Shown: one piece after another, positions 1-64,000 of the stretch | How the letters are laid out: each line of letters starts with the position of its first letter | Position numbering within the stretch: position 1 is the stretch's first letter | NCBI RefSeq assembly: GCF_017347085.1 | Contig: NZ_JADPSA010000029.1 | Coordinates: 1 to 64,000 of the forward strand | From: Nesterenkonia sp. E16_10 | GTDB lineage: Bacteria > Actinomycetota > Actinomycetes > Actinomycetales > Micrococcaceae | Length of the DNA stretch: 64,000 nucleotides | Direction of reading: 5' to 3' | Notes under the pieces: model-generated | Told to the model about the DNA's origin: nothing | The model's input: only the letters and a program-made list of their open reading frames with translations | Databases searched by the model: none | Position numbers and translations under genes: made by a program

Positions 1-1
1 C

Positions 2-919
2 GCGCTGCCGTTCTTCGGCATCGTCTCGGAGATCCTCCCGGTCTTCAGCCGCAAACCGATCTTCGGCTATAAGGGCCTGGTCTACGCGACCATCGCCATC
101 GCGGCGCTGTCGGTGACCGTGTGGGCCCACCACATGTATGTCACCGGTGCGGTGCTGCTGCCGTTCTTCGCGCTGATGACCATGCTGATCGCGGTGCCCA
201 CCGGGGTGAAGTTCTTCAACTGGATCGGCACGCTCTGGCGAGGGTCGCTGACCTTCGAGACCCCGATGCTCTGGAGCCTGGGCTTCCTGGTGACCTTCCT
301 CTTCGGCGGGCTCACCGGCATCATCCTGGCCGCCCCGCCGCTGGACTTCCACCTCTCCGACACCTACTTCGTGGTGGCACACTTCCACTACGTGGTCTTC
401 GGCACAGTGGTGTTCGCCATGTTCGCAGGCTTCTACTTCTGGTGGCCCAAGTGGACCGGCAAGATGCTCAACGAGCGTCTGGGCAAGATCAACTTCTGGA
501 TGCTCTTCGTCGGCTTCCACGGCACCTTCATGATCCAGCACTGGCTCGGCGTCATGGGCATGCCGCGTCGTTATGCGGATTACATGGTCGAAGACGGGTT
601 CACCACGATGAACCAGTTCTCCACGGTGTTCTCGATGCTGCTGGGTGCTTCGCTGATTCCGTTCTTCTGGAACGTCTGGATCACCTCGCGCAAGGGCAAG
701 AAGGTGCTGGTGGATGACCCGTGGGGCTTCGGCGGCTCGCTGGAGTGGGCGACCTCCTGCCCACCGCCGCGGCATAACTTCTACTCGCTGCCGCGGATCC
801 GCTCCGAGCGTCCTGCACTGGATCTGCACCACCCCGAGCTCGCGGATCGTCATACCCTGCAGACCCCTGCGGGCAAGATCTTCGGCCCGGCAGATCAGTC
901 GGATAAGGAAGGTGTCTGA
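2..919 (+). CDS. ctaD: Cytochrome c oxidase subunit I, C-terminal part (cut by window start)
   Basis: This is the C-terminal half of the haem-copper oxidase catalytic subunit; the frame is open from the first bases of the window, so the gene begins upstream. The visible part contains WAHHMYVTG, whose two adjacent histidines ligate CuB, and [10 protein letters not shown], whose two histidines bind haem a3 and haem a. Several hydrophobic helices follow, then a soluble tail. It is the last catalytic step of the aerobic chain and in actinomycetes works in the bc1-aa3 supercomplex with the qcr products encoded further right. The TGA shares one base with the ATG of ctaF, so the two are translationally coupled. 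Confidence 0.97.
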
Positions 920-1320
920 TGAAGGCAAATATCGGATTGTTCCTGGGCCTGGGCGTCTTCGTGTTCATCGTGGCCTTCATCTACGGCTTCTGGAGCGGAT
1001 GGTCAGACCTGGCCGGATTCCCGCTGCTGCTGCTCACCGCCGGCATGGGCTTCATGCTCTGGTTCTACCTGCGCATGGTGGCGAAGAACCATGACGTGCT
1101 CGACGGGGACAACCCGGAGGGCGAGATCGAGCACATGGCCGGCAACTACGGGGAGTTCGCTCCGTGGAGCTGGTGGCCGCTGGGCCTCGGCTTCTCCGCA
1201 GCGTTTGCCTTCTTCGGGCTGGCCATCGACTGGTGGGTCTTCTTCCTCGCCCTGATCCCTGGCCTGTTCTTCATCACCGGCTGGGTCATGGAGTTCAACC
1301 GGAAGCGCTACGCGCACTGA
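919..1320 (+). CDS. ctaF: Cytochrome c oxidase polypeptide 4, actinobacterial type
   Basis: A 133-residue membrane protein with about four hydrophobic segments: one at the N-terminus, a second around residues 32-52 and two in the last 55 residues. Size, topology and position directly behind ctaD (stop/start overlap TGATG) match the actinobacteria-specific subunit IV of the aa3 oxidase. It has no cofactor ligands and is expected to stabilise the oxidase. A strong hairpin follows the stop codon, so it ends the ctaD operon. Confidence 0.93.
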   Translation: MKANIGLFLGLGVFVFIVAFIYGFWSGWSDLAGFPLLLLTAGMGFMLWFYLRMVAKNHDVLDGDNPEGEIEHMAGNYGEFAPWSWWPLGLGFSAAFAFFGLAIDWWVFFLALIPGLFFITGWVMEFNRKRYAH

Positions 1321-1337
1321 TCCACACCGACACCCGT

Positions 1338-1385
1338 CACAGCAAGGCCCGCCGTGAGCACAGACTCGCGGCGGGCCTTGCTGTG
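1338..1385 (+). terminator. Hairpin terminator after ctaF
   Basis: Perfect 17-bp inverted repeat: CACAGCAAGGCCCGCCG at 1338-1354 and its complement at 1369-1385, with a 14-nt loop. There is no long U tract, as is usual in high-GC actinomycetes. It separates the ctaD-ctaF operon from def. Confidence 0.85.
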
Positions 1386-1436
1386 TCCCGGTGCAGGAGC
1401 TGGCGGGTCTCGTCCGCCGGCGCACCACGCGTTGCG

Positions 1437-1452
1437 TAGAATTCTGGCTATG
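1437..1452 (+). promoter_or_regulatory. Leaderless promoter of def
   Basis: TAGAAT at 1437-1442 is followed by seven bases and then the ATG at 1450. With initiation about 7 nt after the -10 box, transcription would start at or next to the start codon. No Shine-Dalgarno sequence precedes this ATG, which fits leaderless translation. Confidence 0.65.
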
Positions 1453-2115
1453 ACGATCCGCCCCATCACGATCCACGGTGAACCAGTCCTGCATCGACGA
1501 GCGCAGGAGGTCGAACGCATCGACGACTCCATCCGCGAGCTTGTCGCCGACATGATCGAGACTCAGGACGCCGCCCACGGTGTCGGGCTGGCGGCCCCGC
1601 AGGTCGGCGTCGGGCTGCGCATCTTCACCTACAGCTTCGCCGACTCCGGGGATCAGCCCTCCCGCGGAGTGATCATCAACCCGCGGCTGCGCCTGATCGG
1701 CAAGGTCTCCAAGGAATCGGCGGACCCGGAGGAAGAGTCCGAGGGCTGCCTGTCAGCCCCGGGATACAACTACCCGCTCAAGCGCAGCGAGCACGTGGAG
1801 ATCACCGGGCTCGACCTGCGCGGAGAGCCGCTGCAGTTCGAGGCCACCGGCTGGTTCGCCCGAGTCCTGCAGCACGAATACGACCACCTCGACGGCTATC
1901 TCTACGTCAACCGGCTCGACCCGAAATGGGCTCGGCGCTGGAAGAAGGTCGTGAAGAAGGAGGGCTGGAACCAGCCCGGGCTGACCTGGCTGCCCGGGGT
2001 CGACCCCGACCCGTTCGGCCACGACGAGCCCGAGGAGCTGGCCGAGCCCGAGGGACTGGCCCGACCGGAGGACGCCGGATCTTCGGAGCGGGGCCTCAGC
2101 TCACACCCTGGCTGA
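1450..2115 (+). CDS. def: Peptide deformylase
   Basis: Removes the formyl group from the N-terminal methionine of new proteins. The three signature motifs are present: GVGLAAPQ from residue 44, EGCLS with the metal-binding Cys100, and HEYDH with metal ligands H142 and H146 and catalytic E143. The ATG at 1450 is chosen because a -10 box ends seven bases before it; an upstream in-frame ATG at 1354 would lie inside the terminator. The product is 221 residues, slightly long because of an acidic Pro/Glu-rich tail after the catalytic core. The last 20 bases overlap the 3' end of trpD on the other strand. Confidence 0.95.
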   Translation: MTIRPITIHGEPVLHRRAQEVERIDDSIRELVADMIETQDAAHGVGLAAPQVGVGLRIFTYSFADSGDQPSRGVIINPRLRLIGKVSKESADPEEESEGCLSAPGYNYPLKRSEHVEITGLDLRGEPLQFEATGWFARVLQHEYDHLDGYLYVNRLDPKWARRWKKVVKKEGWNQPGLTWLPGVDPDPFGHDEPEELAEPEGLARPEDAGSSERGLSSHPG

Positions 2116-3178
2116 ACTCCACCCAGCGGCGCAGCACCTGCGCGGCGGCGCCTGAATCAAGGGCCTCCTCAGCCCGGCGCATATTGGTCCTCAGCCGCTC
2201 CACCAGCGGCCCGTCGGCCGGCTCATCGAGACTGGTGAGCCCTCCTGCGGCATTGAGCACGACGGCGTCGCGCACCGGCCCAGGCTCCCCGGAGAGCAGT
2301 CGGTGCACGATCTGGGCGTTCTCGGTGCCGGTGCCCCCTCGCAGGTCCGCCACCGCCACCCGGGAGAGTCCCACGTCCTCTGGCTCCAGGACGGTGTGTG
2401 AGACCTCACCGGAGCGGACCTCCCAGATGTCGGTGGCCGCAGAGGTGGTGATCTTGTCCCGACCGTCGCGGCCCCGGAACACCAAGCCTCGGGTGCCGCG
2501 CATGGCGAGCACCTGGGCCATCTTCGGGGCCAGTGTGGGACTGGCGCAGCCCAGCGCCTGGGCGGTCACCCGCGCCGGGTTCGACAGCGGCCCCAGGAAG
2601 TTGAACACCGTCCGGATTCCCAGCTGGCGCCGGACCGGTCCCACATGTCGCATCGAGGGATGGAAGCTCTGCGCGAAGAGGAAGGTGATGCCGACCTGCT
2701 CGGCGGCCCGGGCCACCTGCTCTGCGCTCAGGCTCAGGTTCACCCCGAGCGCCTCGATCACATCGGCGGCGCCGGCCGTGCTGGAGGCGCCGCGATTGCC
2801 ATGCTTGACCACGCGAGCCCCGGCGCCGACCGCGGTCAGCGAGGCCATCGTGGAGATGTTCACTGTGCCCAGCATGTCCCCACCGGTGCCCACGATGTCC
2901 AAGGTGGGCCCGGGGATGCTCAGCGGCACTGCCTTGTCCATCATGGTGCTGCTCAGCCCGACGAGCTCCTCGGCGACCTCACCCTTGGCGCGCAGCGCGA
3001 CCAGGAAGGCCGCCACCTGCCCGTCGCCCAGGGCGCCGCTCATGAGCTGCTCCATCGCCCAGGCCGAGGTGGCGGACGTGAGGTGCTCCCCGGCGAGCAG
3101 GGTCTCGAGCAGCTCCGACCAGCTGGCGGGCAGCGCGGGGCTGAGGGGGAGCGGATCAGGGGAGTGTGGAGGTTTCAC
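2096..3178 (-). CDS. trpD: Anthranilate phosphoribosyltransferase
   Basis: Transfers the phosphoribosyl group of PRPP to anthranilate, the second step of tryptophan synthesis from chorismate. The PRPP-binding GTGGD is at residues 97-101, and KHGNRG follows at 125-130. The protein has the usual family length (360 residues). The start is a GTG with no Shine-Dalgarno sequence but with a -10 box six bases upstream. No other trp gene is in the window; a stand-alone trpD next to ctaE-qcrCAB is a known actinobacterial arrangement. It converges on def with a 20-bp overlap of coding ends. Confidence 0.96.
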   Translation of the reverse strand: MKPPHSPDPLPLSPALPASWSELLETLLAGEHLTSATSAWAMEQLMSGALGDGQVAAFLVALRAKGEVAEELVGLSSTMMDKAVPLSIPGPTLDIVGTGGDMLGTVNISTMASLTAVGAGARVVKHGNRGASSTAGAADVIEALGVNLSLSAEQVARAAEQVGITFLFAQSFHPSMRHVGPVRRQLGIRTVFNFLGPLSNPARVTAQALGCASPTLAPKMAQVLAMRGTRGLVFRGRDGRDKITTSAATDIWEVRSGEVSHTVLEPEDVGLSRVAVADLRGGTGTENAQIVHRLLSGEPGPVRDAVVLNAAGGLTSLDEPADGPLVERLRTNMRRAEEALDSGAAAQVLRRWVEFSQGVS

Positions 3179-3190
3179 AGCCCCAGACTA
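3176..3190 (-). promoter_or_regulatory. Leaderless promoter of trpD
   Basis: On the minus strand TAGTCT (3190-3185) is followed by six bases and the GTG start at 3178. This puts the predicted transcription start on the start codon. Confidence 0.6.
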
Positions 3191-3381
3191 TCGGCCGATT
3201 CCGTGTGGAGTCCGTCCAATTTCGACACGCTGTAGAAATATTGTCGACTTTTTTGACCCGCTCCACCTTGGCGGATCCTGGGAATGGCGCGGAATCCGCC
3301 CCCTGACAAGGATCTGGAACCACGCCATAGTGGTCAACGGTGTCGCAAATCCTTGGGGTTTCAGGACATAATGAATGCGTG
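3191..3381 (+). promoter_or_regulatory. trpD-ctaE divergent control region, with leaderless ctaE promoter
   Basis: About 190 bp between two divergent genes. For ctaE, CATAAT at 3367-3372 lies six bases before the GTG at 3379. Upstream there is an inverted repeat GGCGGAT (3270-3276) / ATCCGCC (3294-3300), 17 bases apart, which could be an operator or a hairpin. A T-rich stretch lies near 3249-3255. No gene is seen here. Confidence 0.5.
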
Positions 3382-4026
3382 ACGTCTGCAACCCAAGCCC
3401 CAATCGCTCCGGCGCGAACCTTGCCGAACCGCCCGAACATGGTGTCCGTGGGCACCATGGTCTGGCTCACCAGCGAGCTCATGTTCTTCGCCGGCCTGTT
3501 CGCCATGTTCTTCACACTGCGTTCCACGCAGTCTGAGATGTTCGCCGAGGGTGCCAGTGAACTGGACATCCCGCTGGCCACCACGATCACGGTGATCCTG
3601 GTCGCCAGCTCGGTGACTGCTCAGTTCGGTGTCTTCGCGGCCGAGCGGCATCAGCCGCGCCGCACCGGAGGCGCGTTCCAGATCCAGCACTGGGGCATGG
3701 TCGAGTGGTACATCCTCTCGTTCATCATGGGCGCGATCTTCATCGGCGGCCAGACCTACGAGTTCGCGGTGATGGTCTCTCACGGGATCACCGTCTCCTC
3801 GAACGCCTTCGGCTCCGCGTTCTACATCACCACCGGCTTCCACGGCCTGCACGTGGTCGGTGGACTGATCGCCTTCCTCTACGTGATCGCACGGGCGTAC
3901 TTCAGCGTGAAGTTCACCCATAAGGAGGCTCACGCCGCCGTCGTCGTGTCCTACTACTGGCACTTCGTCGACGTCGTGTGGATCGCGCTGTTCGGCATCG
4001 TCTACCTGCTGCCGCTGTTCGTCTGA
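3379..4026 (+). CDS. ctaE: Cytochrome c oxidase subunit III
   Basis: The third core subunit of the aa3 oxidase; it has no redox centre and supports proton uptake and stability of subunit I. The 215-residue product is hydrophobic with about five membrane helices, the short form typical of actinomycetes. Characteristic segments are the N-terminal MVSVGTMVWLTSELMFFAGL, FHGLHVVGG, and the C-terminal YYWHFVDVVWIALF. The GTG at 3379 is preferred over an in-frame ATG at 3340 because of the -10 box and the family N-terminus. It is the first gene of ctaE-qcrC-qcrA-qcrB. Confidence 0.96.
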   Translation: MTSATQAPIAPARTLPNRPNMVSVGTMVWLTSELMFFAGLFAMFFTLRSTQSEMFAEGASELDIPLATTITVILVASSVTAQFGVFAAERHQPRRTGGAFQIQHWGMVEWYILSFIMGAIFIGGQTYEFAVMVSHGITVSSNAFGSAFYITTGFHGLHVVGGLIAFLYVIARAYFSVKFTHKEAHAAVVVSYYWHFVDVVWIALFGIVYLLPLFV

Positions 4027-4085
4027 TCCACACGCCAGCCTCAGCACCCCAGCCTGTATCGCATCGAAAAGTTAGGAACCGGCAC

Positions 4086-4883
4086 GTGAAGGCACTCTCA
4101 CAGAAGCGTCGCCACCCACTCGCGGCAGTGGCGCTGCTCCTCCTGGGCCTCTTGCTCACTGGAGGGCTCTACGCCGCGGCGACCTCCATCAACGACGCGC
4201 AGGCGACCAACGCTGCCGAGGCCTACTCCGCCTCAGACGTGGAGGAGGGCGAACGCCTCTTCGTGGCCAACTGCGCCACCTGCCACGGCATCAACGCAGA
4301 AGGCTCGGATGCCGGTCCGTCCCTGATCGGTTCCGGCGCTGCCGCCGTGGACTTCCAGGTCGGCACCGGCCGCATGCCGATGCAGATGTCCGGCCCGCAG
4401 GCCCAGAAGAAGCCGGCTCAGTTCAATGACGAACAGACCATGCAGCTCTCGGCCTACGTCGCCTCCCTGGGCTCCGGCCCCGCAGTGCCCGACGAGGAGT
4501 ACCTCGACGTCGAGCAGGGCAACATCGCCCGCGGCGGCGAGCTCTTCCGGATCAACTGCGCCATGTGCCACAACGCAGCCGCCGCCGGCGGCGCGCTGAC
4601 CGAAGGCAAGTACGCGCCCGCCCTTGACGGTGTGGAGTCCAGGCACATCTACGCGGCCATGGTGACCGGTCCGCAGAACATGCCCGAGTTCAACGACTCG
4701 AACATCCCTCCCGAGGACAAGCGCGACATCATCGCCTTCCTGAAGAACAACGAATCTCAAGGCGTGCCGGGCGGGTTCTCGCTGGGCTCGCTGGGACCGG
4801 TCTCGGAGGGTCTGCTCATCTGGACCCTCGGACTGGCCCTGCTGATCGGTTCGATGGTCTGGCTGACCTCACGGTCCTCCTGA
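4086..4883 (+). CDS. qcrC: Ubiquinol/menaquinol-cytochrome c reductase, diheme cytochrome c subunit
   Basis: Carries electrons from the Rieske centre directly to the aa3 oxidase, replacing a soluble cytochrome c. Two covalent haem sites are visible: CATCH in the first domain and CAMCH in the second. A membrane helix lies at residues 13-30 and another near the C-terminus, so both haem domains sit outside the membrane between two anchors. The GTG at 4086 gives 265 residues, the usual length of the actinobacterial protein. It follows ctaE by 59 bp and precedes qcrA by 63 bp in the same operon. Confidence 0.96.
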   Translation: MKALSQKRRHPLAAVALLLLGLLLTGGLYAAATSINDAQATNAAEAYSASDVEEGERLFVANCATCHGINAEGSDAGPSLIGSGAAAVDFQVGTGRMPMQMSGPQAQKKPAQFNDEQTMQLSAYVASLGSGPAVPDEEYLDVEQGNIARGGELFRINCAMCHNAAAAGGALTEGKYAPALDGVESRHIYAAMVTGPQNMPEFNDSNIPPEDKRDIIAFLKNNESQGVPGGFSLGSLGPVSEGLLIWTLGLALLIGSMVWLTSRSS

Positions 4884-4946
4884 GCATCACCGGCAGCACC
4901 TAAGCACCCCGCACACGTAAACACTGAAGCAAAGGACGAGAACCAT

Positions 4947-5999
4947 ATGGGCGAGCACGGTAACGGCGGTCCTAACTCGGGCGCCGTCATCAAAGCAGGT
5001 GAGGGAAGGTCGAGTGGCTACGCCATCGACAACCCGGGCCTGCCCCCGCACCGCCCGCGGTTGAGCGACGCGGACGAGAAGGCCGCCAAGCGCGCCGAGC
5101 GGCAGGTCTCTGCGCTCTTCCTGATCTCGATCATCGGTACCGTGATGTTCTTCGTCGGCTACTTCGCCGTCGGCGTCACCGCCGGTGATCTTCAGATGCT
5201 CCGGCTGCAGAACACCCTGCTCGGCCTCGGCGTGGCCTTCGCCATGCTCGGCATCGGACTCGGCGTCGTGCAGTGGGCCCGCGCCCTGATGCCCGACCAT
5301 GAGGTCATCGAGGACCGCAAGCCGCTGCGCAAGGAAGCAGACCGCGCCGAAGCCGCCCAGACGATCAATGAGATCGTCGACGAGACCCAGATCAAGCGTC
5401 GGCCGCTGCTGCGCAACACGCTCATCGGTGCCGCTCTGCTGGCCCCGCTGCCCGCGGTCATCGTCTTCCGCGATCTCGATCGTTCCGAGGACTTCGGGCC
5501 CGAACGGATGCGCCACACGATGTGGGAAGAGGGAGTGCGCCTGGTGCGCGATCCCACCGGCACCCCGATCCGCGCCTCCGACCTCACGGTCGGCTCCGCG
5601 GTGCACGCGATCCCCGAGACGCTGCGCGAGGTCTCCGGTCACGGCGATCGCCTGGCCGAGAAGGCCAAGGCCGTCGTCCTGCTGATCCGGATGAACCCCG
5701 ACGATTTCGAGCCCGTGACTCCCGGTCGCGAGGACTGGAAGTACGAGGGGATCATCGCCTGCTCCAAGGTCTGCACACACGTCGGCTGCCCGGTGGCGCT
5801 CTACGAGCGTCACACGCACCACCTGCTGTGCCCCTGCCACCAGTCGACCTTCGACGCCGCTGAGGAGTTCAAGGTCATCTTCGGTCCGGCAGGCCGGCCG
5901 CTGCCCCAGCTGCCCATCACAGTCGACGATGAGGGCTTCCTCATCGCTCGCAGCGATTTCACCGAACCCGTCGGCCCCACCTACTGGGAGCGTGGCTAA
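4947..5999 (+). CDS. qcrA: Menaquinol-cytochrome c reductase Rieske iron-sulfur subunit
   Basis: The [2Fe-2S] protein of the cytochrome bc1 complex. The Rieske boxes are CTHVGC (ligands C276 and H278) and CPCH (ligands C295 and H298); C281 and C297 would form the stabilising disulphide. Three membrane helices precede the C-terminal cluster domain, as in actinobacterial QcrA (one helix in other bacteria). The N-terminal ~45 residues are hydrophilic. The ATG at 4947 lies 63 bp after qcrC, and the stop is five bases before qcrB. It hands electrons from menaquinol to QcrC. Confidence 0.96.
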   Translation: MGEHGNGGPNSGAVIKAGEGRSSGYAIDNPGLPPHRPRLSDADEKAAKRAERQVSALFLISIIGTVMFFVGYFAVGVTAGDLQMLRLQNTLLGLGVAFAMLGIGLGVVQWARALMPDHEVIEDRKPLRKEADRAEAAQTINEIVDETQIKRRPLLRNTLIGAALLAPLPAVIVFRDLDRSEDFGPERMRHTMWEEGVRLVRDPTGTPIRASDLTVGSAVHAIPETLREVSGHGDRLAEKAKAVVLLIRMNPDDFEPVTPGREDWKYEGIIACSKVCTHVGCPVALYERHTHHLLCPCHQSTFDAAEEFKVIFGPAGRPLPQLPITVDDEGFLIARSDFTEPVGPTYWERG

Positions 6000-6004
6000 A
6001 ACTC

Positions 6005-7732
6005 ATGAGCACTCAGTCTCTAGAATCTAAGTACACCGAGGAGCAGTACTCCGAGGTGGATCAGTACCAGCCGGCGACCCGTACCGGCAGGATCGCGAAC
6101 TACGTGGACACCCGCGTGGGCGGTACCGGCATGGTGCGGGAGTTCGGCCGCAAGGTCTTCCCGGACCACTGGACCTTCATGTTCGGTGAGGTCGCGCTCT
6201 ACAGCTTCGTCATCACCGTGATCTCCGGGGCGTTCCTGACCTTCTGGTTCGACCCCTCCATGGCCAGCACGCGCTACGACGGGTCCTACGTCCCGCTGCA
6301 GGGCGTGGAGATGTCCACCGCCTACAGCACCGCGCTCCAGCTCTCCTTCGATGTGCGCGGCGGCCTGTTCATGCGCCAGCTGCACCACTGGGGTGCACTC
6401 ATGTTCGTGATGGCGATGGCCATCCACATGCTGCGCGTGTTCTTCACCGGCGCCTTCCGCAAGCCCCGCGAGCTCAACTGGGTGGTTGGCTGCACCCTGC
6501 TGCTGGCAGGCCTCGGTGCCGGCTTCACCGGTTACTCGCTGCCTGATGAGGTGCTCTCCGGCAACGGCCTGCGCATCATCGACGGCATGCTCAAGGCCAT
6601 CCCGATGGTCGGCACCTACATCTCCTTCTTCCTCTTCGGCGGCGAATTCCCCGGCGACGAGGTCATCCCCCGTCTCTACTCGCTGCACATCTTCATCATC
6701 CCGGCAGTGATCCTGATCCTGATCGCGGTCCACCTGTTCATGGTGGTCACCCACAAGCACACCCAGTACCCCGGCCCGGGCCGCACCGAGCGCAACGTGG
6801 TCGGCTACCCGATCGGTCCGGTCTACGCCGCCAAGGCCGGTGGCTTCTTTTTCGTGGTCTTCGGCGTGCTGGCTCTGCTGGCCGGCACCTTCCAGATCAA
6901 CGCGCTCTGGAACTACGGGCCTTATGACCCCTCCCCGGTGCAGGCGGGCACGCAGCCTGACTGGTACATCGGCTGGTTCGACGGATTGCTGCGCCTGATG
7001 CCGGGTTACATCGGCGACATCCCGCTGGAATTCGTGATCCCGACGCCGTGGGGCGGCAACAGCGTGGCGACGCCGGTGCTGGTCACCTTCCTCCCGATCA
7101 CCGCGCTCCTGCTGGGTCTGTTCGTCTGGCCCTGGATCGAGGCCTGGATCACCGGTGACAAGAAGGAACACCACATCCTGGACCGGCCGCGCAACGCCCC
7201 CGGCCGCACCGCCTTCGGCATGGCCATGATGATCTGGTACTTCGTGATGTGGGCTGCCGCGTCCTCCGACCTGATCGCGACCCACTTCTCGCTCTCGTTC
7301 AACGACGTGCTCATCTGGCTTCGAGTGCTGTTCTTCGCCGGACCGATCCTCACGTTCATCATCACCAAGCGGATCTGTCTGGCCCTGCAGCGCAAGGATC
7401 GCGAGATCGTGCTGCATGGCAACGAGGCCGGTGTCATCGAGATGCTGCCCCACGGTGAATTCCGTGAGAAGCACACCCGGGTCAGCGACTACGAGCTCTA
7501 CACCCTGGTCGCCTACGAATCTCCCGAGGTCACCCCGGCCCGCCCGAACGCCAAGGGCAAGGTCGGACTCCTGGAGAAGTCCCGGGTCAGGCTGAACCGG
7601 ACCTTCTTCGAGGATCGGGTCGCGCCTGTGAGCCGCGAGGAGTACATCGAGGCCCTCTCGCACGACGACCACGGCACTCCCGCAGAGCTGCCTGCCGGCT
7701 CCGTCGGAGCGATCGAGTCCCGGAAGAGCTGA
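6005..7732 (+). CDS. qcrB: Menaquinol-cytochrome c reductase cytochrome b subunit
   Basis: The membrane core of the bc1 complex, holding both b haems and the quinol sites. Haem histidines are seen in QLHHWGALMF and MAIHMLRVFF, and in SLHIFIIP and LIAVHLFMVV. The quinol-oxidation motif PEWY appears as PDWY. At 575 residues it has the long C-terminal extension of actinobacterial QcrB. The ATG at 6005 is five bases after qcrA. It is the last gene of the operon and is followed by two hairpins. Confidence 0.97.
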   Translation: MSTQSLESKYTEEQYSEVDQYQPATRTGRIANYVDTRVGGTGMVREFGRKVFPDHWTFMFGEVALYSFVITVISGAFLTFWFDPSMASTRYDGSYVPLQGVEMSTAYSTALQLSFDVRGGLFMRQLHHWGALMFVMAMAIHMLRVFFTGAFRKPRELNWVVGCTLLLAGLGAGFTGYSLPDEVLSGNGLRIIDGMLKAIPMVGTYISFFLFGGEFPGDEVIPRLYSLHIFIIPAVILILIAVHLFMVVTHKHTQYPGPGRTERNVVGYPIGPVYAAKAGGFFFVVFGVLALLAGTFQINALWNYGPYDPSPVQAGTQPDWYIGWFDGLLRLMPGYIGDIPLEFVIPTPWGGNSVATPVLVTFLPITALLLGLFVWPWIEAWITGDKKEHHILDRPRNAPGRTAFGMAMMIWYFVMWAAASSDLIATHFSLSFNDVLIWLRVLFFAGPILTFIITKRICLALQRKDREIVLHGNEAGVIEMLPHGEFREKHTRVSDYELYTLVAYESPEVTPARPNAKGKVGLLEKSRVRLNRTFFEDRVAPVSREEYIEALSHDDHGTPAELPAGSVGAIESRKS

Positions 7733-7740
7733 TCACCCGG

Positions 7741-7810
7741 GGGCACCGATGATTCGGTGCCCACCGCGCAGAAGCGGCCGTCTCCCTCTCGGGAGGCGGC
7801 CGCTTCTGCG
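7741..7810 (+). terminator. Double hairpin terminator after qcrB
   Basis: Two hairpins lie back to back. The first is GGGCACCGA (7741-7749) / TCGGTGCCC (7754-7762). The second has perfect 14-bp arms CGCAGAAGCGGCCG (7767-7780) and complement (7797-7810). They stop the ctaE-qcrCAB transcript and may also serve the convergent rarA. The stretch 7811-7931 shows nothing else. Confidence 0.85.
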
Positions 7811-7931
7811 TGTCGCGTGAAGTCACCGGGCCGACGGGTGTGGGCTGACTTGCTCGGGCGAACTCAAACTGGGCCCGGGGGAGTCCAGCCTCAGGGCCAG
7901 TGGGTGATCTCTGCGGGGCGGCGCATGCCCG

Positions 7932-9473
7932 CTAGGTCCGGTCCGCACCCCGGATGATCATGCGCAGCTTCTCCAGCCGTTCGGCGACGGCGCGCTCGGC
8001 TCCGTTGCCGGTGGGCCTGTAGTAGTCCACACCGATCAGCTCATCGGGCACATACTGCTGGGTCGCGACGTGATGCGGCTGGTCATGGGCGTAGACGTAG
8101 CCCTTGCCGTGGCCCATCCGGTGTGCCCCGGAATAGTGTGCGTCGCGCAGATGCGGCGGGACCGAGCCGGATCTGCCGGCCCGCACATCGGCGATGGCGG
8201 CGTCGAGCGCCTTATAGGAGGCGTTGGACTTGGGTGCGGTGGCGATGTGCACCGTGGCCTGGGCCAGCAGGATCCTGGCCTCTGGCATGCCGATCAGCTG
8301 CACGGCGTCGGCGGCGGCCATCGCGGTCAGCAGCGCCGAGGGGTCGGCCATCCCGACCTCTTCGCCGGCGGCGATCACCAGGCGTCGGGCGATGAAGCGG
8401 GGGTCCTCTCCGGCCACCACCATCCGCGCCAGGTAGTGCAGCGCCGCGTCCGGGTCCGAACCGCGCAGCGACTTGATGAAGGCCGAGACGATGTCATAGT
8501 GCTGGTCTCCGTCCCGGTCGTAGCGCTGCACGGCGAAGTCCATGGCCTGCTCGGCGTCGCGGGCGGTGATCAGCACCGGGGAGCCCGACGCCCGATCGGC
8601 GGCGGAGGGGTCATCCACGTGGGCCGGGTCGCCGTCCTCACCGTCGTGGGCGGCAGGAGCGACGCCGTCATCGGCCGCCGGAGCGACGCCGCCATCGTCG
8701 GCAGGATTGGCGGCGGCCTCGCCGTCCTCGGGGGAGCGCCCCATGGCGACGGCGGCCGCGGCCTCCAGGGTGGTCAGCACCCGGCGCGCATCGCCGCCGG
8801 CCATGCGCAGGATATGGTCTCGGGCCACGTCTTCGAGCGCGAAGGCCGAGTCCAGGCCACGGGGGTCCTGCAGCGCCCGGGTGATCAGCCCGGAGAGGTC
8901 GTCCTGGGTCAGAGAGCGCAGCGTGAGCATCAGTGACCGGGACAGCAGCGGGGCGATGATCGAGAACGAGGGATTCTCCGTGGTAGCGGCGACCAGGATC
9001 ACCCAGCCGTTCTCCACCCCCGGCAGCAGCGCATCCTGCTGCGCCTTGTTGAACCGGTGGATCTCATCGAGGAAGAGCACCGTGGTGGTCCCGCGCAGGT
9101 CCCGGTCCTCCAGCGCGCGGTCCATGACCTGCCGGACGTCCTTGACGCCGGCCCGGATCGCGGAGAGCTCCACGAACTTCCGTGAGGCACCCCTGGCGAG
9201 CACATGGGCCAGCGTCGTCTTCCCGGTGCCGGGAGGGCCATAGAGGATCACCGAGGAGGCCCCGGCGGGGCCGCGGTTGCCCTCGGCCAGCACCCGCAGC
9301 GGAGAGCCCTGCTCGAGCAGGTGCTGCTGGCCCAGGACCTCTTCCAGCGCCCGGGGACGCATCCGCACCGCCAGCGGCGTATGCCGACGACGCGCGCCCG
9401 TCTGCGGCGTGGCGGCGGGCGCGTCGTCGAAGTCGTCGGAGGCGAAGAGGTCCCCGGTGATCGGATCGGCCAC
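7932..9473 (-). CDS. rarA: Replication-associated recombination protein A (AAA+ ATPase)
   Basis: A RarA/MgsA/WRNIP1-family clamp-loader-like ATPase that acts at stalled replication forks. Walker A is GPPGTGKTT (residues 79-87) and Walker B is FLDEIHR with D136 and E137; the C-terminal half is the family's tetramerisation region. At 513 residues it is longer than usual because of an Asp/Ala-rich insertion of about 50 residues in the middle, built from degenerate repeats of DDGVAPAA. The start is GTG with a good ribosome site (AGGAGG). It lies 68 bp behind aspS on the same strand, probably in one operon with hisS-aspS. Confidence 0.94.
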
Positions 9474-9499
9474 TGCGCCTCCTAGGGCTGGCTGCGTGG

Positions 9500-9520
9500 A
9501 CGGATTCGAGAAGAATCCGT
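9500..9520 (-). terminator. Short hairpin between aspS and rarA
   Basis: ACGGATTC (9500-9507) pairs with GAATCCGT (9513-9520) across a 5-nt loop. Eight base pairs without a T run is weak, so it may only reduce readthrough from aspS into rarA or protect the aspS 3' end. Confidence 0.45.
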
Positions 9521-9541
9521 TTCAGAGTACCTGGCGGGGGC

Positions 9542-11386
9542 TCAGGCCTGAGCCTTCGCCTTCTCCTGATCCTTCGACTGGTCCTTGCCCGCGGCGGTGC
9601 CTTCGGCCTTGGTCTCAGTCTCGGGCTTCGGTTCGGGCTTCGCGTCCACACCGGCCTCCTTGCGCTGCTGGGCGGTGATCGGAGCGGGTGCCGCGGTGAG
9701 CGGGTCGTAGCCGCCGCCGGACTTGGGGAACGCGATGACCTCGCGGATGGAGTCCTCCCCGGCGAGCAGGGAGACCACCCGGTCCCAGCCGAAGGCGATG
9801 CCGCCGTGCGGCGGCGCGCCGAACTTGAACGCGTCCAGCAGGAAGCCGAACTTCTCCTGGGCCTCGTCCTCGGGGATGCCCATGACCTTGAAGATCCGCT
9901 CCTGGACGTCGCGGCGGTAGACGCGCAGCGATCCGCCGGCGATCTCGTTGCCGTTGCAGACCAGGTCGTAGGCGTTGGCCAGGGCGGAGCCGGGATCGGT
10001 GTCGAAGCTCTCTGCGAACTCCGGCTTCGGTGCGGTGAACGCGTGGTGCACCGCGGTCCACGCCCCGGAGCCCACTGCCACATCGCCGGCGGCCTGGGCC
10101 TGCGCGGCGGGTTCGAACATCGGAGCATCGACCACCCAGACGAAGGACCATGCCGTCTTGTCGATCAGTCCCACGCGCTCGGCGATCTCATTGCGTGCCG
10201 CGCCGAGGAGTCCGCGAGAGGGGGAGACCTCGCCCGCGGCGAAGAAGATGCAGTCTCCCGGTGAGGCGCCGGTGGCGGCGGCCAGCCCGGCCTTCTCGGC
10301 CTCGGAGAGGTTCTTGGCCACCGGGCCGCCGAGCTCGCCGTCCTCGCCGATCAGCACATAGGCCAGGCCCTTGGCGCCGCGCTGCTTGGCCCACTCCTGC
10401 CAGGCGTCGAGGGTGCGGCGGGGCTGCGAGGCGCCGCCGGGCATCACCACGGCTCCGACGTAGGGCGCCTTGAACACCCGGAACGGGGTGTCCTTGAAGT
10501 ACTCGGTGAGCTCGGTCAGCTCCAGGTCGAAGCGCAGGTCCGGCTTGTCCGAGCCGTAGCGCGCCATCGCCTCGTGGTAGGTGATGTGCGGGATCTCGGC
10601 GGGCAGCTCCACGTCGATGAGCTTCCAGAGCCGGCGCACCAGCTCCTCGCCCAGGGAGAGGATGTCCTGCTGCTCCACGAAGCTGGCTTCGATGTCGAGC
10701 TGGGTGAACTCGGGCTGACGGTCCGCGCGGAAGTCCTCGTCGCGGTAGCAGCGGGCCAGCTGGTAGTACTTCTCGAAGCCGCCGACCTGGAGCAGCTGCT
10801 TGAACAGCTGGGGGGACTGCGGCAGCGCATACCAGGCTCCGGGCGCCAGGCGCGCCGGGACCAGGAAGTCGCGGGCGCCCTCGGGGGTCGAGCGGGTCAG
10901 CGTGGGGGTCTCGATCTCGGTGTAGGACTCGTGGTGCAGCAGGTCCCGGGCGACCCGGTTGGCCTCGGAACGCAGGCGCAGCGCGCGCTGCGGGCCGGCC
11001 CGGCGCATGTCGAGGTAGCGGTGGCGCAGCCGCGCCTCCTCGCCGATCTCGACGTGTTCATCGATCTGGAAGGGCAGCGGGGCCGAGGTGTTGAGCACCG
11101 TGACGGTCTCGGCCAGGACTTCGACCTCTCCCGAGGGCAGGTTCGGGTTCTCGTTGCCGGCCGGGCGGCGCTCCACCGCACCGGTGACCTGCAGCACGAA
11201 CTCGTTGCGCAGCGGATCGAAGTCCGCCTCCTCGCGCACCACGACCTGGGCCACGCCGGAGGAGTCACGCAGATCGAGGAAGGCCACCCCGCCGTGGTCT
11301 CGGCGTCGCGCCACCCATCCGGTGAGGGTGACGGTCTGGCCTATGTTCTCGGCGGTGAGGGAGCCGGAGGTGTGTGTGCGAAGCAC
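9542..11386 (-). CDS. aspS: Aspartyl-tRNA synthetase
   Basis: Class II synthetase charging tRNA-Asp (and possibly tRNA-Asn, which the sequence alone does not decide). The N-terminal OB-fold ([19 protein letters not shown]) binds the anticodon. Class II motif 2 contains the CYRDED segment and motif 3 is [13 protein letters not shown]. The bacterial GAD insertion domain lies between. The start is GTG preceded by AGGAAGGA. After the normal C-terminus there is a tail of about 30 Lys/Glu/Ala-rich residues that is not part of the enzyme fold. It follows hisS after 53 bp. Confidence 0.96.
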
Positions 11387-11439
11387 GGTGTCCTTCCTGA
11401 GGGATCAGTTGCTCGAGTGCGGGCCTGCGGCCCGGGGAG

Positions 11440-12780
11440 TCAGTCGGTGGCCGATTCTACTATCCGCGGGAGCGCGTCCTGGGCCGGGGGCGTCCAGCTG
11501 GCCGGATCGGCGGGCGTCTGCGCGCCGGTGCGGATGTCCTTGACCTCGTGGCTGCCGTCGTCCTCGGTGAACCAGACATAGGGGATGCCGCGGCGATCGG
11601 CGTGGCGGATCTGCTTGCCGAACTTCTCGGCCTTCAGCGCGACCTCCACGTTGATCCCGCGGGCGCGCAGCGCATCGGCCACGTCCTGGGCGGCGCCCCA
11701 GTCGGCGTCGGAGCGCAGCGCCACGAAGACCGCGGCGGGAACCTTGCGGCTGGCGGAGAGTCCGCCCTCGGCCAGGATCCGGGAGACCAGCCGGGTGACC
11801 CCGATGGAGAGCCCGACGCCGGGGAAGGTGCGCTTGCCCTTGGAGGCCAGGGATTCGTAGCGGCCGCCGGAGCAGATCGAGCCCAGCGACTCGTGGCCGA
11901 TCAGCACGGTCTCGTAGACCGTGCCGGTGTAGTAGTCGAGGCCTCGGGCGATGGAGAGATCGGCGGTGACCCGACCGGGGACCCGCTTGTTGAGCTCCGC
12001 GACGACCTCTTCGAGCTCGCTCAGTCCGGCCTCGAGCAGCTCATCGGGCGCCTTCGAGCCCAGCAGCTCGCGCACGGCGGCGACAAAGCTGGTGTCGGTG
12101 GCGCGGATCTGGGCGAGCTCCAGCGCCTGCTGCGCCTGTTCGGCAGTGGCGGCCCCTGAGGAGACCAGCTCCTCGCGCACCTTCTCGGCGCCGATCTTCT
12201 CCAGCTTGTCGATGGCGCGCAGCACCGCGGTGGTGTCGGTGAGCCCGATGGAGCGGTAGAAGCCCTCGGAGAGCTTGCGGTTGTTGACCCGCAGCATGAA
12301 GTCGCCGATCGGCAGCGCCTCCAGTGCCTTGGCCATCACCACGCCGATCTCGACATCGCTGCGGAACGGCAGCGCGCCGTCGCCCACCAGGTCGATGTCG
12401 GCCTGGGTGAATTCGCGGTAGCGGCCGTCCTGTGGCCGCTCACCGCGCCAGACCTTCTGGATCTGGTAGCGCCGGAACGGGAAGTCCAGGTGCCCGGCGT
12501 TCTCCACCACATAGCGGGCGAAGGGCACGGTCAGGTCGAAGTGCAGCGCCAGCCGGGCCTCGCGTCCCTCTTCCTCCTGCAGCCGGGAGACGGCGTAGAT
12601 CTCCTTGTCGATCTCGCCCTTCTGCAGCAGCGTGTCGATGGTCTCCACCGCCCGTGATTCGATCGAGGCGAAGCCGTGGCGTTCGAACACTTCACGAAGC
12701 GTGTCCAAGACATGCAGCTCCACCAGCCGCTCCTCGGGGAGCCATTCGGTGAAGCCGGAGAGAGAGCTGGTTCGAGCCAT
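11440..12780 (-). CDS. hisS: Histidyl-tRNA synthetase
   Basis: Class II enzyme that charges tRNA-His. The N-terminus MARTSSLSGFTEWLPEE is the typical actinobacterial form, and motif 2 (RYQIQKVWRGERP) and the histidine-A signature ARGLDYYTGTVYE are intact; the C-terminal anticodon-binding domain follows. The ATG at 12780 is chosen over an in-frame GTG/ATG further upstream because of this N-terminus. It is the first gene of hisS-aspS-rarA and is transcribed away from the DUF349 gene. Confidence 0.96.
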   Translation of the reverse strand: MARTSSLSGFTEWLPEERLVELHVLDTLREVFERHGFASIESRAVETIDTLLQKGEIDKEIYAVSRLQEEEGREARLALHFDLTVPFARYVVENAGHLDFPFRRYQIQKVWRGERPQDGRYREFTQADIDLVGDGALPFRSDVEIGVVMAKALEALPIGDFMLRVNNRKLSEGFYRSIGLTDTTAVLRAIDKLEKIGAEKVREELVSSGAATAEQAQQALELAQIRATDTSFVAAVRELLGSKAPDELLEAGLSELEEVVAELNKRVPGRVTADLSIARGLDYYTGTVYETVLIGHESLGSICSGGRYESLASKGKRTFPGVGLSIGVTRLVSRILAEGGLSASRKVPAAVFVALRSDADWGAAQDVADALRARGINVEVALKAEKFGKQIRHADRRGIPYVWFTEDDGSHEVKDIRTGAQTPADPASWTPPAQDALPRIVESATD

Positions 12781-12862
12781 GAGTGTGCGCGCAGTCCTTG
12801 GGTCGTCGGGGGAAGCCTGGAATCGGGCCCGTTCAGCATAACGGCTCCGGTAGGCTGGTGGC
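12781..12862. promoter_or_regulatory. Divergent promoters of hisS and the DUF349 gene
   Basis: For the DUF349 gene, TAGGCT (12851-12856) precedes the ATG at 12863 by six bases, a leaderless arrangement. On the minus strand TATGCT (12840-12835) would give hisS a leader of about 47 nt. The two -10 boxes are only about 10 bp apart, so polymerases at the two promoters should compete. Confidence 0.55.
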
Positions 12863-14293
12863 ATGAGTCCTGCAGTCAAGCCCGACCACCATGAGACCTC
12901 CCTCGACGATGCCCGCCGATTCGCCCGGGTGGATGAGGAAGGCCATGTCTACGCACTGGCCCCCGCAACCGGTCAGCCGGTGACCGCCGCCCCCGCCGTC
13001 CCGGAGGCTGGCGCGGCCGTGCCGGAGGCGGACGGAGCAGCGCCGGAGGCCGACGGAGCAGCGCCGGAGGCCGACGGAGCAGCGCCGGAGGCCGGACAGA
13101 CCGAGGCGTCCGCTGAGTCACCGGCCGCCGAGACCTACGTCGGACAGTTCTCCGGTGCCAGCGCGGACGAGGCGCTGCACTACTTCACCCGGAAGTTTGA
13201 CGAGCTCTACAACCGTGCGCTGCTGCTGCGGGCCCGCGCCGCGGCCGGAGCCGACTCCGCCAAGGCGCTGCATGAGTCCCTGGGACATATCCGCAAGGAG
13301 CTCACCGCGGGCACCTGGGTGGGCGACGTGGCGGCGCTGAGCGAGCTGCTGAAGGAGATCTCCACGGAGATCGATCAGCGCGCAGCCGTGGAGGCCCAGG
13401 AGGCCGAGGTCGTCCTCGCCGAGCACCTGGCGGTTCGTGAGCAGATCGTGGCCGAGGTGGAGCTGCTGGCGGATGCCGACCCGACCACACAGCATTGGAA
13501 GAGCGCCCAGGCGCGGATGAATGAGCTGTTCGAGGCCTGGAAGGCCGAGCAGAAGAAGCCCCCGCGGCTGACGAAGTCCCAGGAAGACCCCTACTGGAAG
13601 CGATTCCGCGCCGCGCGGAACCTCTTCGAGAAGAACCGGCGCGCCTTCTTCGCCACCAGGGACAAGGAGCACGGCGAGGTCAAGGCCGCCAAGGAGGCGC
13701 TGATCGCCGAGGCGGAGCAGCTCAAGGACTCCGATGACTACGGAGCGACCACCAAGGCCTACCACCGGCTGATGGACGACTGGAAGGCCCTGGGCCGCGG
13801 CGCCCGCAAGACCGACGACGCGCAGTGGGCCCGATTCCGTGCCGCGCAGGACGTGTTCTTCGGCAACCGGGACAAGGTCAACGCCGAGACCGACGCTGAG
13901 TACGCCGAGAACCTCACCGTGAAGCTGGCGCTCCTCGAGGAGTTCGAGACGCTGATGCCGATCGAGAACCCCGAGGCCATCCGGGAGAAGCACCAGGCGC
14001 TGCTCAACCGTTGGGACGCCGCCGGGCGTGTGCCCCGGGCCGATATGAAGTCCGTGGAGGGCCGGCTCAAGCGGGTCCAGGATGCGTTCCGCGACGCCGA
14101 GCAGACACACTGGCGCAAGACCGACCCCGAGACCCTCGCACGGCAGAACTCGATGCTCACCCAGCTCGACGAGGCTATTGCCGAACTTGAGGCGGCACTG
14201 GAAGCCGCCCAGGTCAGCGGGGACGACCAGCGGATTTCCGAAGCCAAAGAAGCATTGGACGCAAGAAGAAGCTGGCGAGATATGTTGAAGTAA
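12863..14293 (+). CDS. DUF349-repeat coiled-coil protein
   Basis: A 476-residue cytoplasmic protein of unknown function, conserved in actinomycetes. The C-terminal 380 residues are several DUF349 units: helical, charged repeats with the recurring pattern W-K-x-x-G-R (for example DDWKALGRGARK and LNRWDAAGRVPR) and FxxNRDK segments. The N-terminal ~80 residues are disordered and hold PEADGAA repeated three times at residues 54-74, from a 21-bp tandem DNA repeat. It has no membrane segment and no catalytic motif. Its position between hisS and mltG gives no firm clue to its job. Confidence 0.85.
   Translation: MSPAVKPDHHETSLDDARRFARVDEEGHVYALAPATGQPVTAAPAVPEAGAAVPEADGAAPEADGAAPEADGAAPEAGQTEASAESPAAETYVGQFSGASADEALHYFTRKFDELYNRALLLRARAAAGADSAKALHESLGHIRKELTAGTWVGDVAALSELLKEISTEIDQRAAVEAQEAEVVLAEHLAVREQIVAEVELLADADPTTQHWKSAQARMNELFEAWKAEQKKPPRLTKSQEDPYWKRFRAARNLFEKNRRAFFATRDKEHGEVKAAKEALIAEAEQLKDSDDYGATTKAYHRLMDDWKALGRGARKTDDAQWARFRAAQDVFFGNRDKVNAETDAEYAENLTVKLALLEEFETLMPIENPEAIREKHQALLNRWDAAGRVPRADMKSVEGRLKRVQDAFRDAEQTHWRKTDPETLARQNSMLTQLDEAIAELEAALEAAQVSGDDQRISEAKEALDARRSWRDMLK
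13022..13095 (+). repeat. 21-bp in-frame tandem repeat in the DUF349 gene
   Basis: Three 21-bp units start at 13022, 13043 and 13064 (the first differs by one base) plus a partial fourth. Each encodes PEADGAA. Near-identity at the DNA level indicates recent expansion. Confidence 0.9.
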
Positions 14294-14387
14294 CGAATGG
14301 ATTACACTCGTCAAAGATCCGGTGACCCATGAGCCATTCCCGATGGGTCCCTGGCGTTGTGCCGTCGACATCCAGTAAGGACCCCGC
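14294..14387 (+). promoter_or_regulatory. Intergenic region before mltG
   Basis: Holds an inverted repeat GACCCAT (14324-14330) / ATGGGTC (14343-14349), probably a weak terminator for the DUF349 gene. TACACT at 14303-14308 is a possible -10 box for mltG, and TAAGGA near 14376 is its likely ribosome site. Confidence 0.4.
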
Positions 14388-16163
14388 GTGAGCGATCAAC
14401 AGCCGCATGAGTCGGGCTCCCCGCGCAGCCGCCGCGAGATTCGCGAGGACCGGGAGCGCGAATTCGGGGCGAAGCGTGAGCGTCAGAGCGCCTCGCAGGA
14501 GCGCGCGCTCGACGAGACGCTGCGCTCCGTGCGTGCCGGCTCCGCCGCCGCTGCGGCGCGGCGCGGGGAAGACCCCGCTGCGGGGCAGCGCGAGGAGGAT
14601 CCCGCTGTGGGTCAGCGCGAGGAGGACCCCGCTGTGGGTCAGCGCGAGGAGGATCCCGCTGTGGATCCCGGCGCGCCCCGGGTGCCGCTGCCGGCCATCG
14701 CGCCGATCCAGGCCACGGTGGTCTTCGACCAGACGGTCGCCTTCTACCGGGATGACCTCACCGAGGACGGCTGGGACCACACGGGACCCCAGCTGGCTGC
14801 TCCCTCCGCCGTGACCCCCTTCGATCAGGTGATGACCGGCTCCGATCAGGCGCTCTCCGGGCAGGAGGCGGAAGAGGAGTCCGAGTACGCCATGGCGGAG
14901 GAATCAGACTTCCTGCATGACGAAGACCTCGAAGACGACTACTACGAAGGCACCCGCATCGATCACGACGACGACGGCACCCCGCTGCTGATCTCCTCCT
15001 CCAGCCATGGCCGCGGCTACCAGACGGTCTCCGCCGTCGAAGGCGGTGCGACCCAGGCGGTGCTGGAGAAGCGCCGCCGTCGCCGCCGCCGGCGCAACCT
15101 CACGCTGAGCGTGGCCTTCGGGCTCTTCGCGGTGCTGCTCGTGGGCTTCGTGGTCGTGCTGCAGTCTCTGTTCGGCGGGGGCGGTCCCGAGGACTTCGAG
15201 ACCCAGGCCGGCGAGGTCGTGGACTTCACGGTTGAAGAGGGCGACGGCCCCGCCCTGGTGCGAAACCGACTGCTCGAAGCCGGGATCATCGCCAGTGAGG
15301 ACGCATTCGACGATGCCCTTGCGGAGCTCGAGGACGCACCCGAGCTCCAGCCGGGCGAGTTTCAGCTGCGTGAGCAGATGCCTGCCGAGGACGCGCTGGC
15401 AGTGATCTTCGAACAGGGCGAGGCGCTGCACTACATCTCGCTCCAGGACAACACCCGCATCGACGCGGCGCTGAGCTCCATCGCCGCGCAGACCGGCATC
15501 CCGGAGAGCGACATCCGGCAGGCCGCCGAGGACCCCGCGGCCTACGGGCTTCCCGAGGAGGCCGAGACGCTCGAGGGCTATCTGGCGGCCGGTGAATACC
15601 AGCCCAGCCTCGAGGCCACACCTGAAGAGATCCTGCAGACGCTGGTGGACACCACCTTCGAGCGGCTCGACGAGCTCGGCATCACCGAGGAGGACGAGCA
15701 GTGGCGCACCGTGATCGTGGCCTCGCTGCTCACCGCTGAGGGCCTGCCCGGCGACTACGAAGAGATCGCCGGGATCATCGAGAACCGGCTGGCCCCGAAC
15801 AACTCCGAGACCGACGGACTGCTGCAGATCGACGCCACCGTGATCTACGGCCTCGGCACGCAGAGCGTGCACTTCACCGAGGAGGAGCGGGCCGACGCCT
15901 CCAACGAGTACAACACCTACCAGAACCCAGGACTGCCCCCGGGGCCCGTGGCCGCGCCCAATATGGCGACCCTGGAAGCTGCCGCGAACCCGGATGAGAA
16001 CGACTACTTCTACTGGGTCACGGTGGACCTCGAGACCGGAGACACCGAGTTCGCCTCCACCTACGAGGAGCACCTCGGCTACGTGGAGGAGTTCAACGCG
16101 TACTGCGAGGACAACCCCGAGATCTGCGAAGGCGAGCCGACCCAGGAGAACGCGGGACCGTGA
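14388..16163 (+). CDS. mltG: Endolytic murein transglycosylase
   Basis: A membrane-anchored lytic transglycosylase (YceG family) thought to cut growing glycan strands and so set their length. One membrane helix lies at about residues 237-259, after an Arg stretch; the rest is extracellular. The catalytic Glu is E451 in LLTAEGLPGDY, and the family motifs DATVIYGLG and YNTYQNPGLPPGPV are intact. The cytoplasmic N-terminal 230 residues are long and acidic and contain a 9-residue repeat (residues 61-96). The GTG start has a ribosome site. Its stop overlaps the aroE start by four bases, the usual mltG-aroE pair. Confidence 0.95.
   Translation: MSDQQPHESGSPRSRREIREDREREFGAKRERQSASQERALDETLRSVRAGSAAAAARRGEDPAAGQREEDPAVGQREEDPAVGQREEDPAVDPGAPRVPLPAIAPIQATVVFDQTVAFYRDDLTEDGWDHTGPQLAAPSAVTPFDQVMTGSDQALSGQEAEEESEYAMAEESDFLHDEDLEDDYYEGTRIDHDDDGTPLLISSSSHGRGYQTVSAVEGGATQAVLEKRRRRRRRRNLTLSVAFGLFAVLLVGFVVVLQSLFGGGGPEDFETQAGEVVDFTVEEGDGPALVRNRLLEAGIIASEDAFDDALAELEDAPELQPGEFQLREQMPAEDALAVIFEQGEALHYISLQDNTRIDAALSSIAAQTGIPESDIRQAAEDPAAYGLPEEAETLEGYLAAGEYQPSLEATPEEILQTLVDTTFERLDELGITEEDEQWRTVIVASLLTAEGLPGDYEEIAGIIENRLAPNNSETDGLLQIDATVIYGLGTQSVHFTEEERADASNEYNTYQNPGLPPGPVAAPNMATLEAAANPDENDYFYWVTVDLETGDTEFASTYEEHLGYVEEFNAYCEDNPEICEGEPTQENAGP
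14568..14675 (+). repeat. 27-bp in-frame tandem repeat in mltG
   Basis: Four 27-bp units start at 14568, 14595, 14622 and 14649. Units 2 and 3 are almost identical in DNA and encode EDPAVGQRE; unit 1 has A for V and unit 4 diverges at its end. The repeat lies in the disordered cytoplasmic part of MltG. Confidence 0.9.
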
Positions 16164-17131
16164 CCCGACAGGCCGCTGTGCTGGGCCACCCGATCGCCCA
16201 CTCACTCTCCCCGCTGCTGCACACCGCCGCCTATGCGCACCTGGGGCTGGACGCCGAGTACCGGCGCATCGATGTGCCAGAGGAGTCCCTGCAGGACTTT
16301 CTGGGCGGCGCCGGCGACGCCCAGGACTGGCTGGGCTGGTCGGTCACCATGCCGCTGAAGGCCGCCATGGTCAGTGCGACGGACCATATCTCGGCTCGGG
16401 TCGCCGCGCTGGGCGTGCTCAACACCGTCGTCCACCGACCGGCCGGCGAAGCTGCCAGCGGCACCGGCCGCACTGGCAGCTACGGTGGCTCCGGCCGCAC
16501 TGGCAGCCTTGGCGGTGTGCGCACGCTCTACGGCGAGAACACCGATGTGGACGGCATCGTGGCCGCCCTGGGCGAGGCCGGGCTGCACCCGGGCGCGACG
16601 TCGGGGCGGGGAAGTCTCGGGATCATCGGCGCCGGGGCCACCGCCACCGCCGCGCTGGCCGCCGCCGCGGAACTCGGCTACACCCACGTGCGCAGCTATG
16701 TGCGCTCGGTCCAGCGCGGCCTGGAGCTGGCACCCGTGGCCTCCGCCCTGGGGCTGCGGCTCAGCGTGAGCGAACTCTCGGAGCTCCCCGCAGACCTGCA
16801 CACCGGCGGTCAGGATCCTGACCGAATCCGCCCCGACGCGGTGGTCTCCACGCTGCCGCCGCGCGCCGCCGACGAGCTCTCCGCCACCCTGCCCCGGCTG
16901 GACCGCCCGATCCCGCTGCTCGACGTCGCCTACGACCCCTGGCCCTCGGCCCTGGCCAGCTCCTGGGAGGCCTCCGGAGGCCGGGTGGTCAGCGGTCTGG
17001 TGATGCTGCTGCACCAGGCGGTGAAGCAGGTGGAGCTCTTCAGCGCGGCCACCTCGACCCCTGCCGGTGAGCTCTCCGAAGAGTCCCACGCCCAGATGGT
17101 GGCAAAGATGAGGCGCTCCATCGGTTTATGA
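16160..17131 (+). CDS. aroE: Shikimate dehydrogenase
   Basis: Reduces 3-dehydroshikimate with NADPH. Shikimate-binding SLSP is near the N-terminus, the catalytic pair is K67 (MPLKAAM) and D129 (GENTD), and the nucleotide-binding loop is [10 protein letters not shown]. Between K67 and D129 the protein carries a Gly/Ser-rich insertion at residues 101-118 that is two copies of a 27-bp unit; the fold normally has a short loop here. The GTG start overlaps the mltG stop (GTGA). The stop codon lies inside the -10 box of aroC. Confidence 0.95.
16460..16513 (+). repeat. 27-bp in-frame duplication in aroE
   Basis: Two 27-bp units at 16460-16486 and 16487-16513 encode GTGRTGSYG and GSGRTGSLG. Only a few bases differ between them. 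Confidence 0.88.
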
Positions 17132-17142
17132 TGGACCCCATG
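17127..17142 (+). promoter_or_regulatory. Leaderless promoter of aroC inside the aroE stop
   Basis: TATGAT (17127-17132) covers the aroE stop codon TGA (17129-17131). Seven bases later is the ATG at 17140, so aroCKB could be made from a leaderless mRNA as well as from the mltG-aroE transcript. Confidence 0.55.
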
Positions 17143-18387
17143 TTGCGCTGGCTCACTTCCGGAGAATCACACGGCAAATCCCTCGTCGGAATCCTGGAAG
17201 GGCTTCCCGCCGGCGTCTCGCTGAGCACCGCCGCGGTGCAGGAGAAGCTCGCCCGCCGCCGTCTCGGCTACGGCCGCGGGGCCCGGATGAAGTTCGAGCA
17301 GGACCAGGTCGCGCTGTTGGCCGGGGTGCGCCACGGCGTCACCATCGGCGGTCCGCTGACCATCGAGGTCGGCAACACCGAATGGCCCAAATGGGAGAAG
17401 GTGATGTCGGCGGATCCGGTGGACCCCGAAGAGCTGGCCCACCTCGCCCGCAACGCCCCGCTGACCCGACCCCGCCCCGGCCACGCCGACCACACCGGGA
17501 TGCAGAAATACGGATTCGGCGAGGCCCGCCCGGTCCTGGAGCGCGCCTCTGCGCGCGAGACCGCCACCCGCGTGGCCCTCGGCGCCGCGGCCCAGTCCTT
17601 CCTGGACGAGCTCGGGATCACGACCGTCTCCCACACCACCGCCATCGGCCCGGTACAGATCCCGGCCGACGCCCCGCTGCCAGGCGCCGCAGACGCCTCC
17701 GCGCTGGACGCGGATCCGCTGCGCTGCTTCCACGCCGAGACCTCCGAGCGGATGGTCGCCGAGGTCGACGACGCCCACCGTGCAGGCGAGACCCTCGGCG
17801 GCGTGGTCGAAGTCATCGTCGAGGGGCTCCCACCGGGGCTCGGCAGCTACGTCCACTGGGACCGCCGGCTGGACTCACGGCTGGCCGGGGCGCTGATGGG
17901 CATCCAGGCGATCAAGGGCGTGGAGGTCGGCGACGGCTTCGAGACCACCCGACGCCGCGGGTCCGCCGCCCATGACGAGATCACCCTCGACGAGCAGGGC
18001 CAGATCGAGCGCACCTCCAACCGCGCCGGCGGGATCGAGGGCGGCATGAGCATCGGCGGTCCGCTGCGGGTCCGCGCCGGGATGAAGCCCATCGCCACCG
18101 TGCCGCGCGCGCTGCGCACCGTGGACACCGCCACCGGGGAGGCGACCACCGCCCACCACCAGCGCTCCGACGTCTGCGCCGTCCCGGCGGCCGGCGTCGT
18201 GGCCGAGGCCATGGTGTCACTGGTCATCGCCGAGGCCGTGCTGGAGAAGTTCGGCGGGGATTCGGTGACCGAGGTGCGGCGCAACCTGCGCGGCTACCTC
18301 GAGCATCTCCCCGAGCTGGGCGGCGACCCCTCCGGCGCCGGAGCCGACGGCGACCCGCTGCAGGCCCCGGCCGCGATGCAAGACTGA
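17140..18387 (+). CDS. aroC: Chorismate synthase
   Basis: Makes chorismate from EPSP using reduced FMN, the last shikimate step. Family signatures are [10 protein letters not shown] at the N-terminus and [14 protein letters not shown], followed by [15 protein letters not shown]-type FMN/substrate contacts. The third in-frame ATG, at 17140, is chosen because [12 protein letters not shown] is the family N-terminus and a -10 box fits; two ATGs just upstream (17128, 17131) would only add a few residues. The product is 415 residues. TGA and the aroK ATG share one base. Confidence 0.96.
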
Positions 18388-18947
18388 TGCGTCAACCCGC
18401 AGCCGCTGACCAGCGAGGCGACGGCCGCAACATCGTGCTGATCGGACCCATGGGTTCCGGGAAGTCCACCGTCGGTGCGGCCCTGGCCCGACGTCTGCAC
18501 CGGCCCCACGTGGACAGCGACCACTTCTTCGTCGCCCGTCACGGCCCCATCCCGGAATACTTCTCGCTCCACGGCGAGGACGCGTTCCGGGCCGAGGAGC
18601 AGAACATCGTCGCCGAGCTGCTGGACTCTCCGCGCCCCTCGGTGATCAGCCTCGGCGGGGGAGCGGTGCTCAGTGCCGGCACCCGTGAGCTGCTGCGTGA
18701 TCAGCTGGTGGTCCTGCTCGACCTCACCGAGGACCAGGCCGCGCTGCGGCTGGGTGACGGCTCTACCCGACCCATCCTCGGCGCCCACCCGGTGCAGGCC
18801 TGGAAGCGCATCTACGCCGAACGCGAGCAGATCTATCGAGACTGCGCTGATATCGTCATGACCCCAGACGATGCGCACATCGACGTGCGCGTCGATCACA
18901 TCGTGCGAGCCCTCAACACCACCTCCAGGAGAGACCCAAGCGTATGA
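18387..18947 (+). CDS. aroK: Shikimate kinase
   Basis: Phosphorylates shikimate with ATP. The Walker A loop is GPMGSGKST at residues 20-28, and the shikimate/ATP-contacting GGGAVLSAG segment follows mid-protein. At 186 residues it is the common single-domain form. It overlaps aroC by one base and aroB by four, so the three are translationally coupled. Confidence 0.95.
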   Translation: MRQPAAADQRGDGRNIVLIGPMGSGKSTVGAALARRLHRPHVDSDHFFVARHGPIPEYFSLHGEDAFRAEEQNIVAELLDSPRPSVISLGGGAVLSAGTRELLRDQLVVLLDLTEDQAALRLGDGSTRPILGAHPVQAWKRIYAEREQIYRDCADIVMTPDDAHIDVRVDHIVRALNTTSRRDPSV

Positions 18948-20107
18948 GTCACCAGGCCGAGACCGAGGCTTCCGCCCCCGCCGCGGAGCCCACGATCATC
19001 ACCGTCGGGGAGGGCGCGGGCACCGGAGGTCAAGAGCTGGGCTACGACGTCGTCATCGGCAACGGGCTGCTCTCCCGGCTGCCCGGACTCGTCGGCGCGC
19101 AGGCAGAACGGGTGCTGGTGATCCATCCCCGGGCGCTGCGCGCCACCGGCGACGTGGTCCGGGAGGACCTCGAGAAGGCCGGGTATCAGGCACTGGTCGC
19201 TGAGATCCCGGACGCCGAGGAGGGCAAGCACATCCAGGTCGCCGCGTTCTGCTGGCAGGTCCTGGGGCAGAACGACTTCACCCGCTCCGACGCGATCGTC
19301 GCCGTGGGCGGGGGAGCGGTGACCGATGCCGCGGGCTTCGTGGCCGCGACCTGGCTGCGCGGGATCCGCGTGGTCCACATGCCCACCACGCTGCTGGGCA
19401 TGGTCGACGCCGCCGTGGGCGGCAAGACCGGGATCAACACCTCCGAGGGCAAGAACCTGGTCGGCTCGTTCCACCAGCCCGCCGGGGTGCTCGCCGATCT
19501 GGACACGCTGCTGACCCTGCCGCGCAACGAGCTGGTCGCCGGCCTCGCCGAGGTGGTCAAATGCGGATTCATCGCCGACGAGCGGATCCTGGACATCATC
19601 GAAGCCGCACCGGAGCAGGCGCAGAACCCGCACTCCTGGCAGATCCGCGAGCTCATCGAGCGCGCCGTCGCGGTCAAGGCTCAGGTGGTGGGGCAGGACA
19701 TGCTCGAATCAGGTGTCCGGGAGTCGCTGAACTACGGCCACACGCTGGGCCACGCCATCGAACTCGCCGAGCGCTATCAGTGGCGCCACGGCGCGGCCAT
19801 CTCGGTGGGCATGATCTTCGCCGCCGAGCTCGGGCGCAGCCTGGGCCGGCTCGACGACGCCACCGCTGACCGCCACCACGCCGTGCTGACCCTGCTCGGA
19901 CTGCCCACCACCTACCGCGATGACCGCTGGAGCCAGCTGCTCGAAGGCATCCGTCGGGACAAGAAGAACCGTGGCGACCAGCTGCGATTCGTGCTGCTCA
20001 ACGGACAGGGACAGCCGGCCACCGTGGAGATCCCGGACGCCTCGATCCTCTTCGCGACCTACCAGGAGATCGCCCAGCCGGAGACGGGCACCATGATGTC
20101 GCTCTGA
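18944..20107 (+). CDS. aroB: 3-dehydroquinate synthase
   Basis: Converts DAHP to 3-dehydroquinate, the second shikimate step, with NAD and a divalent metal. NAD-binding [11 protein letters not shown], substrate-loop VGGKTGIN and the metal-binding [11 protein letters not shown] are intact. The family domain starts near residue 25; the first residues are an Ala/Glu-rich lead. The ATG overlaps the aroK stop (ATGA). With aroE, aroC and aroK it gives four of the seven shikimate enzymes here; aroA, aroQ and aroG/F are not in the window. Confidence 0.96.
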
Positions 20108-20217
20108 GCTCGGCGCGCGAGCCTGTAGAATCGACTGGCGCCGCGTGGAGCAGCCATGGCGTCCAGCCGCGGCTGTGCATCGAACTCCATGCCCTCACGA
20201 CCCAGGAAAGGCAGATT
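20108..20217 (+). promoter_or_regulatory. efp promoter and leader
   Basis: TAGAAT at 20126-20131 is the best -10 box, giving a leader of about 80 nt. AGGAAAGG shortly before the GTG at 20218 is the ribosome site. No clear -35 is seen and no terminator after aroB, so readthrough is possible. Confidence 0.5.
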
Positions 20218-20781
20218 GTGGCCAGCTCGAACGACATCAAGAACGGCTCCGTCCTCAAGATGGAGGGGCAGCTGTGGAACACGCTCGAGTTCCAGCACGT
20301 CAAGCCGGGCAAGGGCGGCGCGTTCGTGCGCACCAAGCTGAAGAACATCCGCACCGGCAAGGCCGTGGACAAGACGTTCAACGCCGGCGCCAAGGTGGAG
20401 TTCGCCACGGTCGACCGCTCCAACTACCAGTACCTCTACCAGGATGGTGAGGACTTCGTCTTCATGGACCTGCGCGACTACGACCAGATCACCGTGCCCG
20501 CCACCGTGGTCGGCGACGCCGCGAACTTCCTGCTGGAGTCCCACGAGGTCACCATCGCCCTGCACGACGGCACCCCGCTCTACCTCGACCTGCCGCCCTC
20601 GGTGGTCCTGGAGATCACCTACACCGAGCCGGGCCTGCAGGGTGACCGCTCCAACGCCGGGACCAAGTCCGCCACCCTGGAGACCGGACACGAGATCCAG
20701 GTCCCGCTGTTCGTGGACCAGGGCACCCGCGTGAAGGTCGACACCCGCACCTCCGCCTACCTCGGCCGAGTCACGGACTGA
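20218..20781 (+). CDS. efp: Elongation factor P
   Basis: Helps ribosomes through proline stretches. The 187-residue protein has the three beta-barrel domains of EF-P. The tip loop [10 protein letters not shown] keeps a lysine (K32) at the usual modification position; no modification enzyme gene is nearby, so the state of this lysine cannot be told. The C-terminus [15 protein letters not shown] is the family signature. The start is GTG. nusB follows eight bases after the stop. Confidence 0.96.
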
Positions 20782-20789
20782 TCCCGCCA

Positions 20790-21215
20790 GTGGCAAAGCG
20801 AAGCAAAGCCCGCCGTCGGGCCCTCGAGATCCTCTTTGAGGCCGAACAGCGAGACATGGACCCCTTCGAGGTCCTGAGGGTCCGCCGCGAGCGCGCGGAC
20901 CTGATCGTGAACGAATACGTCCTCGAGCTCATCGACGGGGTGAAGTCCGAGCAGGAGCACATCGACGAGATCCTCGCCACCTACGCGCGCGGCTGGACCC
21001 TGGAGCGGATGCCGCGGGTGGACCTGATGGCGCTTCGGATCGGGGCCTGGGAGCTGCTGTGCAACACCGAGATCCCCGACAACGTGGCGGTCTCCGAGGC
21101 CGTCTCACTGGTCAAGGAGCTCTCCACCGACGACTCGCCCAGCTTCGTCAACGGCCTGCTCGGACGGATCCAGGTGCTCAAGCCCACGCTGGTCGAGGTC
21201 GATGACGTAGAGTGA
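20790..21215 (+). CDS. nusB: Transcription antitermination factor NusB
   Basis: Binds boxA RNA with NusE and suppresses termination in rRNA operons. The 141-residue helical protein shows the NusB core: KARRRALEILFEAEQR at the start and the conserved VAVSEAVSLVKELSTDDSP with FVNGLLG near the end. It starts with GTG eight bases after efp and shares its transcript, as in many actinomycetes. A perfect hairpin follows the stop codon. Confidence 0.95.
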   Translation: MAKRSKARRRALEILFEAEQRDMDPFEVLRVRRERADLIVNEYVLELIDGVKSEQEHIDEILATYARGWTLERMPRVDLMALRIGAWELLCNTEIPDNVAVSEAVSLVKELSTDDSPSFVNGLLGRIQVLKPTLVEVDDVE

Positions 21216-21218
21216 ACC

Positions 21219-21239
21219 CGGCGCGTGCATCACGCGCCG
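21219..21239 (+). terminator. Hairpin terminator after nusB
   Basis: Perfect 9-bp arms CGGCGCGTG (21219-21227) and CACGCGCCG (21231-21239) with a 3-nt loop, starting four bases after the nusB stop. A second imperfect GC-rich hairpin lies at 21252-21275. Confidence 0.75.
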
Positions 21240-21295
21240 AGCAGGACAGCAGCTGCGCCGCGATGCGGCGGCAGCCGCCCAGAACTGAAGATCCA

Positions 21296-21341
21296 GACTT
21301 CCTTTAAACATCGTCCAGTGAGGCGAGGAAGGAGTCATACG
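21296..21341 (+). promoter_or_regulatory. PyrR-binding RNA element covering the pyrR ribosome site
   Basis: The leader carries TCCAGTGAGGC at 21314-21324, which matches the conserved loop of PyrR binding sites in pyr mRNA. It is framed by a stem in which GACT-CCTT (21296-21304, one bulged base) pairs with AAGGAGTC (21329-21336); CTTCCT (21298-21303) can instead pair with AGGAAG (21326-21331). The Shine-Dalgarno AGGAAGGAG (21326-21334), seven bases before the GTG, is inside the 3' arm. PyrR with UMP bound should therefore hold the site closed and repress translation, as described for Mycobacterium smegmatis. Confidence 0.82.
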
Positions 21342-21938
21342 GTGACCCGATCACCCGAGACCTCTCATGTGATGTCCGCCTCCGACATGGACCGGGCGCT
21401 CACGCGCATAGCCCACGAGATCGTCGAATCCCACCGCGGGGTCGAAGGTCTGCTGCTGCTGGGCATCCCGCGCCGCGGAACCATCCTGGCCCGCCGACTG
21501 GGCGAGCGGCTCGCCCGGATCGACCCCGGCTTCGATCCCAGCCAGGCCATCGGCTCCCTGGACATCACGCTCTACCGCGACGACCTGCGCGCCCATGGCG
21601 CCCGCACCCCGGAACCCACCAGGATCCCCGGCGCCGGCATCGACGGTGCCACCGTGGTCCTGGTCGATGACGTGCTCTACTCCGGGCGCACCGTGCGCGC
21701 GGCCCTGGACGCCCTTCAGGCGCTGGGCCGTCCCGCGGTGGTCCGGCTCGCCGTGCTGGTGGACCGCGGCCACCGCGAACTGCCCATCCGTTCCGATCAC
21801 GTCGGGAAGAACCTGCCCACCTCCCGGGACGAGCGCGTCTCGGTGCTGCTCGACGAGATCGACGGCGTGGCCCGCAGCCAGGAGGCCGTGGTCATCCAGC
21901 GCCGCGGCGGCAAGCAGTCCCAGGCGGGTGAGCGCTGA
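21342..21938 (+). CDS. pyrR: Bifunctional pyr operon regulator / uracil phosphoribosyltransferase
   Basis: UMP-responsive RNA-binding regulator that also has uracil phosphoribosyltransferase activity. The PRPP-binding loop is [14 protein letters not shown] at residues 105-118. The GTG at 21342 is chosen because AGGAAGGAG lies seven bases upstream and the family domain starts at about residue 11; the frame is open further upstream but has no ribosome site there. The product is 198 residues. It is the first gene of the pyrimidine operon, its stop shares one base with the pyrB ATG, and its own leader carries the binding element. Confidence 0.95.
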
Positions 21939-22933
21939 TGCGGCACCTGCTCTCCACCGCCGATCTCAGCCATACCCAGGCGCTGAGCATCCTCGACACC
22001 GCCGAGGAGATGGCCGCGGTCTCCACCCGCGAGGTCAAGAAGCTGCCCACGCTGCGCGGACGCACCGTGGTGAACCTCTTCTTCGAGGACTCCACCCGCA
22101 CCCGGATCTCCTTCGAGGCCGCCGCCAAGCGGCTCTCCGCCGATGTGATGAACTTCTCCGCCAAGGGCTCCTCGGTCTCGAAGGGCGAGTCGCTGAAGGA
22201 CACCGTGCAGACCCTGGAGGCCATCGGCGCCGACGCGATCGTGATGCGGCACTGGGCCTCCGGGGCCGCGGCGCAGCTCGCCGGCTCGGGCTGGACCGAC
22301 TGCGCGGTGATCAACGCCGGCGACGGCACCCATGAACACCCCACCCAGGCGCTGCTCGACGCGCTGACCCTGCGCCGCGGCTGGTCCGCCGCTCACGGAG
22401 CAGACCCACGCGGCACCGACCTGACCGGGATGCGGGTGCTGATCGTCGGCGACATCCTGCACTCCCGGGTGGCGCGGTCGAACATCTGGCTGCTGCGCAC
22501 GCTCGGCGCCGACGTCGGCCTGGTCGCCCCGGCCACGCTGCTGCCGGTGGGCGTGGAGAAATGGCCGGTGAGCGTGTACTACAGCCTCGATGAGGCGCTG
22601 GGCTCCGGCCCGGAGGCCGGCCCCGATGCGATCATGATGCTCCGGGTCCAGGCCGAGCGGATGGGCGGAGCCTACTTCCCGACCGCCGCCGAATACACCC
22701 GCCGCTGGGGCCTGACCGACGAGCGGCTGGCCCGGCTGGCCGCCCACCGCGGCGCCGCCGGGCAGCGACCGATGATCCTGCACCCAGGCCCGATGAACCG
22801 CGGAGTCGAGATCTCCGCCGCCGCCGCAGACTCCCCGATGAACCAGGTCCTGGATCAGGTCTCCCACGGGGTCTCCGTCCGTATGGCCGTGCTGCACCTG
22901 CTGCTGAGCAGCTCAGAGAGGAACACCGCATGA
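21938..22933 (+). CDS. pyrB: Aspartate carbamoyltransferase, catalytic subunit
   Basis: Joins carbamoyl phosphate and aspartate in the committed pyrimidine step. The carbamoyl-phosphate loop STRTR is at residues 52-56 in [12 protein letters not shown], and the aspartate-domain [10 protein letters not shown] is near the C-terminus. No pyrI regulatory subunit is present; control is presumably through PyrR. The length, 331 residues, is normal. It overlaps pyrR by one base and pyrC by four. Confidence 0.97.
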
Positions 22934-24315
22934 GTGACACCCCCACCGCCGCGACCCTGATCCTGGGCGCCCGGCCCTATGGGGAGGCGCCGCTCGACGT
23001 GCTCATCAGAGACGGCCGGATCGCCGCCCTCGGAGAAGCGGCCCGAGCCCAGGCCGAGCAGCTGAAGGCCGAGCAGCCGGAGCAGGTCAGCACCGTCGAG
23101 GCGGAAGGCCTGATCATGCTCCCGGGCATGGTGGATCTGCACACCCACCTGCGTGAACCCGGCCGTGAAGACGCCGAGACCGTAGAGACCGGCAGCCGAG
23201 CCGCCGCCAGGGGCGGATTCACCGCGGTCCACGCGATGGCGAACTCCTCCCCGGTGGCCGACTCCGCCGGCGTCGTGGAACAGGTGCACCGGCTGGGTCG
23301 GGCCTCTGGCTGGACCGAGGTCTACCCGGTCGGCGCTGTCACCGTCGGTCTCGCCGGGGAGCGGCTCGCCGAGCTCGGCGCCATGGCCGAGTCCTCCGCG
23401 CAGGTCCGGATGTTCTCCGACGACGGCATGTGCGTGCACAACCCGGTGCTGATGCGCCGAGCCCTGGAGTACGTGAAGACCGTGGACGGGTTCATCGCCC
23501 AGCACGCCCAGGAGCCGCTGCTCACCGAGGGTGCCCAGATGAACGAGGGCGACGTTTCCGCGATCCTGGGCCTGCCCGGCTGGCCGGCGGTGGCCGAGGA
23601 GTCGATCATCGCCCGCGACGTGCTGCTGGCCCAGCATGTGGGCTCGAGGCTGCACATCTGCCACGTCTCCACCGCCGGTTCGGTGGAGATCATCCGCTGG
23701 GCCAAGGAGCGCGGCATCGACGTCACCGCCGAGGTGACCCCGCACCACCTGCTGCTCACCGACGAGCTGGTCCGCGGCTATGACCCGGTGTACAAGGTCA
23801 ACCCGCCGCTGCGCACCGGCGCCGACGTCGAGGCGCTGCGGGCCGGACTGGCCGACGGCACCATCGACATCATCGGCACCGACCACGCCCCGCACCCCAC
23901 CCAGGCCAAGGAATGCGAATGGTCCGCCGCGGCCATGGGCATGACCGGGCTGGAGACCGCGCTGCCGGTGGTCATCAAGACCATGATCAACACCGGACTC
24001 ATGGACTGGCGACGTTTCGCGGAGGTCACCTCGATCGCCCCGGCGCGGATCTACCGCCACGCGCATCAGGGCCGGCCGCTGGAGCTGGGGGAGCCCGCCA
24101 ACCTGATCCTGGTCGACGCCGAGGCCACGCAGACCGTGGACCCCGACGGCCACGCCAGCAAGGGCCGAAACTCGCCCTTCCGCGGCATGGAGCTGCCCGG
24201 CGCGGTGCGCGCGACCTTCCTGCACGGACACCCGGTGGTGCTCGACGGCGAGCTCAACACCCCGCTGGCCGAGGCCGCTGCGGGCGCCGCCGGATCCTCA
24301 CAGGTGAGGCCATGA
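22930..24315 (+). CDS. pyrC: Dihydroorotase
   Basis: Cyclises carbamoyl aspartate to dihydroorotate. It is a zinc amidohydrolase of the long type (461 residues). Metal histidines H71 and H73 are in [13 protein letters not shown], further ligands are in [10 protein letters not shown], and the catalytic Asp is in GTDHAPH. It overlaps pyrB and the next gene by four bases each, so translation is coupled along the operon. Confidence 0.96.
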
Positions 24316-24896
24316 CGCTCACGCCTGCCACGCTGGGACTTCCCGCGACCCTGGGCACCACCGCCGCGGACATGACCGGTACCTACCTGAACTACCTGTG
24401 GATCGCCCTGGGCATCATCGCGGTGCTGCTGGGCCTGCTCTGGCTCGGCTGGCGCGGGCGCAAACGCCGCCAGGGCGGACTGCCGGCGCCCGATGAGGTC
24501 CCCGCCACGCTCATCGAGGCACAGCCGCGCGCAGCGGCCGAGGGCATGGTCATCGGCACCGTGAAGGCCGGGGACTACCTGGACCGGATCGCCGTCCACG
24601 GACTCGGCGTGCGCACCAACGGACGCCTCGAGGTCCACGACCAGGGCGTCGCCGTCTTCCGCTCGGGAGCCCCGAACTACCTGATCTCCGCGGCCGCGCT
24701 GGAGCATGTGCGCACCGACCGGGGAGTGGTGGGCAAGTTCGTCGAACGCGACGGGGCCATCATCATCGGCTGGCGACTCGGCGAGGAATCCGTGGAGACC
24801 GCCTTCCGCGCCCGGCATGCAGAAGCCCACCAAGAGCTCCTCGACGAGCTCACATCCGTCATCCGTCCCTCCGACGAGGAGTCAGAACCTTCATGA
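24312..24896 (+). CDS. PH-like domain membrane protein of the pyrimidine operon
   Basis: A 194-residue protein with an N-terminal outside segment of about 26 residues, one membrane helix at 27-47, a basic RGRKRR stop-transfer and a cytoplasmic domain that looks like a bacterial pleckstrin-homology-like fold. There are no catalytic motifs. A gene of this type lies between pyrC and carA in many actinomycetes, including Mycobacterium, but its role is unknown. Four-base overlaps with pyrC and carA show it is a true member of the operon. It might anchor or regulate the carbamoyl-phosphate enzymes at the membrane; this is inference only. Confidence 0.75.
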
Positions 24897-26200
24897 CAGC
24901 ACAACCCTCCGCCACCCAGGCTCAGTCACCGGCCGCCACTGAGGCCGCCACCGATGCCGCCACGCAGGCACCCCTCCAGGCCGCCGCCCCCGCGCTGCTG
25001 GTCCTCGAGGACGGCACCGTGCACCGCGGCGCCGCCTACGGCACCCAGGGCGCCCGCCTGGGCGAGGCGGTCTTCGCCACCGGGATGACCGGCTACCAGG
25101 AGACGCTCACCGACCCGTCCTACGCCCGCCAGATCGTGGTGCAGACCGCCCCACACATCGGCAACACCGGCATCAACGATGAGGACGCCGAGTCCCGCAA
25201 GATCTGGGTCGCCGGCTATGTGGTGCGCGACGCCGCCCGCCGGCCCTCCAACTGGCGCTCCCGGCGGACCCTGCACGAGGAGCTCAACGCCCAGGAGATC
25301 ATCGGCATCAAGGACGTCGACACCCGGGCGATCACCCGACACCTGCGCAGCGCCGGATCGATGAAGGCCGGGATCTTCTCCGGGGACCAGTCGGCCCGCC
25401 CCATCGCCGAGCTGATCGCCGAGGTCAAGGCCCAGCCCTCGATGGCCGGAGCCCGGCTGGCCGAAGAGGTCTCCACCGACACGGCCTACACCGTCGAGCC
25501 CAGCGACCACGGCTGGGGCGCGGAGATCGTCGCCACCGTGGCCGCCATCGACCTCGGCATCAAGACCATGACCCCGGTGCGGATGGCCGAACGCGGACTG
25601 CGCGTGCATGTGCTCCCGGCCACGACCAGCTTCGCCGAGATCGAGGCGCTGAACCCGGACGGGGTCTTCCTATCCAACGGTCCCGGGGACCCGGCCACCG
25701 CCGCGAACCAGATCGGGCTGCTGCGCGAAGTGCTCGATGCCAGGACCCCGTTCTTCGGGATCTGCTTCGGCAACCAGATCCTGGGCCGCGCGCTGGGCTT
25801 CGGCACCTATAAGCTGCCCTTCGGTCACCGCGGGATCAACCAGCCGGTGATGGATCACGCCACCGGCAAGGTGGAGATCACCTCGCAGAACCACGGATTC
25901 GCCGTGGACGCCCCGGTGGGCGAGGTGCTCACCGCCCCGCAGGACCGCTTCGGGCGGGTCGAGGTGAGCCACTCCAGCCTCAACGACGGTGTGGTGGAGG
26001 GCCTGCGCTGCCTGGACATCCCCGCCTTCAGCGTCCAGTACCACCCCGAGGCTGCGGCCGGACCGCATGATTCGGCCTACCTCTTCGACCGCTTCGTCGA
26101 GCTGATGACCGACGCGCGCACCAAGACCGGGGCCGACACCGTGAGCGCCGCCACCACTACCGACACTGAGACCCGTGGAGGGAACCCACTCAATGCCTAA
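24893..26200 (+). CDS. carA: Carbamoyl-phosphate synthase small (glutaminase) subunit
   Basis: Releases ammonia from glutamine and channels it to CarB. The class I amidotransferase triad is visible: nucleophile C291 in [12 protein letters not shown]384 and E386 in QYHPEAA. The N-terminal ~30 residues are an Ala/Thr/Gln-rich lead not found in short homologues. It has 435 residues. The ATG overlaps the upstream gene by four bases, and the 3' end overlaps carB by eight. Confidence 0.97.
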
Positions 26201-29200
26201 GCGTCAAGACCTCAAGTCCGTCATGGTCATCGGCTCCGGCCCGATCGTGATCGGACAGGCCGCCGAGTTCGACTACTCCGGCACCCAGGCCCTGCGAGTG
26301 CTCAAGGAGGAGGGCCTGCGGGTCATCCTGGTCAACTCCAACCCGGCCACCATCATGACCGACCCCGAGTTCGCCGACGCCACCTACGTGGAGCCGATCA
26401 GCCCCGAGGTGGTCGCGAAGATCATCGAGAAGGAGCGTCCCGACGCCCTGCTGCCCACCCTCGGTGGGCAGACCGCGCTGAACACCGCGATCGCACTGGA
26501 CAAGGACGGTGTGCTGGAGAAGTTCGGGGTCGAGCTGATCGGCGCGAACATCGCCGCCATCGAGCTCGGCGAGGACCGGCAGAAGTTCAAGGGCGTGGTG
26601 GAGCGCTCCGGCGCGGAATCCGCGAAGTCGCTGATCGTGCACTCCATGGAGGAGGCGCTGGCCGCCGCCGAGGAGCTGGGCTACCCGATGGTGGTGCGCC
26701 CCTCCTTCACCATGGGCGGGCTCGGCTCCGGCATGGCCTACGACGAGACCGACCTGCACCGGATCGCCGGCGCCGGGCTGCAGTACTCACCGACCACCGA
26801 GGTGCTCCTGGAGGAGTCCATCCTCGGCTGGAAGGAGTACGAGCTGGAGATGATGCGCGACTCCAAGGACAACGTGGTCGTGGTCTGCTCCATCGAGAAC
26901 TTCGACCCGGTGGGCGTGCACACCGGGGACTCGATCACCGTGGCTCCGGCCATGACGCTCACCGACCGCGAGTACCAGCGGCTGCGTGACATCTCGATCA
27001 ACGTGATCCGTGAGGTCGGGGTCGCCACCGGTGGCTGCAACATCCAGTTCGCCATCGAGCCCGGAACCGGCCGCGTCGTCGTCATCGAGATGAACCCGCG
27101 GGTCTCGCGCTCCTCGGCGCTGGCCTCGAAGGCCACCGGGTTCGCGATCGCGAAGATCGCAACCAAGCTCGCCCTGGGCTACACCCTGGATGAGATCCCC
27201 AACGACATCACGCAGAAGACCCCGGCCAGCTTCGAGCCGGTGCTGGACTACGTGGTGGTGAAGGTCCCGCGCTTCGCCTTCGAGAAGTTCCCCGCCGCGG
27301 ACCCCACGCTGACCACCACCATGAAATCGGTGGGCGAGGCGATGGCCTTCGGGCGCAACTTCACCGAGGCCATGCAGAAGGCGCTGCGCTCCCTGGAACA
27401 GCGCGGCAGCGAGTTCGACTTCACTCTGGCCGATCCCGAGGAGCTCGAGCAGCTGCTGGAGAAGATGGCGACGGCGACCACCGAGCGGCTGCACCAGGTG
27501 CAGCGGGCGCTGCTCTCCGGCGCCTCGATCGAGACGGTCTATGAGATCACCGGGATCGACCCCTGGTACCTGGACCAGCTGCAGCTGATCAACGAGACCG
27601 CGACGGCGGTGGCCTCGGCCCCCGAGCTCGACGTCGAGGCGCTGCGCCTGGCCAAGCGGCACGGCTTCTCGGATGAGCAGATCGGCGCGCTGCGGCATAT
27701 GGACGCCGCGGTGGTCCGCGGGGTCCGGCATGCGCTGGGGATCCGCCCGGTCTACAAGACCGTGGACACCTGCGCCGCCGAATTCGAGGCCTTCACCCCG
27801 TACCACTACTCCTCCTATGACCTCGAGGACGAGATCGTGCACCACGATCAGCCCTCGGTGATCATCCTGGGCTCCGGACCCAACCGGATCGGGCAGGGCA
27901 TCGAGTTCGACTACTCCTGCGTCCACGCCACCATGGCGCTGCGCGAGGCCGGCTACGAGACCGTGATGGTCAACTGCAACCCGGAGACCGTCTCCACCGA
28001 CTACGACGTCTCCACCCGGCTGTACTTCGAGCCGCTGACCCTGGAGGACGTGCTGGAGGTCATCGCGGCCGAGGAGCGCACCGGGGGCGTGGCCGGGGTC
28101 TTCGTCCAGCTCGGCGGGCAGACTCCGCTGAAGCTCGCCCAGCAGCTCGCCGACGCCGGGGTCACCATCCTGGGCACCTCCCCGGAGGCCATCGACCTCG
28201 CCGAGGACCGCGGCGCGTTCGACCAGGTGCTCCAGCGCGGCGGACTGATCGCGCCGAAGAACGGCACCGCGGTGAGCTTCGAGGACGCCAAAAAGGTGGC
28301 CGACAGCATCGGCTACCCGGTCCTGGTCCGGCCCAGCTACGTGCTCGGCGGACGCGGCATGGAGATCGTCTACGACGAGCCCGGCCTGGAGCGTTACATC
28401 GCCAACGCCACCGAGGTCACCCCGGAGCACCCGGTGCTGGTGGACCGGTTCCTGGAAGACGCCATCGAGGTCGACGTCGACGCGCTCTACGACGGCGAGC
28501 AGCTCTACGTGGGTGGCATCATGGAACACATCGAGGAGGCCGGGATCCACTCCGGCGACTCCGCCTGCGTGCTGCCCCCGATCACGCTGGGCCCCGACGT
28601 GCTGGAACGGGTCCGGGTCGCCACCCGGGTGATCGCGGAGGGCGTGGGGGTCAAGGGCCTGATCAACATCCAGTTCGCCCTGGCCTCCGACATCCTCTAC
28701 GTGATCGAGGCCAACCCGCGGGCCTCGCGCACCGTGCCGTTCGTCTCCAAGGCCACCGGGGTCCAGATGGCCAAGGCCGCCGCGCACATCGGCACCGGGG
28801 TCAGCATCGCGGCGCTGCGAGCCGGCTCCGGAGACCCGCTCTCCGGACTGCTCCCGGCCACCGGGGACGGCTCCGAGCTGCCCCCGGGCGCCCCGGTCTC
28901 GGTGAAGGAGGCGGTGCTGCCCTTCGCCCGCTTCCGCACCCCCGAGGGTCGCGTGGTCGACTCGCTGCTCGGCCCGGAGATGCGCTCCACCGGAGAGGTG
29001 ATGGGCATCGACAAGCACTTCGACACCGCCTTCGCCAAGGCGCAGCAGGCGGCGAACAACCCGCTGCCCACCTCGGGCAAGGTCTTCGTCTCGGTGGCCA
29101 ACCGGGACAAGCGCGCGATCATCATGCCGGTCAAGCGGCTGGCCGACCTGGGCTTCTCCATCGTCTCCACCGGCGGCACCGCCGATGTGCTGCGCCGCAA

Positions 29201-29606
29201 CGGGGTCGAGACCACCACGGTGGCGAAGATCGCCGACGCCGAGACCCAGGGCGGCACCATCCTGGAACGGGTGGAGAGCGGTGAGATCGCGCTGATCATC
29301 AACACCCCCTCGGGTGGTGATGCGCGCAGCGACGGCTACGAGATCCGCGCCGCCGCGACCTCGGTGGGCACCCCGGTGATCACCACCGTGGCCGAGTTCG
29401 GTGCGGCCGTGCAGGCCATCGAGGCGCTGGGCCAGTTCAGCTGGTCGGTGGCCTCGCTGCAGGAGCACGCCGAGCGGCTGAAGCAGGCCGAGGCGCGTCA
29501 TCAGGTGGAACAGCGCCGGCAGGCCGACCTGCGTGAGCAGGCCGACGCATCGAAGCAGGCCGAGCCGGCGAAGCAGGCTGAGCCGGCGGGGCAGGCCGGG
29601 GCATGA
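26193..29606 (+). CDS. carB: Carbamoyl-phosphate synthase large subunit
   Basis: Makes carbamoyl phosphate from bicarbonate, ammonia and two ATP for pyrimidines and arginine. Two homologous ATP-grasp halves are seen: [19 protein letters not shown] at the start and [18 protein letters not shown] in the middle; the C-terminal MGS-like domain has [14 protein letters not shown]. The ATG at 26193 gives the standard N-terminus [10 protein letters not shown]; a GTG 18 bases upstream is in frame but sits in the ribosome site. At 1137 residues it carries an extra C-terminal tail of about 40 Gln/Ala/Glu-rich residues with KQAEPA repeats. It overlaps pyrF by four bases. Confidence 0.97.
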
Positions 29607-30478
29607 CCTCGCCTCTGCCGGGCCAGTCCGCCGGAGCCTCCTTCGGCGGGCGCCTGGCCGCGGCGATGCGCACACACGGCAGGCTCTGCGTCGGCCTGGA
29701 TCCGCACCCGCAGCTGCTCACCGACTGGGGGCTCACCCAGGACGCCGCCGGACTGGAGGCGTTCTGCGACCGGGTGCTCCAGGCCTGCATCGGCCGGGTC
29801 GGGGTGCTCAAGCCCCAGGTGGCGTTCTTCGAACGCTTCGGGGTCGCCGGCATGCAGGTGCTCAGCACGGTCCAGCACCAGGCCCGTGCCGCCGGTCTGC
29901 TGGTGATCGCCGACGCCAAGCGCGGAGACATCGGGTCCACCATGGCCGGCTACGCCGAGGCCTGGCTGAACCCAGAGGGGGACTTCGGCGCCGACGCGCT
30001 CACCGTGAGCCCCTACCTGGGCTTCGGGTCGCTGCAGCCCGCGATCGAGGCCGCCGCCCGCCACCAGGCCGGACTCTTCGTGCTGGCCCTGACCTCCAAC
30101 CCTGAGGGCCAGCAGGTCCAGCTCGCCCAGGACGCTCGGGGTGTCACCGTGGCCGGCCAGATCGCGGCCGAGGCGGCGGCGGCCTCCACCGCGCTGGCCC
30201 AGGCCGACACTGCGCTGGGCAGCATCGGACTCGTCGTTGGCGCCACGACGGCGGGGCTCGCCGCCCAACATGGAATCGACCTCGCCGCCGGCCGCATGCC
30301 GCTGCTGGCACCGGGCTACGGCGCCCAGGGCGCCGGCGCCGAGGAGCTGCGCGCGGGCTTCGGCGCGTCCTACGCCGAGCAGGTCCTGGTGAACTCCTCG
30401 CGCGGGATCCTGGGTCAGGGTCCGGACCCGGATTCGCTGACCAGGGCCATCGAGCAAGCGAAGGCTGATCTGGGCTGA
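29603..30478 (+). CDS. pyrF: Orotidine 5'-phosphate decarboxylase
   Basis: Last step of UMP synthesis. It is the longer actinobacterial type (291 residues), with the catalytic [10 protein letters not shown] containing the Lys-Asp pair. The start [14 protein letters not shown] is the substrate-binding strand. It overlaps carB by four bases and ends the operon; pyrD and pyrE are not in the window. No clear terminator is seen before the mihF promoter. Confidence 0.95.
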
Positions 30479-30501
30479 GAACTCGCCAGGCCGCACTCTC
30501 T

Positions 30502-30603
30502 TGATGTTCCACCGTCCAGCCGTTAGATTCTGCTCATCATCACCTGGTGCAGTCCGCAGAAAACCGTTCCTAGCGGGTGCACCACGGAAGTTGGGGGAGA
30601 ATC
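30502..30603 (+). promoter_or_regulatory. mihF promoter and leader
   Basis: TTGATG (30502-30507) and TAGATT (30525-30530) are separated by exactly 17 bases, one of the best sigma-70-type promoters in the window. Transcription would start near 30537, giving a leader of about 67 nt. The ribosome site before the GTG at 30604 is GGGGGAGAA. Confidence 0.65.
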
Positions 30604-30924
30604 GTGGCACTGCGAGAACTGACCAAGGAAGAGCGGGACACCGCCCGTCGCAAAGCACTGGCCGCCCGCGTGGAGCGGGCCCAGTTGAAGAAAGAGTTCG
30701 GCAACGGGGGCATCGGCTTCGATGAGGTGCTGCAGCGCGCGTCAAGCTCCGAGGCGGTGGCCCGGCTCAAGACGCTTGAACTGCTGGAGTCCCTTCCCGG
30801 GGTCGGCCGCGTCACCGCCACCAAGGCGCTGGAGGACCTGGGCATCTCGGTGAACCGGCGTCTCGGCGGTCTCGGGGTCAAGCAGCGACGAGCCTTGAAG
30901 GAGTATCTGGCAGAATTGGGTTGA
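30604..30924 (+). CDS. mihF: Integration host factor, actinobacterial type (mIHF)
   Basis: A small nucleoid protein specific to actinomycetes that bends and compacts DNA. The 106-residue product starts MALRELTKEERDTAR (GTG start) and contains the helix-two-turns-helix segment LLESLPGVGRVTATKALEDL and the C-terminal RRLGGLGVKQRRALKE. A frame extension to an ATG at 30577 lacks support. It precedes gmk and rpoZ, a conserved actinobacterial order. Confidence 0.95.
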   Translation: MALRELTKEERDTARRKALAARVERAQLKKEFGNGGIGFDEVLQRASSSEAVARLKTLELLESLPGVGRVTATKALEDLGISVNRRLGGLGVKQRRALKEYLAELG

Positions 30925-30950
30925 CCACCCCAGCCCTAGGAGCCAGTGCA

Positions 30951-31556
30951 TTGTCAGCAGTCCCCGGCAGTCCCGCCGTCACCGTGCTCGCCGGACCGAC
31001 CTCCGTCGGGAAGTCCACGCTGAGCCGATTCATCCGCACCCACTACCCCGAGGTGCACTTCTCGGTCTCGGCCACGACCCGACCCCCGCGCCCGACCGAG
31101 GAGGACGGTGTCGATTATCACTTCATCGACCCGGCTCGCTTCGACGCACTCGTCGAGGCCGGGGAGTTCCTGGAGTGGGCCACCGTGCACGGGAAGCACC
31201 GCTACGGCACGCTGCGCTCGACTGTGGACGCCGCCCTGGCGGCCGGGAAGCTGGTCCTGCTGGAGATCGATCTGCAGGGAGCCCGCCAGGTCAGGGCCAC
31301 GATGCCGGAGGCTCAGTTCGTGTTTTTGGCGCCTCCTTCATGGGAGGACCTGGTCTCCCGGCTGGTCGGTCGCGGCACCGAATCCGAGGAGGAACAGCGG
31401 CGCAGGCTGGAAACGGCTAAGATAGAACTCGCTGCAGAGCAGGAATTCGACGTCTCGATCATCAACGACGAGCTCGACCGTGCCGCAGCCGAACTTGTAG
31501 CCCGCATGGGCTTCACCCATGCATCACCCCAATCTGAAGGACGACTCCCCACGTGA
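30951..31556 (+). CDS. gmk: Guanylate kinase
   Basis: Phosphorylates GMP to GDP. Walker A is [10 protein letters not shown] around residue 15, and the GMP-binding [20 protein letters not shown] is intact. The start is uncertain: a TTG at 30951 has TAGGAG eight bases upstream and is preferred; another TTG at 30921 overlaps the mihF stop (TTGA) and would add ten residues. The stop overlaps the GTG of rpoZ by four bases. Confidence 0.93.
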
Positions 31557-31816
31557 CTGAGCAGACCGAAGGCATCATCTACCCGTCGATCGACTCCCTC
31601 CTGGAGAAGAGCGCCTCGAAGTACTCGCTGGTGCTCTTCGCCTCCAAGCGCGCCCGCCAGATCAACGCGTACTACGCACAGCTGCACGAGGGCCTCTTCG
31701 AGTACGTCGGACCGCTGGTGGACACCAAGCTCAACGAGAAGTCGATGTCCATCGCCCTGCGCGAGATCAACGAGGACCTGCTGGTCAACCACCCCGCGGT
31801 CAACCCCGCCTCCTGA
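31553..31816 (+). CDS. rpoZ: RNA polymerase omega subunit
   Basis: The small subunit that helps fold beta-prime. At 87 residues it is the normal size, and it holds the omega core: [20 protein letters not shown] and [11 protein letters not shown]. It starts with GTG overlapping the gmk stop. Hairpins follow it before coaBC. Confidence 0.94.
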
Positions 31817-31825
31817 TCAACAGCC

Positions 31826-31891
31826 GCTGCTGACCCGCTCCGCCGGGTGAGCAGCACGACCCCGCAGTCACCCTCACCTGGGCCTGCGGGG
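31826..31891 (+). terminator. Two hairpins after rpoZ
   Basis: The first is GCTGCT-ACCCG (31826-31837) pairing with CGGGT-AGCAGC (31844-31855), with one mismatch. The second is CCCCGCAG (31860-31867) / CTGCGGGG (31884-31891). The second ends one base before the TAATCT box of coaBC, so terminator and promoter abut. Confidence 0.7.
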
Positions 31892-31906
31892 TAATCTGGG
31901 CGGATG
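31892..31906 (+). promoter_or_regulatory. Leaderless promoter of coaBC
   Basis: TAATCT at 31892-31897, six bases, then ATG at 31904. There is no ribosome site. Confidence 0.62.
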
Positions 31907-33259
31907 CGCATCGTTCTTGGAGTCAGTGCCGGCATCGCCGCCTATAAGGCGGTCCACCTTCTGCGACTTATGCGAGAAGCCGGCCACCAGGTCGATGTCA
32001 TCCCCACTCCCGCCTCCGAGAAGTTCGTCGGACGCGCCACCTGGGAAGCGATCAGCGGCCGCCCCGTGACCACCTCGGTGTTCTCCGGAGTCGACGAGGT
32101 CCGTCACGTCCGGCTGGGGCAGGAGGCCGACCTGGTCGTCGTCGCCCCCGCCACCGCCGATCTGCTCGCCCGGGCGCGGGCCGGCATGGCCGATGACCTG
32201 CTGACCACCACGCTGCTGGCCTCCGAGGCTCCCACGCTGCTGGTCCCCGCGATGCACACCGAGATGTGGAACAGCGCCGCCACCGCGGACAACGTCGAGG
32301 TGCTGCGGTCCCGCGGCGTCGAGGTCATGGAACCCGCCGTCGGCCGGCTCACCGGCAAAGACACCGGGCCAGGGCGGCTGCCGGAGCCCGAGCAGATCTT
32401 CGCCAGGGTCACCGAGATCCTCAGCCTCCCCGGTGACTTCGGATACGCCTACGCCCCGCGCGCCGGAACCTTCCACGCGCCCGACCCGGAGGTCCAACCG
32501 CCGCTCTCGGGCCAGACCGTGGTGGTCACCGCCGGCGGCACCCGTGAACCCCTGGACCCGGTGCGCTACCTCGGCAACCGCTCCTCCGGCAAACAGGGCA
32601 TCGCGCTGGCCGAGACCGCCGCCGCCGCGGGCGCGGCGGTGCATCTGATCGCCGGGATCATGGATGTCCAGGCCCCGGAGCACATCGCGAACATCACCGT
32701 TGAACGCATCGAGACCGCCGCCCAGCTGCAGGCCGCGGTCCAGCGCGTCGCACCACAGGCGGACCTGCTGATCATGGCCGCCGCCGTCGCCGACTTCCGG
32801 CCCACCGCCTACGCCGCGCAGAAGATCAAGAAGACCGAGGACGGCGAGAACCCGGTGATCACCCTGGAACGCAACCCCGACATCCTCGCCGAGACGGTGG
32901 AGCACCGCCGCGCCGAAGGCACCGGGCCGCGCGTGATCGTCGGCTTCGCCGCAGAGACCGGCAGCGCCGAGGCCGACCCGCTGGAGCTGGCCCAGGCCAA
33001 GCTGCTGCGCAAGGGCTGTGACCTGCTGGTGCTCAATCAGGTGGGGGAGGCGCTGGTCTTCGGACGCGACGAGACCGAGATCCACATCCTCACCTCGCCC
33101 ACGCTCACCGCACCGACTGGCAGCTCACCCGGCCCCGCAGAACCGGGTCTCACAGAACCGACTGTCAGCGCCGGCGACGCCAGGGTGACCACGCTGCGCG
33201 GGTCCAAGCACGAGGCCGCCCAGGCGATCATCGCCGCGGCCGCCGCTTACGTCGTGTGA
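31904..33259 (+). CDS. coaBC: Bifunctional phosphopantothenoylcysteine decarboxylase / phosphopantothenate-cysteine ligase
   Basis: Two coenzyme A steps in one protein. The N-terminal flavodoxin-like CoaC domain has VLGVSAGIAAYKAV, the flavin-contacting PAMHTEMW and the flap GRLTGKDTGPGRL; the flap lacks the cysteine found in the E. coli enzyme (ACGD). The C-terminal CoaB domain has VVTAGGTREPLDPVRYL and the dimer-contact AAAVADFRP with the conserved KIKK. It has 451 residues. A Pro/Thr-rich loop sits before the last helix. It is monocistronic as far as can be seen. Confidence 0.95.
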   Translation: MRIVLGVSAGIAAYKAVHLLRLMREAGHQVDVIPTPASEKFVGRATWEAISGRPVTTSVFSGVDEVRHVRLGQEADLVVVAPATADLLARARAGMADDLLTTTLLASEAPTLLVPAMHTEMWNSAATADNVEVLRSRGVEVMEPAVGRLTGKDTGPGRLPEPEQIFARVTEILSLPGDFGYAYAPRAGTFHAPDPEVQPPLSGQTVVVTAGGTREPLDPVRYLGNRSSGKQGIALAETAAAAGAAVHLIAGIMDVQAPEHIANITVERIETAAQLQAAVQRVAPQADLLIMAAAVADFRPTAYAAQKIKKTEDGENPVITLERNPDILAETVEHRRAEGTGPRVIVGFAAETGSAEADPLELAQAKLLRKGCDLLVLNQVGEALVFGRDETEIHILTSPTLTAPTGSSPGPAEPGLTEPTVSAGDARVTTLRGSKHEAAQAIIAAAAAYVV

Positions 33260-33291
33260 AGCAGGCTCCTCAGGTCAGGATCGGCCTGCCG

Positions 33292-33306
33292 TAGGATGAC
33301 CCAGTG
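33292..33306 (+). promoter_or_regulatory. Leaderless promoter of metK
   Basis: TAGGAT at 33292-33297, six bases, then the GTG at 33304. Confidence 0.62.
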
Positions 33307-34521
33307 ACGAATTCCAACACCTCCGCGGCTGGGTCCTCGCTGCGCCTCTTCAGCTCAGAATCCGTGACCATCGGCCACCCGGACAAGATCTGTGACCAGA
33401 TCTCCGACGCCATCCTCGACGCGCTGCTCGCCGAGGACAAGAACTCCCGTGTGGCAGTGGAGACGCTGACCACCACCGGGCTGGTGCACGTGGCCGGCGA
33501 GGTGACCACCTCGGGCTACGTGGAGATCCCGCAGATCGTGCGCAACACGCTGCTGGACATCGGTTATGACTCCTCGGCCAACGGATTCGACGGCGCCCGC
33601 TGCGGCGTCTCGATCTCCATCGGTCAGCAGTCCCCAGAGATCTTCGCCGGAGTCTTCAACTCCATGGAGGCCCGCGGGGGAGCAGATGACCGCCGGGACG
33701 CCCAGGGCGCCGGTGACCAGGGCATCATGTTCGGCTACGCCACCAATGAGACCCCTTCCTATATGCCCAGCGCCATCTCGCTGGCCCACCAGCTCTCCGC
33801 GCAGCTGACCAAGGTCCGCCAGGACGGCCAGCTGGCCTACCTGCGCCCCGACGGCAAGACCCAGGTCACCATCGGCTACGACGGCGACCGTCCGGTCAGC
33901 CTCGACACCGTGGTGGTCTCCACCCAGCACACCGCCGAGATCTCCCAGGAGCAGCTCCAGAGCGAGATCAGCGCCCAGGTGATCGCACCGGTGCTGGAAC
34001 ACACCGACCTGGACCTGGCCACGCTCTCCGAGATCATCAACCCCTCGGGCCCCTTCGTGGTCGGCGGACCCGTGGGCGACGCCGGGCTGACCGGACGCAA
34101 GATCATCGTCGACACCTACGGCGGCTTCTCCCGGCACGGCGGCGGCGCCTTCTCCGGCAAGGACCCCTCCAAGGTGGACCGCTCCGCGGCCTACGCGATG
34201 CGCTGGGTGGCCAAGAACGTGGTCGCTGCGGGGCTCGCCGACCGCGCCGAGATCCAGATCGCCTACGCGATCGGTCGTGCGCACCCGGTGGGCATCTACG
34301 TGGAGACCTTCGGCACCGAGAAGGTGGATCCGGCCCGGATCTCGGCGGCCATCGACGCGATCTTCGACCTGCGCCCGCTGGGCATCATCGAGGACCTGGA
34401 CCTGCTGCGCCCGATCTACCGTGAGACCTCCAAGAACGGGCACTTCGGCCGCGACGGGGAGAACTTCCCCTGGGAGCGCCTGGACCGGGTGGATGCACTG
34501 AAGTCCTTCTTCAACGCCTGA
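33304..34521 (+). CDS. metK: S-adenosylmethionine synthase
   Basis: Makes S-adenosylmethionine from methionine and ATP. The signatures are intact: [20 protein letters not shown] at the N-terminus, [16 protein letters not shown] in the middle and [19 protein letters not shown] near the C-terminus. It has 405 residues, as usual. GTG start without leader. No SAM riboswitch is visible in the 44 bases between coaBC and metK. It converges on the VTT-domain gene; no strong terminator is seen between them. Confidence 0.97.
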
Positions 34522-34566
34522 CCCGGACCGGTCGGGGCGGGCCCCCAGCGGGTGGCGCCATTGCGT

Positions 34567-35259
34567 TCAGGCGGCGGGTCCTGCTCCGGGGAGGCGGTGA
34601 CTCGAGGTCCCGCGCCAGCTCCGGTAGGCCCAGATGGTCATCGCCACCACCACCGACCAGGCCACACCGATCACCACGCCGTTGACGATGGTCTGATCCG
34701 CGATGAAGGCACCCAGCGCCACCAGAGCGACCTGTCCAGGCACCGTGGCGACCGCACTTGCCACGACGAAGTCACGCTGGGTCACACCGAAGGCGCCGCT
34801 GCCGTAGTTCACCGGCCAATAGGGGACACCCGGGGTCAGCCGCAGGGCGCAGACGGCCTCGAAGCCAGCACCCTCCAGATGCGCCTCGACCTTCTCCGCA
34901 TGGGACCCCAGCAGCTTACGCACCGCCTGGGTGCCCAGGAAGCGCGCCAGGTGGTATGCCGCGAAACAGCCGATGAGCACCCCGATCACCGAGAGCAGAC
35001 TGCCCAGCATGGTGCCGAAGATCAGCCCGCCGCTGACTGCCATGATGGTGACCGGGATCGGGGTCATGGCGACCGCCGCGTAGACGGCGATGAACACGAT
35101 CCACGCGGCCCAGCCGAAGTCCTCGATACGCTGCTGCAGCTCGTCCAGAGGCGGCAGCCGCAGATTGAAGGCGGCATAGATCATGCCGGCGAGCACTGCC
35201 ACCAGCAGCGCGTTGCGGATGAAGGAGCCCCAGGCGGGACCGAGGGCTTTTTCGCTCAT
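34567..35259 (-). CDS. TVP38/TMEM64-family (VTT domain) membrane protein
   Basis: A 230-residue polytopic membrane protein. The first helix is near residues 15-33; the VTT/SNARE-associated core follows with MTPIPVTIMAVSGGLIFG and the signature RLTPGVPYWPVNYGSGAFGV, then two C-terminal helices. Related DedA/VTT proteins are implicated in lipid scrambling or transport, but the substrate here is unknown. The ATG at 35259 follows a -10 box by seven bases. It is transcribed divergently from priA. Confidence 0.85.
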   Translation of the reverse strand: MSEKALGPAWGSFIRNALLVAVLAGMIYAAFNLRLPPLDELQQRIEDFGWAAWIVFIAVYAAVAMTPIPVTIMAVSGGLIFGTMLGSLLSVIGVLIGCFAAYHLARFLGTQAVRKLLGSHAEKVEAHLEGAGFEAVCALRLTPGVPYWPVNYGSGAFGVTQRDFVVASAVATVPGQVALVALGAFIADQTIVNGVVIGVAWSVVVAMTIWAYRSWRGTSSHRLPGAGPAA

Positions 35260-35306
35260 TGGCTCAACTCTACGCATCGGTGCGTGTCCCTGGTGGGAGA
35301 TACGAT
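35257..35306. promoter_or_regulatory. Divergent promoters of the VTT gene and priA
   Basis: On the minus strand TAGAGT (35272-35267) lies seven bases before the VTT ATG at 35259, a leaderless arrangement. On the plus strand TACGAT at 35301-35306 is a possible -10 box for priA, with a leader of about 33 nt and AGGGGG as ribosome site. Confidence 0.5.
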
Positions 35307-35345
35307 CGCAGGGCAGCGGTAATCAGGGCGAGGGGGTGGATCAGC

Positions 35346-37364
35346 GTGGCGCAGGAGCCGACATCGCAGGCGGGGCAACAGTCGAACCAGCCAGCCCTCT
35401 TGGACTCGCTCGCGCCCGCGCCTGCTCCGCAGCTGCCCGCCGGCGCCACCGATGAGCTTCCCGTGGCAGAGGTGCTGCTGGAGTCCGCCGTGCCCCACCT
35501 GGATCGCCCGTTCGACTACGTGGTGCCCGTCGATCTCGCCGAGAAGATCGTCCCCGGCTGCCGGGTGAAGCTGCGGTTCTCCGGTCGGGAGATGACCGGC
35601 TATGTGCTGCGCCGCAAACAGGAGCCCTCCACCGCCTCACGGCTCTCCCTGATCACCAAGCTCGTCACCGCCCTGCCGGTGCTCTCCGAGGACATCCTGG
35701 AGCTCGCCCAGCAGGTCGCCGAACGCGGGGCCGGGGTCACCGCTGATGTGCTGCGCGCCGCCATCCCGCCAAGGGCCGCCCGGGTGGAGAAGGACTACGC
35801 CGGCCTGCGCGCACCTGCGCCCGATCTCGACCCCGAGCACCCCCGTCCACGCAGCGCCGCGCTGGCGCTGAAGTCCTACGGCGAGCAGTCCTGGACGACC
35901 CAGGTGCTGGATCGGGTGCACGAGTGTCTGGCGGGGGAGGGCGACGCCGTCGTGGTGGTCCCGGACCAGCGCGACGTCGAAGCCCTGATGGAGGTGCTCA
36001 CCGGCACGCTGGGCAGCGGGGTCGCGGTCCAGCTGACCGCGGAGATGGGTCCCTCCGCGCGGTACCGGTCGTTCCTGGATCTGCGTTACGGACAGGCCCG
36101 AGTTGCTGTGGGCACCCGTTCCGCGGTCTTCGCCCCGGTGGCCCGGCTGCGGTTGCTCATGGTCTTCGAAGACGGCGAGCTGACCCACGCCGCGCCACGC
36201 GCGCCATATCACCATGTGCGTGAGGTGGCGCTGCTGAGGACGGTGCAGACCGGCGCTGAGCTGGTGATGCTCTCCACCTCGCGCAGCCTGGAGGTGCAGC
36301 GGCTGGTCGAGCGCGGCTGGCTCGCCGAGGCGGCGCCCGAGCGAGAGGAGCGCCGAACCGCGGCCCCGCGGATGATCGCCACCGCCGACTCCTACGAACA
36401 GGAGCGCGAGCCGGCCTTCCGCGCGGCCAGGCTGCCCGCAGCCGCATACAAGGCGGCGCGGGACGGGCTGGCGCAGGGGCCGGTGCTGATCCAGGTCGCA
36501 CGCAGCGGGTTCATCCCGGCGGTGCTCTGTGAGCGCTGCCGCAGCCGTCAGCAGTGCCCGCAGTGCCACGGACCACTGAGCCTGCCGGCTCATCACGGCC
36601 AGTCCCGGACGCTGAAGTGCCGATGGTGCGGGCTGCACCACCGGAACCACCGTTGTACCGAGTGCGGCTCCACCACCTTCCGTGCCGGCACGCGCGGGGC
36701 TGATCGCACCGCCCAGGAGCTCGGTCGCGCTTTCCCGAACACTCCGGTGATCTCCTCGACCTCGGATCACCCGATCGCCGAGGTCGGACAGGAGCCGGCC
36801 CTGGTGGTCAGCACCCCCGGAGTGGAGCCCGTCGCGCAGACCGGCTACGCCGCCGCGCTGCTGCTCGACGGGGACACCCAGCTCAGCCGTGAGGGCCTGG
36901 ACGTGCCTCGCCAGGTGCTCTCCCGGTGGTTCCGGGCGGCCTCGCTGGTCCGCCCGCACAAGACTCACGGCGGCACCGTGGTGATCACCGCCGAGGCCGA
37001 GGAGCTCACCGCAGCCCTCGTGCGCTGGGATCCGGTGGCCTATGCCCGCAGGGAGCTCTACAGCCGATTGGAGCTGGGACTGCCGCCGGCGCAGCGGATG
37101 CTCAGCCTCACCGGAGACCCGGCCGAGGTCGAGGCATTCCTCGCCCAGGTGCAGCTGCCCGAGGGCCGAGCGTGGATCGGGCCTGCGCCGCTGGATGATG
37201 GGCGGCACCGCTACCTGCTGTTCTTCGGCTACGCCGAGGCCGCCGCAGTGGTCACCGAGATCCGCCGGATCCGACGCACCCACAGCGCGGCACCCCCGGG
37301 AGCCGCACGCGGCAGCCGCGGTCTGCGGATCGCTATGGACGACATCGCGAGCCTGCAGTTCTGA
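35346..37364 (+). CDS. priA: Primosomal protein N' (PriA), helicase-motif-less actinobacterial form
   Basis: Related to the replication-restart helicase PriA. The N-terminal DNA-binding domain (LDRPFDYVVPVDL, GCRVKLRFSGREMTGYV) and the zinc-binding insert are kept; the latter has CERC, CPQC, CRWC and CTEC pairs around residues 397-445. The helicase core is degenerate: no Walker A GxxGxGKT is present where KSYGEQSWTTQVL aligns, and the DEEH box reads VFEDGEL. ATP-driven unwinding is therefore unlikely, a known feature of actinobacterial PriA. The GTG at 35346 gives 672 residues and has a nearby ribosome site; further upstream starts lack one. Confidence 0.9.
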   Translation: MAQEPTSQAGQQSNQPALLDSLAPAPAPQLPAGATDELPVAEVLLESAVPHLDRPFDYVVPVDLAEKIVPGCRVKLRFSGREMTGYVLRRKQEPSTASRLSLITKLVTALPVLSEDILELAQQVAERGAGVTADVLRAAIPPRAARVEKDYAGLRAPAPDLDPEHPRPRSAALALKSYGEQSWTTQVLDRVHECLAGEGDAVVVVPDQRDVEALMEVLTGTLGSGVAVQLTAEMGPSARYRSFLDLRYGQARVAVGTRSAVFAPVARLRLLMVFEDGELTHAAPRAPYHHVREVALLRTVQTGAELVMLSTSRSLEVQRLVERGWLAEAAPEREERRTAAPRMIATADSYEQEREPAFRAARLPAAAYKAARDGLAQGPVLIQVARSGFIPAVLCERCRSRQQCPQCHGPLSLPAHHGQSRTLKCRWCGLHHRNHRCTECGSTTFRAGTRGADRTAQELGRAFPNTPVISSTSDHPIAEVGQEPALVVSTPGVEPVAQTGYAAALLLDGDTQLSREGLDVPRQVLSRWFRAASLVRPHKTHGGTVVITAEAEELTAALVRWDPVAYARRELYSRLELGLPPAQRMLSLTGDPAEVEAFLAQVQLPEGRAWIGPAPLDDGRHRYLLFFGYAEAAAVVTEIRRIRRTHSAAPPGAARGSRGLRIAMDDIASLQF

Positions 37365-37410
37365 TCCCGCAGTTCTGGTCCCGCGGTTCTGAACCAACGG
37401 TTCTGGTCCC
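37355..37410 (+). repeat. Four tandem 14-bp repeats at the priA 3' end
   Basis: Units start at 37355, 37369, 37383 and 37397 and follow GC(A/G)GTTCTG(A/G)TCCC. Units 1, 2 and 4 are close copies and unit 3 differs at its end. The priA stop codon (37362-37364) is inside the first unit. Unit 3 can form a small GGTTC/GAACC hairpin. The repeats fill the gap between two convergent genes. Confidence 0.85.
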
Positions 37411-37436
37411 GCGGATCAGGGGCGCCGCGAGGGTGC

Positions 37437-38573
37437 TCAGTCCAAGCTGGAGATGAAACGGCGCAGCGCCCGGGCCGCCTGCGCCGGCTTCTCGTAGTGC
37501 AGCAGATGCCCGGTCTCGCACAGCACCTCGGTGTGCGCTCCTGGAATCATTCGGCGCAGACGCTGCTGCCCGGCCGGGGTGCTCAACTGATCCTTTGACC
37601 CCGGCGCCAGCAGAACCGGCAGCTCCAGCCGGTCGGCGAACTCGGTGACGGTGTGCCGGCTGGAGGCCCAATAGGCCTGCAACAGGGTCTTCGGGTCCGC
37701 GTAGCCGCTGAAATGCTGTCGGTGCTGATCCCGGATATAGGCCACCTGATTCGGATCGCGGGTGACGATCATCGAGGCGTTGGTGACCGCCTGCGCCAGC
37801 GGAGACCGCAGCAGCGCCTGCGCCACAGGCTCGGGCAGCCACTGGCTTGCTCGGTAGTACAGGTCCACAGCGGCCGCACCGGGGAGCAGGCTGCCGGTGA
37901 AGATGTCATTGCTGATCGGGGCGAACAGCGCCAGCCCCGCCCAGCGCCGAGGTTCCTCTGAGCGGTCTGCTGGGCTGGTCTGCGCGGCGTGGGCCGCTGG
38001 GTTGGTCTGCGCGGCGTGGGCCGCTGGGTTGGTCTGCGCGGCGTGGGCCGCTGGGTTGGTCTGCGCGGCGTGGGCCGCGACGATGATCGAGCCGAAGGAG
38101 TGACCCACCAGGACATCCGCTGCTCCCAGCTCGAGGGCCTCCGCCAGCGCCTCCACGAAGCCCGCATAGGCGTCCAGGGTGTGCTCGGCGGGGACCCGCT
38201 CGCCGGGGACGGCGTCGGCTGGGTCCGCAGCGGCGCGCTGCAGCGGCGGGGTCGCCCCGAAGCCGGGGAGATCCGGAACGAAGACCTCGAACTCCGGCAG
38301 TGCATCCACGATCAGCGCCATCCCGTGATGGTCCCCGCGGAAGCCGTGGATCAGCAGCAGCCGGCGCGGCGGAGCCTGCGAGGCGGCGGAGGCACCGGGG
38401 GTCGGCGCCTGGGCGGGGTAGTGCCAGACCGCAGCCGCCGTGCCCAGCCGGGCGTCGTCGTCGACGACGGTCTCGCGTCCCGGGCCGCTCACGGGCTTCG
38501 GGGCGGCGAAGTCCACCGGGACGTCTCGTCTGATTCCTGCCCGAACTGGGTGCTCGGTCCACGTCTGGCTCAC
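37437..38573 (-). CDS. Alpha/beta-hydrolase fold protein with internal repeat
   Basis: A 378-residue hydrolase of unknown substrate. The oxyanion segment HGFRGDHHG is near residue 76, the nucleophile elbow is GHSFGS with S159, an Asp is in LAPGSKDQLS and the catalytic His in CETGHLLHY. Right after the elbow, inside the helix that carries the nucleophile, HAAQTNPAA is repeated four times (residues 168-203). The N-terminus has a ~70-residue extension. The GTG start lies six bases after TAGGCT. It is divergent from leuS. Confidence 0.88.
   Translation of the reverse strand: MSQTWTEHPVRAGIRRDVPVDFAAPKPVSGPGRETVVDDDARLGTAAAVWHYPAQAPTPGASAASQAPPRRLLLIHGFRGDHHGMALIVDALPEFEVFVPDLPGFGATPPLQRAAADPADAVPGERVPAEHTLDAYAGFVEALAEALELGAADVLVGHSFGSIIVAAHAAQTNPAAHAAQTNPAAHAAQTNPAAHAAQTSPADRSEEPRRWAGLALFAPISNDIFTGSLLPGAAAVDLYYRASQWLPEPVAQALLRSPLAQAVTNASMIVTRDPNQVAYIRDQHRQHFSGYADPKTLLQAYWASSRHTVTEFADRLELPVLLAPGSKDQLSTPAGQQRLRRMIPGAHTEVLCETGHLLHYEKPAQAARALRRFISSLD
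37965..38072 (-). repeat. 27-bp in-frame tandem repeat in the hydrolase gene
   Basis: Four units, read on the minus strand from 38072, 38045, 38018 and 37991. The first three are essentially identical and encode HAAQTNPAA; the last reads HAAQTSPAD. The flat DNA identity points to recent slippage or recombination. Confidence 0.92.
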
Positions 38574-38605
38574 TGGCCCAGCCTACCGGGGAACTCAATT
38601 AGACT
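38571..38605. promoter_or_regulatory. Divergent promoters of the hydrolase gene and leuS
   Basis: Minus strand: TAGGCT (38585-38580), six bases, then the GTG at 38573. Plus strand: TAGACT at 38600-38605, giving leuS a leader of about 38 nt. The boxes are 14 bp apart. Confidence 0.55.
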
Positions 38606-38650
38606 GGCGGGGTCCAAGATACGACCCGACGACGACGAGGTGCCCCCCAG

Positions 38651-41206
38651 GTGAGCCACGCGAGCGAAACCGCTGCAGCCGATACCACTGCGACGCAGCC
38701 CAGCAGCCCTTCGGCTGACGCCCAGGGCGGCGAGAAGAAGCAGTACTCCTTCCAGGAGATGGAGGCCCGCTGGCAGCCGGTCTGGGAGGAACAGGGCACC
38801 TTCGTGGTGGACCCGGCGGACACCCGGGAGAAGAAGTACGTGCTGGACATGTTCCCGTACCCCTCCGGTGACCTGCACATGGGCCACGCCGAGGCCTTCG
38901 CCATCGGCGACATCCCCGCCCGGTACGCCCGGCTGCGCGGCTACAACGTGCTGCACCCGATCGGCTGGGACTCCTTCGGGCTGCCGGCCGAGAACGCCGC
39001 GATCAAGAACGACGCTCACCCCGCGGACTGGACCTACGCCAACATCGAGACCCAGGCGGCGTCCTTCAAGCGCTACGGGATCAGCACCGACTGGACCCGC
39101 CGGCTGCACACCTCGGACGAGTCCTACTACCGGTGGACCCAGTGGCTGTTCCTGCAGTTCTACAACAAGGGACTGGCGTATAAGAAGGACTCCCCGGTCA
39201 ACTGGTGCCCGAAGGACCAGACCGTGCTCGCCAACGAGCAGGTCGTCGAGGGCGCCTGCGAACGCTGCGGGACCGCGGTGATCAAGAAGTCGCTGAACCA
39301 GTGGTACTTCAAGATCACCGACTACGCCGACCGGCTCCTGGAAGACATGGACGAGCTCAAGGGCCACTGGCCCGACCGGGTGCTCTCCATGCAGCGCAAC
39401 TGGATCGGCCGCTCCACCGGCGCCTCGGTGCGCTACCAGATCCCCGCCACGCAGGGCGCGCCCGAGCACCCCCCGGTGGAGGTCTTCACCACCCGCCCCG
39501 ACACCCTCTACGGGGTCACCTTCATGGTGGTCGCCGCCGACGCCGACCTGGCGATGGACCTGGTCACCGAGGAGCAGCGCGCCGAGCTTGAGGCTTACCG
39601 GGCCGCGCTGGGCAGCGTCTCCGACATCGAGCGCCAGTCCGCCGAGCGGGAACGCACCGGGGTCTTCCTGGGCCGCCACGCGATCCACCCGATCACCGGC
39701 GAAGAGCTGCCGCTGTGGGCCTCGGACTATGTGCTCGCCGACTACGGCACCGGCGCCGTGATGGGCGTGCCCGCCCACGACCAGCGCGACCTGGAGTTCG
39801 CCCGCACCATGGGGCTGAAGGTCCGCGTGGTGGTCGACACCGGTGAGGAAGACCCGGCTGAGACCGGCACCGCGACCGCCGGCGAGGGCACCGCGATCAA
39901 CTCCCCGGCCTGGGACGGGCTGAGCAAGGACGCCGCGATCGCGCGTGCCATCGAGGTGCTCGCCGAGCAGACCGTGGGCGAAGCCAAGGTCAACTACCGG
40001 CTGCGCGACTGGCTGCTCTCCCGGCAGCGCTTCTGGGGCGCGCCGATCCCGATCATCCACTGCACCGACTGCGGCGAGGTCCCGGTGCCCGAGGACCAGC
40101 TCCCGGTGAAGCTGCCCACCGGCATGCGCGGCGAGCAGCTCGCGCCGAAGGGGAAGTCCCCGCTGGCCGGCGCCACCGACTGGGTCAACGTGGACTGTCC
40201 CTCCTGCGGCGGCGCCGCCACCCGCGACACCGACACCATGGACACCTTCGTGGACTCCTCCTGGTACTACCTGCGCTATATCGACCCGAACAACGACGCC
40301 GAGATCTTCCCCAGCGCGGAGATCAACAAGTGGCTGCCGGTGGATCAGTACGTGGGCGGCGTGGAGCACGCCATCCTGCACCTGCTCTACTCCCGGTTCT
40401 TCACCAAGGTGCTCTTCGACCTGGGCCTGGTGAACTTCACGGAGCCGTTCAAGGCGCTGCTGAACCAGGGTCAGGTGCTCAACGGCGGCAAGGCCATGTC
40501 TAAGTCCCTGGGCAACGGGGTGAACCTCGGCGAGCAGCTCGACATCTACGGCGTCGACGCGGTCCGGCTGACCATGGTCTTCGCCTCCCCGCCGGAGGAT
40601 GACGTGGACTGGGCCGACGTCTCGCCCTCGGGCTCCGCGAAGTTCCTGGCCCGTGCCTGGCGCTTCGCCCAGGACGTCAGCTCCGAGGCCGGCGTCGACC
40701 CATCCCACGGGGCCAAGGCGCTGCGTGTGGTCACCCATCGGACCATCCAGGACGCCGCCCAGCTGGTGGAGGACAAGAAGTTCAACGTGGTGATCGCTCG
40801 CACCATGGAGCTGGTGAACGCGGCCCGCAAGGAGATCGACTCCGGTGCCGGCGCGGGTGATCCTGCGGTGCGTGAGGCCGCCGAGGTCACCGCGCAGATC
40901 CTCTCCCTGGTCGCGCCCTACACCGCCGAGGACATGTGGGCCCTGCTCGGCCACCAGCCCTCGGTGGCGAACTCCGCCTGGCCCGCAGTGGATGAATCTC
41001 TGCTGGTCCAGGACACCGTCACCGCGGTGGTCCAGGTCAAGGGGAAGCTGCGCGACAAGCTGGAGGTCGCCGCAGACATCACCGAGGCCGAACTCGAGGC
41101 CCAGGCGCTGGCGCTGCCAAGGATCCAGAAGTACGTCGCCGAGGGCGGCGGGGTGCGCAAGGTGATCGTGCGTGCGCCCAAGCTGGTCAACGTCGTGACG
41201 GGCTGA
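38651..41206 (+). CDS. leuS: Leucyl-tRNA synthetase
   Basis: Class I synthetase, 851 residues. The HIGH motif is HMGH in [15 protein letters not shown]; the second signature reads AMSKS in [12 protein letters not shown] instead of KMSKS, although a lysine precedes it. The CP1 editing domain holds [16 protein letters not shown], and the catalytic WYYLRY and anticodon domains follow. The GTG start has a weak ribosome site. An Ala/Thr/Gln lead of about 30 residues precedes the domain. Its TGA shares one base with the ATG of the DegV gene. Confidence 0.96.
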
Positions 41207-42207
41207 TGAGCCCCCGGCCAGCAGAACGCTGCCAGCAGAGCCTGGCCCGATGGCGCAGCGCGCTTGAGGCCGACCTGCTGGCTCGGCGGGCTGCGATGCC
41301 GGGGCGTAAACCCCATCTGCGCCGCAAGAAGGGGCGCATCGCGGTGGTCACCGACTCCTCCTGCTCGCTTCCTGTAGATCGCGGGCCCCAGGAGCTGCTG
41401 CTGGGCCCGGTCGGGGTCAACATCACCTCGGTGCCGATCCCGGTGATGATCGGGGATCAGATCTATCCGGAGACCAGTCACGAGCTGGACCGGGATCTGC
41501 CCCTGGCGCTGGCTCAGGGGAACCCGGTGCGCACGTCTCGACCGTCCCCGGGACGGTTGCTGGAGTCCTACGAGTCGCTGCGGGCCCAGGGCTACGCCGG
41601 GGTGGTGTCCATCCACCTCTCGGCGAAGCTCTCCGGCACCGTGGAGGCCGCCCGGCTGGCCGCCGAAGGGCTGGACTTTCCGGTCATGGTGGTCGATTCC
41701 CGTCAGGCCGGCCTGGGTCTGGGGCACAGCGTGATCGACGCGGCGATCACCGCGCAGCTCGGCGGATCCCTGGCGGCGGTCGCGGAGTCCGCGACGCGCA
41801 GCGCCCACGCCGCAGAGACGATGTTCGTGCTGCCCAACCTGGACCAGCTGCGCCGCGGGGGACGGATCAACGCGATGTCCACGCTGATCGGTGGACTGCT
41901 CTGGGTCAAGCCGCTGCTGCAGCTGACCGAGGGTGAGATCCAGCCCATGGAGCGTCCGCGCACCATGCCGCGCGCCCTGGAACGACTTCAGGCCCGGGTG
42001 GCGCAGCACGCCCACAGCATGGACGCGCCCCGCCTGGGAGTGCATGGATTCGGTAATCCTGCCCAGGCGCTGGAGCTGGCCGAGACGCTGGCCCCGCTCT
42101 CCGCGGCCCCGGTGCCGGTGGTGGACCTTCCCCCCGCCCTGGGCGCTCACCTGGGCCTGGGAGCGCTGGCGGTGTCGTTGAACCCGGCCCTGCCCGCCAC
42201 TTCCTGA
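41206..42207 (+). CDS. DegV-family fatty-acid-binding protein
   Basis: DegV/FakB proteins bind a fatty acid and, in FakAB systems, present it to a kinase. The family core starts near residue 43 with IAVVTDSSCSLP. Other signatures are RTSRPSPGRLLESYESL, IHLSAKLSGTVEAARLAA and LDQLRRGGRIN. The 42 residues before the core are basic and not conserved, so the true start could be internal, but the one-base overlap with leuS favours 41206. No fakA gene is adjacent. The stop codon lies at the junction of a 26-bp tandem duplication. Confidence 0.88.
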   Translation: MSPRPAERCQQSLARWRSALEADLLARRAAMPGRKPHLRRKKGRIAVVTDSSCSLPVDRGPQELLLGPVGVNITSVPIPVMIGDQIYPETSHELDRDLPLALAQGNPVRTSRPSPGRLLESYESLRAQGYAGVVSIHLSAKLSGTVEAARLAAEGLDFPVMVVDSRQAGLGLGHSVIDAAITAQLGGSLAAVAESATRSAHAAETMFVLPNLDQLRRGGRINAMSTLIGGLLWVKPLLQLTEGEIQPMERPRTMPRALERLQARVAQHAHSMDAPRLGVHGFGNPAQALELAETLAPLSAAPVPVVDLPPALGAHLGLGALAVSLNPALPATS

Positions 42208-42231
42208 ACCCGGCCCTGCCAGCCGCTTCCT
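42180..42231 (+). repeat. 26-bp tandem duplication across the DegV stop codon
   Basis: Units 42180-42205 and 42206-42231 both begin GAACCCGGCCCTGCC and end CTTCCT; they differ at a few central bases. The TGA at 42205-42207 spans the junction, so the second copy is untranslated. Confidence 0.85.
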
Positions 42232-42351
42232 GAGGCTGCCCACCGAGTTCTCCGGCTCGGACCGGTCTTCCCCAGCCCCGCACTGAGGACGACGCCGCGG
42301 CCCGCTGCGCACAGCGGATGCTGCACCGCGGATCCGAGTCGATCACGGTCC

Positions 42352-42366
42352 TAGCGTGATCCCATG
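42352..42366 (+). promoter_or_regulatory. Leaderless promoter of comEA
   Basis: TAGCGT at 42352-42357, six bases, then the ATG at 42364. The region 42232-42351 before it shows no gene. Confidence 0.5.
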
Positions 42367-43305
42367 GAGGATCGGGCTGAGGAGCAGCTGACACGGCGGG
42401 AGCGGCTGCGCGCTGAGCGCGAAATCGAACACGCCGCCCCGGCCCGGATCCGGATGAAGCTGGCCGGCGTCATCGTGATCGTCATCGCCCTGCTGAGCTG
42501 GCTCGCCGTGTCCTGGTTCAGCAGCGCCGCTCCCTCGGGAGCGCCCACCCTGCCAGAGCCCCCGCAGCTGCAGGGCGCGGAGCAGCCCGGAGCGAGCCCC
42601 GGAGCCGGCCCCGGAGTCGGCCCTGGAGCGGGTCCTGGAGCCGGCCCCGGGGCCGGCCCTGGTGGTGCCTCGGGTCAGGCCGAGGGCCCTCCGGCGTCGA
42701 ACAGCCCCGGGGCCTCCGCCGGGGCCCGGCCCGACACTGGGGCCGAGGGTGCCGCGGATGAGGCCCAGAGTGCTGTGCCGGGCGCGCAGGGGACGAGGCT
42801 TGTGGTGGTCCACGTGGGCGGCGCGGTGGCGGAACCGGGCGTGGTGGAGCTGGCCGCCGGGGCACGCGTGCATGAGGCGATCGAGGCTGCGGGCGGGATG
42901 ACCTCGAAGGCCGATCCTGGCGGCCTGAATCTCGCCGCGCCGGTCCAGGACGGCACTCAGATCTGGGTGCCCACCCCGGAGGAGCTTGAGGCCGGGACCG
43001 GACCCCCGTCCGCCGGGCAGGACTCGCCCGGGCCGCCGGGGGCGGCGCCGGGAACAGCACCCGCCCCGGAGTCAGGAGCAGCACCTGGGGCCGAAGCAGC
43101 CCCCGGGGCCGGTGACTTGATCAACCTCAACACTGCCGATGCCACAACACTCCAGGAGCTCCCCGGGATCGGACCGGCGCTCTCGGAGCGGATCATCACC
43201 TACCGCGAGGCCAACGGCCCCTTCGGCTCGCTGGAGGAGCTTGCCGGGGTCAGCGGCATCGGGCCTGTGATCCTCGCGGATGCGGAGGGTCTGGTGACCT
43301 GGTGA
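42364..43305 (+). CDS. comEA: ComEA-family DNA-binding protein
   Basis: The surface receptor that captures double-stranded DNA in natural transformation. A cytoplasmic start with many charged residues is followed by one membrane helix at about 37-57, then a long extracellular Gly/Pro/Ala-rich linker with GAGPGPG-type repeats (12-bp DNA period). The SLBB domain (VVVHVGGAVAEPGVVEL) comes next, and the C-terminal helix-hairpin-helix pair contains INLNTADATTLQELPGIGP. It has 313 residues. It overlaps comEC by four bases. Confidence 0.93.
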   Translation: MEDRAEEQLTRRERLRAEREIEHAAPARIRMKLAGVIVIVIALLSWLAVSWFSSAAPSGAPTLPEPPQLQGAEQPGASPGAGPGVGPGAGPGAGPGAGPGGASGQAEGPPASNSPGASAGARPDTGAEGAADEAQSAVPGAQGTRLVVVHVGGAVAEPGVVELAAGARVHEAIEAAGGMTSKADPGGLNLAAPVQDGTQIWVPTPEELEAGTGPPSAGQDSPGPPGAAPGTAPAPESGAAPGAEAAPGAGDLINLNTADATTLQELPGIGPALSERIITYREANGPFGSLEELAGVSGIGPVILADAEGLVTW

Positions 43306-45863
43306 CGACAGGGAAGCCGTTGGACCTGCGGCTGCTGCCCGCCGCGCTGGCCGCCTGGGCGGCGGCCCTGATGGCGGTGCATCTGCCGTGGGAGTCCGCG
43401 GTGCGGCTGGGCTGGGGCTTCCTGGGTGCGGCCACGCTGCTGAGCCTCGGTGCCGGACTGGTCACGCGGCTGCTCGCCCACCCGGCGACGCTGCATGCGC
43501 TGCTGTGCTGCGTGGTGGTGGCAGTCGTCGCGCTCCAGGCGGGGACGGACGCTCGGGCGCACGCGTTGAGCGGGTGGATGCAGGCGGTGCAGGGCGACGC
43601 CCCGGTCACGGTGACACTGCGGATCTCCGGCCAGCCAGAGCTGCTGGACACCCCGGGGTTCGGCGGTGAGGCCCGAATCATGGCCCACGGGGTTGTGGAG
43701 ACGGCGTCCATGCCGGGGGAGCCGCTTCCCGTGCCTGTGGGTGCCCCGGTGGTGATGATCCAAGATGCCCCGGCGGACTTCGATCTGTTGCCCCCAGACG
43801 AATCTGCCCCGGCGCCCGGTGAGGCAGCCAACGAAAAACCTGCCGGTGACCCGGCCGAGGGCCCGGCCGGGGACCTGGCCGGTGACCCGGCCGAGGGCTC
43901 CGTCGAGGTGTCCGCCGGGAAGCCCGCCGCACCGCGTCTGCCGCTCATCACGGGTCAGCGCTATCAGGGGCTGGTGAAGCTCAGCCCCACCGACCCTGGC
44001 CAGCGGGAGACCGCTGTGCTCTTTCCGTCAGGGGCGGAGCTGGAACGGCTCCCCGCTGATCCTCGTGCCGAGTTCACCGAAATCTTCAACGGATTGCGCT
44101 CTGCCACCGCGGCCGCGTCCTCCCACGCGGTGGGCGATGCTCCGGGGCTGCTGCCGGGGCTGATCCTGGGTGATCGGACACACCAGGATCAGGAGGTCCG
44201 CGAGGCGATGCGTGCCGCAGGCCTGAGCCACCTGACCGCTGTGAGCGGGGCGAACTGCGCGCTGGTCATGGGCGCTCTGATCGGAATCGTCAGGCTGTTG
44301 CGCGCGCCGCGCTGGATGACGGTTCCGGTCGCGCTGATCGGTCTGGTGCTGTTCGTGCTGCTGGTGCACCCCGAGCCCAGCGTGATCCGTGCCGGGGTGA
44401 TGGGCAGCATCGCCGCAGTCTCGCTCTTCGCCGGGCGAGGTCGGGCGGCGTTTTCGCTGCTGTGTGTCTGCGTGATCGGGCTGCTGGTCTTTGATCCGTT
44501 CTACGCGATGGAGCCGGCGTTTCAGCTGAGCGCCGCTGCCACGGCGGGGATCGTGGTGATCGGGACCCGGATCCGGGAGCGGTTGGAGAGGTTTCTGCCG
44601 GTGGTGCTCGCGGCGCCGCTGGCACTGGCGTTCTCCGCGCAGCTCTTCGTCACCCCGGTGCTGCTGCCGCTCTCGGCGGCAGTCAACACCTACGCGGTGC
44701 CCGCCAATGTCCTGGCCGCCCCTTTCGTCCCGTTCATCACCGTCCCAGGGACCTTCGCCGCAGTGATCTCCACGACGCTGCCCTGGCTGGCGGTACCGAT
44801 CCTCTGGTGCTGCGGGTTGGCGGCAGCCTGCCTCGGGCTGATCGGCCGGGCCGCGGCTGGGTTTCCGCAGGCCACCGCCCCGTGGCCGGAAGGGTGGGTG
44901 GGCTGGGGTCTGGTGGTGCTCTACGTCTTCGCGGCCCTGGTGCTGGCCTGGGGTCTGGTGGACCGGTTCCGCTACTGGCACATGGTCCTGCTGGCGGGAG
45001 CCGCGGCGGCGATGCTCGCCCTGGTGCTGCCGGTGACGGCATTGGCCCCGTCGCGTGGCCTGGATCATTGGCGGGTGGCCCTGTGTGACGTGGGGCAGGG
45101 CGACATGCTGGTGATCCGCACACAGGAGTCCGCGGGCGTGGTCGTGGACGCGGGGGAGGATCCGCTGCTGGCAGACCAGTGTTTGGAGAAGCTCGGTCTC
45201 GACACCGTGGAGGCACTGGTGCTCACCCATGAACACAGCGACCATTACGGCGGGACCGCGGGGGTGATCGAAGATCGTGCGCCGGGCACGGTCCTGCATG
45301 CCGGAAGCGCAGACTGGGACGTGGACGCTGAGGTCGAGTCTGTGGCCGAGTTGCCGGCGAGCGTCCCGGTGTACCGCCCCCAGGCCGGGGAGGTCTTCGA
45401 GTTCACCCGCGAGCTACGGGTGCGGCTCACCGTGTGGGTCGCGGAGGCCCATCACGCGGAGGCCAACGACAACTCGCTGGTGGCGCTGTTCGAGATCGCG
45501 GACCCGCAGCTGCCGGTGGGGCAGATCGGTGCGGTGAGCCACCCGCTGCGTCTGCTCGCGATGGGGGACATGGAGGAGGCGGCGACGGCGTCGCTGCTGC
45601 GCCGCGACGGCGTGCCGCCGGGCGTGCACCTGTTGAAGGTCGCTCATCATGGGGCGGCCAATGGCGGCACCGAGCTCCTGGAGGCGACGCGACCGGCGGC
45701 GGCGCTGATCGGGGTGGGGCAGGACAACAGCTATGGGCATCCCTCCGCCGAGATCATCCGGACTCTGGAGGCTGTGGGCGCCTCGGTCTACCGCACGGAC
45801 CTCCACGGCACGGTGGCCTTCAGCCTTGGACCCAACGGGCTTGAAGCGATGGAGCTGCGGTGA
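43302..45863 (+). CDS. comEC: ComEC/Rec2-family DNA uptake channel
   Basis: The membrane channel that takes up single-stranded DNA. The 853-residue protein has N-terminal helices and an OB-like domain, the central competence domain (starting LRSATAAASSHAVGD and GLSHLTAVSGANCALVMG) with many helices, and a C-terminal metallo-beta-lactamase domain with HEHSDHYGG and a later VAHHGAANGG. An acidic Pro/Ala/Gly/Glu-rich insertion lies around residues 165-205. The GTG start overlaps the comEA stop. In most relatives holA follows; here lsr2 comes from the other strand instead. Confidence 0.94.
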   Translation: MTTGKPLDLRLLPAALAAWAAALMAVHLPWESAVRLGWGFLGAATLLSLGAGLVTRLLAHPATLHALLCCVVVAVVALQAGTDARAHALSGWMQAVQGDAPVTVTLRISGQPELLDTPGFGGEARIMAHGVVETASMPGEPLPVPVGAPVVMIQDAPADFDLLPPDESAPAPGEAANEKPAGDPAEGPAGDLAGDPAEGSVEVSAGKPAAPRLPLITGQRYQGLVKLSPTDPGQRETAVLFPSGAELERLPADPRAEFTEIFNGLRSATAAASSHAVGDAPGLLPGLILGDRTHQDQEVREAMRAAGLSHLTAVSGANCALVMGALIGIVRLLRAPRWMTVPVALIGLVLFVLLVHPEPSVIRAGVMGSIAAVSLFAGRGRAAFSLLCVCVIGLLVFDPFYAMEPAFQLSAAATAGIVVIGTRIRERLERFLPVVLAAPLALAFSAQLFVTPVLLPLSAAVNTYAVPANVLAAPFVPFITVPGTFAAVISTTLPWLAVPILWCCGLAAACLGLIGRAAAGFPQATAPWPEGWVGWGLVVLYVFAALVLAWGLVDRFRYWHMVLLAGAAAAMLALVLPVTALAPSRGLDHWRVALCDVGQGDMLVIRTQESAGVVVDAGEDPLLADQCLEKLGLDTVEALVLTHEHSDHYGGTAGVIEDRAPGTVLHAGSADWDVDAEVESVAELPASVPVYRPQAGEVFEFTRELRVRLTVWVAEAHHAEANDNSLVALFEIADPQLPVGQIGAVSHPLRLLAMGDMEEAATASLLRRDGVPPGVHLLKVAHHGAANGGTELLEATRPAAALIGVGQDNSYGHPSAEIIRTLEAVGASVYRTDLHGTVAFSLGPNGLEAMELR

Positions 45864-45956
45864 CGAAGGTCTGCTGGTCGAGGAATCGCGTCAGCGGGCA
45901 GAAGTCGGGAGCATCGCATCACGCCGGGCATGCGTGAGCAGCGAGGGGCACCGAAA

Positions 45957-45998
45957 GTGAGTGGAGTCTGCAGGCGCAGGCGTCCAGACTCCACTCAC
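45957..45998. terminator. Bidirectional terminator between comEC and lsr2
   Basis: Perfect 14-bp arms GTGAGTGGAGTCTG (45957-45970) and complement (45985-45998) with a 14-nt loop. It lies between the 3' ends of two convergent genes. Confidence 0.82.
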
Positions 45999-46017
45999 CG
46001 AGGTGGCTTGCGGCGGG

Positions 46018-46320
46018 CTAACGCTTCTTGGCGTTGCGGTAGGCCTCCACGACCTCCCGATGCAGCCGGCCTCTCGAGGAGACCTTGAAGCCGTTGTTCA
46101 CCGCCCACTCCCGAATCTGTCGAGCCTCGTTCTGCGGTGACGGAGGGGCGATGACCCGACTCTTGCTGATGTACTGCTTCAACGAGTCACGCAGCTCCTT
46201 AGTGTGCTGATCGCTGAGATCAATTTCGTAATAGCGAGCATCCAGACCAAAAGTCACCGTCTCCTTAGCTTCACTGCCGTCAAGGTCATCGACAAGCACC
46301 ACTTCGATTCTCTGGGCCAT
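46018..46320 (-). CDS. lsr2: Lsr2-family nucleoid-associated protein
   Basis: H-NS-like xenogeneic silencer of actinomycetes that bridges AT-rich DNA. The 100-residue product starts MAQRIEVVLVDDLDGSEA, with the beta-strand oligomerisation region in the first 55 residues and the DNA-binding domain at the end (IREWAVNNGFKVSSRGRL), where RGR is the AT-hook-like minor-groove contact. The ATG at 46320 has GAGG eight bases upstream; an ATG three codons earlier is less well placed. It lies next to an AT-richer gap holding two palindromes. Confidence 0.95.
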   Translation of the reverse strand: MAQRIEVVLVDDLDGSEAKETVTFGLDARYYEIDLSDQHTKELRDSLKQYISKSRVIAPPSPQNEARQIREWAVNNGFKVSSRGRLHREVVEAYRNAKKR

Positions 46321-46801
46321 ATCCAACACCTCATTGCCTCATCGACGATGAGGAAGCAACTGCCTCACCCGTCGTATCGACTTCTGCATGTGAAAGTCAT
46401 GCAGAAGGTATAGCTGATAGTGATTACTCCGCAGATGTGCCCAGCGTTCAATGCATGTGGCAAATAAAAATACGTTTCTGAAAAACAAGCGGACGACGGG
46501 CCAGGGGTAAGTGGACACGCGCTTCGGTTCCAAAGCAGCCGATCAAGGACGCTGCGAATCTGGGGAATCAGTTCTACGCCTGTTGCATCGGCGAGGCAGA
46601 TCGCCCGACCTATGGCTGCACGGGACTGGTCAGCGACCCGCCGACAGAGCTCCACCCCAGGCAGTGCTGAAGACAGCCCCGCCATTGGGACAGATCTTAT
46701 GCATTCCCACAAGAGCTGTATCGCCTTTCCGAAGTGGACATTCGGTCACTCCGCGGCACCTCGGGACGCGGGGGCCAACCGCAGCGGGGCCCTTCGTACG
46801 C
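46321..46801. other. 481-bp AT-richer gap upstream of lsr2, two palindromes
   Basis: No convincing gene is seen. The base composition is clearly lower in GC than in its neighbours, with short A runs near 46463 and 46481. CCTCATCG (46337-46344) and CGATGAGG (46346-46353) form a 17-bp palindrome just upstream of the lsr2 ribosome site. CTTCTGCATG (46381-46390) and CATGCAGAAG (46398-46407) form a 10-bp inverted repeat with a 7-nt spacer. Between or near them lies the lsr2 promoter; TATACC on the minus strand near 46412 is a weak -10 candidate. The part 46500-46801 is featureless. Confidence 0.6.
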
Positions 46802-47449
46802 TCAGATGCGGCCGGTCTCGTGGGCCCACATGGCGACCTCGACACGGTTTCGGGCGCCGAGCTTGCGCATCAGGCTGGCGAGGTGGGCCTTGACGGTGCT
46901 TGGGGTGATGTAGAGCTCGCGGGCGATCTCATTATTGGTCCGGCCTTGGGCTACAGGCAGGAGGACCTCCTCCTCGCGCGCGGTGAGCGGTTCTATCGGC
47001 TGTTTCGGTGGTGCGGTCTGTGCATCGGCGAAAGCCGCGAGCAGTTTGAGCGTCACGCTGGGTGCGATCAGTGCGTCTCCATCGGCGGCGGCGTGGATGG
47101 CCTGGGTCAACAGGGCAGGCCCGGCGTCCTTGAGCAGGAACCCGCGAGCGCCGGCCTTGAGCGCCCCGTGGACATATTCATCGAGGTCGAAGGTGGTGAT
47201 GACGATGATCGGCAGGGGGTCGGTGACGTCGGGGCCAGCGAGGCGCCGCGTGGCTTCGATGCCGTCCATCAGCGGCATGCGGATGTCGAACAGGCCGACG
47301 TCGGGGCGCAGCTGCCGCGCCAGGCGGACCGCCTCGCGCCCGTCTGCGGCCGCGCCGACGACTTCGATCTCGGGCTGGGCCTCAAGCAGCATGCTCAGCC
47401 CGGTGCGCACGATCGGCTGGTCGTCGGCGATCAGGACCCTGATGCTCAT
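46802..47449 (-). CDS. NarL/LuxR-family response regulator
   Basis: A 215-residue transcription regulator. The receiver has acidic residues D9 and D10, the phospho-acceptor D55 in LFDIRMP and a conserved lysine in FLLKDAG. The C-terminal LuxR-type helix-turn-helix begins LTAREEEVLLPVAQG and contains NNEIARELYITPSTVKAHL. It overlaps the upstream sensor kinase by four bases and so pairs with it. The target may be the divergent membrane protein gene beyond the kinase. Confidence 0.92.
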   Translation of the reverse strand: MSIRVLIADDQPIVRTGLSMLLEAQPEIEVVGAAADGREAVRLARQLRPDVGLFDIRMPLMDGIEATRRLAGPDVTDPLPIIVITTFDLDEYVHGALKAGARGFLLKDAGPALLTQAIHAAADGDALIAPSVTLKLLAAFADAQTAPPKQPIEPLTAREEEVLLPVAQGRTNNEIARELYITPSTVKAHLASLMRKLGARNRVEVAMWAHETGRI

Positions 47450-48603
47450 CGGGGAGCACCGCCTCGGGGCAGGACCGCCTCCACCCGCCAGCCCTGCGCG
47501 GCGGGGCCCGCCTGGAACGTGCCGCCGAGCAGTGAGGCGCGTTCCCGCATGCCGATCAGCCCGTAGCCCACCAGACCGTAACCTGCTGCGCCGCGGCCGC
47601 TGACGGGGGAGCCGTCGTCGTCGATGGTCAGCCGCACCCGGTCGGCCTCGCCCGTGACGGCGACGGCGACCCGGGTCGCGTGGCGGGCATGGCGTCGGGC
47701 GTTGGTGATGGACTCCTGGGCCAGGCGGTAGATCGCGGCCCTGACCGCTGGGCTGAGGTCGTCGAATTCTCCGGAAAGGGTCACCGTGACACTGGGCCGC
47801 GTCTGTCCGCCGGTGGCGAGCGCTTGGATCTCGGCCACGCCGGGCTGCGGCACGAACTCGGTGTCCTGCGAGGCGCGAAGCACGCCGACGATGGTGCGCA
47901 GCTCGGTGAGCGTCCGGGTCGCTGCGTCCTCGATGATGCCAAGGGCCTCGATGGCACGCTCGGGGTGCGAAGCTGCGATGGCCCGTCCTGCCTGGGCTTG
48001 GATGGCGATGCCCGAGACGTGGTGGGCGACGGTGTCATGGAGTTCACGAGCGAGCTGTTCGCGCTCCCGGGCCTTGGCCTGGTCGACGTCGCGGAGGTGG
48101 ATCTTCGCGCGGTACCGGATCGCAGCGCCGAGCGCGGCGGCAAACAGGAAGAACCCGTATCCGGCGACTGCTCCCCAGAGGCTGACGGGGTCGGCGACGT
48201 TGGTGATGGGCAGCCACAGCAGGATCACGCCGAGGCCGCCTGCGGCCTCGCGACCGGAGCCCCACCGGAACAGCGAGTAGGCCAGGATCAGCGCCGCCGA
48301 CATGCTGTTCAGCATGCCGCCTTCCGACCCGGTGAGAATTCTGACCGAGTCGACCACCGTCCACGTGCCGAAGCAGACCGCGACGGCCAGGAGGGGGTGC
48401 GAGCGTCTCCACAGCAGCGGGCCCAGGACTGCGAGCACCGCGAGCAGCAGCAGCGCCAGGGGAGCCAGGTCCTGGCGGAGCGCGACTTCCACCACGGACC
48501 AGCCGATCAGGACGGCGACCAGCGCCGCGTCCCGCGGCCCCGGCTCCGGAGCATTCGCGGGTCGCGGTTCAACCCACAGCGAGCGGAGCGCGTGGATGGC
48601 CAT
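47446..48603 (-). CDS. Sensor histidine kinase, NarL/DesK type (HisKA_3)
   Basis: A 385-residue membrane sensor with five or six helices in the first 165 residues and almost no loops, so it probably senses in or near the membrane. The phospho-acceptor is H189 in ARELHDTVAHH. The C-terminal ATPase domain has the N box ESITNARRHA, and its G box GYGLVGYGLIGMRERA shows a small internal duplication of GYGL. The ATG is six bases after a TAGGCT box. It overlaps the response regulator gene by four bases. Confidence 0.92.
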   Translation of the reverse strand: MAIHALRSLWVEPRPANAPEPGPRDAALVAVLIGWSVVEVALRQDLAPLALLLLAVLAVLGPLLWRRSHPLLAVAVCFGTWTVVDSVRILTGSEGGMLNSMSAALILAYSLFRWGSGREAAGGLGVILLWLPITNVADPVSLWGAVAGYGFFLFAAALGAAIRYRAKIHLRDVDQAKAREREQLARELHDTVAHHVSGIAIQAQAGRAIAASHPERAIEALGIIEDAATRTLTELRTIVGVLRASQDTEFVPQPGVAEIQALATGGQTRPSVTVTLSGEFDDLSPAVRAAIYRLAQESITNARRHARHATRVAVAVTGEADRVRLTIDDDGSPVSGRGAAGYGLVGYGLIGMRERASLLGGTFQAGPAAQGWRVEAVLPRGGAPR

Positions 48604-48615
48604 CTGGTCAGCCTA
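48601..48615 (-). promoter_or_regulatory. Leaderless promoter of the kinase-regulator operon
   Basis: On the minus strand TAGGCT (48615-48610), six bases, then the ATG at 48603. Confidence 0.58.
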
Positions 48616-48764
48616 GGCAGCCCATGGGCTCGACACATCGGCCGAAAGTACCAGAGCGCGACCGTGCCAATGGCCAGGTGGAATCAGGCTCCGGGGCTGA
48701 TGTGCCCGCCGCCGGCATCGATGAAGGTGGAAGCACCCACTCAATCTAGCCAAGGAGCATCGTC

Positions 48765-49295
48765 ATGAGAACGCCTGAACCCCACCTCACCCGAGAGAAC
48801 CTTCCGTCCCAGGGCCGTCTCGAAGACCTGCGCCTGCCCGTGCAGGCCAGACTCGCAGCGGCATGGACCAGCTTCATGTTTCTCTACATCTACGTCGACT
48901 ATCTCGCGCTGTACAAGCCCGGCTTCCTCGACGAGATTCTGGGCGGCACCGTCCACGAGTTCGACACCGGCCCCACCTTCGTCGCCCTTTCGCTCACGCT
49001 CATCGCCATCCCGAGCCTGATGATCCTGCTCTCCACGACGCTGCCCGCGCGGGTCAGCCGCACCATCAACCTCGTCGTGGCGACGCTCTACATCCCCGTC
49101 ACGATCTACAACGCAGCGGGGGAGTCGTGGAGCTACTCCTACTTCTACGGCCTCTCCATCGGACTCGAGGTGCTGCTGCTGGCCTTCATCCTGCGCTCCT
49201 CATGGACCTGGCCCCGCCACACCGCCTCCGGGCACGGTCAGGATTCGTCCCGGTCCGCGGTTCTAGCGGTTCCGCACCCGAGACAAGTACGTTGA
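48765..49295 (+). CDS. Small integral membrane protein (DUF6326-like)
   Basis: A 176-residue protein with four predicted membrane helices at about 28-46, 66-88, 95-113 and 120-142, and hydrophilic ends. Conserved-looking parts are the N-terminal LPVQARLAAAWTSFMFLYIY and the YNAAGE segment between helices 3 and 4. It resembles small proteins of unknown function often found beside regulators. AAGGAG is a good ribosome site. Its gene is divergent from the two-component operon, which suggests it is controlled by that system; this is inference. Confidence 0.75.
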   Translation: MRTPEPHLTRENLPSQGRLEDLRLPVQARLAAAWTSFMFLYIYVDYLALYKPGFLDEILGGTVHEFDTGPTFVALSLTLIAIPSLMILLSTTLPARVSRTINLVVATLYIPVTIYNAAGESWSYSYFYGLSIGLEVLLLAFILRSSWTWPRHTASGHGQDSSRSAVLAVPHPRQVR

Positions 49296-49537
49296 CAGGA
49301 GTCCCATCGGGCCTTGCACCCACCCACGAAGAAGAGTCGGACTGGTGTGCCGTGCCGATCAGGAATGTCGTGGGTCGTCGGAGCCCCTGCATGTCGGCGG
49401 GCTCGAGCACCCCCGGCAGCTCAACCCACCCACCCCACGGGCACACCGCAGGGCAGATCCTAGCCGCAGGGCATCGTGGCGACCGCCCACGCAGGCCACC
49501 TCAGCGATCGACTCACTACCAGTGACGGGAGAACAGC

Positions 49538-50599
49538 ATGACATCGCAGAGACACCACGCCGACACGAGCGGCGCTCCCCACGCCTCGCACCGAGAAAGT
49601 GTCTCGATGCAGGCCATGGTGCAGACCGGCTACGGCTCCACGGAAGTCTTCGAGCTCGCAGAGATCGAGCGCCCCAGGATCGGCGAGCACGAGGTGCTGG
49701 TCCGTGTGCACGCGGCCGGCCTCGACCGTGGAACCTGGCACATGATGGTTGGCCGACCGTATCTGCTGCGGGTGATCGGCTTCGGCTTCCGCAGGCCGAA
49801 GAATCCCGTGCCGGGAATCGACGTCGCCGGAACTGTGGCTGAGGTGGGCTCCTCGGTGACCGGGTTCGCCCTCGGTCAACCGGTCTACGGGATGTCCCGC
49901 GGCTCCTTCGCCGAATACGCCGCGGTTCTGGAGACCAAGCTGGCGGCGAAACCGGCGAACCTGACCTTCGAACAGGCCGCCGTCGTTCCCATCTCCGGCG
50001 GTACAGCCCTCCAGGCGCTGAGTGACTCTGGCCAGGTGAAGCAGGGCCAGAAGGTGCTGGTCCTGGGTGCCTCCGGTGGTGTCGGCAGCTTCGCCGTGCA
50101 GATCGCCAAGGCATGCGGCGCGGAGGTGACGGGGGTTTGCAGCCCCGGCAAGCAGGACTTCGTGCGATCCCTCGGCGCTGATCACGTCATCGACTACACC
50201 CGGGAGGACTTCGCGGACGGCTCGGATCACTACGATCTGATCCTCGACATCGCCGGCAATCCCCCTCTCGCCCGGCTGCGACACGCCCTGACCCCCACCG
50301 GGACCGCCGTCATCGTCGGTGGCGAGGGAGGTGGTGACTGGACTGGTGGATTCGGGAGAAGCCTGCGGGCGCCATTGTTCTCGAGATTCCTGAGCCAGCG
50401 GCTCACCATGCTTGCGTCCAAGGAACGCGGAAGTGACCTGGAACGACTTGCCGAGCACTTGAAGAGCGGCACGGTCACGCCGCGTGTGGACCGTACCTTT
50501 CCCCTGGCGAAGGTTCCAGAGGCGATGCGGCGTCTCGAAGCTGGAGACGTGTGCGGCAAGATCGCGATCACGCTGCCGGGGTCTGACCTCCCGGGGTGA
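49538..50599 (+). CDS. NAD(P)-dependent medium-chain dehydrogenase, zinc-independent (quinone oxidoreductase-like)
   Basis: MDR-superfamily enzyme of 353 residues. The N-terminal GroES-like domain has GEHEVLVRVHAAGLDRGTW and PGIDVAGTVAEVG; the zinc-binding cysteine and histidine ligands of true alcohol dehydrogenases are absent. The nucleotide-binding motif is LGASGGVGSFAVQIAK with AxxGxxG spacing. The ATG at 49538 has GGGAG upstream; a later ATG at 49607 matches where the domain starts, so the first 23 residues may be extra. The substrate is unknown. The 242 bases before it hold no gene. Confidence 0.87.
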   Translation: MTSQRHHADTSGAPHASHRESVSMQAMVQTGYGSTEVFELAEIERPRIGEHEVLVRVHAAGLDRGTWHMMVGRPYLLRVIGFGFRRPKNPVPGIDVAGTVAEVGSSVTGFALGQPVYGMSRGSFAEYAAVLETKLAAKPANLTFEQAAVVPISGGTALQALSDSGQVKQGQKVLVLGASGGVGSFAVQIAKACGAEVTGVCSPGKQDFVRSLGADHVIDYTREDFADGSDHYDLILDIAGNPPLARLRHALTPTGTAVIVGGEGGGDWTGGFGRSLRAPLFSRFLSQRLTMLASKERGSDLERLAEHLKSGTVTPRVDRTFPLAKVPEAMRRLEAGDVCGKIAITLPGSDLPG

Positions 50600-50645
50600 A
50601 TCCGCGGTTCGTGCCTGATGAATGTGATGCCAGGTGCAGACACAG

Positions 50646-50680
50646 CTAGGGGGCGTCAGCTACGCGCTGACGCCCCCTAG
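50646..50680. terminator. Strong bidirectional terminator
   Basis: Perfect 15-bp arms CTAGGGGGCGTCAGC (50646-50660) and complement (50666-50680) with a 5-nt loop. It sits between the convergent ends of the dehydrogenase gene and the rpf gene. Confidence 0.92.
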
Positions 50681-50707
50681 TGGTGTGCCTTCTGGCACAA
50701 ACTTGAA

Positions 50708-51412
50708 TCAGCCTGCTGCGGGCAGCTTCAGCTGATCGCCGACGAAGATCAGGTTGGGATCCTGGACGGTGTCGGTGTTGGCGTTCCAGATGTCCTTCCA
50801 ATCCAGGCCGAGGGCGTTGGCGATGCTGGAGAGCGAGTCGCCGGCCTGCACGGTGTAGGTCTCGCCGGAGGTCTGAACCTCAACCTGCTGCGGTGCCTGC
50901 TCGACCGGAGCCTGCTCCACGGGTGCTGGCTCAGGGGCGGGTGCCGGTGCCGGCTCGGGTGCCGGTGCAGGCTCGGGAGCGGGCTCAGGGGCCGGTGCTG
51001 GCTCAGGAGCTGACTGCTCCGGTGCCGGCTCGCTCTGCGCGGGAGCAGTGTTGCCGCCGCCGCCACCCGGGTTGCCGGAGAGGCCGAGCTGAGCGGAGCA
51101 GGAAGGCCATGCGCCCCAGCCCTGGATCTCCCAGAGTGCGTGGGCGCGGCTGATCTGCTCGGACTTGCTGGCATCGCTGGGGAGACCGGAGCCGCCCACT
51201 GCCTGCCAGGACTGCTGGGAGAACTGCACGCCGCCGTAGTAGCCGTTGCCGGTGTTGATCGACCAGTTGCCACCGGACTCGCACTGTGCGAGCTGGTCCC
51301 ACTGGCCCGAGGCGCTTGCGGCAGGAGCCTGTGCGACGACGGCTGCGCCGGCGAGCGTGGCAGCTGCGAGGCTACCGCCGAGAACCTTCTTGAAAGTCTG
51401 CTTGGTCTGCAT
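50708..51412 (-). CDS. rpf: Resuscitation-promoting factor with LysM domain
   Basis: A secreted muralytic enzyme that helps dormant cells regrow. A signal peptide covers residues 1-35 (likely cut after ASA). The Rpf domain follows at 36-112 with the catalytic Glu45 in CESGGNW. A Pro/Ala/Glu linker with repeated PAPEPAPE spans about 120-185. The C-terminal LysM (YTVQAGDSLSSIANALGLDW) binds peptidoglycan. The ATG at 51412 is chosen because it directly precedes a normal signal peptide; the frame opens further upstream. Expression is probably controlled by the long upstream region. Confidence 0.94.
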   Translation of the reverse strand: MQTKQTFKKVLGGSLAAATLAGAAVVAQAPAASASGQWDQLAQCESGGNWSINTGNGYYGGVQFSQQSWQAVGGSGLPSDASKSEQISRAHALWEIQGWGAWPSCSAQLGLSGNPGGGGGNTAPAQSEPAPEQSAPEPAPAPEPAPEPAPAPEPAPAPAPEPAPVEQAPVEQAPQQVEVQTSGETYTVQAGDSLSSIANALGLDWKDIWNANTDTVQDPNLIFVGDQLKLPAAG

Positions 51413-51883
51413 GAGAGTTGAGTCCCGAAGTCCCTGCACTCGTGACCCTCCCGGGCCGTCCTCGTGTCACCGTCCGCCTTCATGATGTGTAGCGGTCAAG
51501 TTTCACCTGAGTCGGCGTGGACGGTGGTGGGCAGCCGGCTCCGGTGCTTCCTGATTGCCGTGTGTGGGCCTGGGAACGGAGGCCCAGTCGTTACAGCGGC
51601 ATCACGGAAGATGTCCGTTAACCAGTAAAAGGTCTCGATTTGATTGCGTCAACCGGGGCCTGGGTGACCTCGAACACTCAAAAACCCCGGAACTACGCGG
51701 AATTTACTTCGTTACCTGGCCGTTATCAACGTTCCTGTGAATAGTATGTGAGTGATGAAACCGTGACGCGCGACGCGTGCTGGAGGGCCGCTCTGCGCTC
51801 GCTCGACGAGGGGGAGCGGTTTCCACCATGTGGGAATTTTGGTGCGCGAACCGCCAAAGTTTCGAATCTGGTGCAAGAATCAG
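51413..51883. promoter_or_regulatory. 471-bp rpf upstream region with four CGTTA/TAACG sites
   Basis: No gene is seen. CGTTA (TAACG on the rpf strand) occurs at 51589, 51616, 51710 and 51721; the last two are 11 bp apart, one helical turn. Such direct repeats suit an OmpR-type regulator such as MtrA, which controls cell-wall hydrolase genes in actinomycetes. The rest is less GC-rich than coding DNA. An inverted repeat TGGGCCT/AGGCCCA flanks 51564-51587. The last 140 bases lead to the Lrp gene on the plus strand; AAGAAT at 51875 is a weak -10 box. Confidence 0.45.
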
Positions 51884-52360
51884 ATGATGGACGGTGTGGA
51901 TCGCGCAATCATTTCTGCGCTGCGAAAAGATGGACGGATTCCCAACGCGGCGTTGGCCCAGAAGGTCGGACTCACCGCCGGGCCCTGCCTGCGCCGGGTC
52001 CAGCGGCTCGAGGCCGAGGGTGTCATTCTGGGCTATACCGCTGACATCAACCCCGAAGCACTGGGGCAGTCCTTCGAGGTCGGTCTGGACATCGAGCTCA
52101 AATGGGGCGACCGAGAGACCGTAGAACGGTTTGAGGACACCATGGCGAGTTACGAGGAGGTCCTCGAGCTGCTCCGGCTCTTCGGCTCACCGGACTATTT
52201 CGCCCGCGTCGCGGTGGCGGATCTCCATGCCTACGAGCGGTTCCTCACCAAGAAGGTGCTGACCATTCCCGGGGTTCAGGGCACGGACTCCGCCTTCCCG
52301 ATGAAGATCATCAAGAGCCAGCGCCCGCATCTGAACACCGGGAAGTCCTTCGACGAGTGA
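51884..52360 (+). CDS. Lrp/AsnC-family transcription regulator
   Basis: A 158-residue amino-acid-responsive regulator. The N-terminal winged helix (VDRAIISALRKDGRIPNAAL, with LTAGPCLRRVQRLEAEGVI as recognition part) is followed by the RAM/AsnC ligand domain, which has the usual GSPDYFARVAVADLHAYERF. Two adjacent ATGs at 51884 and 51887 are possible starts. The MFS transporter gene follows seven bases after the stop, so this protein probably controls it, perhaps as an amino-acid exporter switch. Confidence 0.92.
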   Translation: MMDGVDRAIISALRKDGRIPNAALAQKVGLTAGPCLRRVQRLEAEGVILGYTADINPEALGQSFEVGLDIELKWGDRETVERFEDTMASYEEVLELLRLFGSPDYFARVAVADLHAYERFLTKKVLTIPGVQGTDSAFPMKIIKSQRPHLNTGKSFDE

Positions 52361-52367
52361 GTCGCGC

Positions 52368-53600
52368 ATGAGCGCGGCCGGAGAGGCTGCTCCTCGGCGC
52401 CTGCCGCAGCTGATGATGATCGTCACGGTCCTGATCGTGGCGGCGAATCTGCGTCCCGCGATCACCGCGGTGGGTCCGCTCATCGAACGCATCGGCCAGG
52501 ACACCGGCCTGGGTCCGGCAGCCCTTGGGCTCCTCGGCGCCATCCCGGCCCTGGGCTTCGGCATCGTCGCGCTCTTCATCGCGGCGCTGGGGCGCCGCTG
52601 GGGGCTCGAGCGGACCATCTTCATCTCGCTGCTGCTGCTGGGACTCGGCACGCTGCTGCGGTCGCTGCCCCTGGGCGCCTTCTCGCTCTTTGCCGGGACG
52701 GTCATCCTCAGCGCCGCCATCGGGGTGGCCAATGTGCTGGTCCCCGCGGTGGTCAAACGTGACTTTCCCGCCCGGGTCCCGGTCATGACCGGGCTCTACA
52801 CGGCGGTGCTGGTCGGCTGCGCCGCGGTGGCCTCCGGCACGGCGGTGCCGGTGGCGGCGGCCAAGGGCTGGGAGTTCACCCTCGGGGTCTCGGCGATCTT
52901 CGCGCTGCTCTCCGCCGGCCTCTGGGGAATCCGGCTCAGGGGGAGCCGGCGGGTCGGCTCCGCCACGGCCCCCGGCTCGCTCGGCGCGATGGTCCCCGAC
53001 CCCGCGTCGCTCGTGTCGGGCTCCCGCGGCGGGACGATGTGGCGCTCCGCGGTCGCCTGGCAGGTCACCGCCTACTTCGCCCTGCAGTCGGGCATCTTCT
53101 ACCTGATGCTCACCTGGTTCCCCGCCATCCAGACCTCCCACGGCGTGACCGAGGCCGCCGCCGGGTTCTGGCTCGGCGCGTATCAGGCCATCGGGATCCT
53201 CGCCAGCCTGGTGGTGGGACCGATCATGCAGCGCGCCCAGGACCAGCGCGCGGTCGTGGTCGCGCTGGCGGGCATCATGTTCCTCGGTGTGCTCGGCATC
53301 TTGTTCTTCCCGGCGGCGATGCCCGCCTGGGCGCTGATCGTCGGGTTCGCCTCGGGCGGCAACCTGCTGGCGGGACTGACCCTGATCAGCATGCGCGCCC
53401 GCACCTCGGCGGAGGCCGGTCGGCTCTCCGGCATGGCCCAGGGTGTGGGATATCTGCTCGCCGCCGTGGGGCCGCTGCTGGCCGGCACGCTCTTCGAGTT
53501 CACCGGCTCCTGGTCCCCGGTGCTGTGGATCATCGCGGCCGCCGTCGTCGTGATGGCGGTGGTGGGGCTCTTCGCCGGGCGCCGGGTGGACGTGCTCTGA
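52368..53600 (+). CDS. MFS transporter, CynX/NimT type
   Basis: A 410-residue transporter with twelve predicted helices in two halves. The first helix has the family motif NLRPAITAVGPLIE, followed by GLLGAIPALGFG. Between the halves, about residues 190-225, is a hydrophilic loop. CynX/NimT members are linked to cyanate or nitroimidazole transport, but Lrp-linked ones may export amino acids; the substrate is not known here. It is cotranscribed with the Lrp gene and converges on sulP with only 15 bases between. Confidence 0.88.
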   Translation: MSAAGEAAPRRLPQLMMIVTVLIVAANLRPAITAVGPLIERIGQDTGLGPAALGLLGAIPALGFGIVALFIAALGRRWGLERTIFISLLLLGLGTLLRSLPLGAFSLFAGTVILSAAIGVANVLVPAVVKRDFPARVPVMTGLYTAVLVGCAAVASGTAVPVAAAKGWEFTLGVSAIFALLSAGLWGIRLRGSRRVGSATAPGSLGAMVPDPASLVSGSRGGTMWRSAVAWQVTAYFALQSGIFYLMLTWFPAIQTSHGVTEAAAGFWLGAYQAIGILASLVVGPIMQRAQDQRAVVVALAGIMFLGVLGILFFPAAMPAWALIVGFASGGNLLAGLTLISMRARTSAEAGRLSGMAQGVGYLLAAVGPLLAGTLFEFTGSWSPVLWIIAAAVVVMAVVGLFAGRRVDVL

Positions 53601-53615
53601 TCCCCTGTCCGAGGC

Positions 53616-55262
53616 CTACGGGGGAGACGCCTCGCGGTCACGCCGCACGTGGCTGCGGGCATGCTCCACCGCAGGGGCCAGTTCGGTGAAGAGGTGCTTG
53701 TGGTGGCGCAGGGATTCAAGGACGCCGACCCGGGTGACCAGAGCGAGATGTCGGTCCTGGATGCCCTTCACCAGCACTGTGATGCCGCGCCGTTCCAGTG
53801 CGGTGACCATCTCCGACACCACCCGGGCGCCGGTGGCGTCGAGCACCTGCAGCTGAGACATCCGGATGATCACCACATCGACGTTCTGGATCTCGGTGAC
53901 CTTCTCCAGAACCCGCTCGGCCGCGCCGAAGAAGAGCGCCCCATCCAGACGGAACACCGCGATATGGCCGTCCCCGGCCTGCGCCGGGCCAGGAATCACC
54001 TCCCGGTGCACCCCGCTGGTCGCGACCATCGAGCGCAGCGCGAAGAACGCGGCGACGACGACGCCGATCTGCACCGCCTCGATCAGATCCAGGGACACCG
54101 TGATCACCGCGGTGACGAGGAAGACCAGGGTGTCGGCACGTGTGGAGCCGACGATCGCGCGGACCGCGGCCACAGAGACCATGCGTGCCGCGGTGACCAT
54201 CAGCACCCCGGCGAGGGCCGCCAGCGGGATCTGGGACACCGGGCCGGTGGCCAGGTAGACGACGCCGAGCAGCACCGCCGCGTGGACGATGGCGGCCAGC
54301 CGGGTGCGCGCCCCGGAACGGATGTTCACCGCCGTGCGAGCGATCGCTCCGGTGGCCGGCATGCCGCCGAAGAAGCCCGAGGCCACCGAGGCCAGGCCCT
54401 GCCCGACGAGCTCGCGGTCCGCGTCATAGGGACCGGTGTCGGAGATCGAGGTCGCCACTCGCGCCGAGAGCAGCGATTCGATCGCCGCCAGTGCGGCGAT
54501 GGTGGCCGCCGGAGCGGCCAGCGCCAGGAGGGTGGCGCCGTCGAACTCGGGCAGCACCGGGGCCGGAAGCGAGTCGGGCAGCGCACCGATCCGGGCCGTG
54601 GGCAGGTCCAGCAGCGCTGCCGCGACGGTGGCAGCGATGATCGCCAGGATCGATCCGGGCATCTGCGGGTGGATGCGAGGCGCCCCGATCATGATCACCG
54701 CGACCAGCACGACCAGTCCCACGGGTGCGGCGATCTGCTGCCAGGGCACGGTGGCCAGGCTCTGCGCGGCGGATACCGCGGCGTTGGCGCTGGGTCCGGC
54801 GAGGACGCCAAGCGCGGCGGGCACCTGTTGTAGGAAGATGATGACGGCGATGCCGAGGGTGAAGCCCTCGATCACCGGCCAGGGCAGGAAGGAGACCACC
54901 CGGCCCAGCTTCAGCGCCCCGGCGGCGATCACCAGGAGCCCGGCCAGCACGGTCACCACGGCCAGGGCGAGGATGCCGTGGGCGGCGATTACCGGGCCCA
55001 AGACGACGACCATGGCGCCGGTGGGGCCCGAGACCTGCACGTTGGACCCGCCGAACACCGCGGCGATGAACCCGGCCACGACCGCGGTGATCAGACCGCT
55101 CGCGGCCCCGGCTCCGGAGCTGACCCCGAAGGCCAGCGCGAGCGGGAGCGCCACGATGCCCACGGTGACCCCGGCGACCAGGTCGCCTCTCCAGGTGCGC
55201 GGGATCGCGGCGTAGTCAGAGCGTCGGGGCAACAGCGCCCGGATGGACGCCACGGCCTTCAT
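53616..55262 (-). CDS. SulP-family anion transporter with STAS domain
   Basis: A 548-residue membrane transporter of the SLC26/SulP family. The N-terminal transport domain has about 12-14 helices, with FGGSNVQVSGPTGAMVVVL as family motif (the GSSxxxxxGP-like segment) and a second signature PATGAIARTAVNIRSGA. The STAS domain covers the last ~110 residues (HIAVFRLDGALFFGAAE). SulP members move sulfate, bicarbonate or dicarboxylates; the substrate is open. It overlaps the arsR-type gene by four bases and is under its control. Confidence 0.9.
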   Translation of the reverse strand: MKAVASIRALLPRRSDYAAIPRTWRGDLVAGVTVGIVALPLALAFGVSSGAGAASGLITAVVAGFIAAVFGGSNVQVSGPTGAMVVVLGPVIAAHGILALAVVTVLAGLLVIAAGALKLGRVVSFLPWPVIEGFTLGIAVIIFLQQVPAALGVLAGPSANAAVSAAQSLATVPWQQIAAPVGLVVLVAVIMIGAPRIHPQMPGSILAIIAATVAAALLDLPTARIGALPDSLPAPVLPEFDGATLLALAAPAATIAALAAIESLLSARVATSISDTGPYDADRELVGQGLASVASGFFGGMPATGAIARTAVNIRSGARTRLAAIVHAAVLLGVVYLATGPVSQIPLAALAGVLMVTAARMVSVAAVRAIVGSTRADTLVFLVTAVITVSLDLIEAVQIGVVVAAFFALRSMVATSGVHREVIPGPAQAGDGHIAVFRLDGALFFGAAERVLEKVTEIQNVDVVIIRMSQLQVLDATGARVVSEMVTALERRGITVLVKGIQDRHLALVTRVGVLESLRHHKHLFTELAPAVEHARSHVRRDREASPP

Positions 55263-55645
55263 CGGTGGCCAGTGACAGTGGCGGAATCCGCCGGTGACTC
55301 CGCGGCGAGCGCGTGGGCGAGATTCCGCTCGGTGCTGCGCAGGATCTCCTGGAGCAGCGCCTTCGCCACCGCCAGCAGCTCGGCCACCTGAGGGTGGGCC
55401 AGTGAGTAGAACATCTGCAGTCCGCGCCGTCGGGACACGACCAGATCGTAGCGTCGCAGCACTGCCAGGTGCTGGGAGAGATGCGAGGCCTCCAGCGCGG
55501 TCTCGGCGAGCAGATCGGTCACCGAGACCTCCGGCTGCTCGGCGAGCAGCTCCAACACCCGGATCCGTACCGGGTGGGAGAGGCCCTTGAAGAGGTTCGC
55601 CTTGACCTGGTTCAACGGGCCTCGTGCCTCGACTTGATCGTCCAC
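55259..55645 (-). CDS. ArsR/SmtB-family transcription regulator without cysteines
   Basis: A 128-residue winged-helix repressor; the helix-turn-helix region is VSVTDLLAETALEASHLSQHLAVLRRYDLV. The GTG at 55645 is chosen because GAGGAG lies a few bases upstream. The chosen product has no cysteine at all, so the ELCVC-type metal site of ArsR and the thiol pairs of BigR/SqrR are absent and the signal must be something else. It is the first gene of an operon with sulP. A palindrome over its own -10 box is the likely operator. Confidence 0.88.
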   Translation of the reverse strand: MDDQVEARGPLNQVKANLFKGLSHPVRIRVLELLAEQPEVSVTDLLAETALEASHLSQHLAVLRRYDLVVSRRRGLQMFYSLAHPQVAELLAVAKALLQEILRSTERNLAHALAAESPADSATVTGHR

Positions 55646-55681
55646 GATCGTCTCCTCACAGCCGCCCAGTAGTTTACTGAT

Positions 55682-55697
55682 TGATGAACTCATCATA
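55682..55697 (-). promoter_or_regulatory. arsR-sulP promoter overlapped by palindromic operator
   Basis: TGATGA (55682-55687), AC, TCATCA (55690-55695) is a perfect palindrome with weaker symmetry outside it. On the minus strand the -10 box TATGAT (55697-55692) overlaps the right arm. Binding here would block polymerase, which fits autorepression by the ArsR-type protein. Confidence 0.6.
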
Positions 55698-55744
55698 TAG
55701 CGCTGGGGGTGAAGGGTCCACGGGTGCTCTTCCTCCACGTGCAC

Positions 55745-55783
55745 GGCCCGGTCGATGACGGGGTCCATCACCCCGGCCGGGCC
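55745..55783 (-). terminator. Terminator after the CitMHS transporter gene
   Basis: Outer arms GGCCCGG (55745-55751) / CCGGGCC (55777-55783) enclose an inner stem GGGGT (55760-55764) / ACCCC (55770-55774). It begins three bases after the stop codon of the minus-strand transporter gene. Confidence 0.65.
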
Positions 55784-55786
55784 GGC

Positions 55787-57367
55787 TCAGCTCCAGGGGA
55801 TCAGTCCCAGCACCAGCGCCAGCACCAGGGCGACCACGGAGAAGATCCACATCGGCACGAAGGAGTACCGGATGTGCTTGCCGATGTCACAGCCGGCCAG
55901 TCCGAGCGCGAGCCACAGGGCCGCGGAGAAGGGGCTGATGAAGGTGCCGATGATATTGCCCACCAGCACGGCGTAGACCACTGCGAGGGTGCTCACTCCG
56001 GCCTGGGTGGAGACCCCCTCCACCACGGGCAGCAGCGCGAAGTAATGCGCATCGGTGCTCAGCAGCAGCTCCAGCGGTAGTCCGAAGACCCCGACGATCA
56101 GGTGCAGATAAGGGATCAGTGCGGCCGGCAGGATCGACACGGCGTCGGTGGCGAGGGATTCCAGCATGCCGGATTCCTCCAGGATGCCCAGGAAGCAGCC
56201 GGCGGCGAGCACGATCGCGCCAGTGGTCACCGCGGCGCCGCCGTTGATCTTCAGCGCCTCCATCTGGTCGCTGACCTTCGGGTAGTTGATCACCAGGGCG
56301 CCGCTGAGGCCGAGCATGAAGGCCAGTGGGGAAGGCAGGATGTCCGAGATCAGCAGGGCAAGCATGCCGAGGACCAGGATGGTGTTCACGGTCATCTTCC
56401 ACCGCGGGGTTGCCAGGGCGTTCTCGGTCCCGCCCCAGAGGTCATCGGCCTCGCCGCTGTAGGCGTCCGTCGTGGCCGCGCCCTGGGCGTTGCGGTCAGA
56501 GCCGCCGGAGGTGGTGGAGCTGGTGGCGCTGCTGCCCCTGCCGGCGCCGGTGTCGCTGACGCTGCTGCCCGTGGTGGTGCGGCTGGTGACGTCGCGGTTC
56601 GAGGCGACGGAGACGAGCTCGCGCTCCTGGACCCGAGCTTCTGCGGGACCCTCTACCGGCTCCTCGGCCGGCTCGACGATCTGCCCACCGGACTGCTGAC
56701 CGGACTGTTCACCGGACTGCGCCTCAACCTCCGCAGCTGCCCTGGCGCGGGCAGCGATCCGGCGCTGCTCGCGCAGACCCAACAGGACTGCAGTCACCAC
56801 GAGCATCACCAGGCACAGGATCTGCACCGGGATCAGGCCGCGCCAGAGCTCGATCGGATCCATGCCGACCACGGCGGCCGAACGGGCCACGGGTCCGCCC
56901 CAGGGCAGCATGTTCAGCACGCCCATGCTCATGCCGGCCAGAAGCAGCAGCAGGTACGGGCTCATGCCCAGGTGTCGGTAGAGCGGGAGCAGCGCCGGGA
57001 TCACGATCAGGAATGTGGAGGCGCCCGCGCCGTCGAGGTGGCAGACCGCCGCCAGCAGCACCGTCCCCACACAGATCGCGATCACATTGCCGCGGGTCAG
57101 CCGCACGGTGAGTCTCACCAGCGGGTCGAAGAGCCCTGCGTGGTTCATGATCCCGAAGAACAGGATGGCGAAGATCAGCATCACCGCGACGTCGAGCACC
57201 GAACCGATGCCCTCGCCGAAGAAGTCACCGATCTCGGTGAAGCTGAAGCCGGCCAGCAGTGCCCCCGCAAAGGGGATCACGGTCAGTCCGACGATGGGAG
57301 CGATGCGCCCCATGATCAGCAGCGTCGTCATGGTGACGATCACCGCCAGGCCGATTAGGCTGAGCAT
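55787..57367 (-). CDS. CitMHS-family citrate/dicarboxylate transporter
   Basis: A 526-residue secondary transporter for (metal-)citrate or related acids. Signatures are ILFFGIMNHAGLFDPL, the VCHLDGAGASTFLI segment and MLPWGGPVARSAAV. About 12 helices are seen in two halves, joined by a long hydrophilic loop (about residues 205-320) that is rich in Glu, Gln, Ser and Thr and much longer than in most homologues. GAGGAG before the ATG is a good ribosome site. It is divergent from the citA-citB-type genes, the standard arrangement for citrate-induced uptake. Confidence 0.92.
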   Translation of the reverse strand: MLSLIGLAVIVTMTTLLIMGRIAPIVGLTVIPFAGALLAGFSFTEIGDFFGEGIGSVLDVAVMLIFAILFFGIMNHAGLFDPLVRLTVRLTRGNVIAICVGTVLLAAVCHLDGAGASTFLIVIPALLPLYRHLGMSPYLLLLLAGMSMGVLNMLPWGGPVARSAAVVGMDPIELWRGLIPVQILCLVMLVVTAVLLGLREQRRIAARARAAAEVEAQSGEQSGQQSGGQIVEPAEEPVEGPAEARVQERELVSVASNRDVTSRTTTGSSVSDTGAGRGSSATSSTTSGGSDRNAQGAATTDAYSGEADDLWGGTENALATPRWKMTVNTILVLGMLALLISDILPSPLAFMLGLSGALVINYPKVSDQMEALKINGGAAVTTGAIVLAAGCFLGILEESGMLESLATDAVSILPAALIPYLHLIVGVFGLPLELLLSTDAHYFALLPVVEGVSTQAGVSTLAVVYAVLVGNIIGTFISPFSAALWLALGLAGCDIGKHIRYSFVPMWIFSVVALVLALVLGLIPWS

Positions 57368-57565
57368 GATTTTTCTCCTCGATGCGGGTGTGGGGATCGA
57401 TCAGCGGCAAAAATGTGAGCCACGTGACAGCATGGAACGACTGTGATCGGGCCCACAGTTTTGTGCACCTGCGCGCAATATTGGTCATATTGGTCTCGAT
57501 CATGACCTTGCGCGGCGAATGATCCGTGAGCCATCAGTCCCGACCCGCAGCATCAGGAGGCAGCA
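57368..57565. promoter_or_regulatory. Control region between the citrate transporter and its two-component system
   Basis: Three features can be read. ATATTGGTC is directly repeated at 57478-57486 and 57487-57495. GGTCAT (57483-57488) and ATGACC (57502-57507) form an inverted repeat 13 bases apart over the same place; these suit a dimeric response regulator. Two CRP/GlxR-like sites, TGTGA-N6-TGACA (57414-57429) and TGTGA-N6-CCACA (57442-57457), lie nearer the transporter and may give carbon-source control. Confidence 0.55.
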
Positions 57566-59197
57566 GTGTCCGTGCGGTCATCCCAGGCCCCCACCACTGG
57601 TGAGGTCTCCCTGGTCCGTCGGCTCTTCCGCTGGAACATCATGCTGCTCATCGGCGCGGTGACCCTGGTCAGCCTGCTCTGGGGGGTGAATCAGTATCTG
57701 GAGGTCCGGGCACAGTACGCGGAGCGGGTGCTCACGATGGCCGAATCGGTGGCCGTCATGGACACGGTCCAGGATGCGCTGCGCACCGAGGACCCGGCCG
57801 AGATCCTGGCTCCCTGGGCCGAGACGCTGCGCGCCGCTGGCGGGTATGAATACATCATGATCGCCGACGCCGAGGGCCTCCGGCAGTCCCACCCCGACCC
57901 GGCCGCCATCGGTGGGCGCCCCGAGCTGGATCCGGCGACGGTGCTGGCCGGAGAGACCTGGACCGGGGTGGAGCACGGCCACGCGGGGCTCACCATGCGC
58001 GCTCGAGTGCCGATCACCGAGGACGGGGGAGAGGTCATCGGCTTCGTCTCTGTGGGCATCCTCGCCTCCGAGGTTCGCCTCGCCTCGTTCCAGGAGCTCC
58101 CGCTGATCCTGGGGGCCGCGGCGCTCGCCGTGGGCATCGGCGCGATCGGCGCCCGGATGCTGGCCCGAAGGCTGCGCGCGGACACCCACGGCCTGGAGCC
58201 TCGGGAGATCACCGCGCTGCTCGACGGTCGGGAGGCGCTGCTGCACGCCATCGGTGAGGGCGTGATCGGCCTGGACCGGGAGGGCCGCGTGGTGCTGGCC
58301 AACACCCCGGCCCGGCAGCTGCTGCGCCTGCCGGTGGATCATCTCGGGCGCACCCCCGCCCAGCTGGGACTCAGCGCCGAGGCCCAGGCGGTGCTGAGCG
58401 GCCCGGAGCCGGGGGAGGACCTGCTGCTGAGCGTGGACGGGCTGATCCTGGTCTGCAACCGCAGACCGGTGCGCCTGCACGAGGACGACGGCGGCGTCGT
58501 GGTGACCCTGCGTGATCGCACCGAGCTCACCCGGCTGAGCGACCAGCTCGACGGCGCCCGCACCGTCACCGACGGGCTGCGTGCCCAGCGGCACGAGTTC
58601 GCCAATCGGCTGCACACCGTCGCCGGGATGCTGGAGCTCGGCGGGGTGGATCGGGCCCAGGAGTACCTCTCCGAGCTCTCCCTGGCCACTTCGGGGGCCG
58701 ACGCCCAGATCGCCGCGCGAATCCAGGACATGACCGTGGCGGCACTGGTGCTCGCCAAGTCCGTCCAGGCCGCCGAACGCGGGGTGCAGTTCAGCCTCTC
58801 CGAGCTTTCTCAGCTGCCTGCAGACCAGCCCCACGAACTGCGCGATGACCTGCTGCTGGTGATCGGGAATCTGATCGACAACGCCATGGACGCTGCGATC
58901 TCGGAGCCTCTCGCGCAGGCCCGGGTGGAGCTGATGGTCCGGCACCACGGTGGGGTCACCGACGGGCTCATCGAGGTGCGGGTCATCGACTCGGGCCCCG
59001 GCCTGGACCCTGAGATCGCCGCAGAGATCTTCAGCATCGGACGCTCCACCAAGGACGAGGCCGGTCGCCGCGGACTGGGCCTGGCCCTGGTGCACCAGGC
59101 CTGCATGCGGCGCGGCGGTTCGGTGAGCGTGGAGCATGAGGATGAGACCACCTTCTTCGCCTACCTGCCGGTGCGAGCCGAGGTGACCATCGCATGA
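57566..59197 (+). CDS. citA: CitA/DcuS-family sensor histidine kinase
   Basis: Senses citrate or a C4-dicarboxylate outside the cell. Membrane helix 1 is at about 25-42, the extracellular PAS-like sensor at 45-175, helix 2 at about 178-198, a cytoplasmic PAS domain (GEGVIGLDREGRVVLANTPA) and the kinase core. The phospho-acceptor is H343 in QRHEFANRLHTVAGML, typical of the CitA/DcuS group. The ATPase N box is NLIDNAMDAA and the G boxes are DSGPGL and GRRGLGLALV. The start is GTG with GGAGG upstream. The exact ligand is not decided by sequence. Confidence 0.92.
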   Translation: MSVRSSQAPTTGEVSLVRRLFRWNIMLLIGAVTLVSLLWGVNQYLEVRAQYAERVLTMAESVAVMDTVQDALRTEDPAEILAPWAETLRAAGGYEYIMIADAEGLRQSHPDPAAIGGRPELDPATVLAGETWTGVEHGHAGLTMRARVPITEDGGEVIGFVSVGILASEVRLASFQELPLILGAAALAVGIGAIGARMLARRLRADTHGLEPREITALLDGREALLHAIGEGVIGLDREGRVVLANTPARQLLRLPVDHLGRTPAQLGLSAEAQAVLSGPEPGEDLLLSVDGLILVCNRRPVRLHEDDGGVVVTLRDRTELTRLSDQLDGARTVTDGLRAQRHEFANRLHTVAGMLELGGVDRAQEYLSELSLATSGADAQIAARIQDMTVAALVLAKSVQAAERGVQFSLSELSQLPADQPHELRDDLLLVIGNLIDNAMDAAISEPLAQARVELMVRHHGGVTDGLIEVRVIDSGPGLDPEIAAEIFSIGRSTKDEAGRRGLGLALVHQACMRRGGSVSVEHEDETTFFAYLPVRAEVTIA

Positions 59198-59928
59198 ACA
59201 CCACCGCAGGCACGACCTCCGGCGAGCCCGGAACGCCCGCCCCGATTCCGGTGCTGATCGTCGACGACGACGTGCGTGTGGCCCGGAACCATCGTGAGCT
59301 CGTCGACTCGATGCCCGGCTTCACCGTGGTGGCCAGCGCGCACACCGCCGCTGAGGCACTGGAGGCGGTGCGTCGACACCGTCCCGGTCTGGTGCTGCTG
59401 GACCTCTTCCTGCCCGACCGCACCGGCCTCGCGGTGCTCGAGGAGCTCCGCAGCGCGACCTGGCTGCGGGAGGTCGGGGTCATCGACATCGTGCTGATCA
59501 CCGCGCTGCGCGACGTCGAACACGTGCGCACCGCCATGGCGATGGGTGCGCTGCACTACCTGATCAAGCCCTTCCCGCTGCGCCAGCTGCGCGACCAGCT
59601 CGAACGCTACGCCGCGGCGCGCAAGCGGATGGCCGCGATGTCCACCGTGACCCAGAACGACGTCGACGCGCTCTTCGGCATGATGCGTCCGATGGGGTCT
59701 CGGTCCATGGCCAAGGGGCTGACCCCGGCCACGGCCGAACGGGTGGCCGAGGCGCTGCGCTCGAGAGACGGCGACGTCTCCGCCGTCGAGGTCTCGGAGA
59801 CCACCGGGATCGCCCGGGTCACCGCCCGGCGCTACCTGGAGCACCTGTGCGCGGAAGGCCGGGCCGAGCTGACCCTGCGCTACGGCCAGGCCGGGCGGCC
59901 GGAGCACCGCTATACCTGGGTGCCCTGA
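59194..59928 (+). CDS. citB: CitB/DcuR-family response regulator
   Basis: Partner of the preceding kinase, overlapping it by four bases. The receiver has acidic D24-D26 (VDDD), phospho-acceptor D70 in LLDLFLPD and the conserved Lys in YLIKPFPL. The C-terminal helix-turn-helix of the CitB type (VSAVEVSETTGIARVTARRYLEHL) would bind the repeats in front of citA and activate the transporter gene. The 244-residue length is normal, with about 18 extra N-terminal residues. Confidence 0.92.
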   Translation: MNTTAGTTSGEPGTPAPIPVLIVDDDVRVARNHRELVDSMPGFTVVASAHTAAEALEAVRRHRPGLVLLDLFLPDRTGLAVLEELRSATWLREVGVIDIVLITALRDVEHVRTAMAMGALHYLIKPFPLRQLRDQLERYAAARKRMAAMSTVTQNDVDALFGMMRPMGSRSMAKGLTPATAERVAEALRSRDGDVSAVEVSETTGIARVTARRYLEHLCAEGRAELTLRYGQAGRPEHRYTWVP

Positions 59929-59968
59929 AGGCGTCGCCGGGCTGCCAGCGCCGGGGTGCCGATGGCAC

Positions 59969-60011
59969 GTCGATCCCAGGTCGATCCCAGGTCGGCCCCC
60001 GTCGATCCCAC
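59969..60011 (+). repeat. Iterated GTCGATCCCA motif before the AraC-type gene
   Basis: GTCGATCCCAG occurs at 59969-59979 and 59980-59990, and GTCGATCCCAC at 60001-60011, with a diverged GTCGGCCCCC between. The spacing is 10-11 bp, one helical turn. A 5-bp hairpin GTGCC/GGCAC (59956-59968) just before may be a weak citB terminator. The repeats could be sites for the AraC-type protein or only slippage. Confidence 0.6.
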
Positions 60012-60085
60012 GCGATGGCATCGGACCGGAATAGTCGGGTGCAGGCTCGGCTCGGGGACCAGACTGGATCCTGAAGGGGGAAACC

Positions 60086-60952
60086 GTGATCACAGCACTG
60101 AACCGCGTCGTCAGCTTCATCGAAGAGCACCTCGGGGAGCAGATCGACGTCGTCGACCTCACCCGTGAGCTCGGGACCACCGAGTACCACCTGCGTCGGA
60201 TGTTCTCGTCCCTGGCCGGAATGCCGCTCTCGGAGTACATCCGACGGCGTCGCATGACGGTGGCCGCGGCTGAGGTGCTCGCCGGCCGCGACCTGCTCGG
60301 GATTGCCGTGAGCTGCGGCTATGGCTCCACCGAGGCATTCAACCGAGCGTTTCGCGCGGTGCACGGCATCAGCCCCGGCGAGGCACGCCGTCACGGTGGC
60401 CCGCTTCATCCGCAGACCCCGCTCAGATTCCACCTGACCGTCGAAGGAAACACCCCCATGGAAACTCGCATCACAGATCGACCAGCCTTCCGGCTCATCG
60501 GACACGCCGCCCGGGTGCCGCTGATCCACCAGGGCGCCAATGAGCACATCCAAGCGCATATCGCCTCACTTCCCGAGACCGAGCACGCCCGGGTGAAGGC
60601 CCTGAGCAACACCGAACCAGCAGGACTGCTCCAGGTGAGCGCGGATGTGGATCCGGACTACCGCGAGGGTACGGAGCTGACGTATCTGCACGGCGTCGCT
60701 GTCAGCGCAGACACCACGGCCCCGGAGCACCTCAGCGTCATCGAGGTGCCAGCCGGGGACTGGGCGGTGTTCCGCACCACCGGCCCCTTTCCCACAGCGC
60801 TGCAGACCACCTGGGCTGCGACCGCGACGGAGTGGTTCCCCTCAAACCCCTGGCGACTGCGGCCCGGGCCCTCGCTGGTGGCCGTTCTTGATCGCGCACC
60901 GGATTTCAGCAGCGCCACGACCGAACTGTGGCTCCCGGTGGAACGGGCCTAG
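60086..60952 (+). CDS. AraC-family regulator with GyrI-like effector domain
   Basis: A 288-residue protein in the Rob-like order: an N-terminal AraC/XylS DNA-binding domain with two helix-turn-helix units (residues ~8-105, including GTTEYHLRRMFSSLAG and GYGSTEAFNRAFRAVHG), then a GyrI-like small-molecule-binding domain from ~125 to the end (RITDRPAFRLIGHAARVP, with a C-terminal ELWLPVERA). Such proteins sense hydrophobic or cationic compounds. The start is GTG with AAGGGGG upstream. Its neighbour, the SDR gene 66 bp downstream, is a possible target. Confidence 0.9.
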   Translation: MITALNRVVSFIEEHLGEQIDVVDLTRELGTTEYHLRRMFSSLAGMPLSEYIRRRRMTVAAAEVLAGRDLLGIAVSCGYGSTEAFNRAFRAVHGISPGEARRHGGPLHPQTPLRFHLTVEGNTPMETRITDRPAFRLIGHAARVPLIHQGANEHIQAHIASLPETEHARVKALSNTEPAGLLQVSADVDPDYREGTELTYLHGVAVSADTTAPEHLSVIEVPAGDWAVFRTTGPFPTALQTTWAATATEWFPSNPWRLRPGPSLVAVLDRAPDFSSATTELWLPVERA

Positions 60953-61006
60953 CGCCGGAGCTCGGCGGAGACCGCTGATGAAGTTCCTTCTGTGCTGACT
61001 CATCAG

Positions 61007-61021
61007 TAGTCTCAGGTGATG
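61007..61021 (+). promoter_or_regulatory. Leaderless promoter of the SDR gene
   Basis: TAGTCT at 61007-61012, six bases, then ATG at 61019. Just upstream CTGATGA (60975-60981) and TCATCAG (61000-61006) form an inverted repeat 18 bases apart that touches the -10 box and may be an operator. Confidence 0.55.
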
Positions 61022-61930
61022 GATCACCACCCCTGGACCGCGGCAGATCTCCCGGCGCTTCACGGCCGCACCGCCCTGGTCACCGGAGCCAACAGCGGCG
61101 TCGGGCTGGCGACGGCGACCGCACTGGCCTACGCCGGAGCTCATGTGGTGCTCGGTGTGCGCGACACCGCTCGCGGCCGCGCCGCAGCGGGGACCATGTC
61201 CGGCAGCACCGAGGTCCGTCGACTGGACCTGGCGGACCTGGCCTCGGTGAGAGCCTTCGCCCAGTCCTGGACCGGCCGGCTCGATCTGTTGATCAACAAC
61301 GCGGGGGTCGCCGGCGGGCGCGGCGCGGTGACCAAGGACGGATTCGACCTGCAGTTCGGCACCAACCACCTGGGGCACTTCGCGCTGACGAACCTGCTGC
61401 TTCCGCATCTGAGCGACAGGGTGGTCACGCTGGCCTCCGGAGCGCACCGGGCCGGTGACATCTACTTCGAGGACCTCGCGCTGCGCACCCGACGGTACTC
61501 CCTCGCCGAGGCCTATGGGCAGTCCAAGCTCGCGAATCTGCTGTTCACCCTGGAACTGGAACGTCGACTGCGGCAGTCCGGCTCTGTGGTGCGCTCGCTG
61601 GCCTCGCATCCCGGGTACTCCGCCACCAATCTGGGACTCCGGGGGCGCAGCAGACCGCTGGTGGCCACCGTGAACCTCGCGGGACGGCTTCTGGCGCAGA
61701 CCAGCCAAGCAGGTGCTGTGCCCACGCTGTTCGCCGCCACCCAGGACCTGCCTGGGGCCAGCTACGTCGGCCCCGACGGCCGGTGGGAGCTGCACGGCAG
61801 CCCCAGCCTGGTTGGACGCTCCGCCCGGGCCAGCGACCCCGTACTGGCACAGCGGCTCTGGGAGGCCTCCGAGGAGCTCACCGGTGTCCGCTTCGGGCTT
61901 GAGAAGGAAAGGTCTGCCGCAGACCGCTGA
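61019..61930 (+). CDS. Short-chain dehydrogenase/reductase
   Basis: A 303-residue classical SDR of the retinol-dehydrogenase-like type. The cofactor loop is TGANSGVG, the NNAG motif is in LLINNAGVAGG, NHLGHFALTNLLLPHL follows, and the active-site Tyr-Lys is YGQSK with the Ser in LASGAH. The arginine in GVRDTARGR after strand 2 suggests NADP(H). The substrate is unknown. The ATG at 61019 is supported by the -10 box; a GTG lies one codon earlier. It converges on the wHTH gene with 16 bases between. Confidence 0.88.
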   Translation: MDHHPWTAADLPALHGRTALVTGANSGVGLATATALAYAGAHVVLGVRDTARGRAAAGTMSGSTEVRRLDLADLASVRAFAQSWTGRLDLLINNAGVAGGRGAVTKDGFDLQFGTNHLGHFALTNLLLPHLSDRVVTLASGAHRAGDIYFEDLALRTRRYSLAEAYGQSKLANLLFTLELERRLRQSGSVVRSLASHPGYSATNLGLRGRSRPLVATVNLAGRLLAQTSQAGAVPTLFAATQDLPGASYVGPDGRWELHGSPSLVGRSARASDPVLAQRLWEASEELTGVRFGLEKERSAADR

Positions 61931-61946
61931 GCGCAGACCGCCGAGC

Positions 61947-62261
61947 TCAGTCCGCTGGGCCTGCGGGTCCCGCGATCTCCTGCAGCGCGCGCACATGCGC
62001 ATCGAAGGCGGACCGCCCGGCCTTGGTGAGCGAGAGCCAGGTGATCTGCCGGGAGTCTTTGCGTCCCGCTGAGGACGCCTTCCTGGTAGAGACGTGACCC
62101 GCGGAGGCGAGCGTCTTCAGATGTTTGGAGAGTGTGGCGTCGGAGACCTCCAAGGTGTCGCGCAGCACCGCGAAGTCGAGCTCGTCCACCCGGCGCAGCA
62201 TCCCACAGATCCGCAGCCGGACCGGGGCGTGGATCGTCTCGTCGAACCTGGCCTCAGCCAT
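61947..62261 (-). CDS. Small winged-helix DNA-binding protein (ArsR/MarR-like)
   Basis: A 104-residue protein that is almost wholly a winged helix: FDETIHAPVRLRICGMLRRV, the recognition part VSDATLSKHLKTLASAGHV, and a basic wing RKASSAGRKDSRQITWLSLT. This is the short 'transcriptional regulator' type usually encoded with a membrane protein. Its start overlaps the membrane protein stop by eight bases. It probably represses the pair through the palindrome in front of that gene. Confidence 0.88.
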   Translation of the reverse strand: MAEARFDETIHAPVRLRICGMLRRVDELDFAVLRDTLEVSDATLSKHLKTLASAGHVSTRKASSAGRKDSRQITWLSLTKAGRSAFDAHVRALQEIAGPAGPAD

Positions 62262-62721
62262 GCCGCAGCCGGTCCACGGCCGAGCGGTAGGCGATACCGG
62301 CGAGCCATGTGGTCGTCACGAAGGCGGTCAGACTGGTCAGGGCCACCACCCAGATCATGCCGGAGGCTACGAGGCCGAGCGAGACGCTGAAGAGCACGAG
62401 GCACACTGCGATGATCCCGGCCACCGCGAATCCGGCCCGGGAGCCCATGGTGCGCAGCCGCAGCCCGGTCTCGCGCTGGATCAGGTGGAGGGTCACCAGG
62501 ATTCCGACCAGGGCCAGCCAGCCAGAGGTGGGAGGTTCGTAGTTCTCGCCGGGGGTGGTGCCTGCCGCAGTGGCGACCCACCAGGCGGCGAGGCCGCCGA
62601 AGGCCGCCAACAGGGCCCGAGGGACCTGGATCGCCGATGCCAGACGTTCGCGATCATCGGTCAGGGCGTTCAAGGTCTGGGCGGCATCCTGAGGAGAGGT
62701 GCCTGCAGAGTGTTTTTCCAT
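62254..62721 (-). CDS. Small membrane protein paired with a winged-helix regulator
   Basis: A 155-residue protein with a hydrophilic N-terminus and four predicted helices: about 37-53, 67-82, 93-113 and 117-141. No catalytic motif is seen. The ATG at 62721 is chosen because it is seven bases after TAGACT and a palindrome covers that box; a longer reading to 62757 would run through the promoter. It resembles the membrane partners of small wHTH regulators whose function is unknown. Confidence 0.78.
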   Translation of the reverse strand: MEKHSAGTSPQDAAQTLNALTDDRERLASAIQVPRALLAAFGGLAAWWVATAAGTTPGENYEPPTSGWLALVGILVTLHLIQRETGLRLRTMGSRAGFAVAGIIAVCLVLFSVSLGLVASGMIWVVALTSLTAFVTTTWLAGIAYRSAVDRLRHG

Positions 62722-62748
62722 AACGGAAAGTCTATGTGTTGCTTTCCG
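62719..62748 (-). promoter_or_regulatory. Leaderless promoter with palindromic operator
   Basis: On the minus strand TAGACT (62734-62729) lies seven bases before the ATG at 62721. CGGAAAG (62724-62730) and CTTTCCG (62742-62748) form a perfect 7-bp inverted repeat with an 11-base spacer that encloses the box. It is well placed for autorepression by the wHTH protein. Confidence 0.6.
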
Positions 62749-62763
62749 CAACGGCAAGCGACC

Positions 62764-63387
62764 TCAGTGCCTTGAGATGTTGGCCGGTTTCTCCGCAATG
62801 ATCGAGGCGTGGGCTCGACGCCCAGGGTCCTCTCGGCCCTCGGTATCGAGAACCGTGAATCCAGACCCCTCCAGCCGCTGACGCATCGCCGCGGCTCTCC
62901 ACGAGTACGCTGTGCTGACCTCGTGGGCGAACGGCGTTGCGTCTGGACCGTCGAAGAAGCCGATCAGCAGCCTCCCGCCCGGGCTCAGGGCTCGGTGGAG
63001 CTCCTGGAGAATCACGGGCAGGGCCGGGAGGGGAGTATGGATCAGTGAGTACCACGCCAGGATCCCGGCCAGCGAGCGGTCGGGAACCTCCAGGTCAGTC
63101 ATTGACCCCACTCGGAACGGCACGCTGGAGAACCGGGCTCGCGCGTGACCGATGAACTCGGGCACTAGATCCAGGCCAGAGATGTCGAGGCCGCGCGAGT
63201 TCAGGTGGGCAGTCCAGTGGCCCGGACCGCATCCCGCGTCGAGGACCGGACCGGTGGGAAGCTCACCGGCCCACGCGGTGATCCTCTCGCGATCACGGGG
63301 GTCCATCTGTGCGAGGGTGCCCAGCGCCGAAGAGTACTCGGCGGCCCGTCGGCCATAGGCCACGCGCAGGTCTTCGTCACCGGTCAT
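62764..63387 (-). CDS. Class I SAM-dependent methyltransferase
   Basis: A 207-residue methyltransferase of the UbiE/type-11 kind. Motif I is VLDAGCGPGHW, followed by the acidic end of strand 2 in LDISGLDLVPEF, motif II-like SLAGILAWYSL and motif III LSPGGRLLIGFFD. The substrate cannot be told. ATG at 63387 or GTG at 63390 are both possible. It lies 25 bases after the DUF805 gene on the same strand, so the two may be cotranscribed. Confidence 0.87.
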   Translation of the reverse strand: MTGDEDLRVAYGRRAAEYSSALGTLAQMDPRDRERITAWAGELPTGPVLDAGCGPGHWTAHLNSRGLDISGLDLVPEFIGHARARFSSVPFRVGSMTDLEVPDRSLAGILAWYSLIHTPLPALPVILQELHRALSPGGRLLIGFFDGPDATPFAHEVSTAYSWRAAAMRQRLEGSGFTVLDTEGREDPGRRAHASIIAEKPANISRH

Positions 63388-63412
63388 CACGAGCGATCTT
63401 GAGCGCGACGAA

Positions 63413-63946
63413 TCAGGGCTGCGCGATCTGGGGTGCGTCCCATTCCGGGCGATGCTTCTCCGGCTTGGATCCGCGGGCCATCAGGATCAGGAAGGCGATG
63501 TCGCCGAGGACGGGGATGAAGGAGATGAAGAACATCGGGCCCGGGAGCCCGGTGTCGTGGAAGCGACGCCAGGTCACGGCCAGCAGCGGGGAGATGGTCG
63601 CGGCCCAGATCAGCAGCAGCAGGAGCCCGGCGATGGCGACGATCGCGCCGGCAGTGCCTTCGAACCAGATCTGGTAGGAGAACTCCGGCTGGCCTGCTGG
63701 GTTATAGGCCTCGGTGACGATGTCCTCCGAGAAGGAGGTGGAGACGACGATCGCGGTGGCGATGATGATGGCCCAATGGATGAGGAAGAGCATCAGCCAG
63801 GGCCACCAGAACTCTCCGCGCGTGGAGTAGCCCTTGAACTGGGCATAGTTCTTGAAGAACGCCGCGATGCATGCCTTGGGGCCATGTGGAGACGGGCGCC
63901 CTGCGACAGGTGCATTCGGTGAGGGGTCATACGCGTAGTCAGTCAT
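63413..63946 (-). CDS. DUF805-family membrane protein
   Basis: A 177-residue protein with a Pro/Ala-rich cytoplasmic start, then the DUF805 core: FKGYSTRGEFWWPWLMLFL, the TWRRFHDTGLPG motif and a last helix near FIPVLGDIAFLILM. Four helices are predicted. DUF805 proteins are common but uncharacterised. AGGAGA lies before the ATG. The remaining 54 bases to the window end hold only its upstream region. Confidence 0.88.
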   Translation of the reverse strand: MTDYAYDPSPNAPVAGRPSPHGPKACIAAFFKNYAQFKGYSTRGEFWWPWLMLFLIHWAIIIATAIVVSTSFSEDIVTEAYNPAGQPEFSYQIWFEGTAGAIVAIAGLLLLLIWAATISPLLAVTWRRFHDTGLPGPMFFISFIPVLGDIAFLILMARGSKPEKHRPEWDAPQIAQP

Positions 63947-64000
63947 GGAGTCTCCTGAGGGGCCGGTCCGCGGGACGTGGAGTGGCAGTGTCGAACAATT

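Follow-up and report, generated by a model that had tools for sequence, protein, structure and literature searches.

The window, by which we mean the whole analysed stretch of 64,000 nucleotides from Nesterenkonia sp. E16_10, contains on its minus strand a gene for an alpha/beta hydrolase that carries a short tandem repeat within its coding sequence (Table 1). The protein belongs to the alpha/beta hydrolase superfamily by its Pfam profile match (Abhydrolase_1, PF00561; E 1.6e-19, 71 bits against a curated cut-off of 25.8) and by the order of its active-site motifs. The G-x-S-x-G nucleophile elbow reads GHSFG at residues 157–161, and Ser159, Asp328, and His356, which follow each other in the Ser-Asp-His order, are invariant in 54/54 aligned sequences. 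These three residues probably form the catalytic triad, the Asp and His being assigned by position. The alignment comprises the window protein and 53 of 57 named loci, which come from Nesterenkonia (one record is named Garicola koreensis), Brevibacterium, Rothia, and a handful of others. A search of NCBIfam for a substrate gave 12 hits, none of which reaches its own cut-off, and comparison with the sequences of solved structures gave weak matches, the best at E 1.3e-7.

The hydrolase gene is flanked by a convergent priA-like gene, whose best NCBIfam match is primosomal protein N' (E 4e-180, 600.5 bits; model cut-off 980), and by a divergent leuS. In a blastn comparison of the genus loci L001–L030, leuS adjoins the hydrolase gene in 30/30 and priA in 28/30; one of the two loci with no priA match (L023) starts at a contig end. 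Between E16_10 and N. aurantiaca, DNA identity is 84% for the hydrolase gene (including the loop that holds the repeat), 96% for leuS, and 95% for priA. The hydrolase is thus less conserved than the genes on either side of it, yet dN/dS, calculated with the loop left out, is 0.36 for the pair with N. aurantiaca and 0.22–0.29 in five other pairs. Other reading frames are also open across the repeat, and a different gene in one of them was considered, but the evidence favours the minus-strand hydrolase frame. That frame is backed by the Pfam match (the family search was of this frame), by orthologues in all 30 genus genomes, and by dN/dS values below 0.4.

Table 1. Features of the hydrolase locus (positions in the window)
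Feature	Position	Strand	Basis or remark
alpha/beta hydrolase gene, 378 aa, GTG start per ORF tool	37437..38573	-	Pfam match
Nucleophile elbow GHSFGS plus next residue, residues 157–163	38085..38105	-	Alignment; modelled strand 154–158, helix 160–172
Repeat unit 1, HAAQTNPAA, residues 168–176	38046..38072	-	HAAQT ends the modelled nucleophile helix
Repeat unit 2, HAAQTNPAA, residues 177–185	38019..38045	-	Identical to unit 1
Repeat unit 3, HAAQTNPAA, residues 186–194	37992..38018	-	Identical to unit 1
Repeat unit 4, HAAQTSPAD, residues 195–203	37965..37991	-	3/27 bases differ from units 1–3
priA-like primosomal protein gene, convergent neighbour	35259..37364	+	NCBIfam match below cut-off
leuS, divergent neighbour	38651..41206	+	TIGR00396 above cut-off

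The repeat consists of four head-to-tail units of 27 bp on the minus strand (37965–38072), which encode residues 168–203 of the hydrolase. Tandem Repeats Finder places it at 37969–38078 (27 bp × 4.1 copies, 98% matches, no indels) and gives it a score of 213, the highest of 33 rows for the window. The two intervals describe one array, the former being cut in the protein phase. The first-pass annotation, made from sequence alone, had proposed four copies of HAAQTNPAA with nearly identical DNA behind the nucleophile of the hydrolase. The repeat is real: when three mismatches or fewer are allowed, the unit occurs exactly four times in the window, each time in the array, and not once in 100 dinucleotide-preserving shuffles. 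The near identity of the copies is also borne out, since units 1–3 are identical at the DNA level and the fourth differs only at the three bases given in Table 1. The peptide has to be amended in the last unit (HAAQTSPAD), and the array, which does lie downstream of GHSFGS, is separated from it by the five residues IIVAA.

The 110-bp array has one exact match in its own genome. A dispersed copy was not found there: of the 20 rows, the one that follows the exact match (E 5.7e-4; 72% identity across positions 4–109 of the hydrolase array) belongs to a different array, whose 28-bp unit has only a GC-rich core in common with it. This second array (L169 1541–1625, contig C1; 28 bp × 3.0, 96%) shares the core GCGGCGTGGGCCG; its period is not divisible by three, yet two frames of more than 500 codons are open there.

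The number of units differs between species. A protein search of 30 genus genomes, E16_10 included, gave a hydrolase match in 30/30, and the loop could be read in 28; in L019 it is a run of N, and L030, from a 62%-complete genome, is matched in pieces and has no row. Arrays of the HAAQ type are present in five of the 28 readable genomes, with four copies in E16_10, three in LB17, two in N. aurantiaca, two in G019, and a decayed pair (~2) in N. sandarakina. The suggestion that array length changes in steps of nine residues thus holds between species, and the hydrolase frame is open through the array in 5/5 array-bearing species. No HAAQ-type array is present in the other 23 readable genus genomes, and 22 of the 28 have no array of any kind as judged by eye. 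One genome, G012 (L006), has an unrelated 12-bp array encoding GPVT at the same loop position. In the N. massiliensis NP1 record (L050 5391–5500), 37 N follow GHSFGT and are themselves followed by a second copy of the preceding sequence; this looks like a scaffolding overlap, and it breaks the gene in the record.

A tree of leuS and priA DNA from 13 of the 30 genus genomes groups the five array bearers together (96/97), pairs E16_10 with N. aurantiaca (100/100), and places G012 with three repeat-free genomes (97/96). Only these inner groups are used, because no branch sets the outgroup pair apart from the other genomes and one of its rows is only 38% filled; among the five array bearers, the pairing of E16_10 with N. 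aurantiaca is the only order that the tree resolves. This nearest relative has two copies against the four of E16_10, at a dS of 0.17 outside the loop.

Comparison of the units themselves indicates how the array may have turned over. Units differ on average at 2.58 of 27 bases within species (12 pairs) and at 5.29 between species (66 pairs); with 13 related, non-independent units, this comparison is descriptive and carries no significance test. In G019 and in N. sandarakina, the pair of copies differs at 7/27 bases, which exceeds many between-species pairs. Variants are shared within arrays: an AGA codon is common to copies 1 and 2 of LB17, whose unit reads HAAQRNPAA, and occurs in none of the other units, and a synonymous GCT is common to both copies of G019. 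Unit 1 of E16_10 and unit 1 of N. aurantiaca agree letter for letter. The divergent copy is the last one in both E16_10 and LB17, and in the three arrays of two copies, differences from the E16_10 unit number 0, 2, and 4 for the first copy and 2, 8, and 9 for the second. Such sharing of variants, together with divergent last copies, would be expected if units were duplicated locally time after time while the edge of the array eroded. As to the source of the unit, repeat-free relatives have similar sequence at the end of the nucleophile helix (HAAQ- or HAAR- in L012, L016, and L018; HTAQNP in N. massiliensis), and therefore the 27-bp unit most likely arose by duplication of native sequence.

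The coding strand of the array (37969–38078, minus strand) has one identical five-pair hairpin, GCGGC-CCAC-GCCGC, per unit. Its folding z is -3.73, measured against shuffles in which the periodicity is lost as well, and the other strand, at -1.12, is unremarkable. The stem, which lies at the unit junction, is perfect in three array-bearing species out of five, LB17 and G019 having a single mismatch each; the window contains stems of this kind at ~0.06 per 27 bases. Hairpin-driven slippage is a possibility, and one that expansion could dispense with.

In the alignment, the array lies between G161 and P219 (numbering of the E16_10 protein). The spacing from G161 to P219 is 57 residues in E16_10, 22 in 38 of the 54 sequences, 21 in four, and 25–48 in the other 11 (27 in the repeat-free L034, L035, and L036), so that the idea of one copy's worth of sequence as the normal state is roughly right. 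Other spacings are nearly constant over the 54 sequences: P219–H284 is 61–65 residues, H284–D328 is 43 in all, and D328–H356 is 27–32. The loop behind the nucleophile helix is not unique in its variability, because the G104–H158 loop, which precedes the nucleophile, also varies (37 to 68 residues). In N. aurantiaca, this other loop contains a second array, of the 15-bp unit QGPSKQGPGKQG (L031 5389–5437); Tandem Repeats Finder reports no 15-bp array of this type in the window gene.

The AlphaFold2 model of the E16_10 hydrolase (pTM 0.89) has a strand at 154–158, the nucleophile helix at 160–172 (13 residues), and the next strand at 213–217, with short helices at 174–180 and 183–187 in the array. 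For the orthologue from N. haasae, which lacks the repeat, the model (pTM 0.92) puts the corresponding helix at 124–135 (12 residues) and the next strand at 142–146. The nucleophile helix is therefore predicted to keep its length, and the remaining residues would be added after the first Asn-Pro, just before which the modelled helix stops. Block-mean pLDDT is 97 for residues 161–170, then 67, 53, 52, and 66 across 171–210, and again 97 for 211–220; these are predictions, and low values are not proof of disorder. In the model, the extra copies are thus a low-confidence segment between the nucleophile helix and the next strand. According to PMC7034887, the nucleophile of the alpha/beta hydrolase fold occupies a sharp turn where strand beta 5 ends. 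From there the helix leads back, and therefore the added residues are expected, from topology, near the sheet edge opposite to the nucleophile.

The predicted fold is otherwise ordinary, and haloperoxidase and esterase structures head the list of structural matches (Z 28–29). For example, chloroperoxidase F (1a8s) aligns with Z 29.0 and rmsd 2.4 over 261 residues, the Pseudomonas fluorescens esterase 1va4 with Z 28.8 and rmsd 2.3 over 261 residues, and the Thermogutta esterase 4uhd with Z 28.1 and rmsd 2.6 over 269 residues. With haloperoxidase- and aryl-esterase-like enzymes the hydrolase shares the fold over most of the chain, the nucleophile elbow, and the column order of the triad, whereas its sequence identity to the three structures is 19–23%. 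The predicted placing of the extra residues has a parallel in another alpha/beta hydrolase, C2orf69, with an unstructured stretch that PMC11878206 describes as lying opposite the catalytic pocket.

The array is very probably an in-frame coding minisatellite that changes in size by slippage in an indel-tolerant loop, and it is ordinary in kind. Its units are near-identical and head to tail, their period is divisible by three, and their number varies between related genomes of five species. In the mechanism we propose, a small Nesterenkonia clade would descend from an ancestor in which HAAQ-type sequence, comprising the last part of the nucleophile helix and the turn behind it, became doubled as a unit of 27 bp. 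Units would then be gained and lost by slippage during replication or by unequal exchange among the copies, and single-base changes would erode the copies, the last one most. The enzyme would tolerate the extra residues because they extend the loop that joins the nucleophile helix (alpha C) to the following strand, past the helix end that faces away from the active serine, and selection would mainly preserve the reading frame and the remainder of the enzyme. What the data show is the array, the series of copy numbers among species, the position of the array in the predicted model, and the conservation of the triad columns; we infer that slippage drives the changes, which way they went, and that catalysis is unaffected. 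For a loop that would tolerate differences in length, we count the GPVT array at this place in G012 and the 21–57 range of spacing over the 54 sequences.

Alternative explanations give the array an effect on the enzyme or deny that it exists as recorded. It had been proposed that the array lies within the helix that positions the nucleophile, and that copy number sets the length of this active-site helix in nine-residue steps, thus tuning activity. The array does lie directly behind the helix, and unit 1 supplies its last residues, but HAAQT of unit 1 is the only part of the array in the helix, the other units lying past its end away from Ser159, where any growth would also take place. The copies do not lengthen the modelled helix beyond the difference of one residue given above. 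Each unit, moreover, has a proline, in Asn-Pro or in Ser-Pro, and prolines often break helices, so that we regard this proposal as very improbable. It is just as hard to believe that the copies were created or miscounted by an assembly or scaffolding artefact. The E16_10 genome is in 51 contigs, and N. massiliensis has an apparent artefact of this sort at the same place, where a run of N lies between overlapping copies. Nevertheless, clean arrays of like units occur in two or three copies in three other genomes and in decayed form in a fourth, species differ in the sequence of the unit, and from end to end the array spans just 110 bp.

Selection for the loop itself deserves more weight, yet it too is unlikely. 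According to this explanation, HAAQTNPAA serves as a spacer or as a string of short helices for partner binding, oligomerising, or salt adaptation, with a copy number tuned by selection. The same unit peptide is found in three copies of E16_10 and in both copies of N. aurantiaca, the latter differing at two bases that are both synonymous, which is a hint of selection on the HAAQTNPAA peptide; the modelled short helices and the spacing of 27 rather than 22 residues in the three repeat-free loci also speak for it. Against this, the peptide is altered in LB17 and still more in the last copies, it has decayed in N. sandarakina, and G012, with its GPVT repeats, lacks the HAAQ unit. The copies are modelled with low confidence, and recent duplication suffices for the three identical copies of E16_10. 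A combined version, which we consider somewhat less probable still, takes the loop as a slippage hotspot that selection keeps as a length-adjustable spacer, in which HAAQTNPAA and GPVT expanded independently in neighbouring lineages. Two unlike units have expanded at one loop, and therefore its length may tune properties of the enzyme; if the spacer explanation is true, these may be stability, partner binding, or slow enzyme motions.

As an in-frame coding minisatellite, the array resembles the intragenic in-frame tandem repeats of the VNTR type known from bacteria (review PMC3899988), which likewise consist of near-identical head-to-tail coding units and differ in number between related genomes. 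The review gives slippage and recombination as the two motors of intragenic repeats. What sets the hydrolase array apart from the repeats described there is that it lies centrally within a compact enzyme domain. A phase-variable contingency locus was considered and rejected: the array lies inside the open frame, and a unit of 27 bp, a multiple of three, cannot switch that frame, so that no phase variation would result. No report of a HAAQTNPAA array appears in the titles or abstract openings among the open-licence literature matches listed.

The species compared here provide a natural series of one enzyme with no, decayed, two, two, three, and four copies. The series would show how a minisatellite can start from native helix-end sequence and lengthen within the compact domain of an enzyme whose catalytic residues do not change. 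If loop length affects the enzyme, the series is a ready-made test set; if it has no effect, it is a plain example of insertion tolerance in an alpha/beta hydrolase.

In a local background of 20 stretches of 20 kb (400 kb of the same contig, the window partly included; non-overlapping arrays), 102 arrays score at least 50, 21 at least 100, and one, the hydrolase array, at least 200. The period is divisible by three in 81 of the 102. Equal samples from G019, G011, and G024 gave 96, 61, and 68 arrays, of which 7, 5, and 9 score at least 100 and 0, 0, and 1 at least 200. There are thus more arrays in the E16_10 sample than in those of three relatives, which is only suggestive because the samples are not orthologous regions.

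Two other strong arrays in the window are each found close to the N-terminal end of an ORF. The first, which again has a 27-bp unit, comprises about four copies (GQREEDPAV; 14548–14664) near the start of ORF 14388–16163, the product of which looks like an MltG-type protein. The other is a 21-bp array with EADGAAP repeats (13001–13094, 98% matches) in the N-terminal part of ORF 12863–14293. Closer to the hydrolase gene, 14-bp and 28-bp repeats of the GTTCTG type occupy 37355–37414; they overlap the end of the priA-like gene and continue past it, stopping short of the convergent hydrolase gene. At 42179–42233, a 26-bp unit occurs twice and spans the stop codon of the DegV-family ORF 41206–42207.
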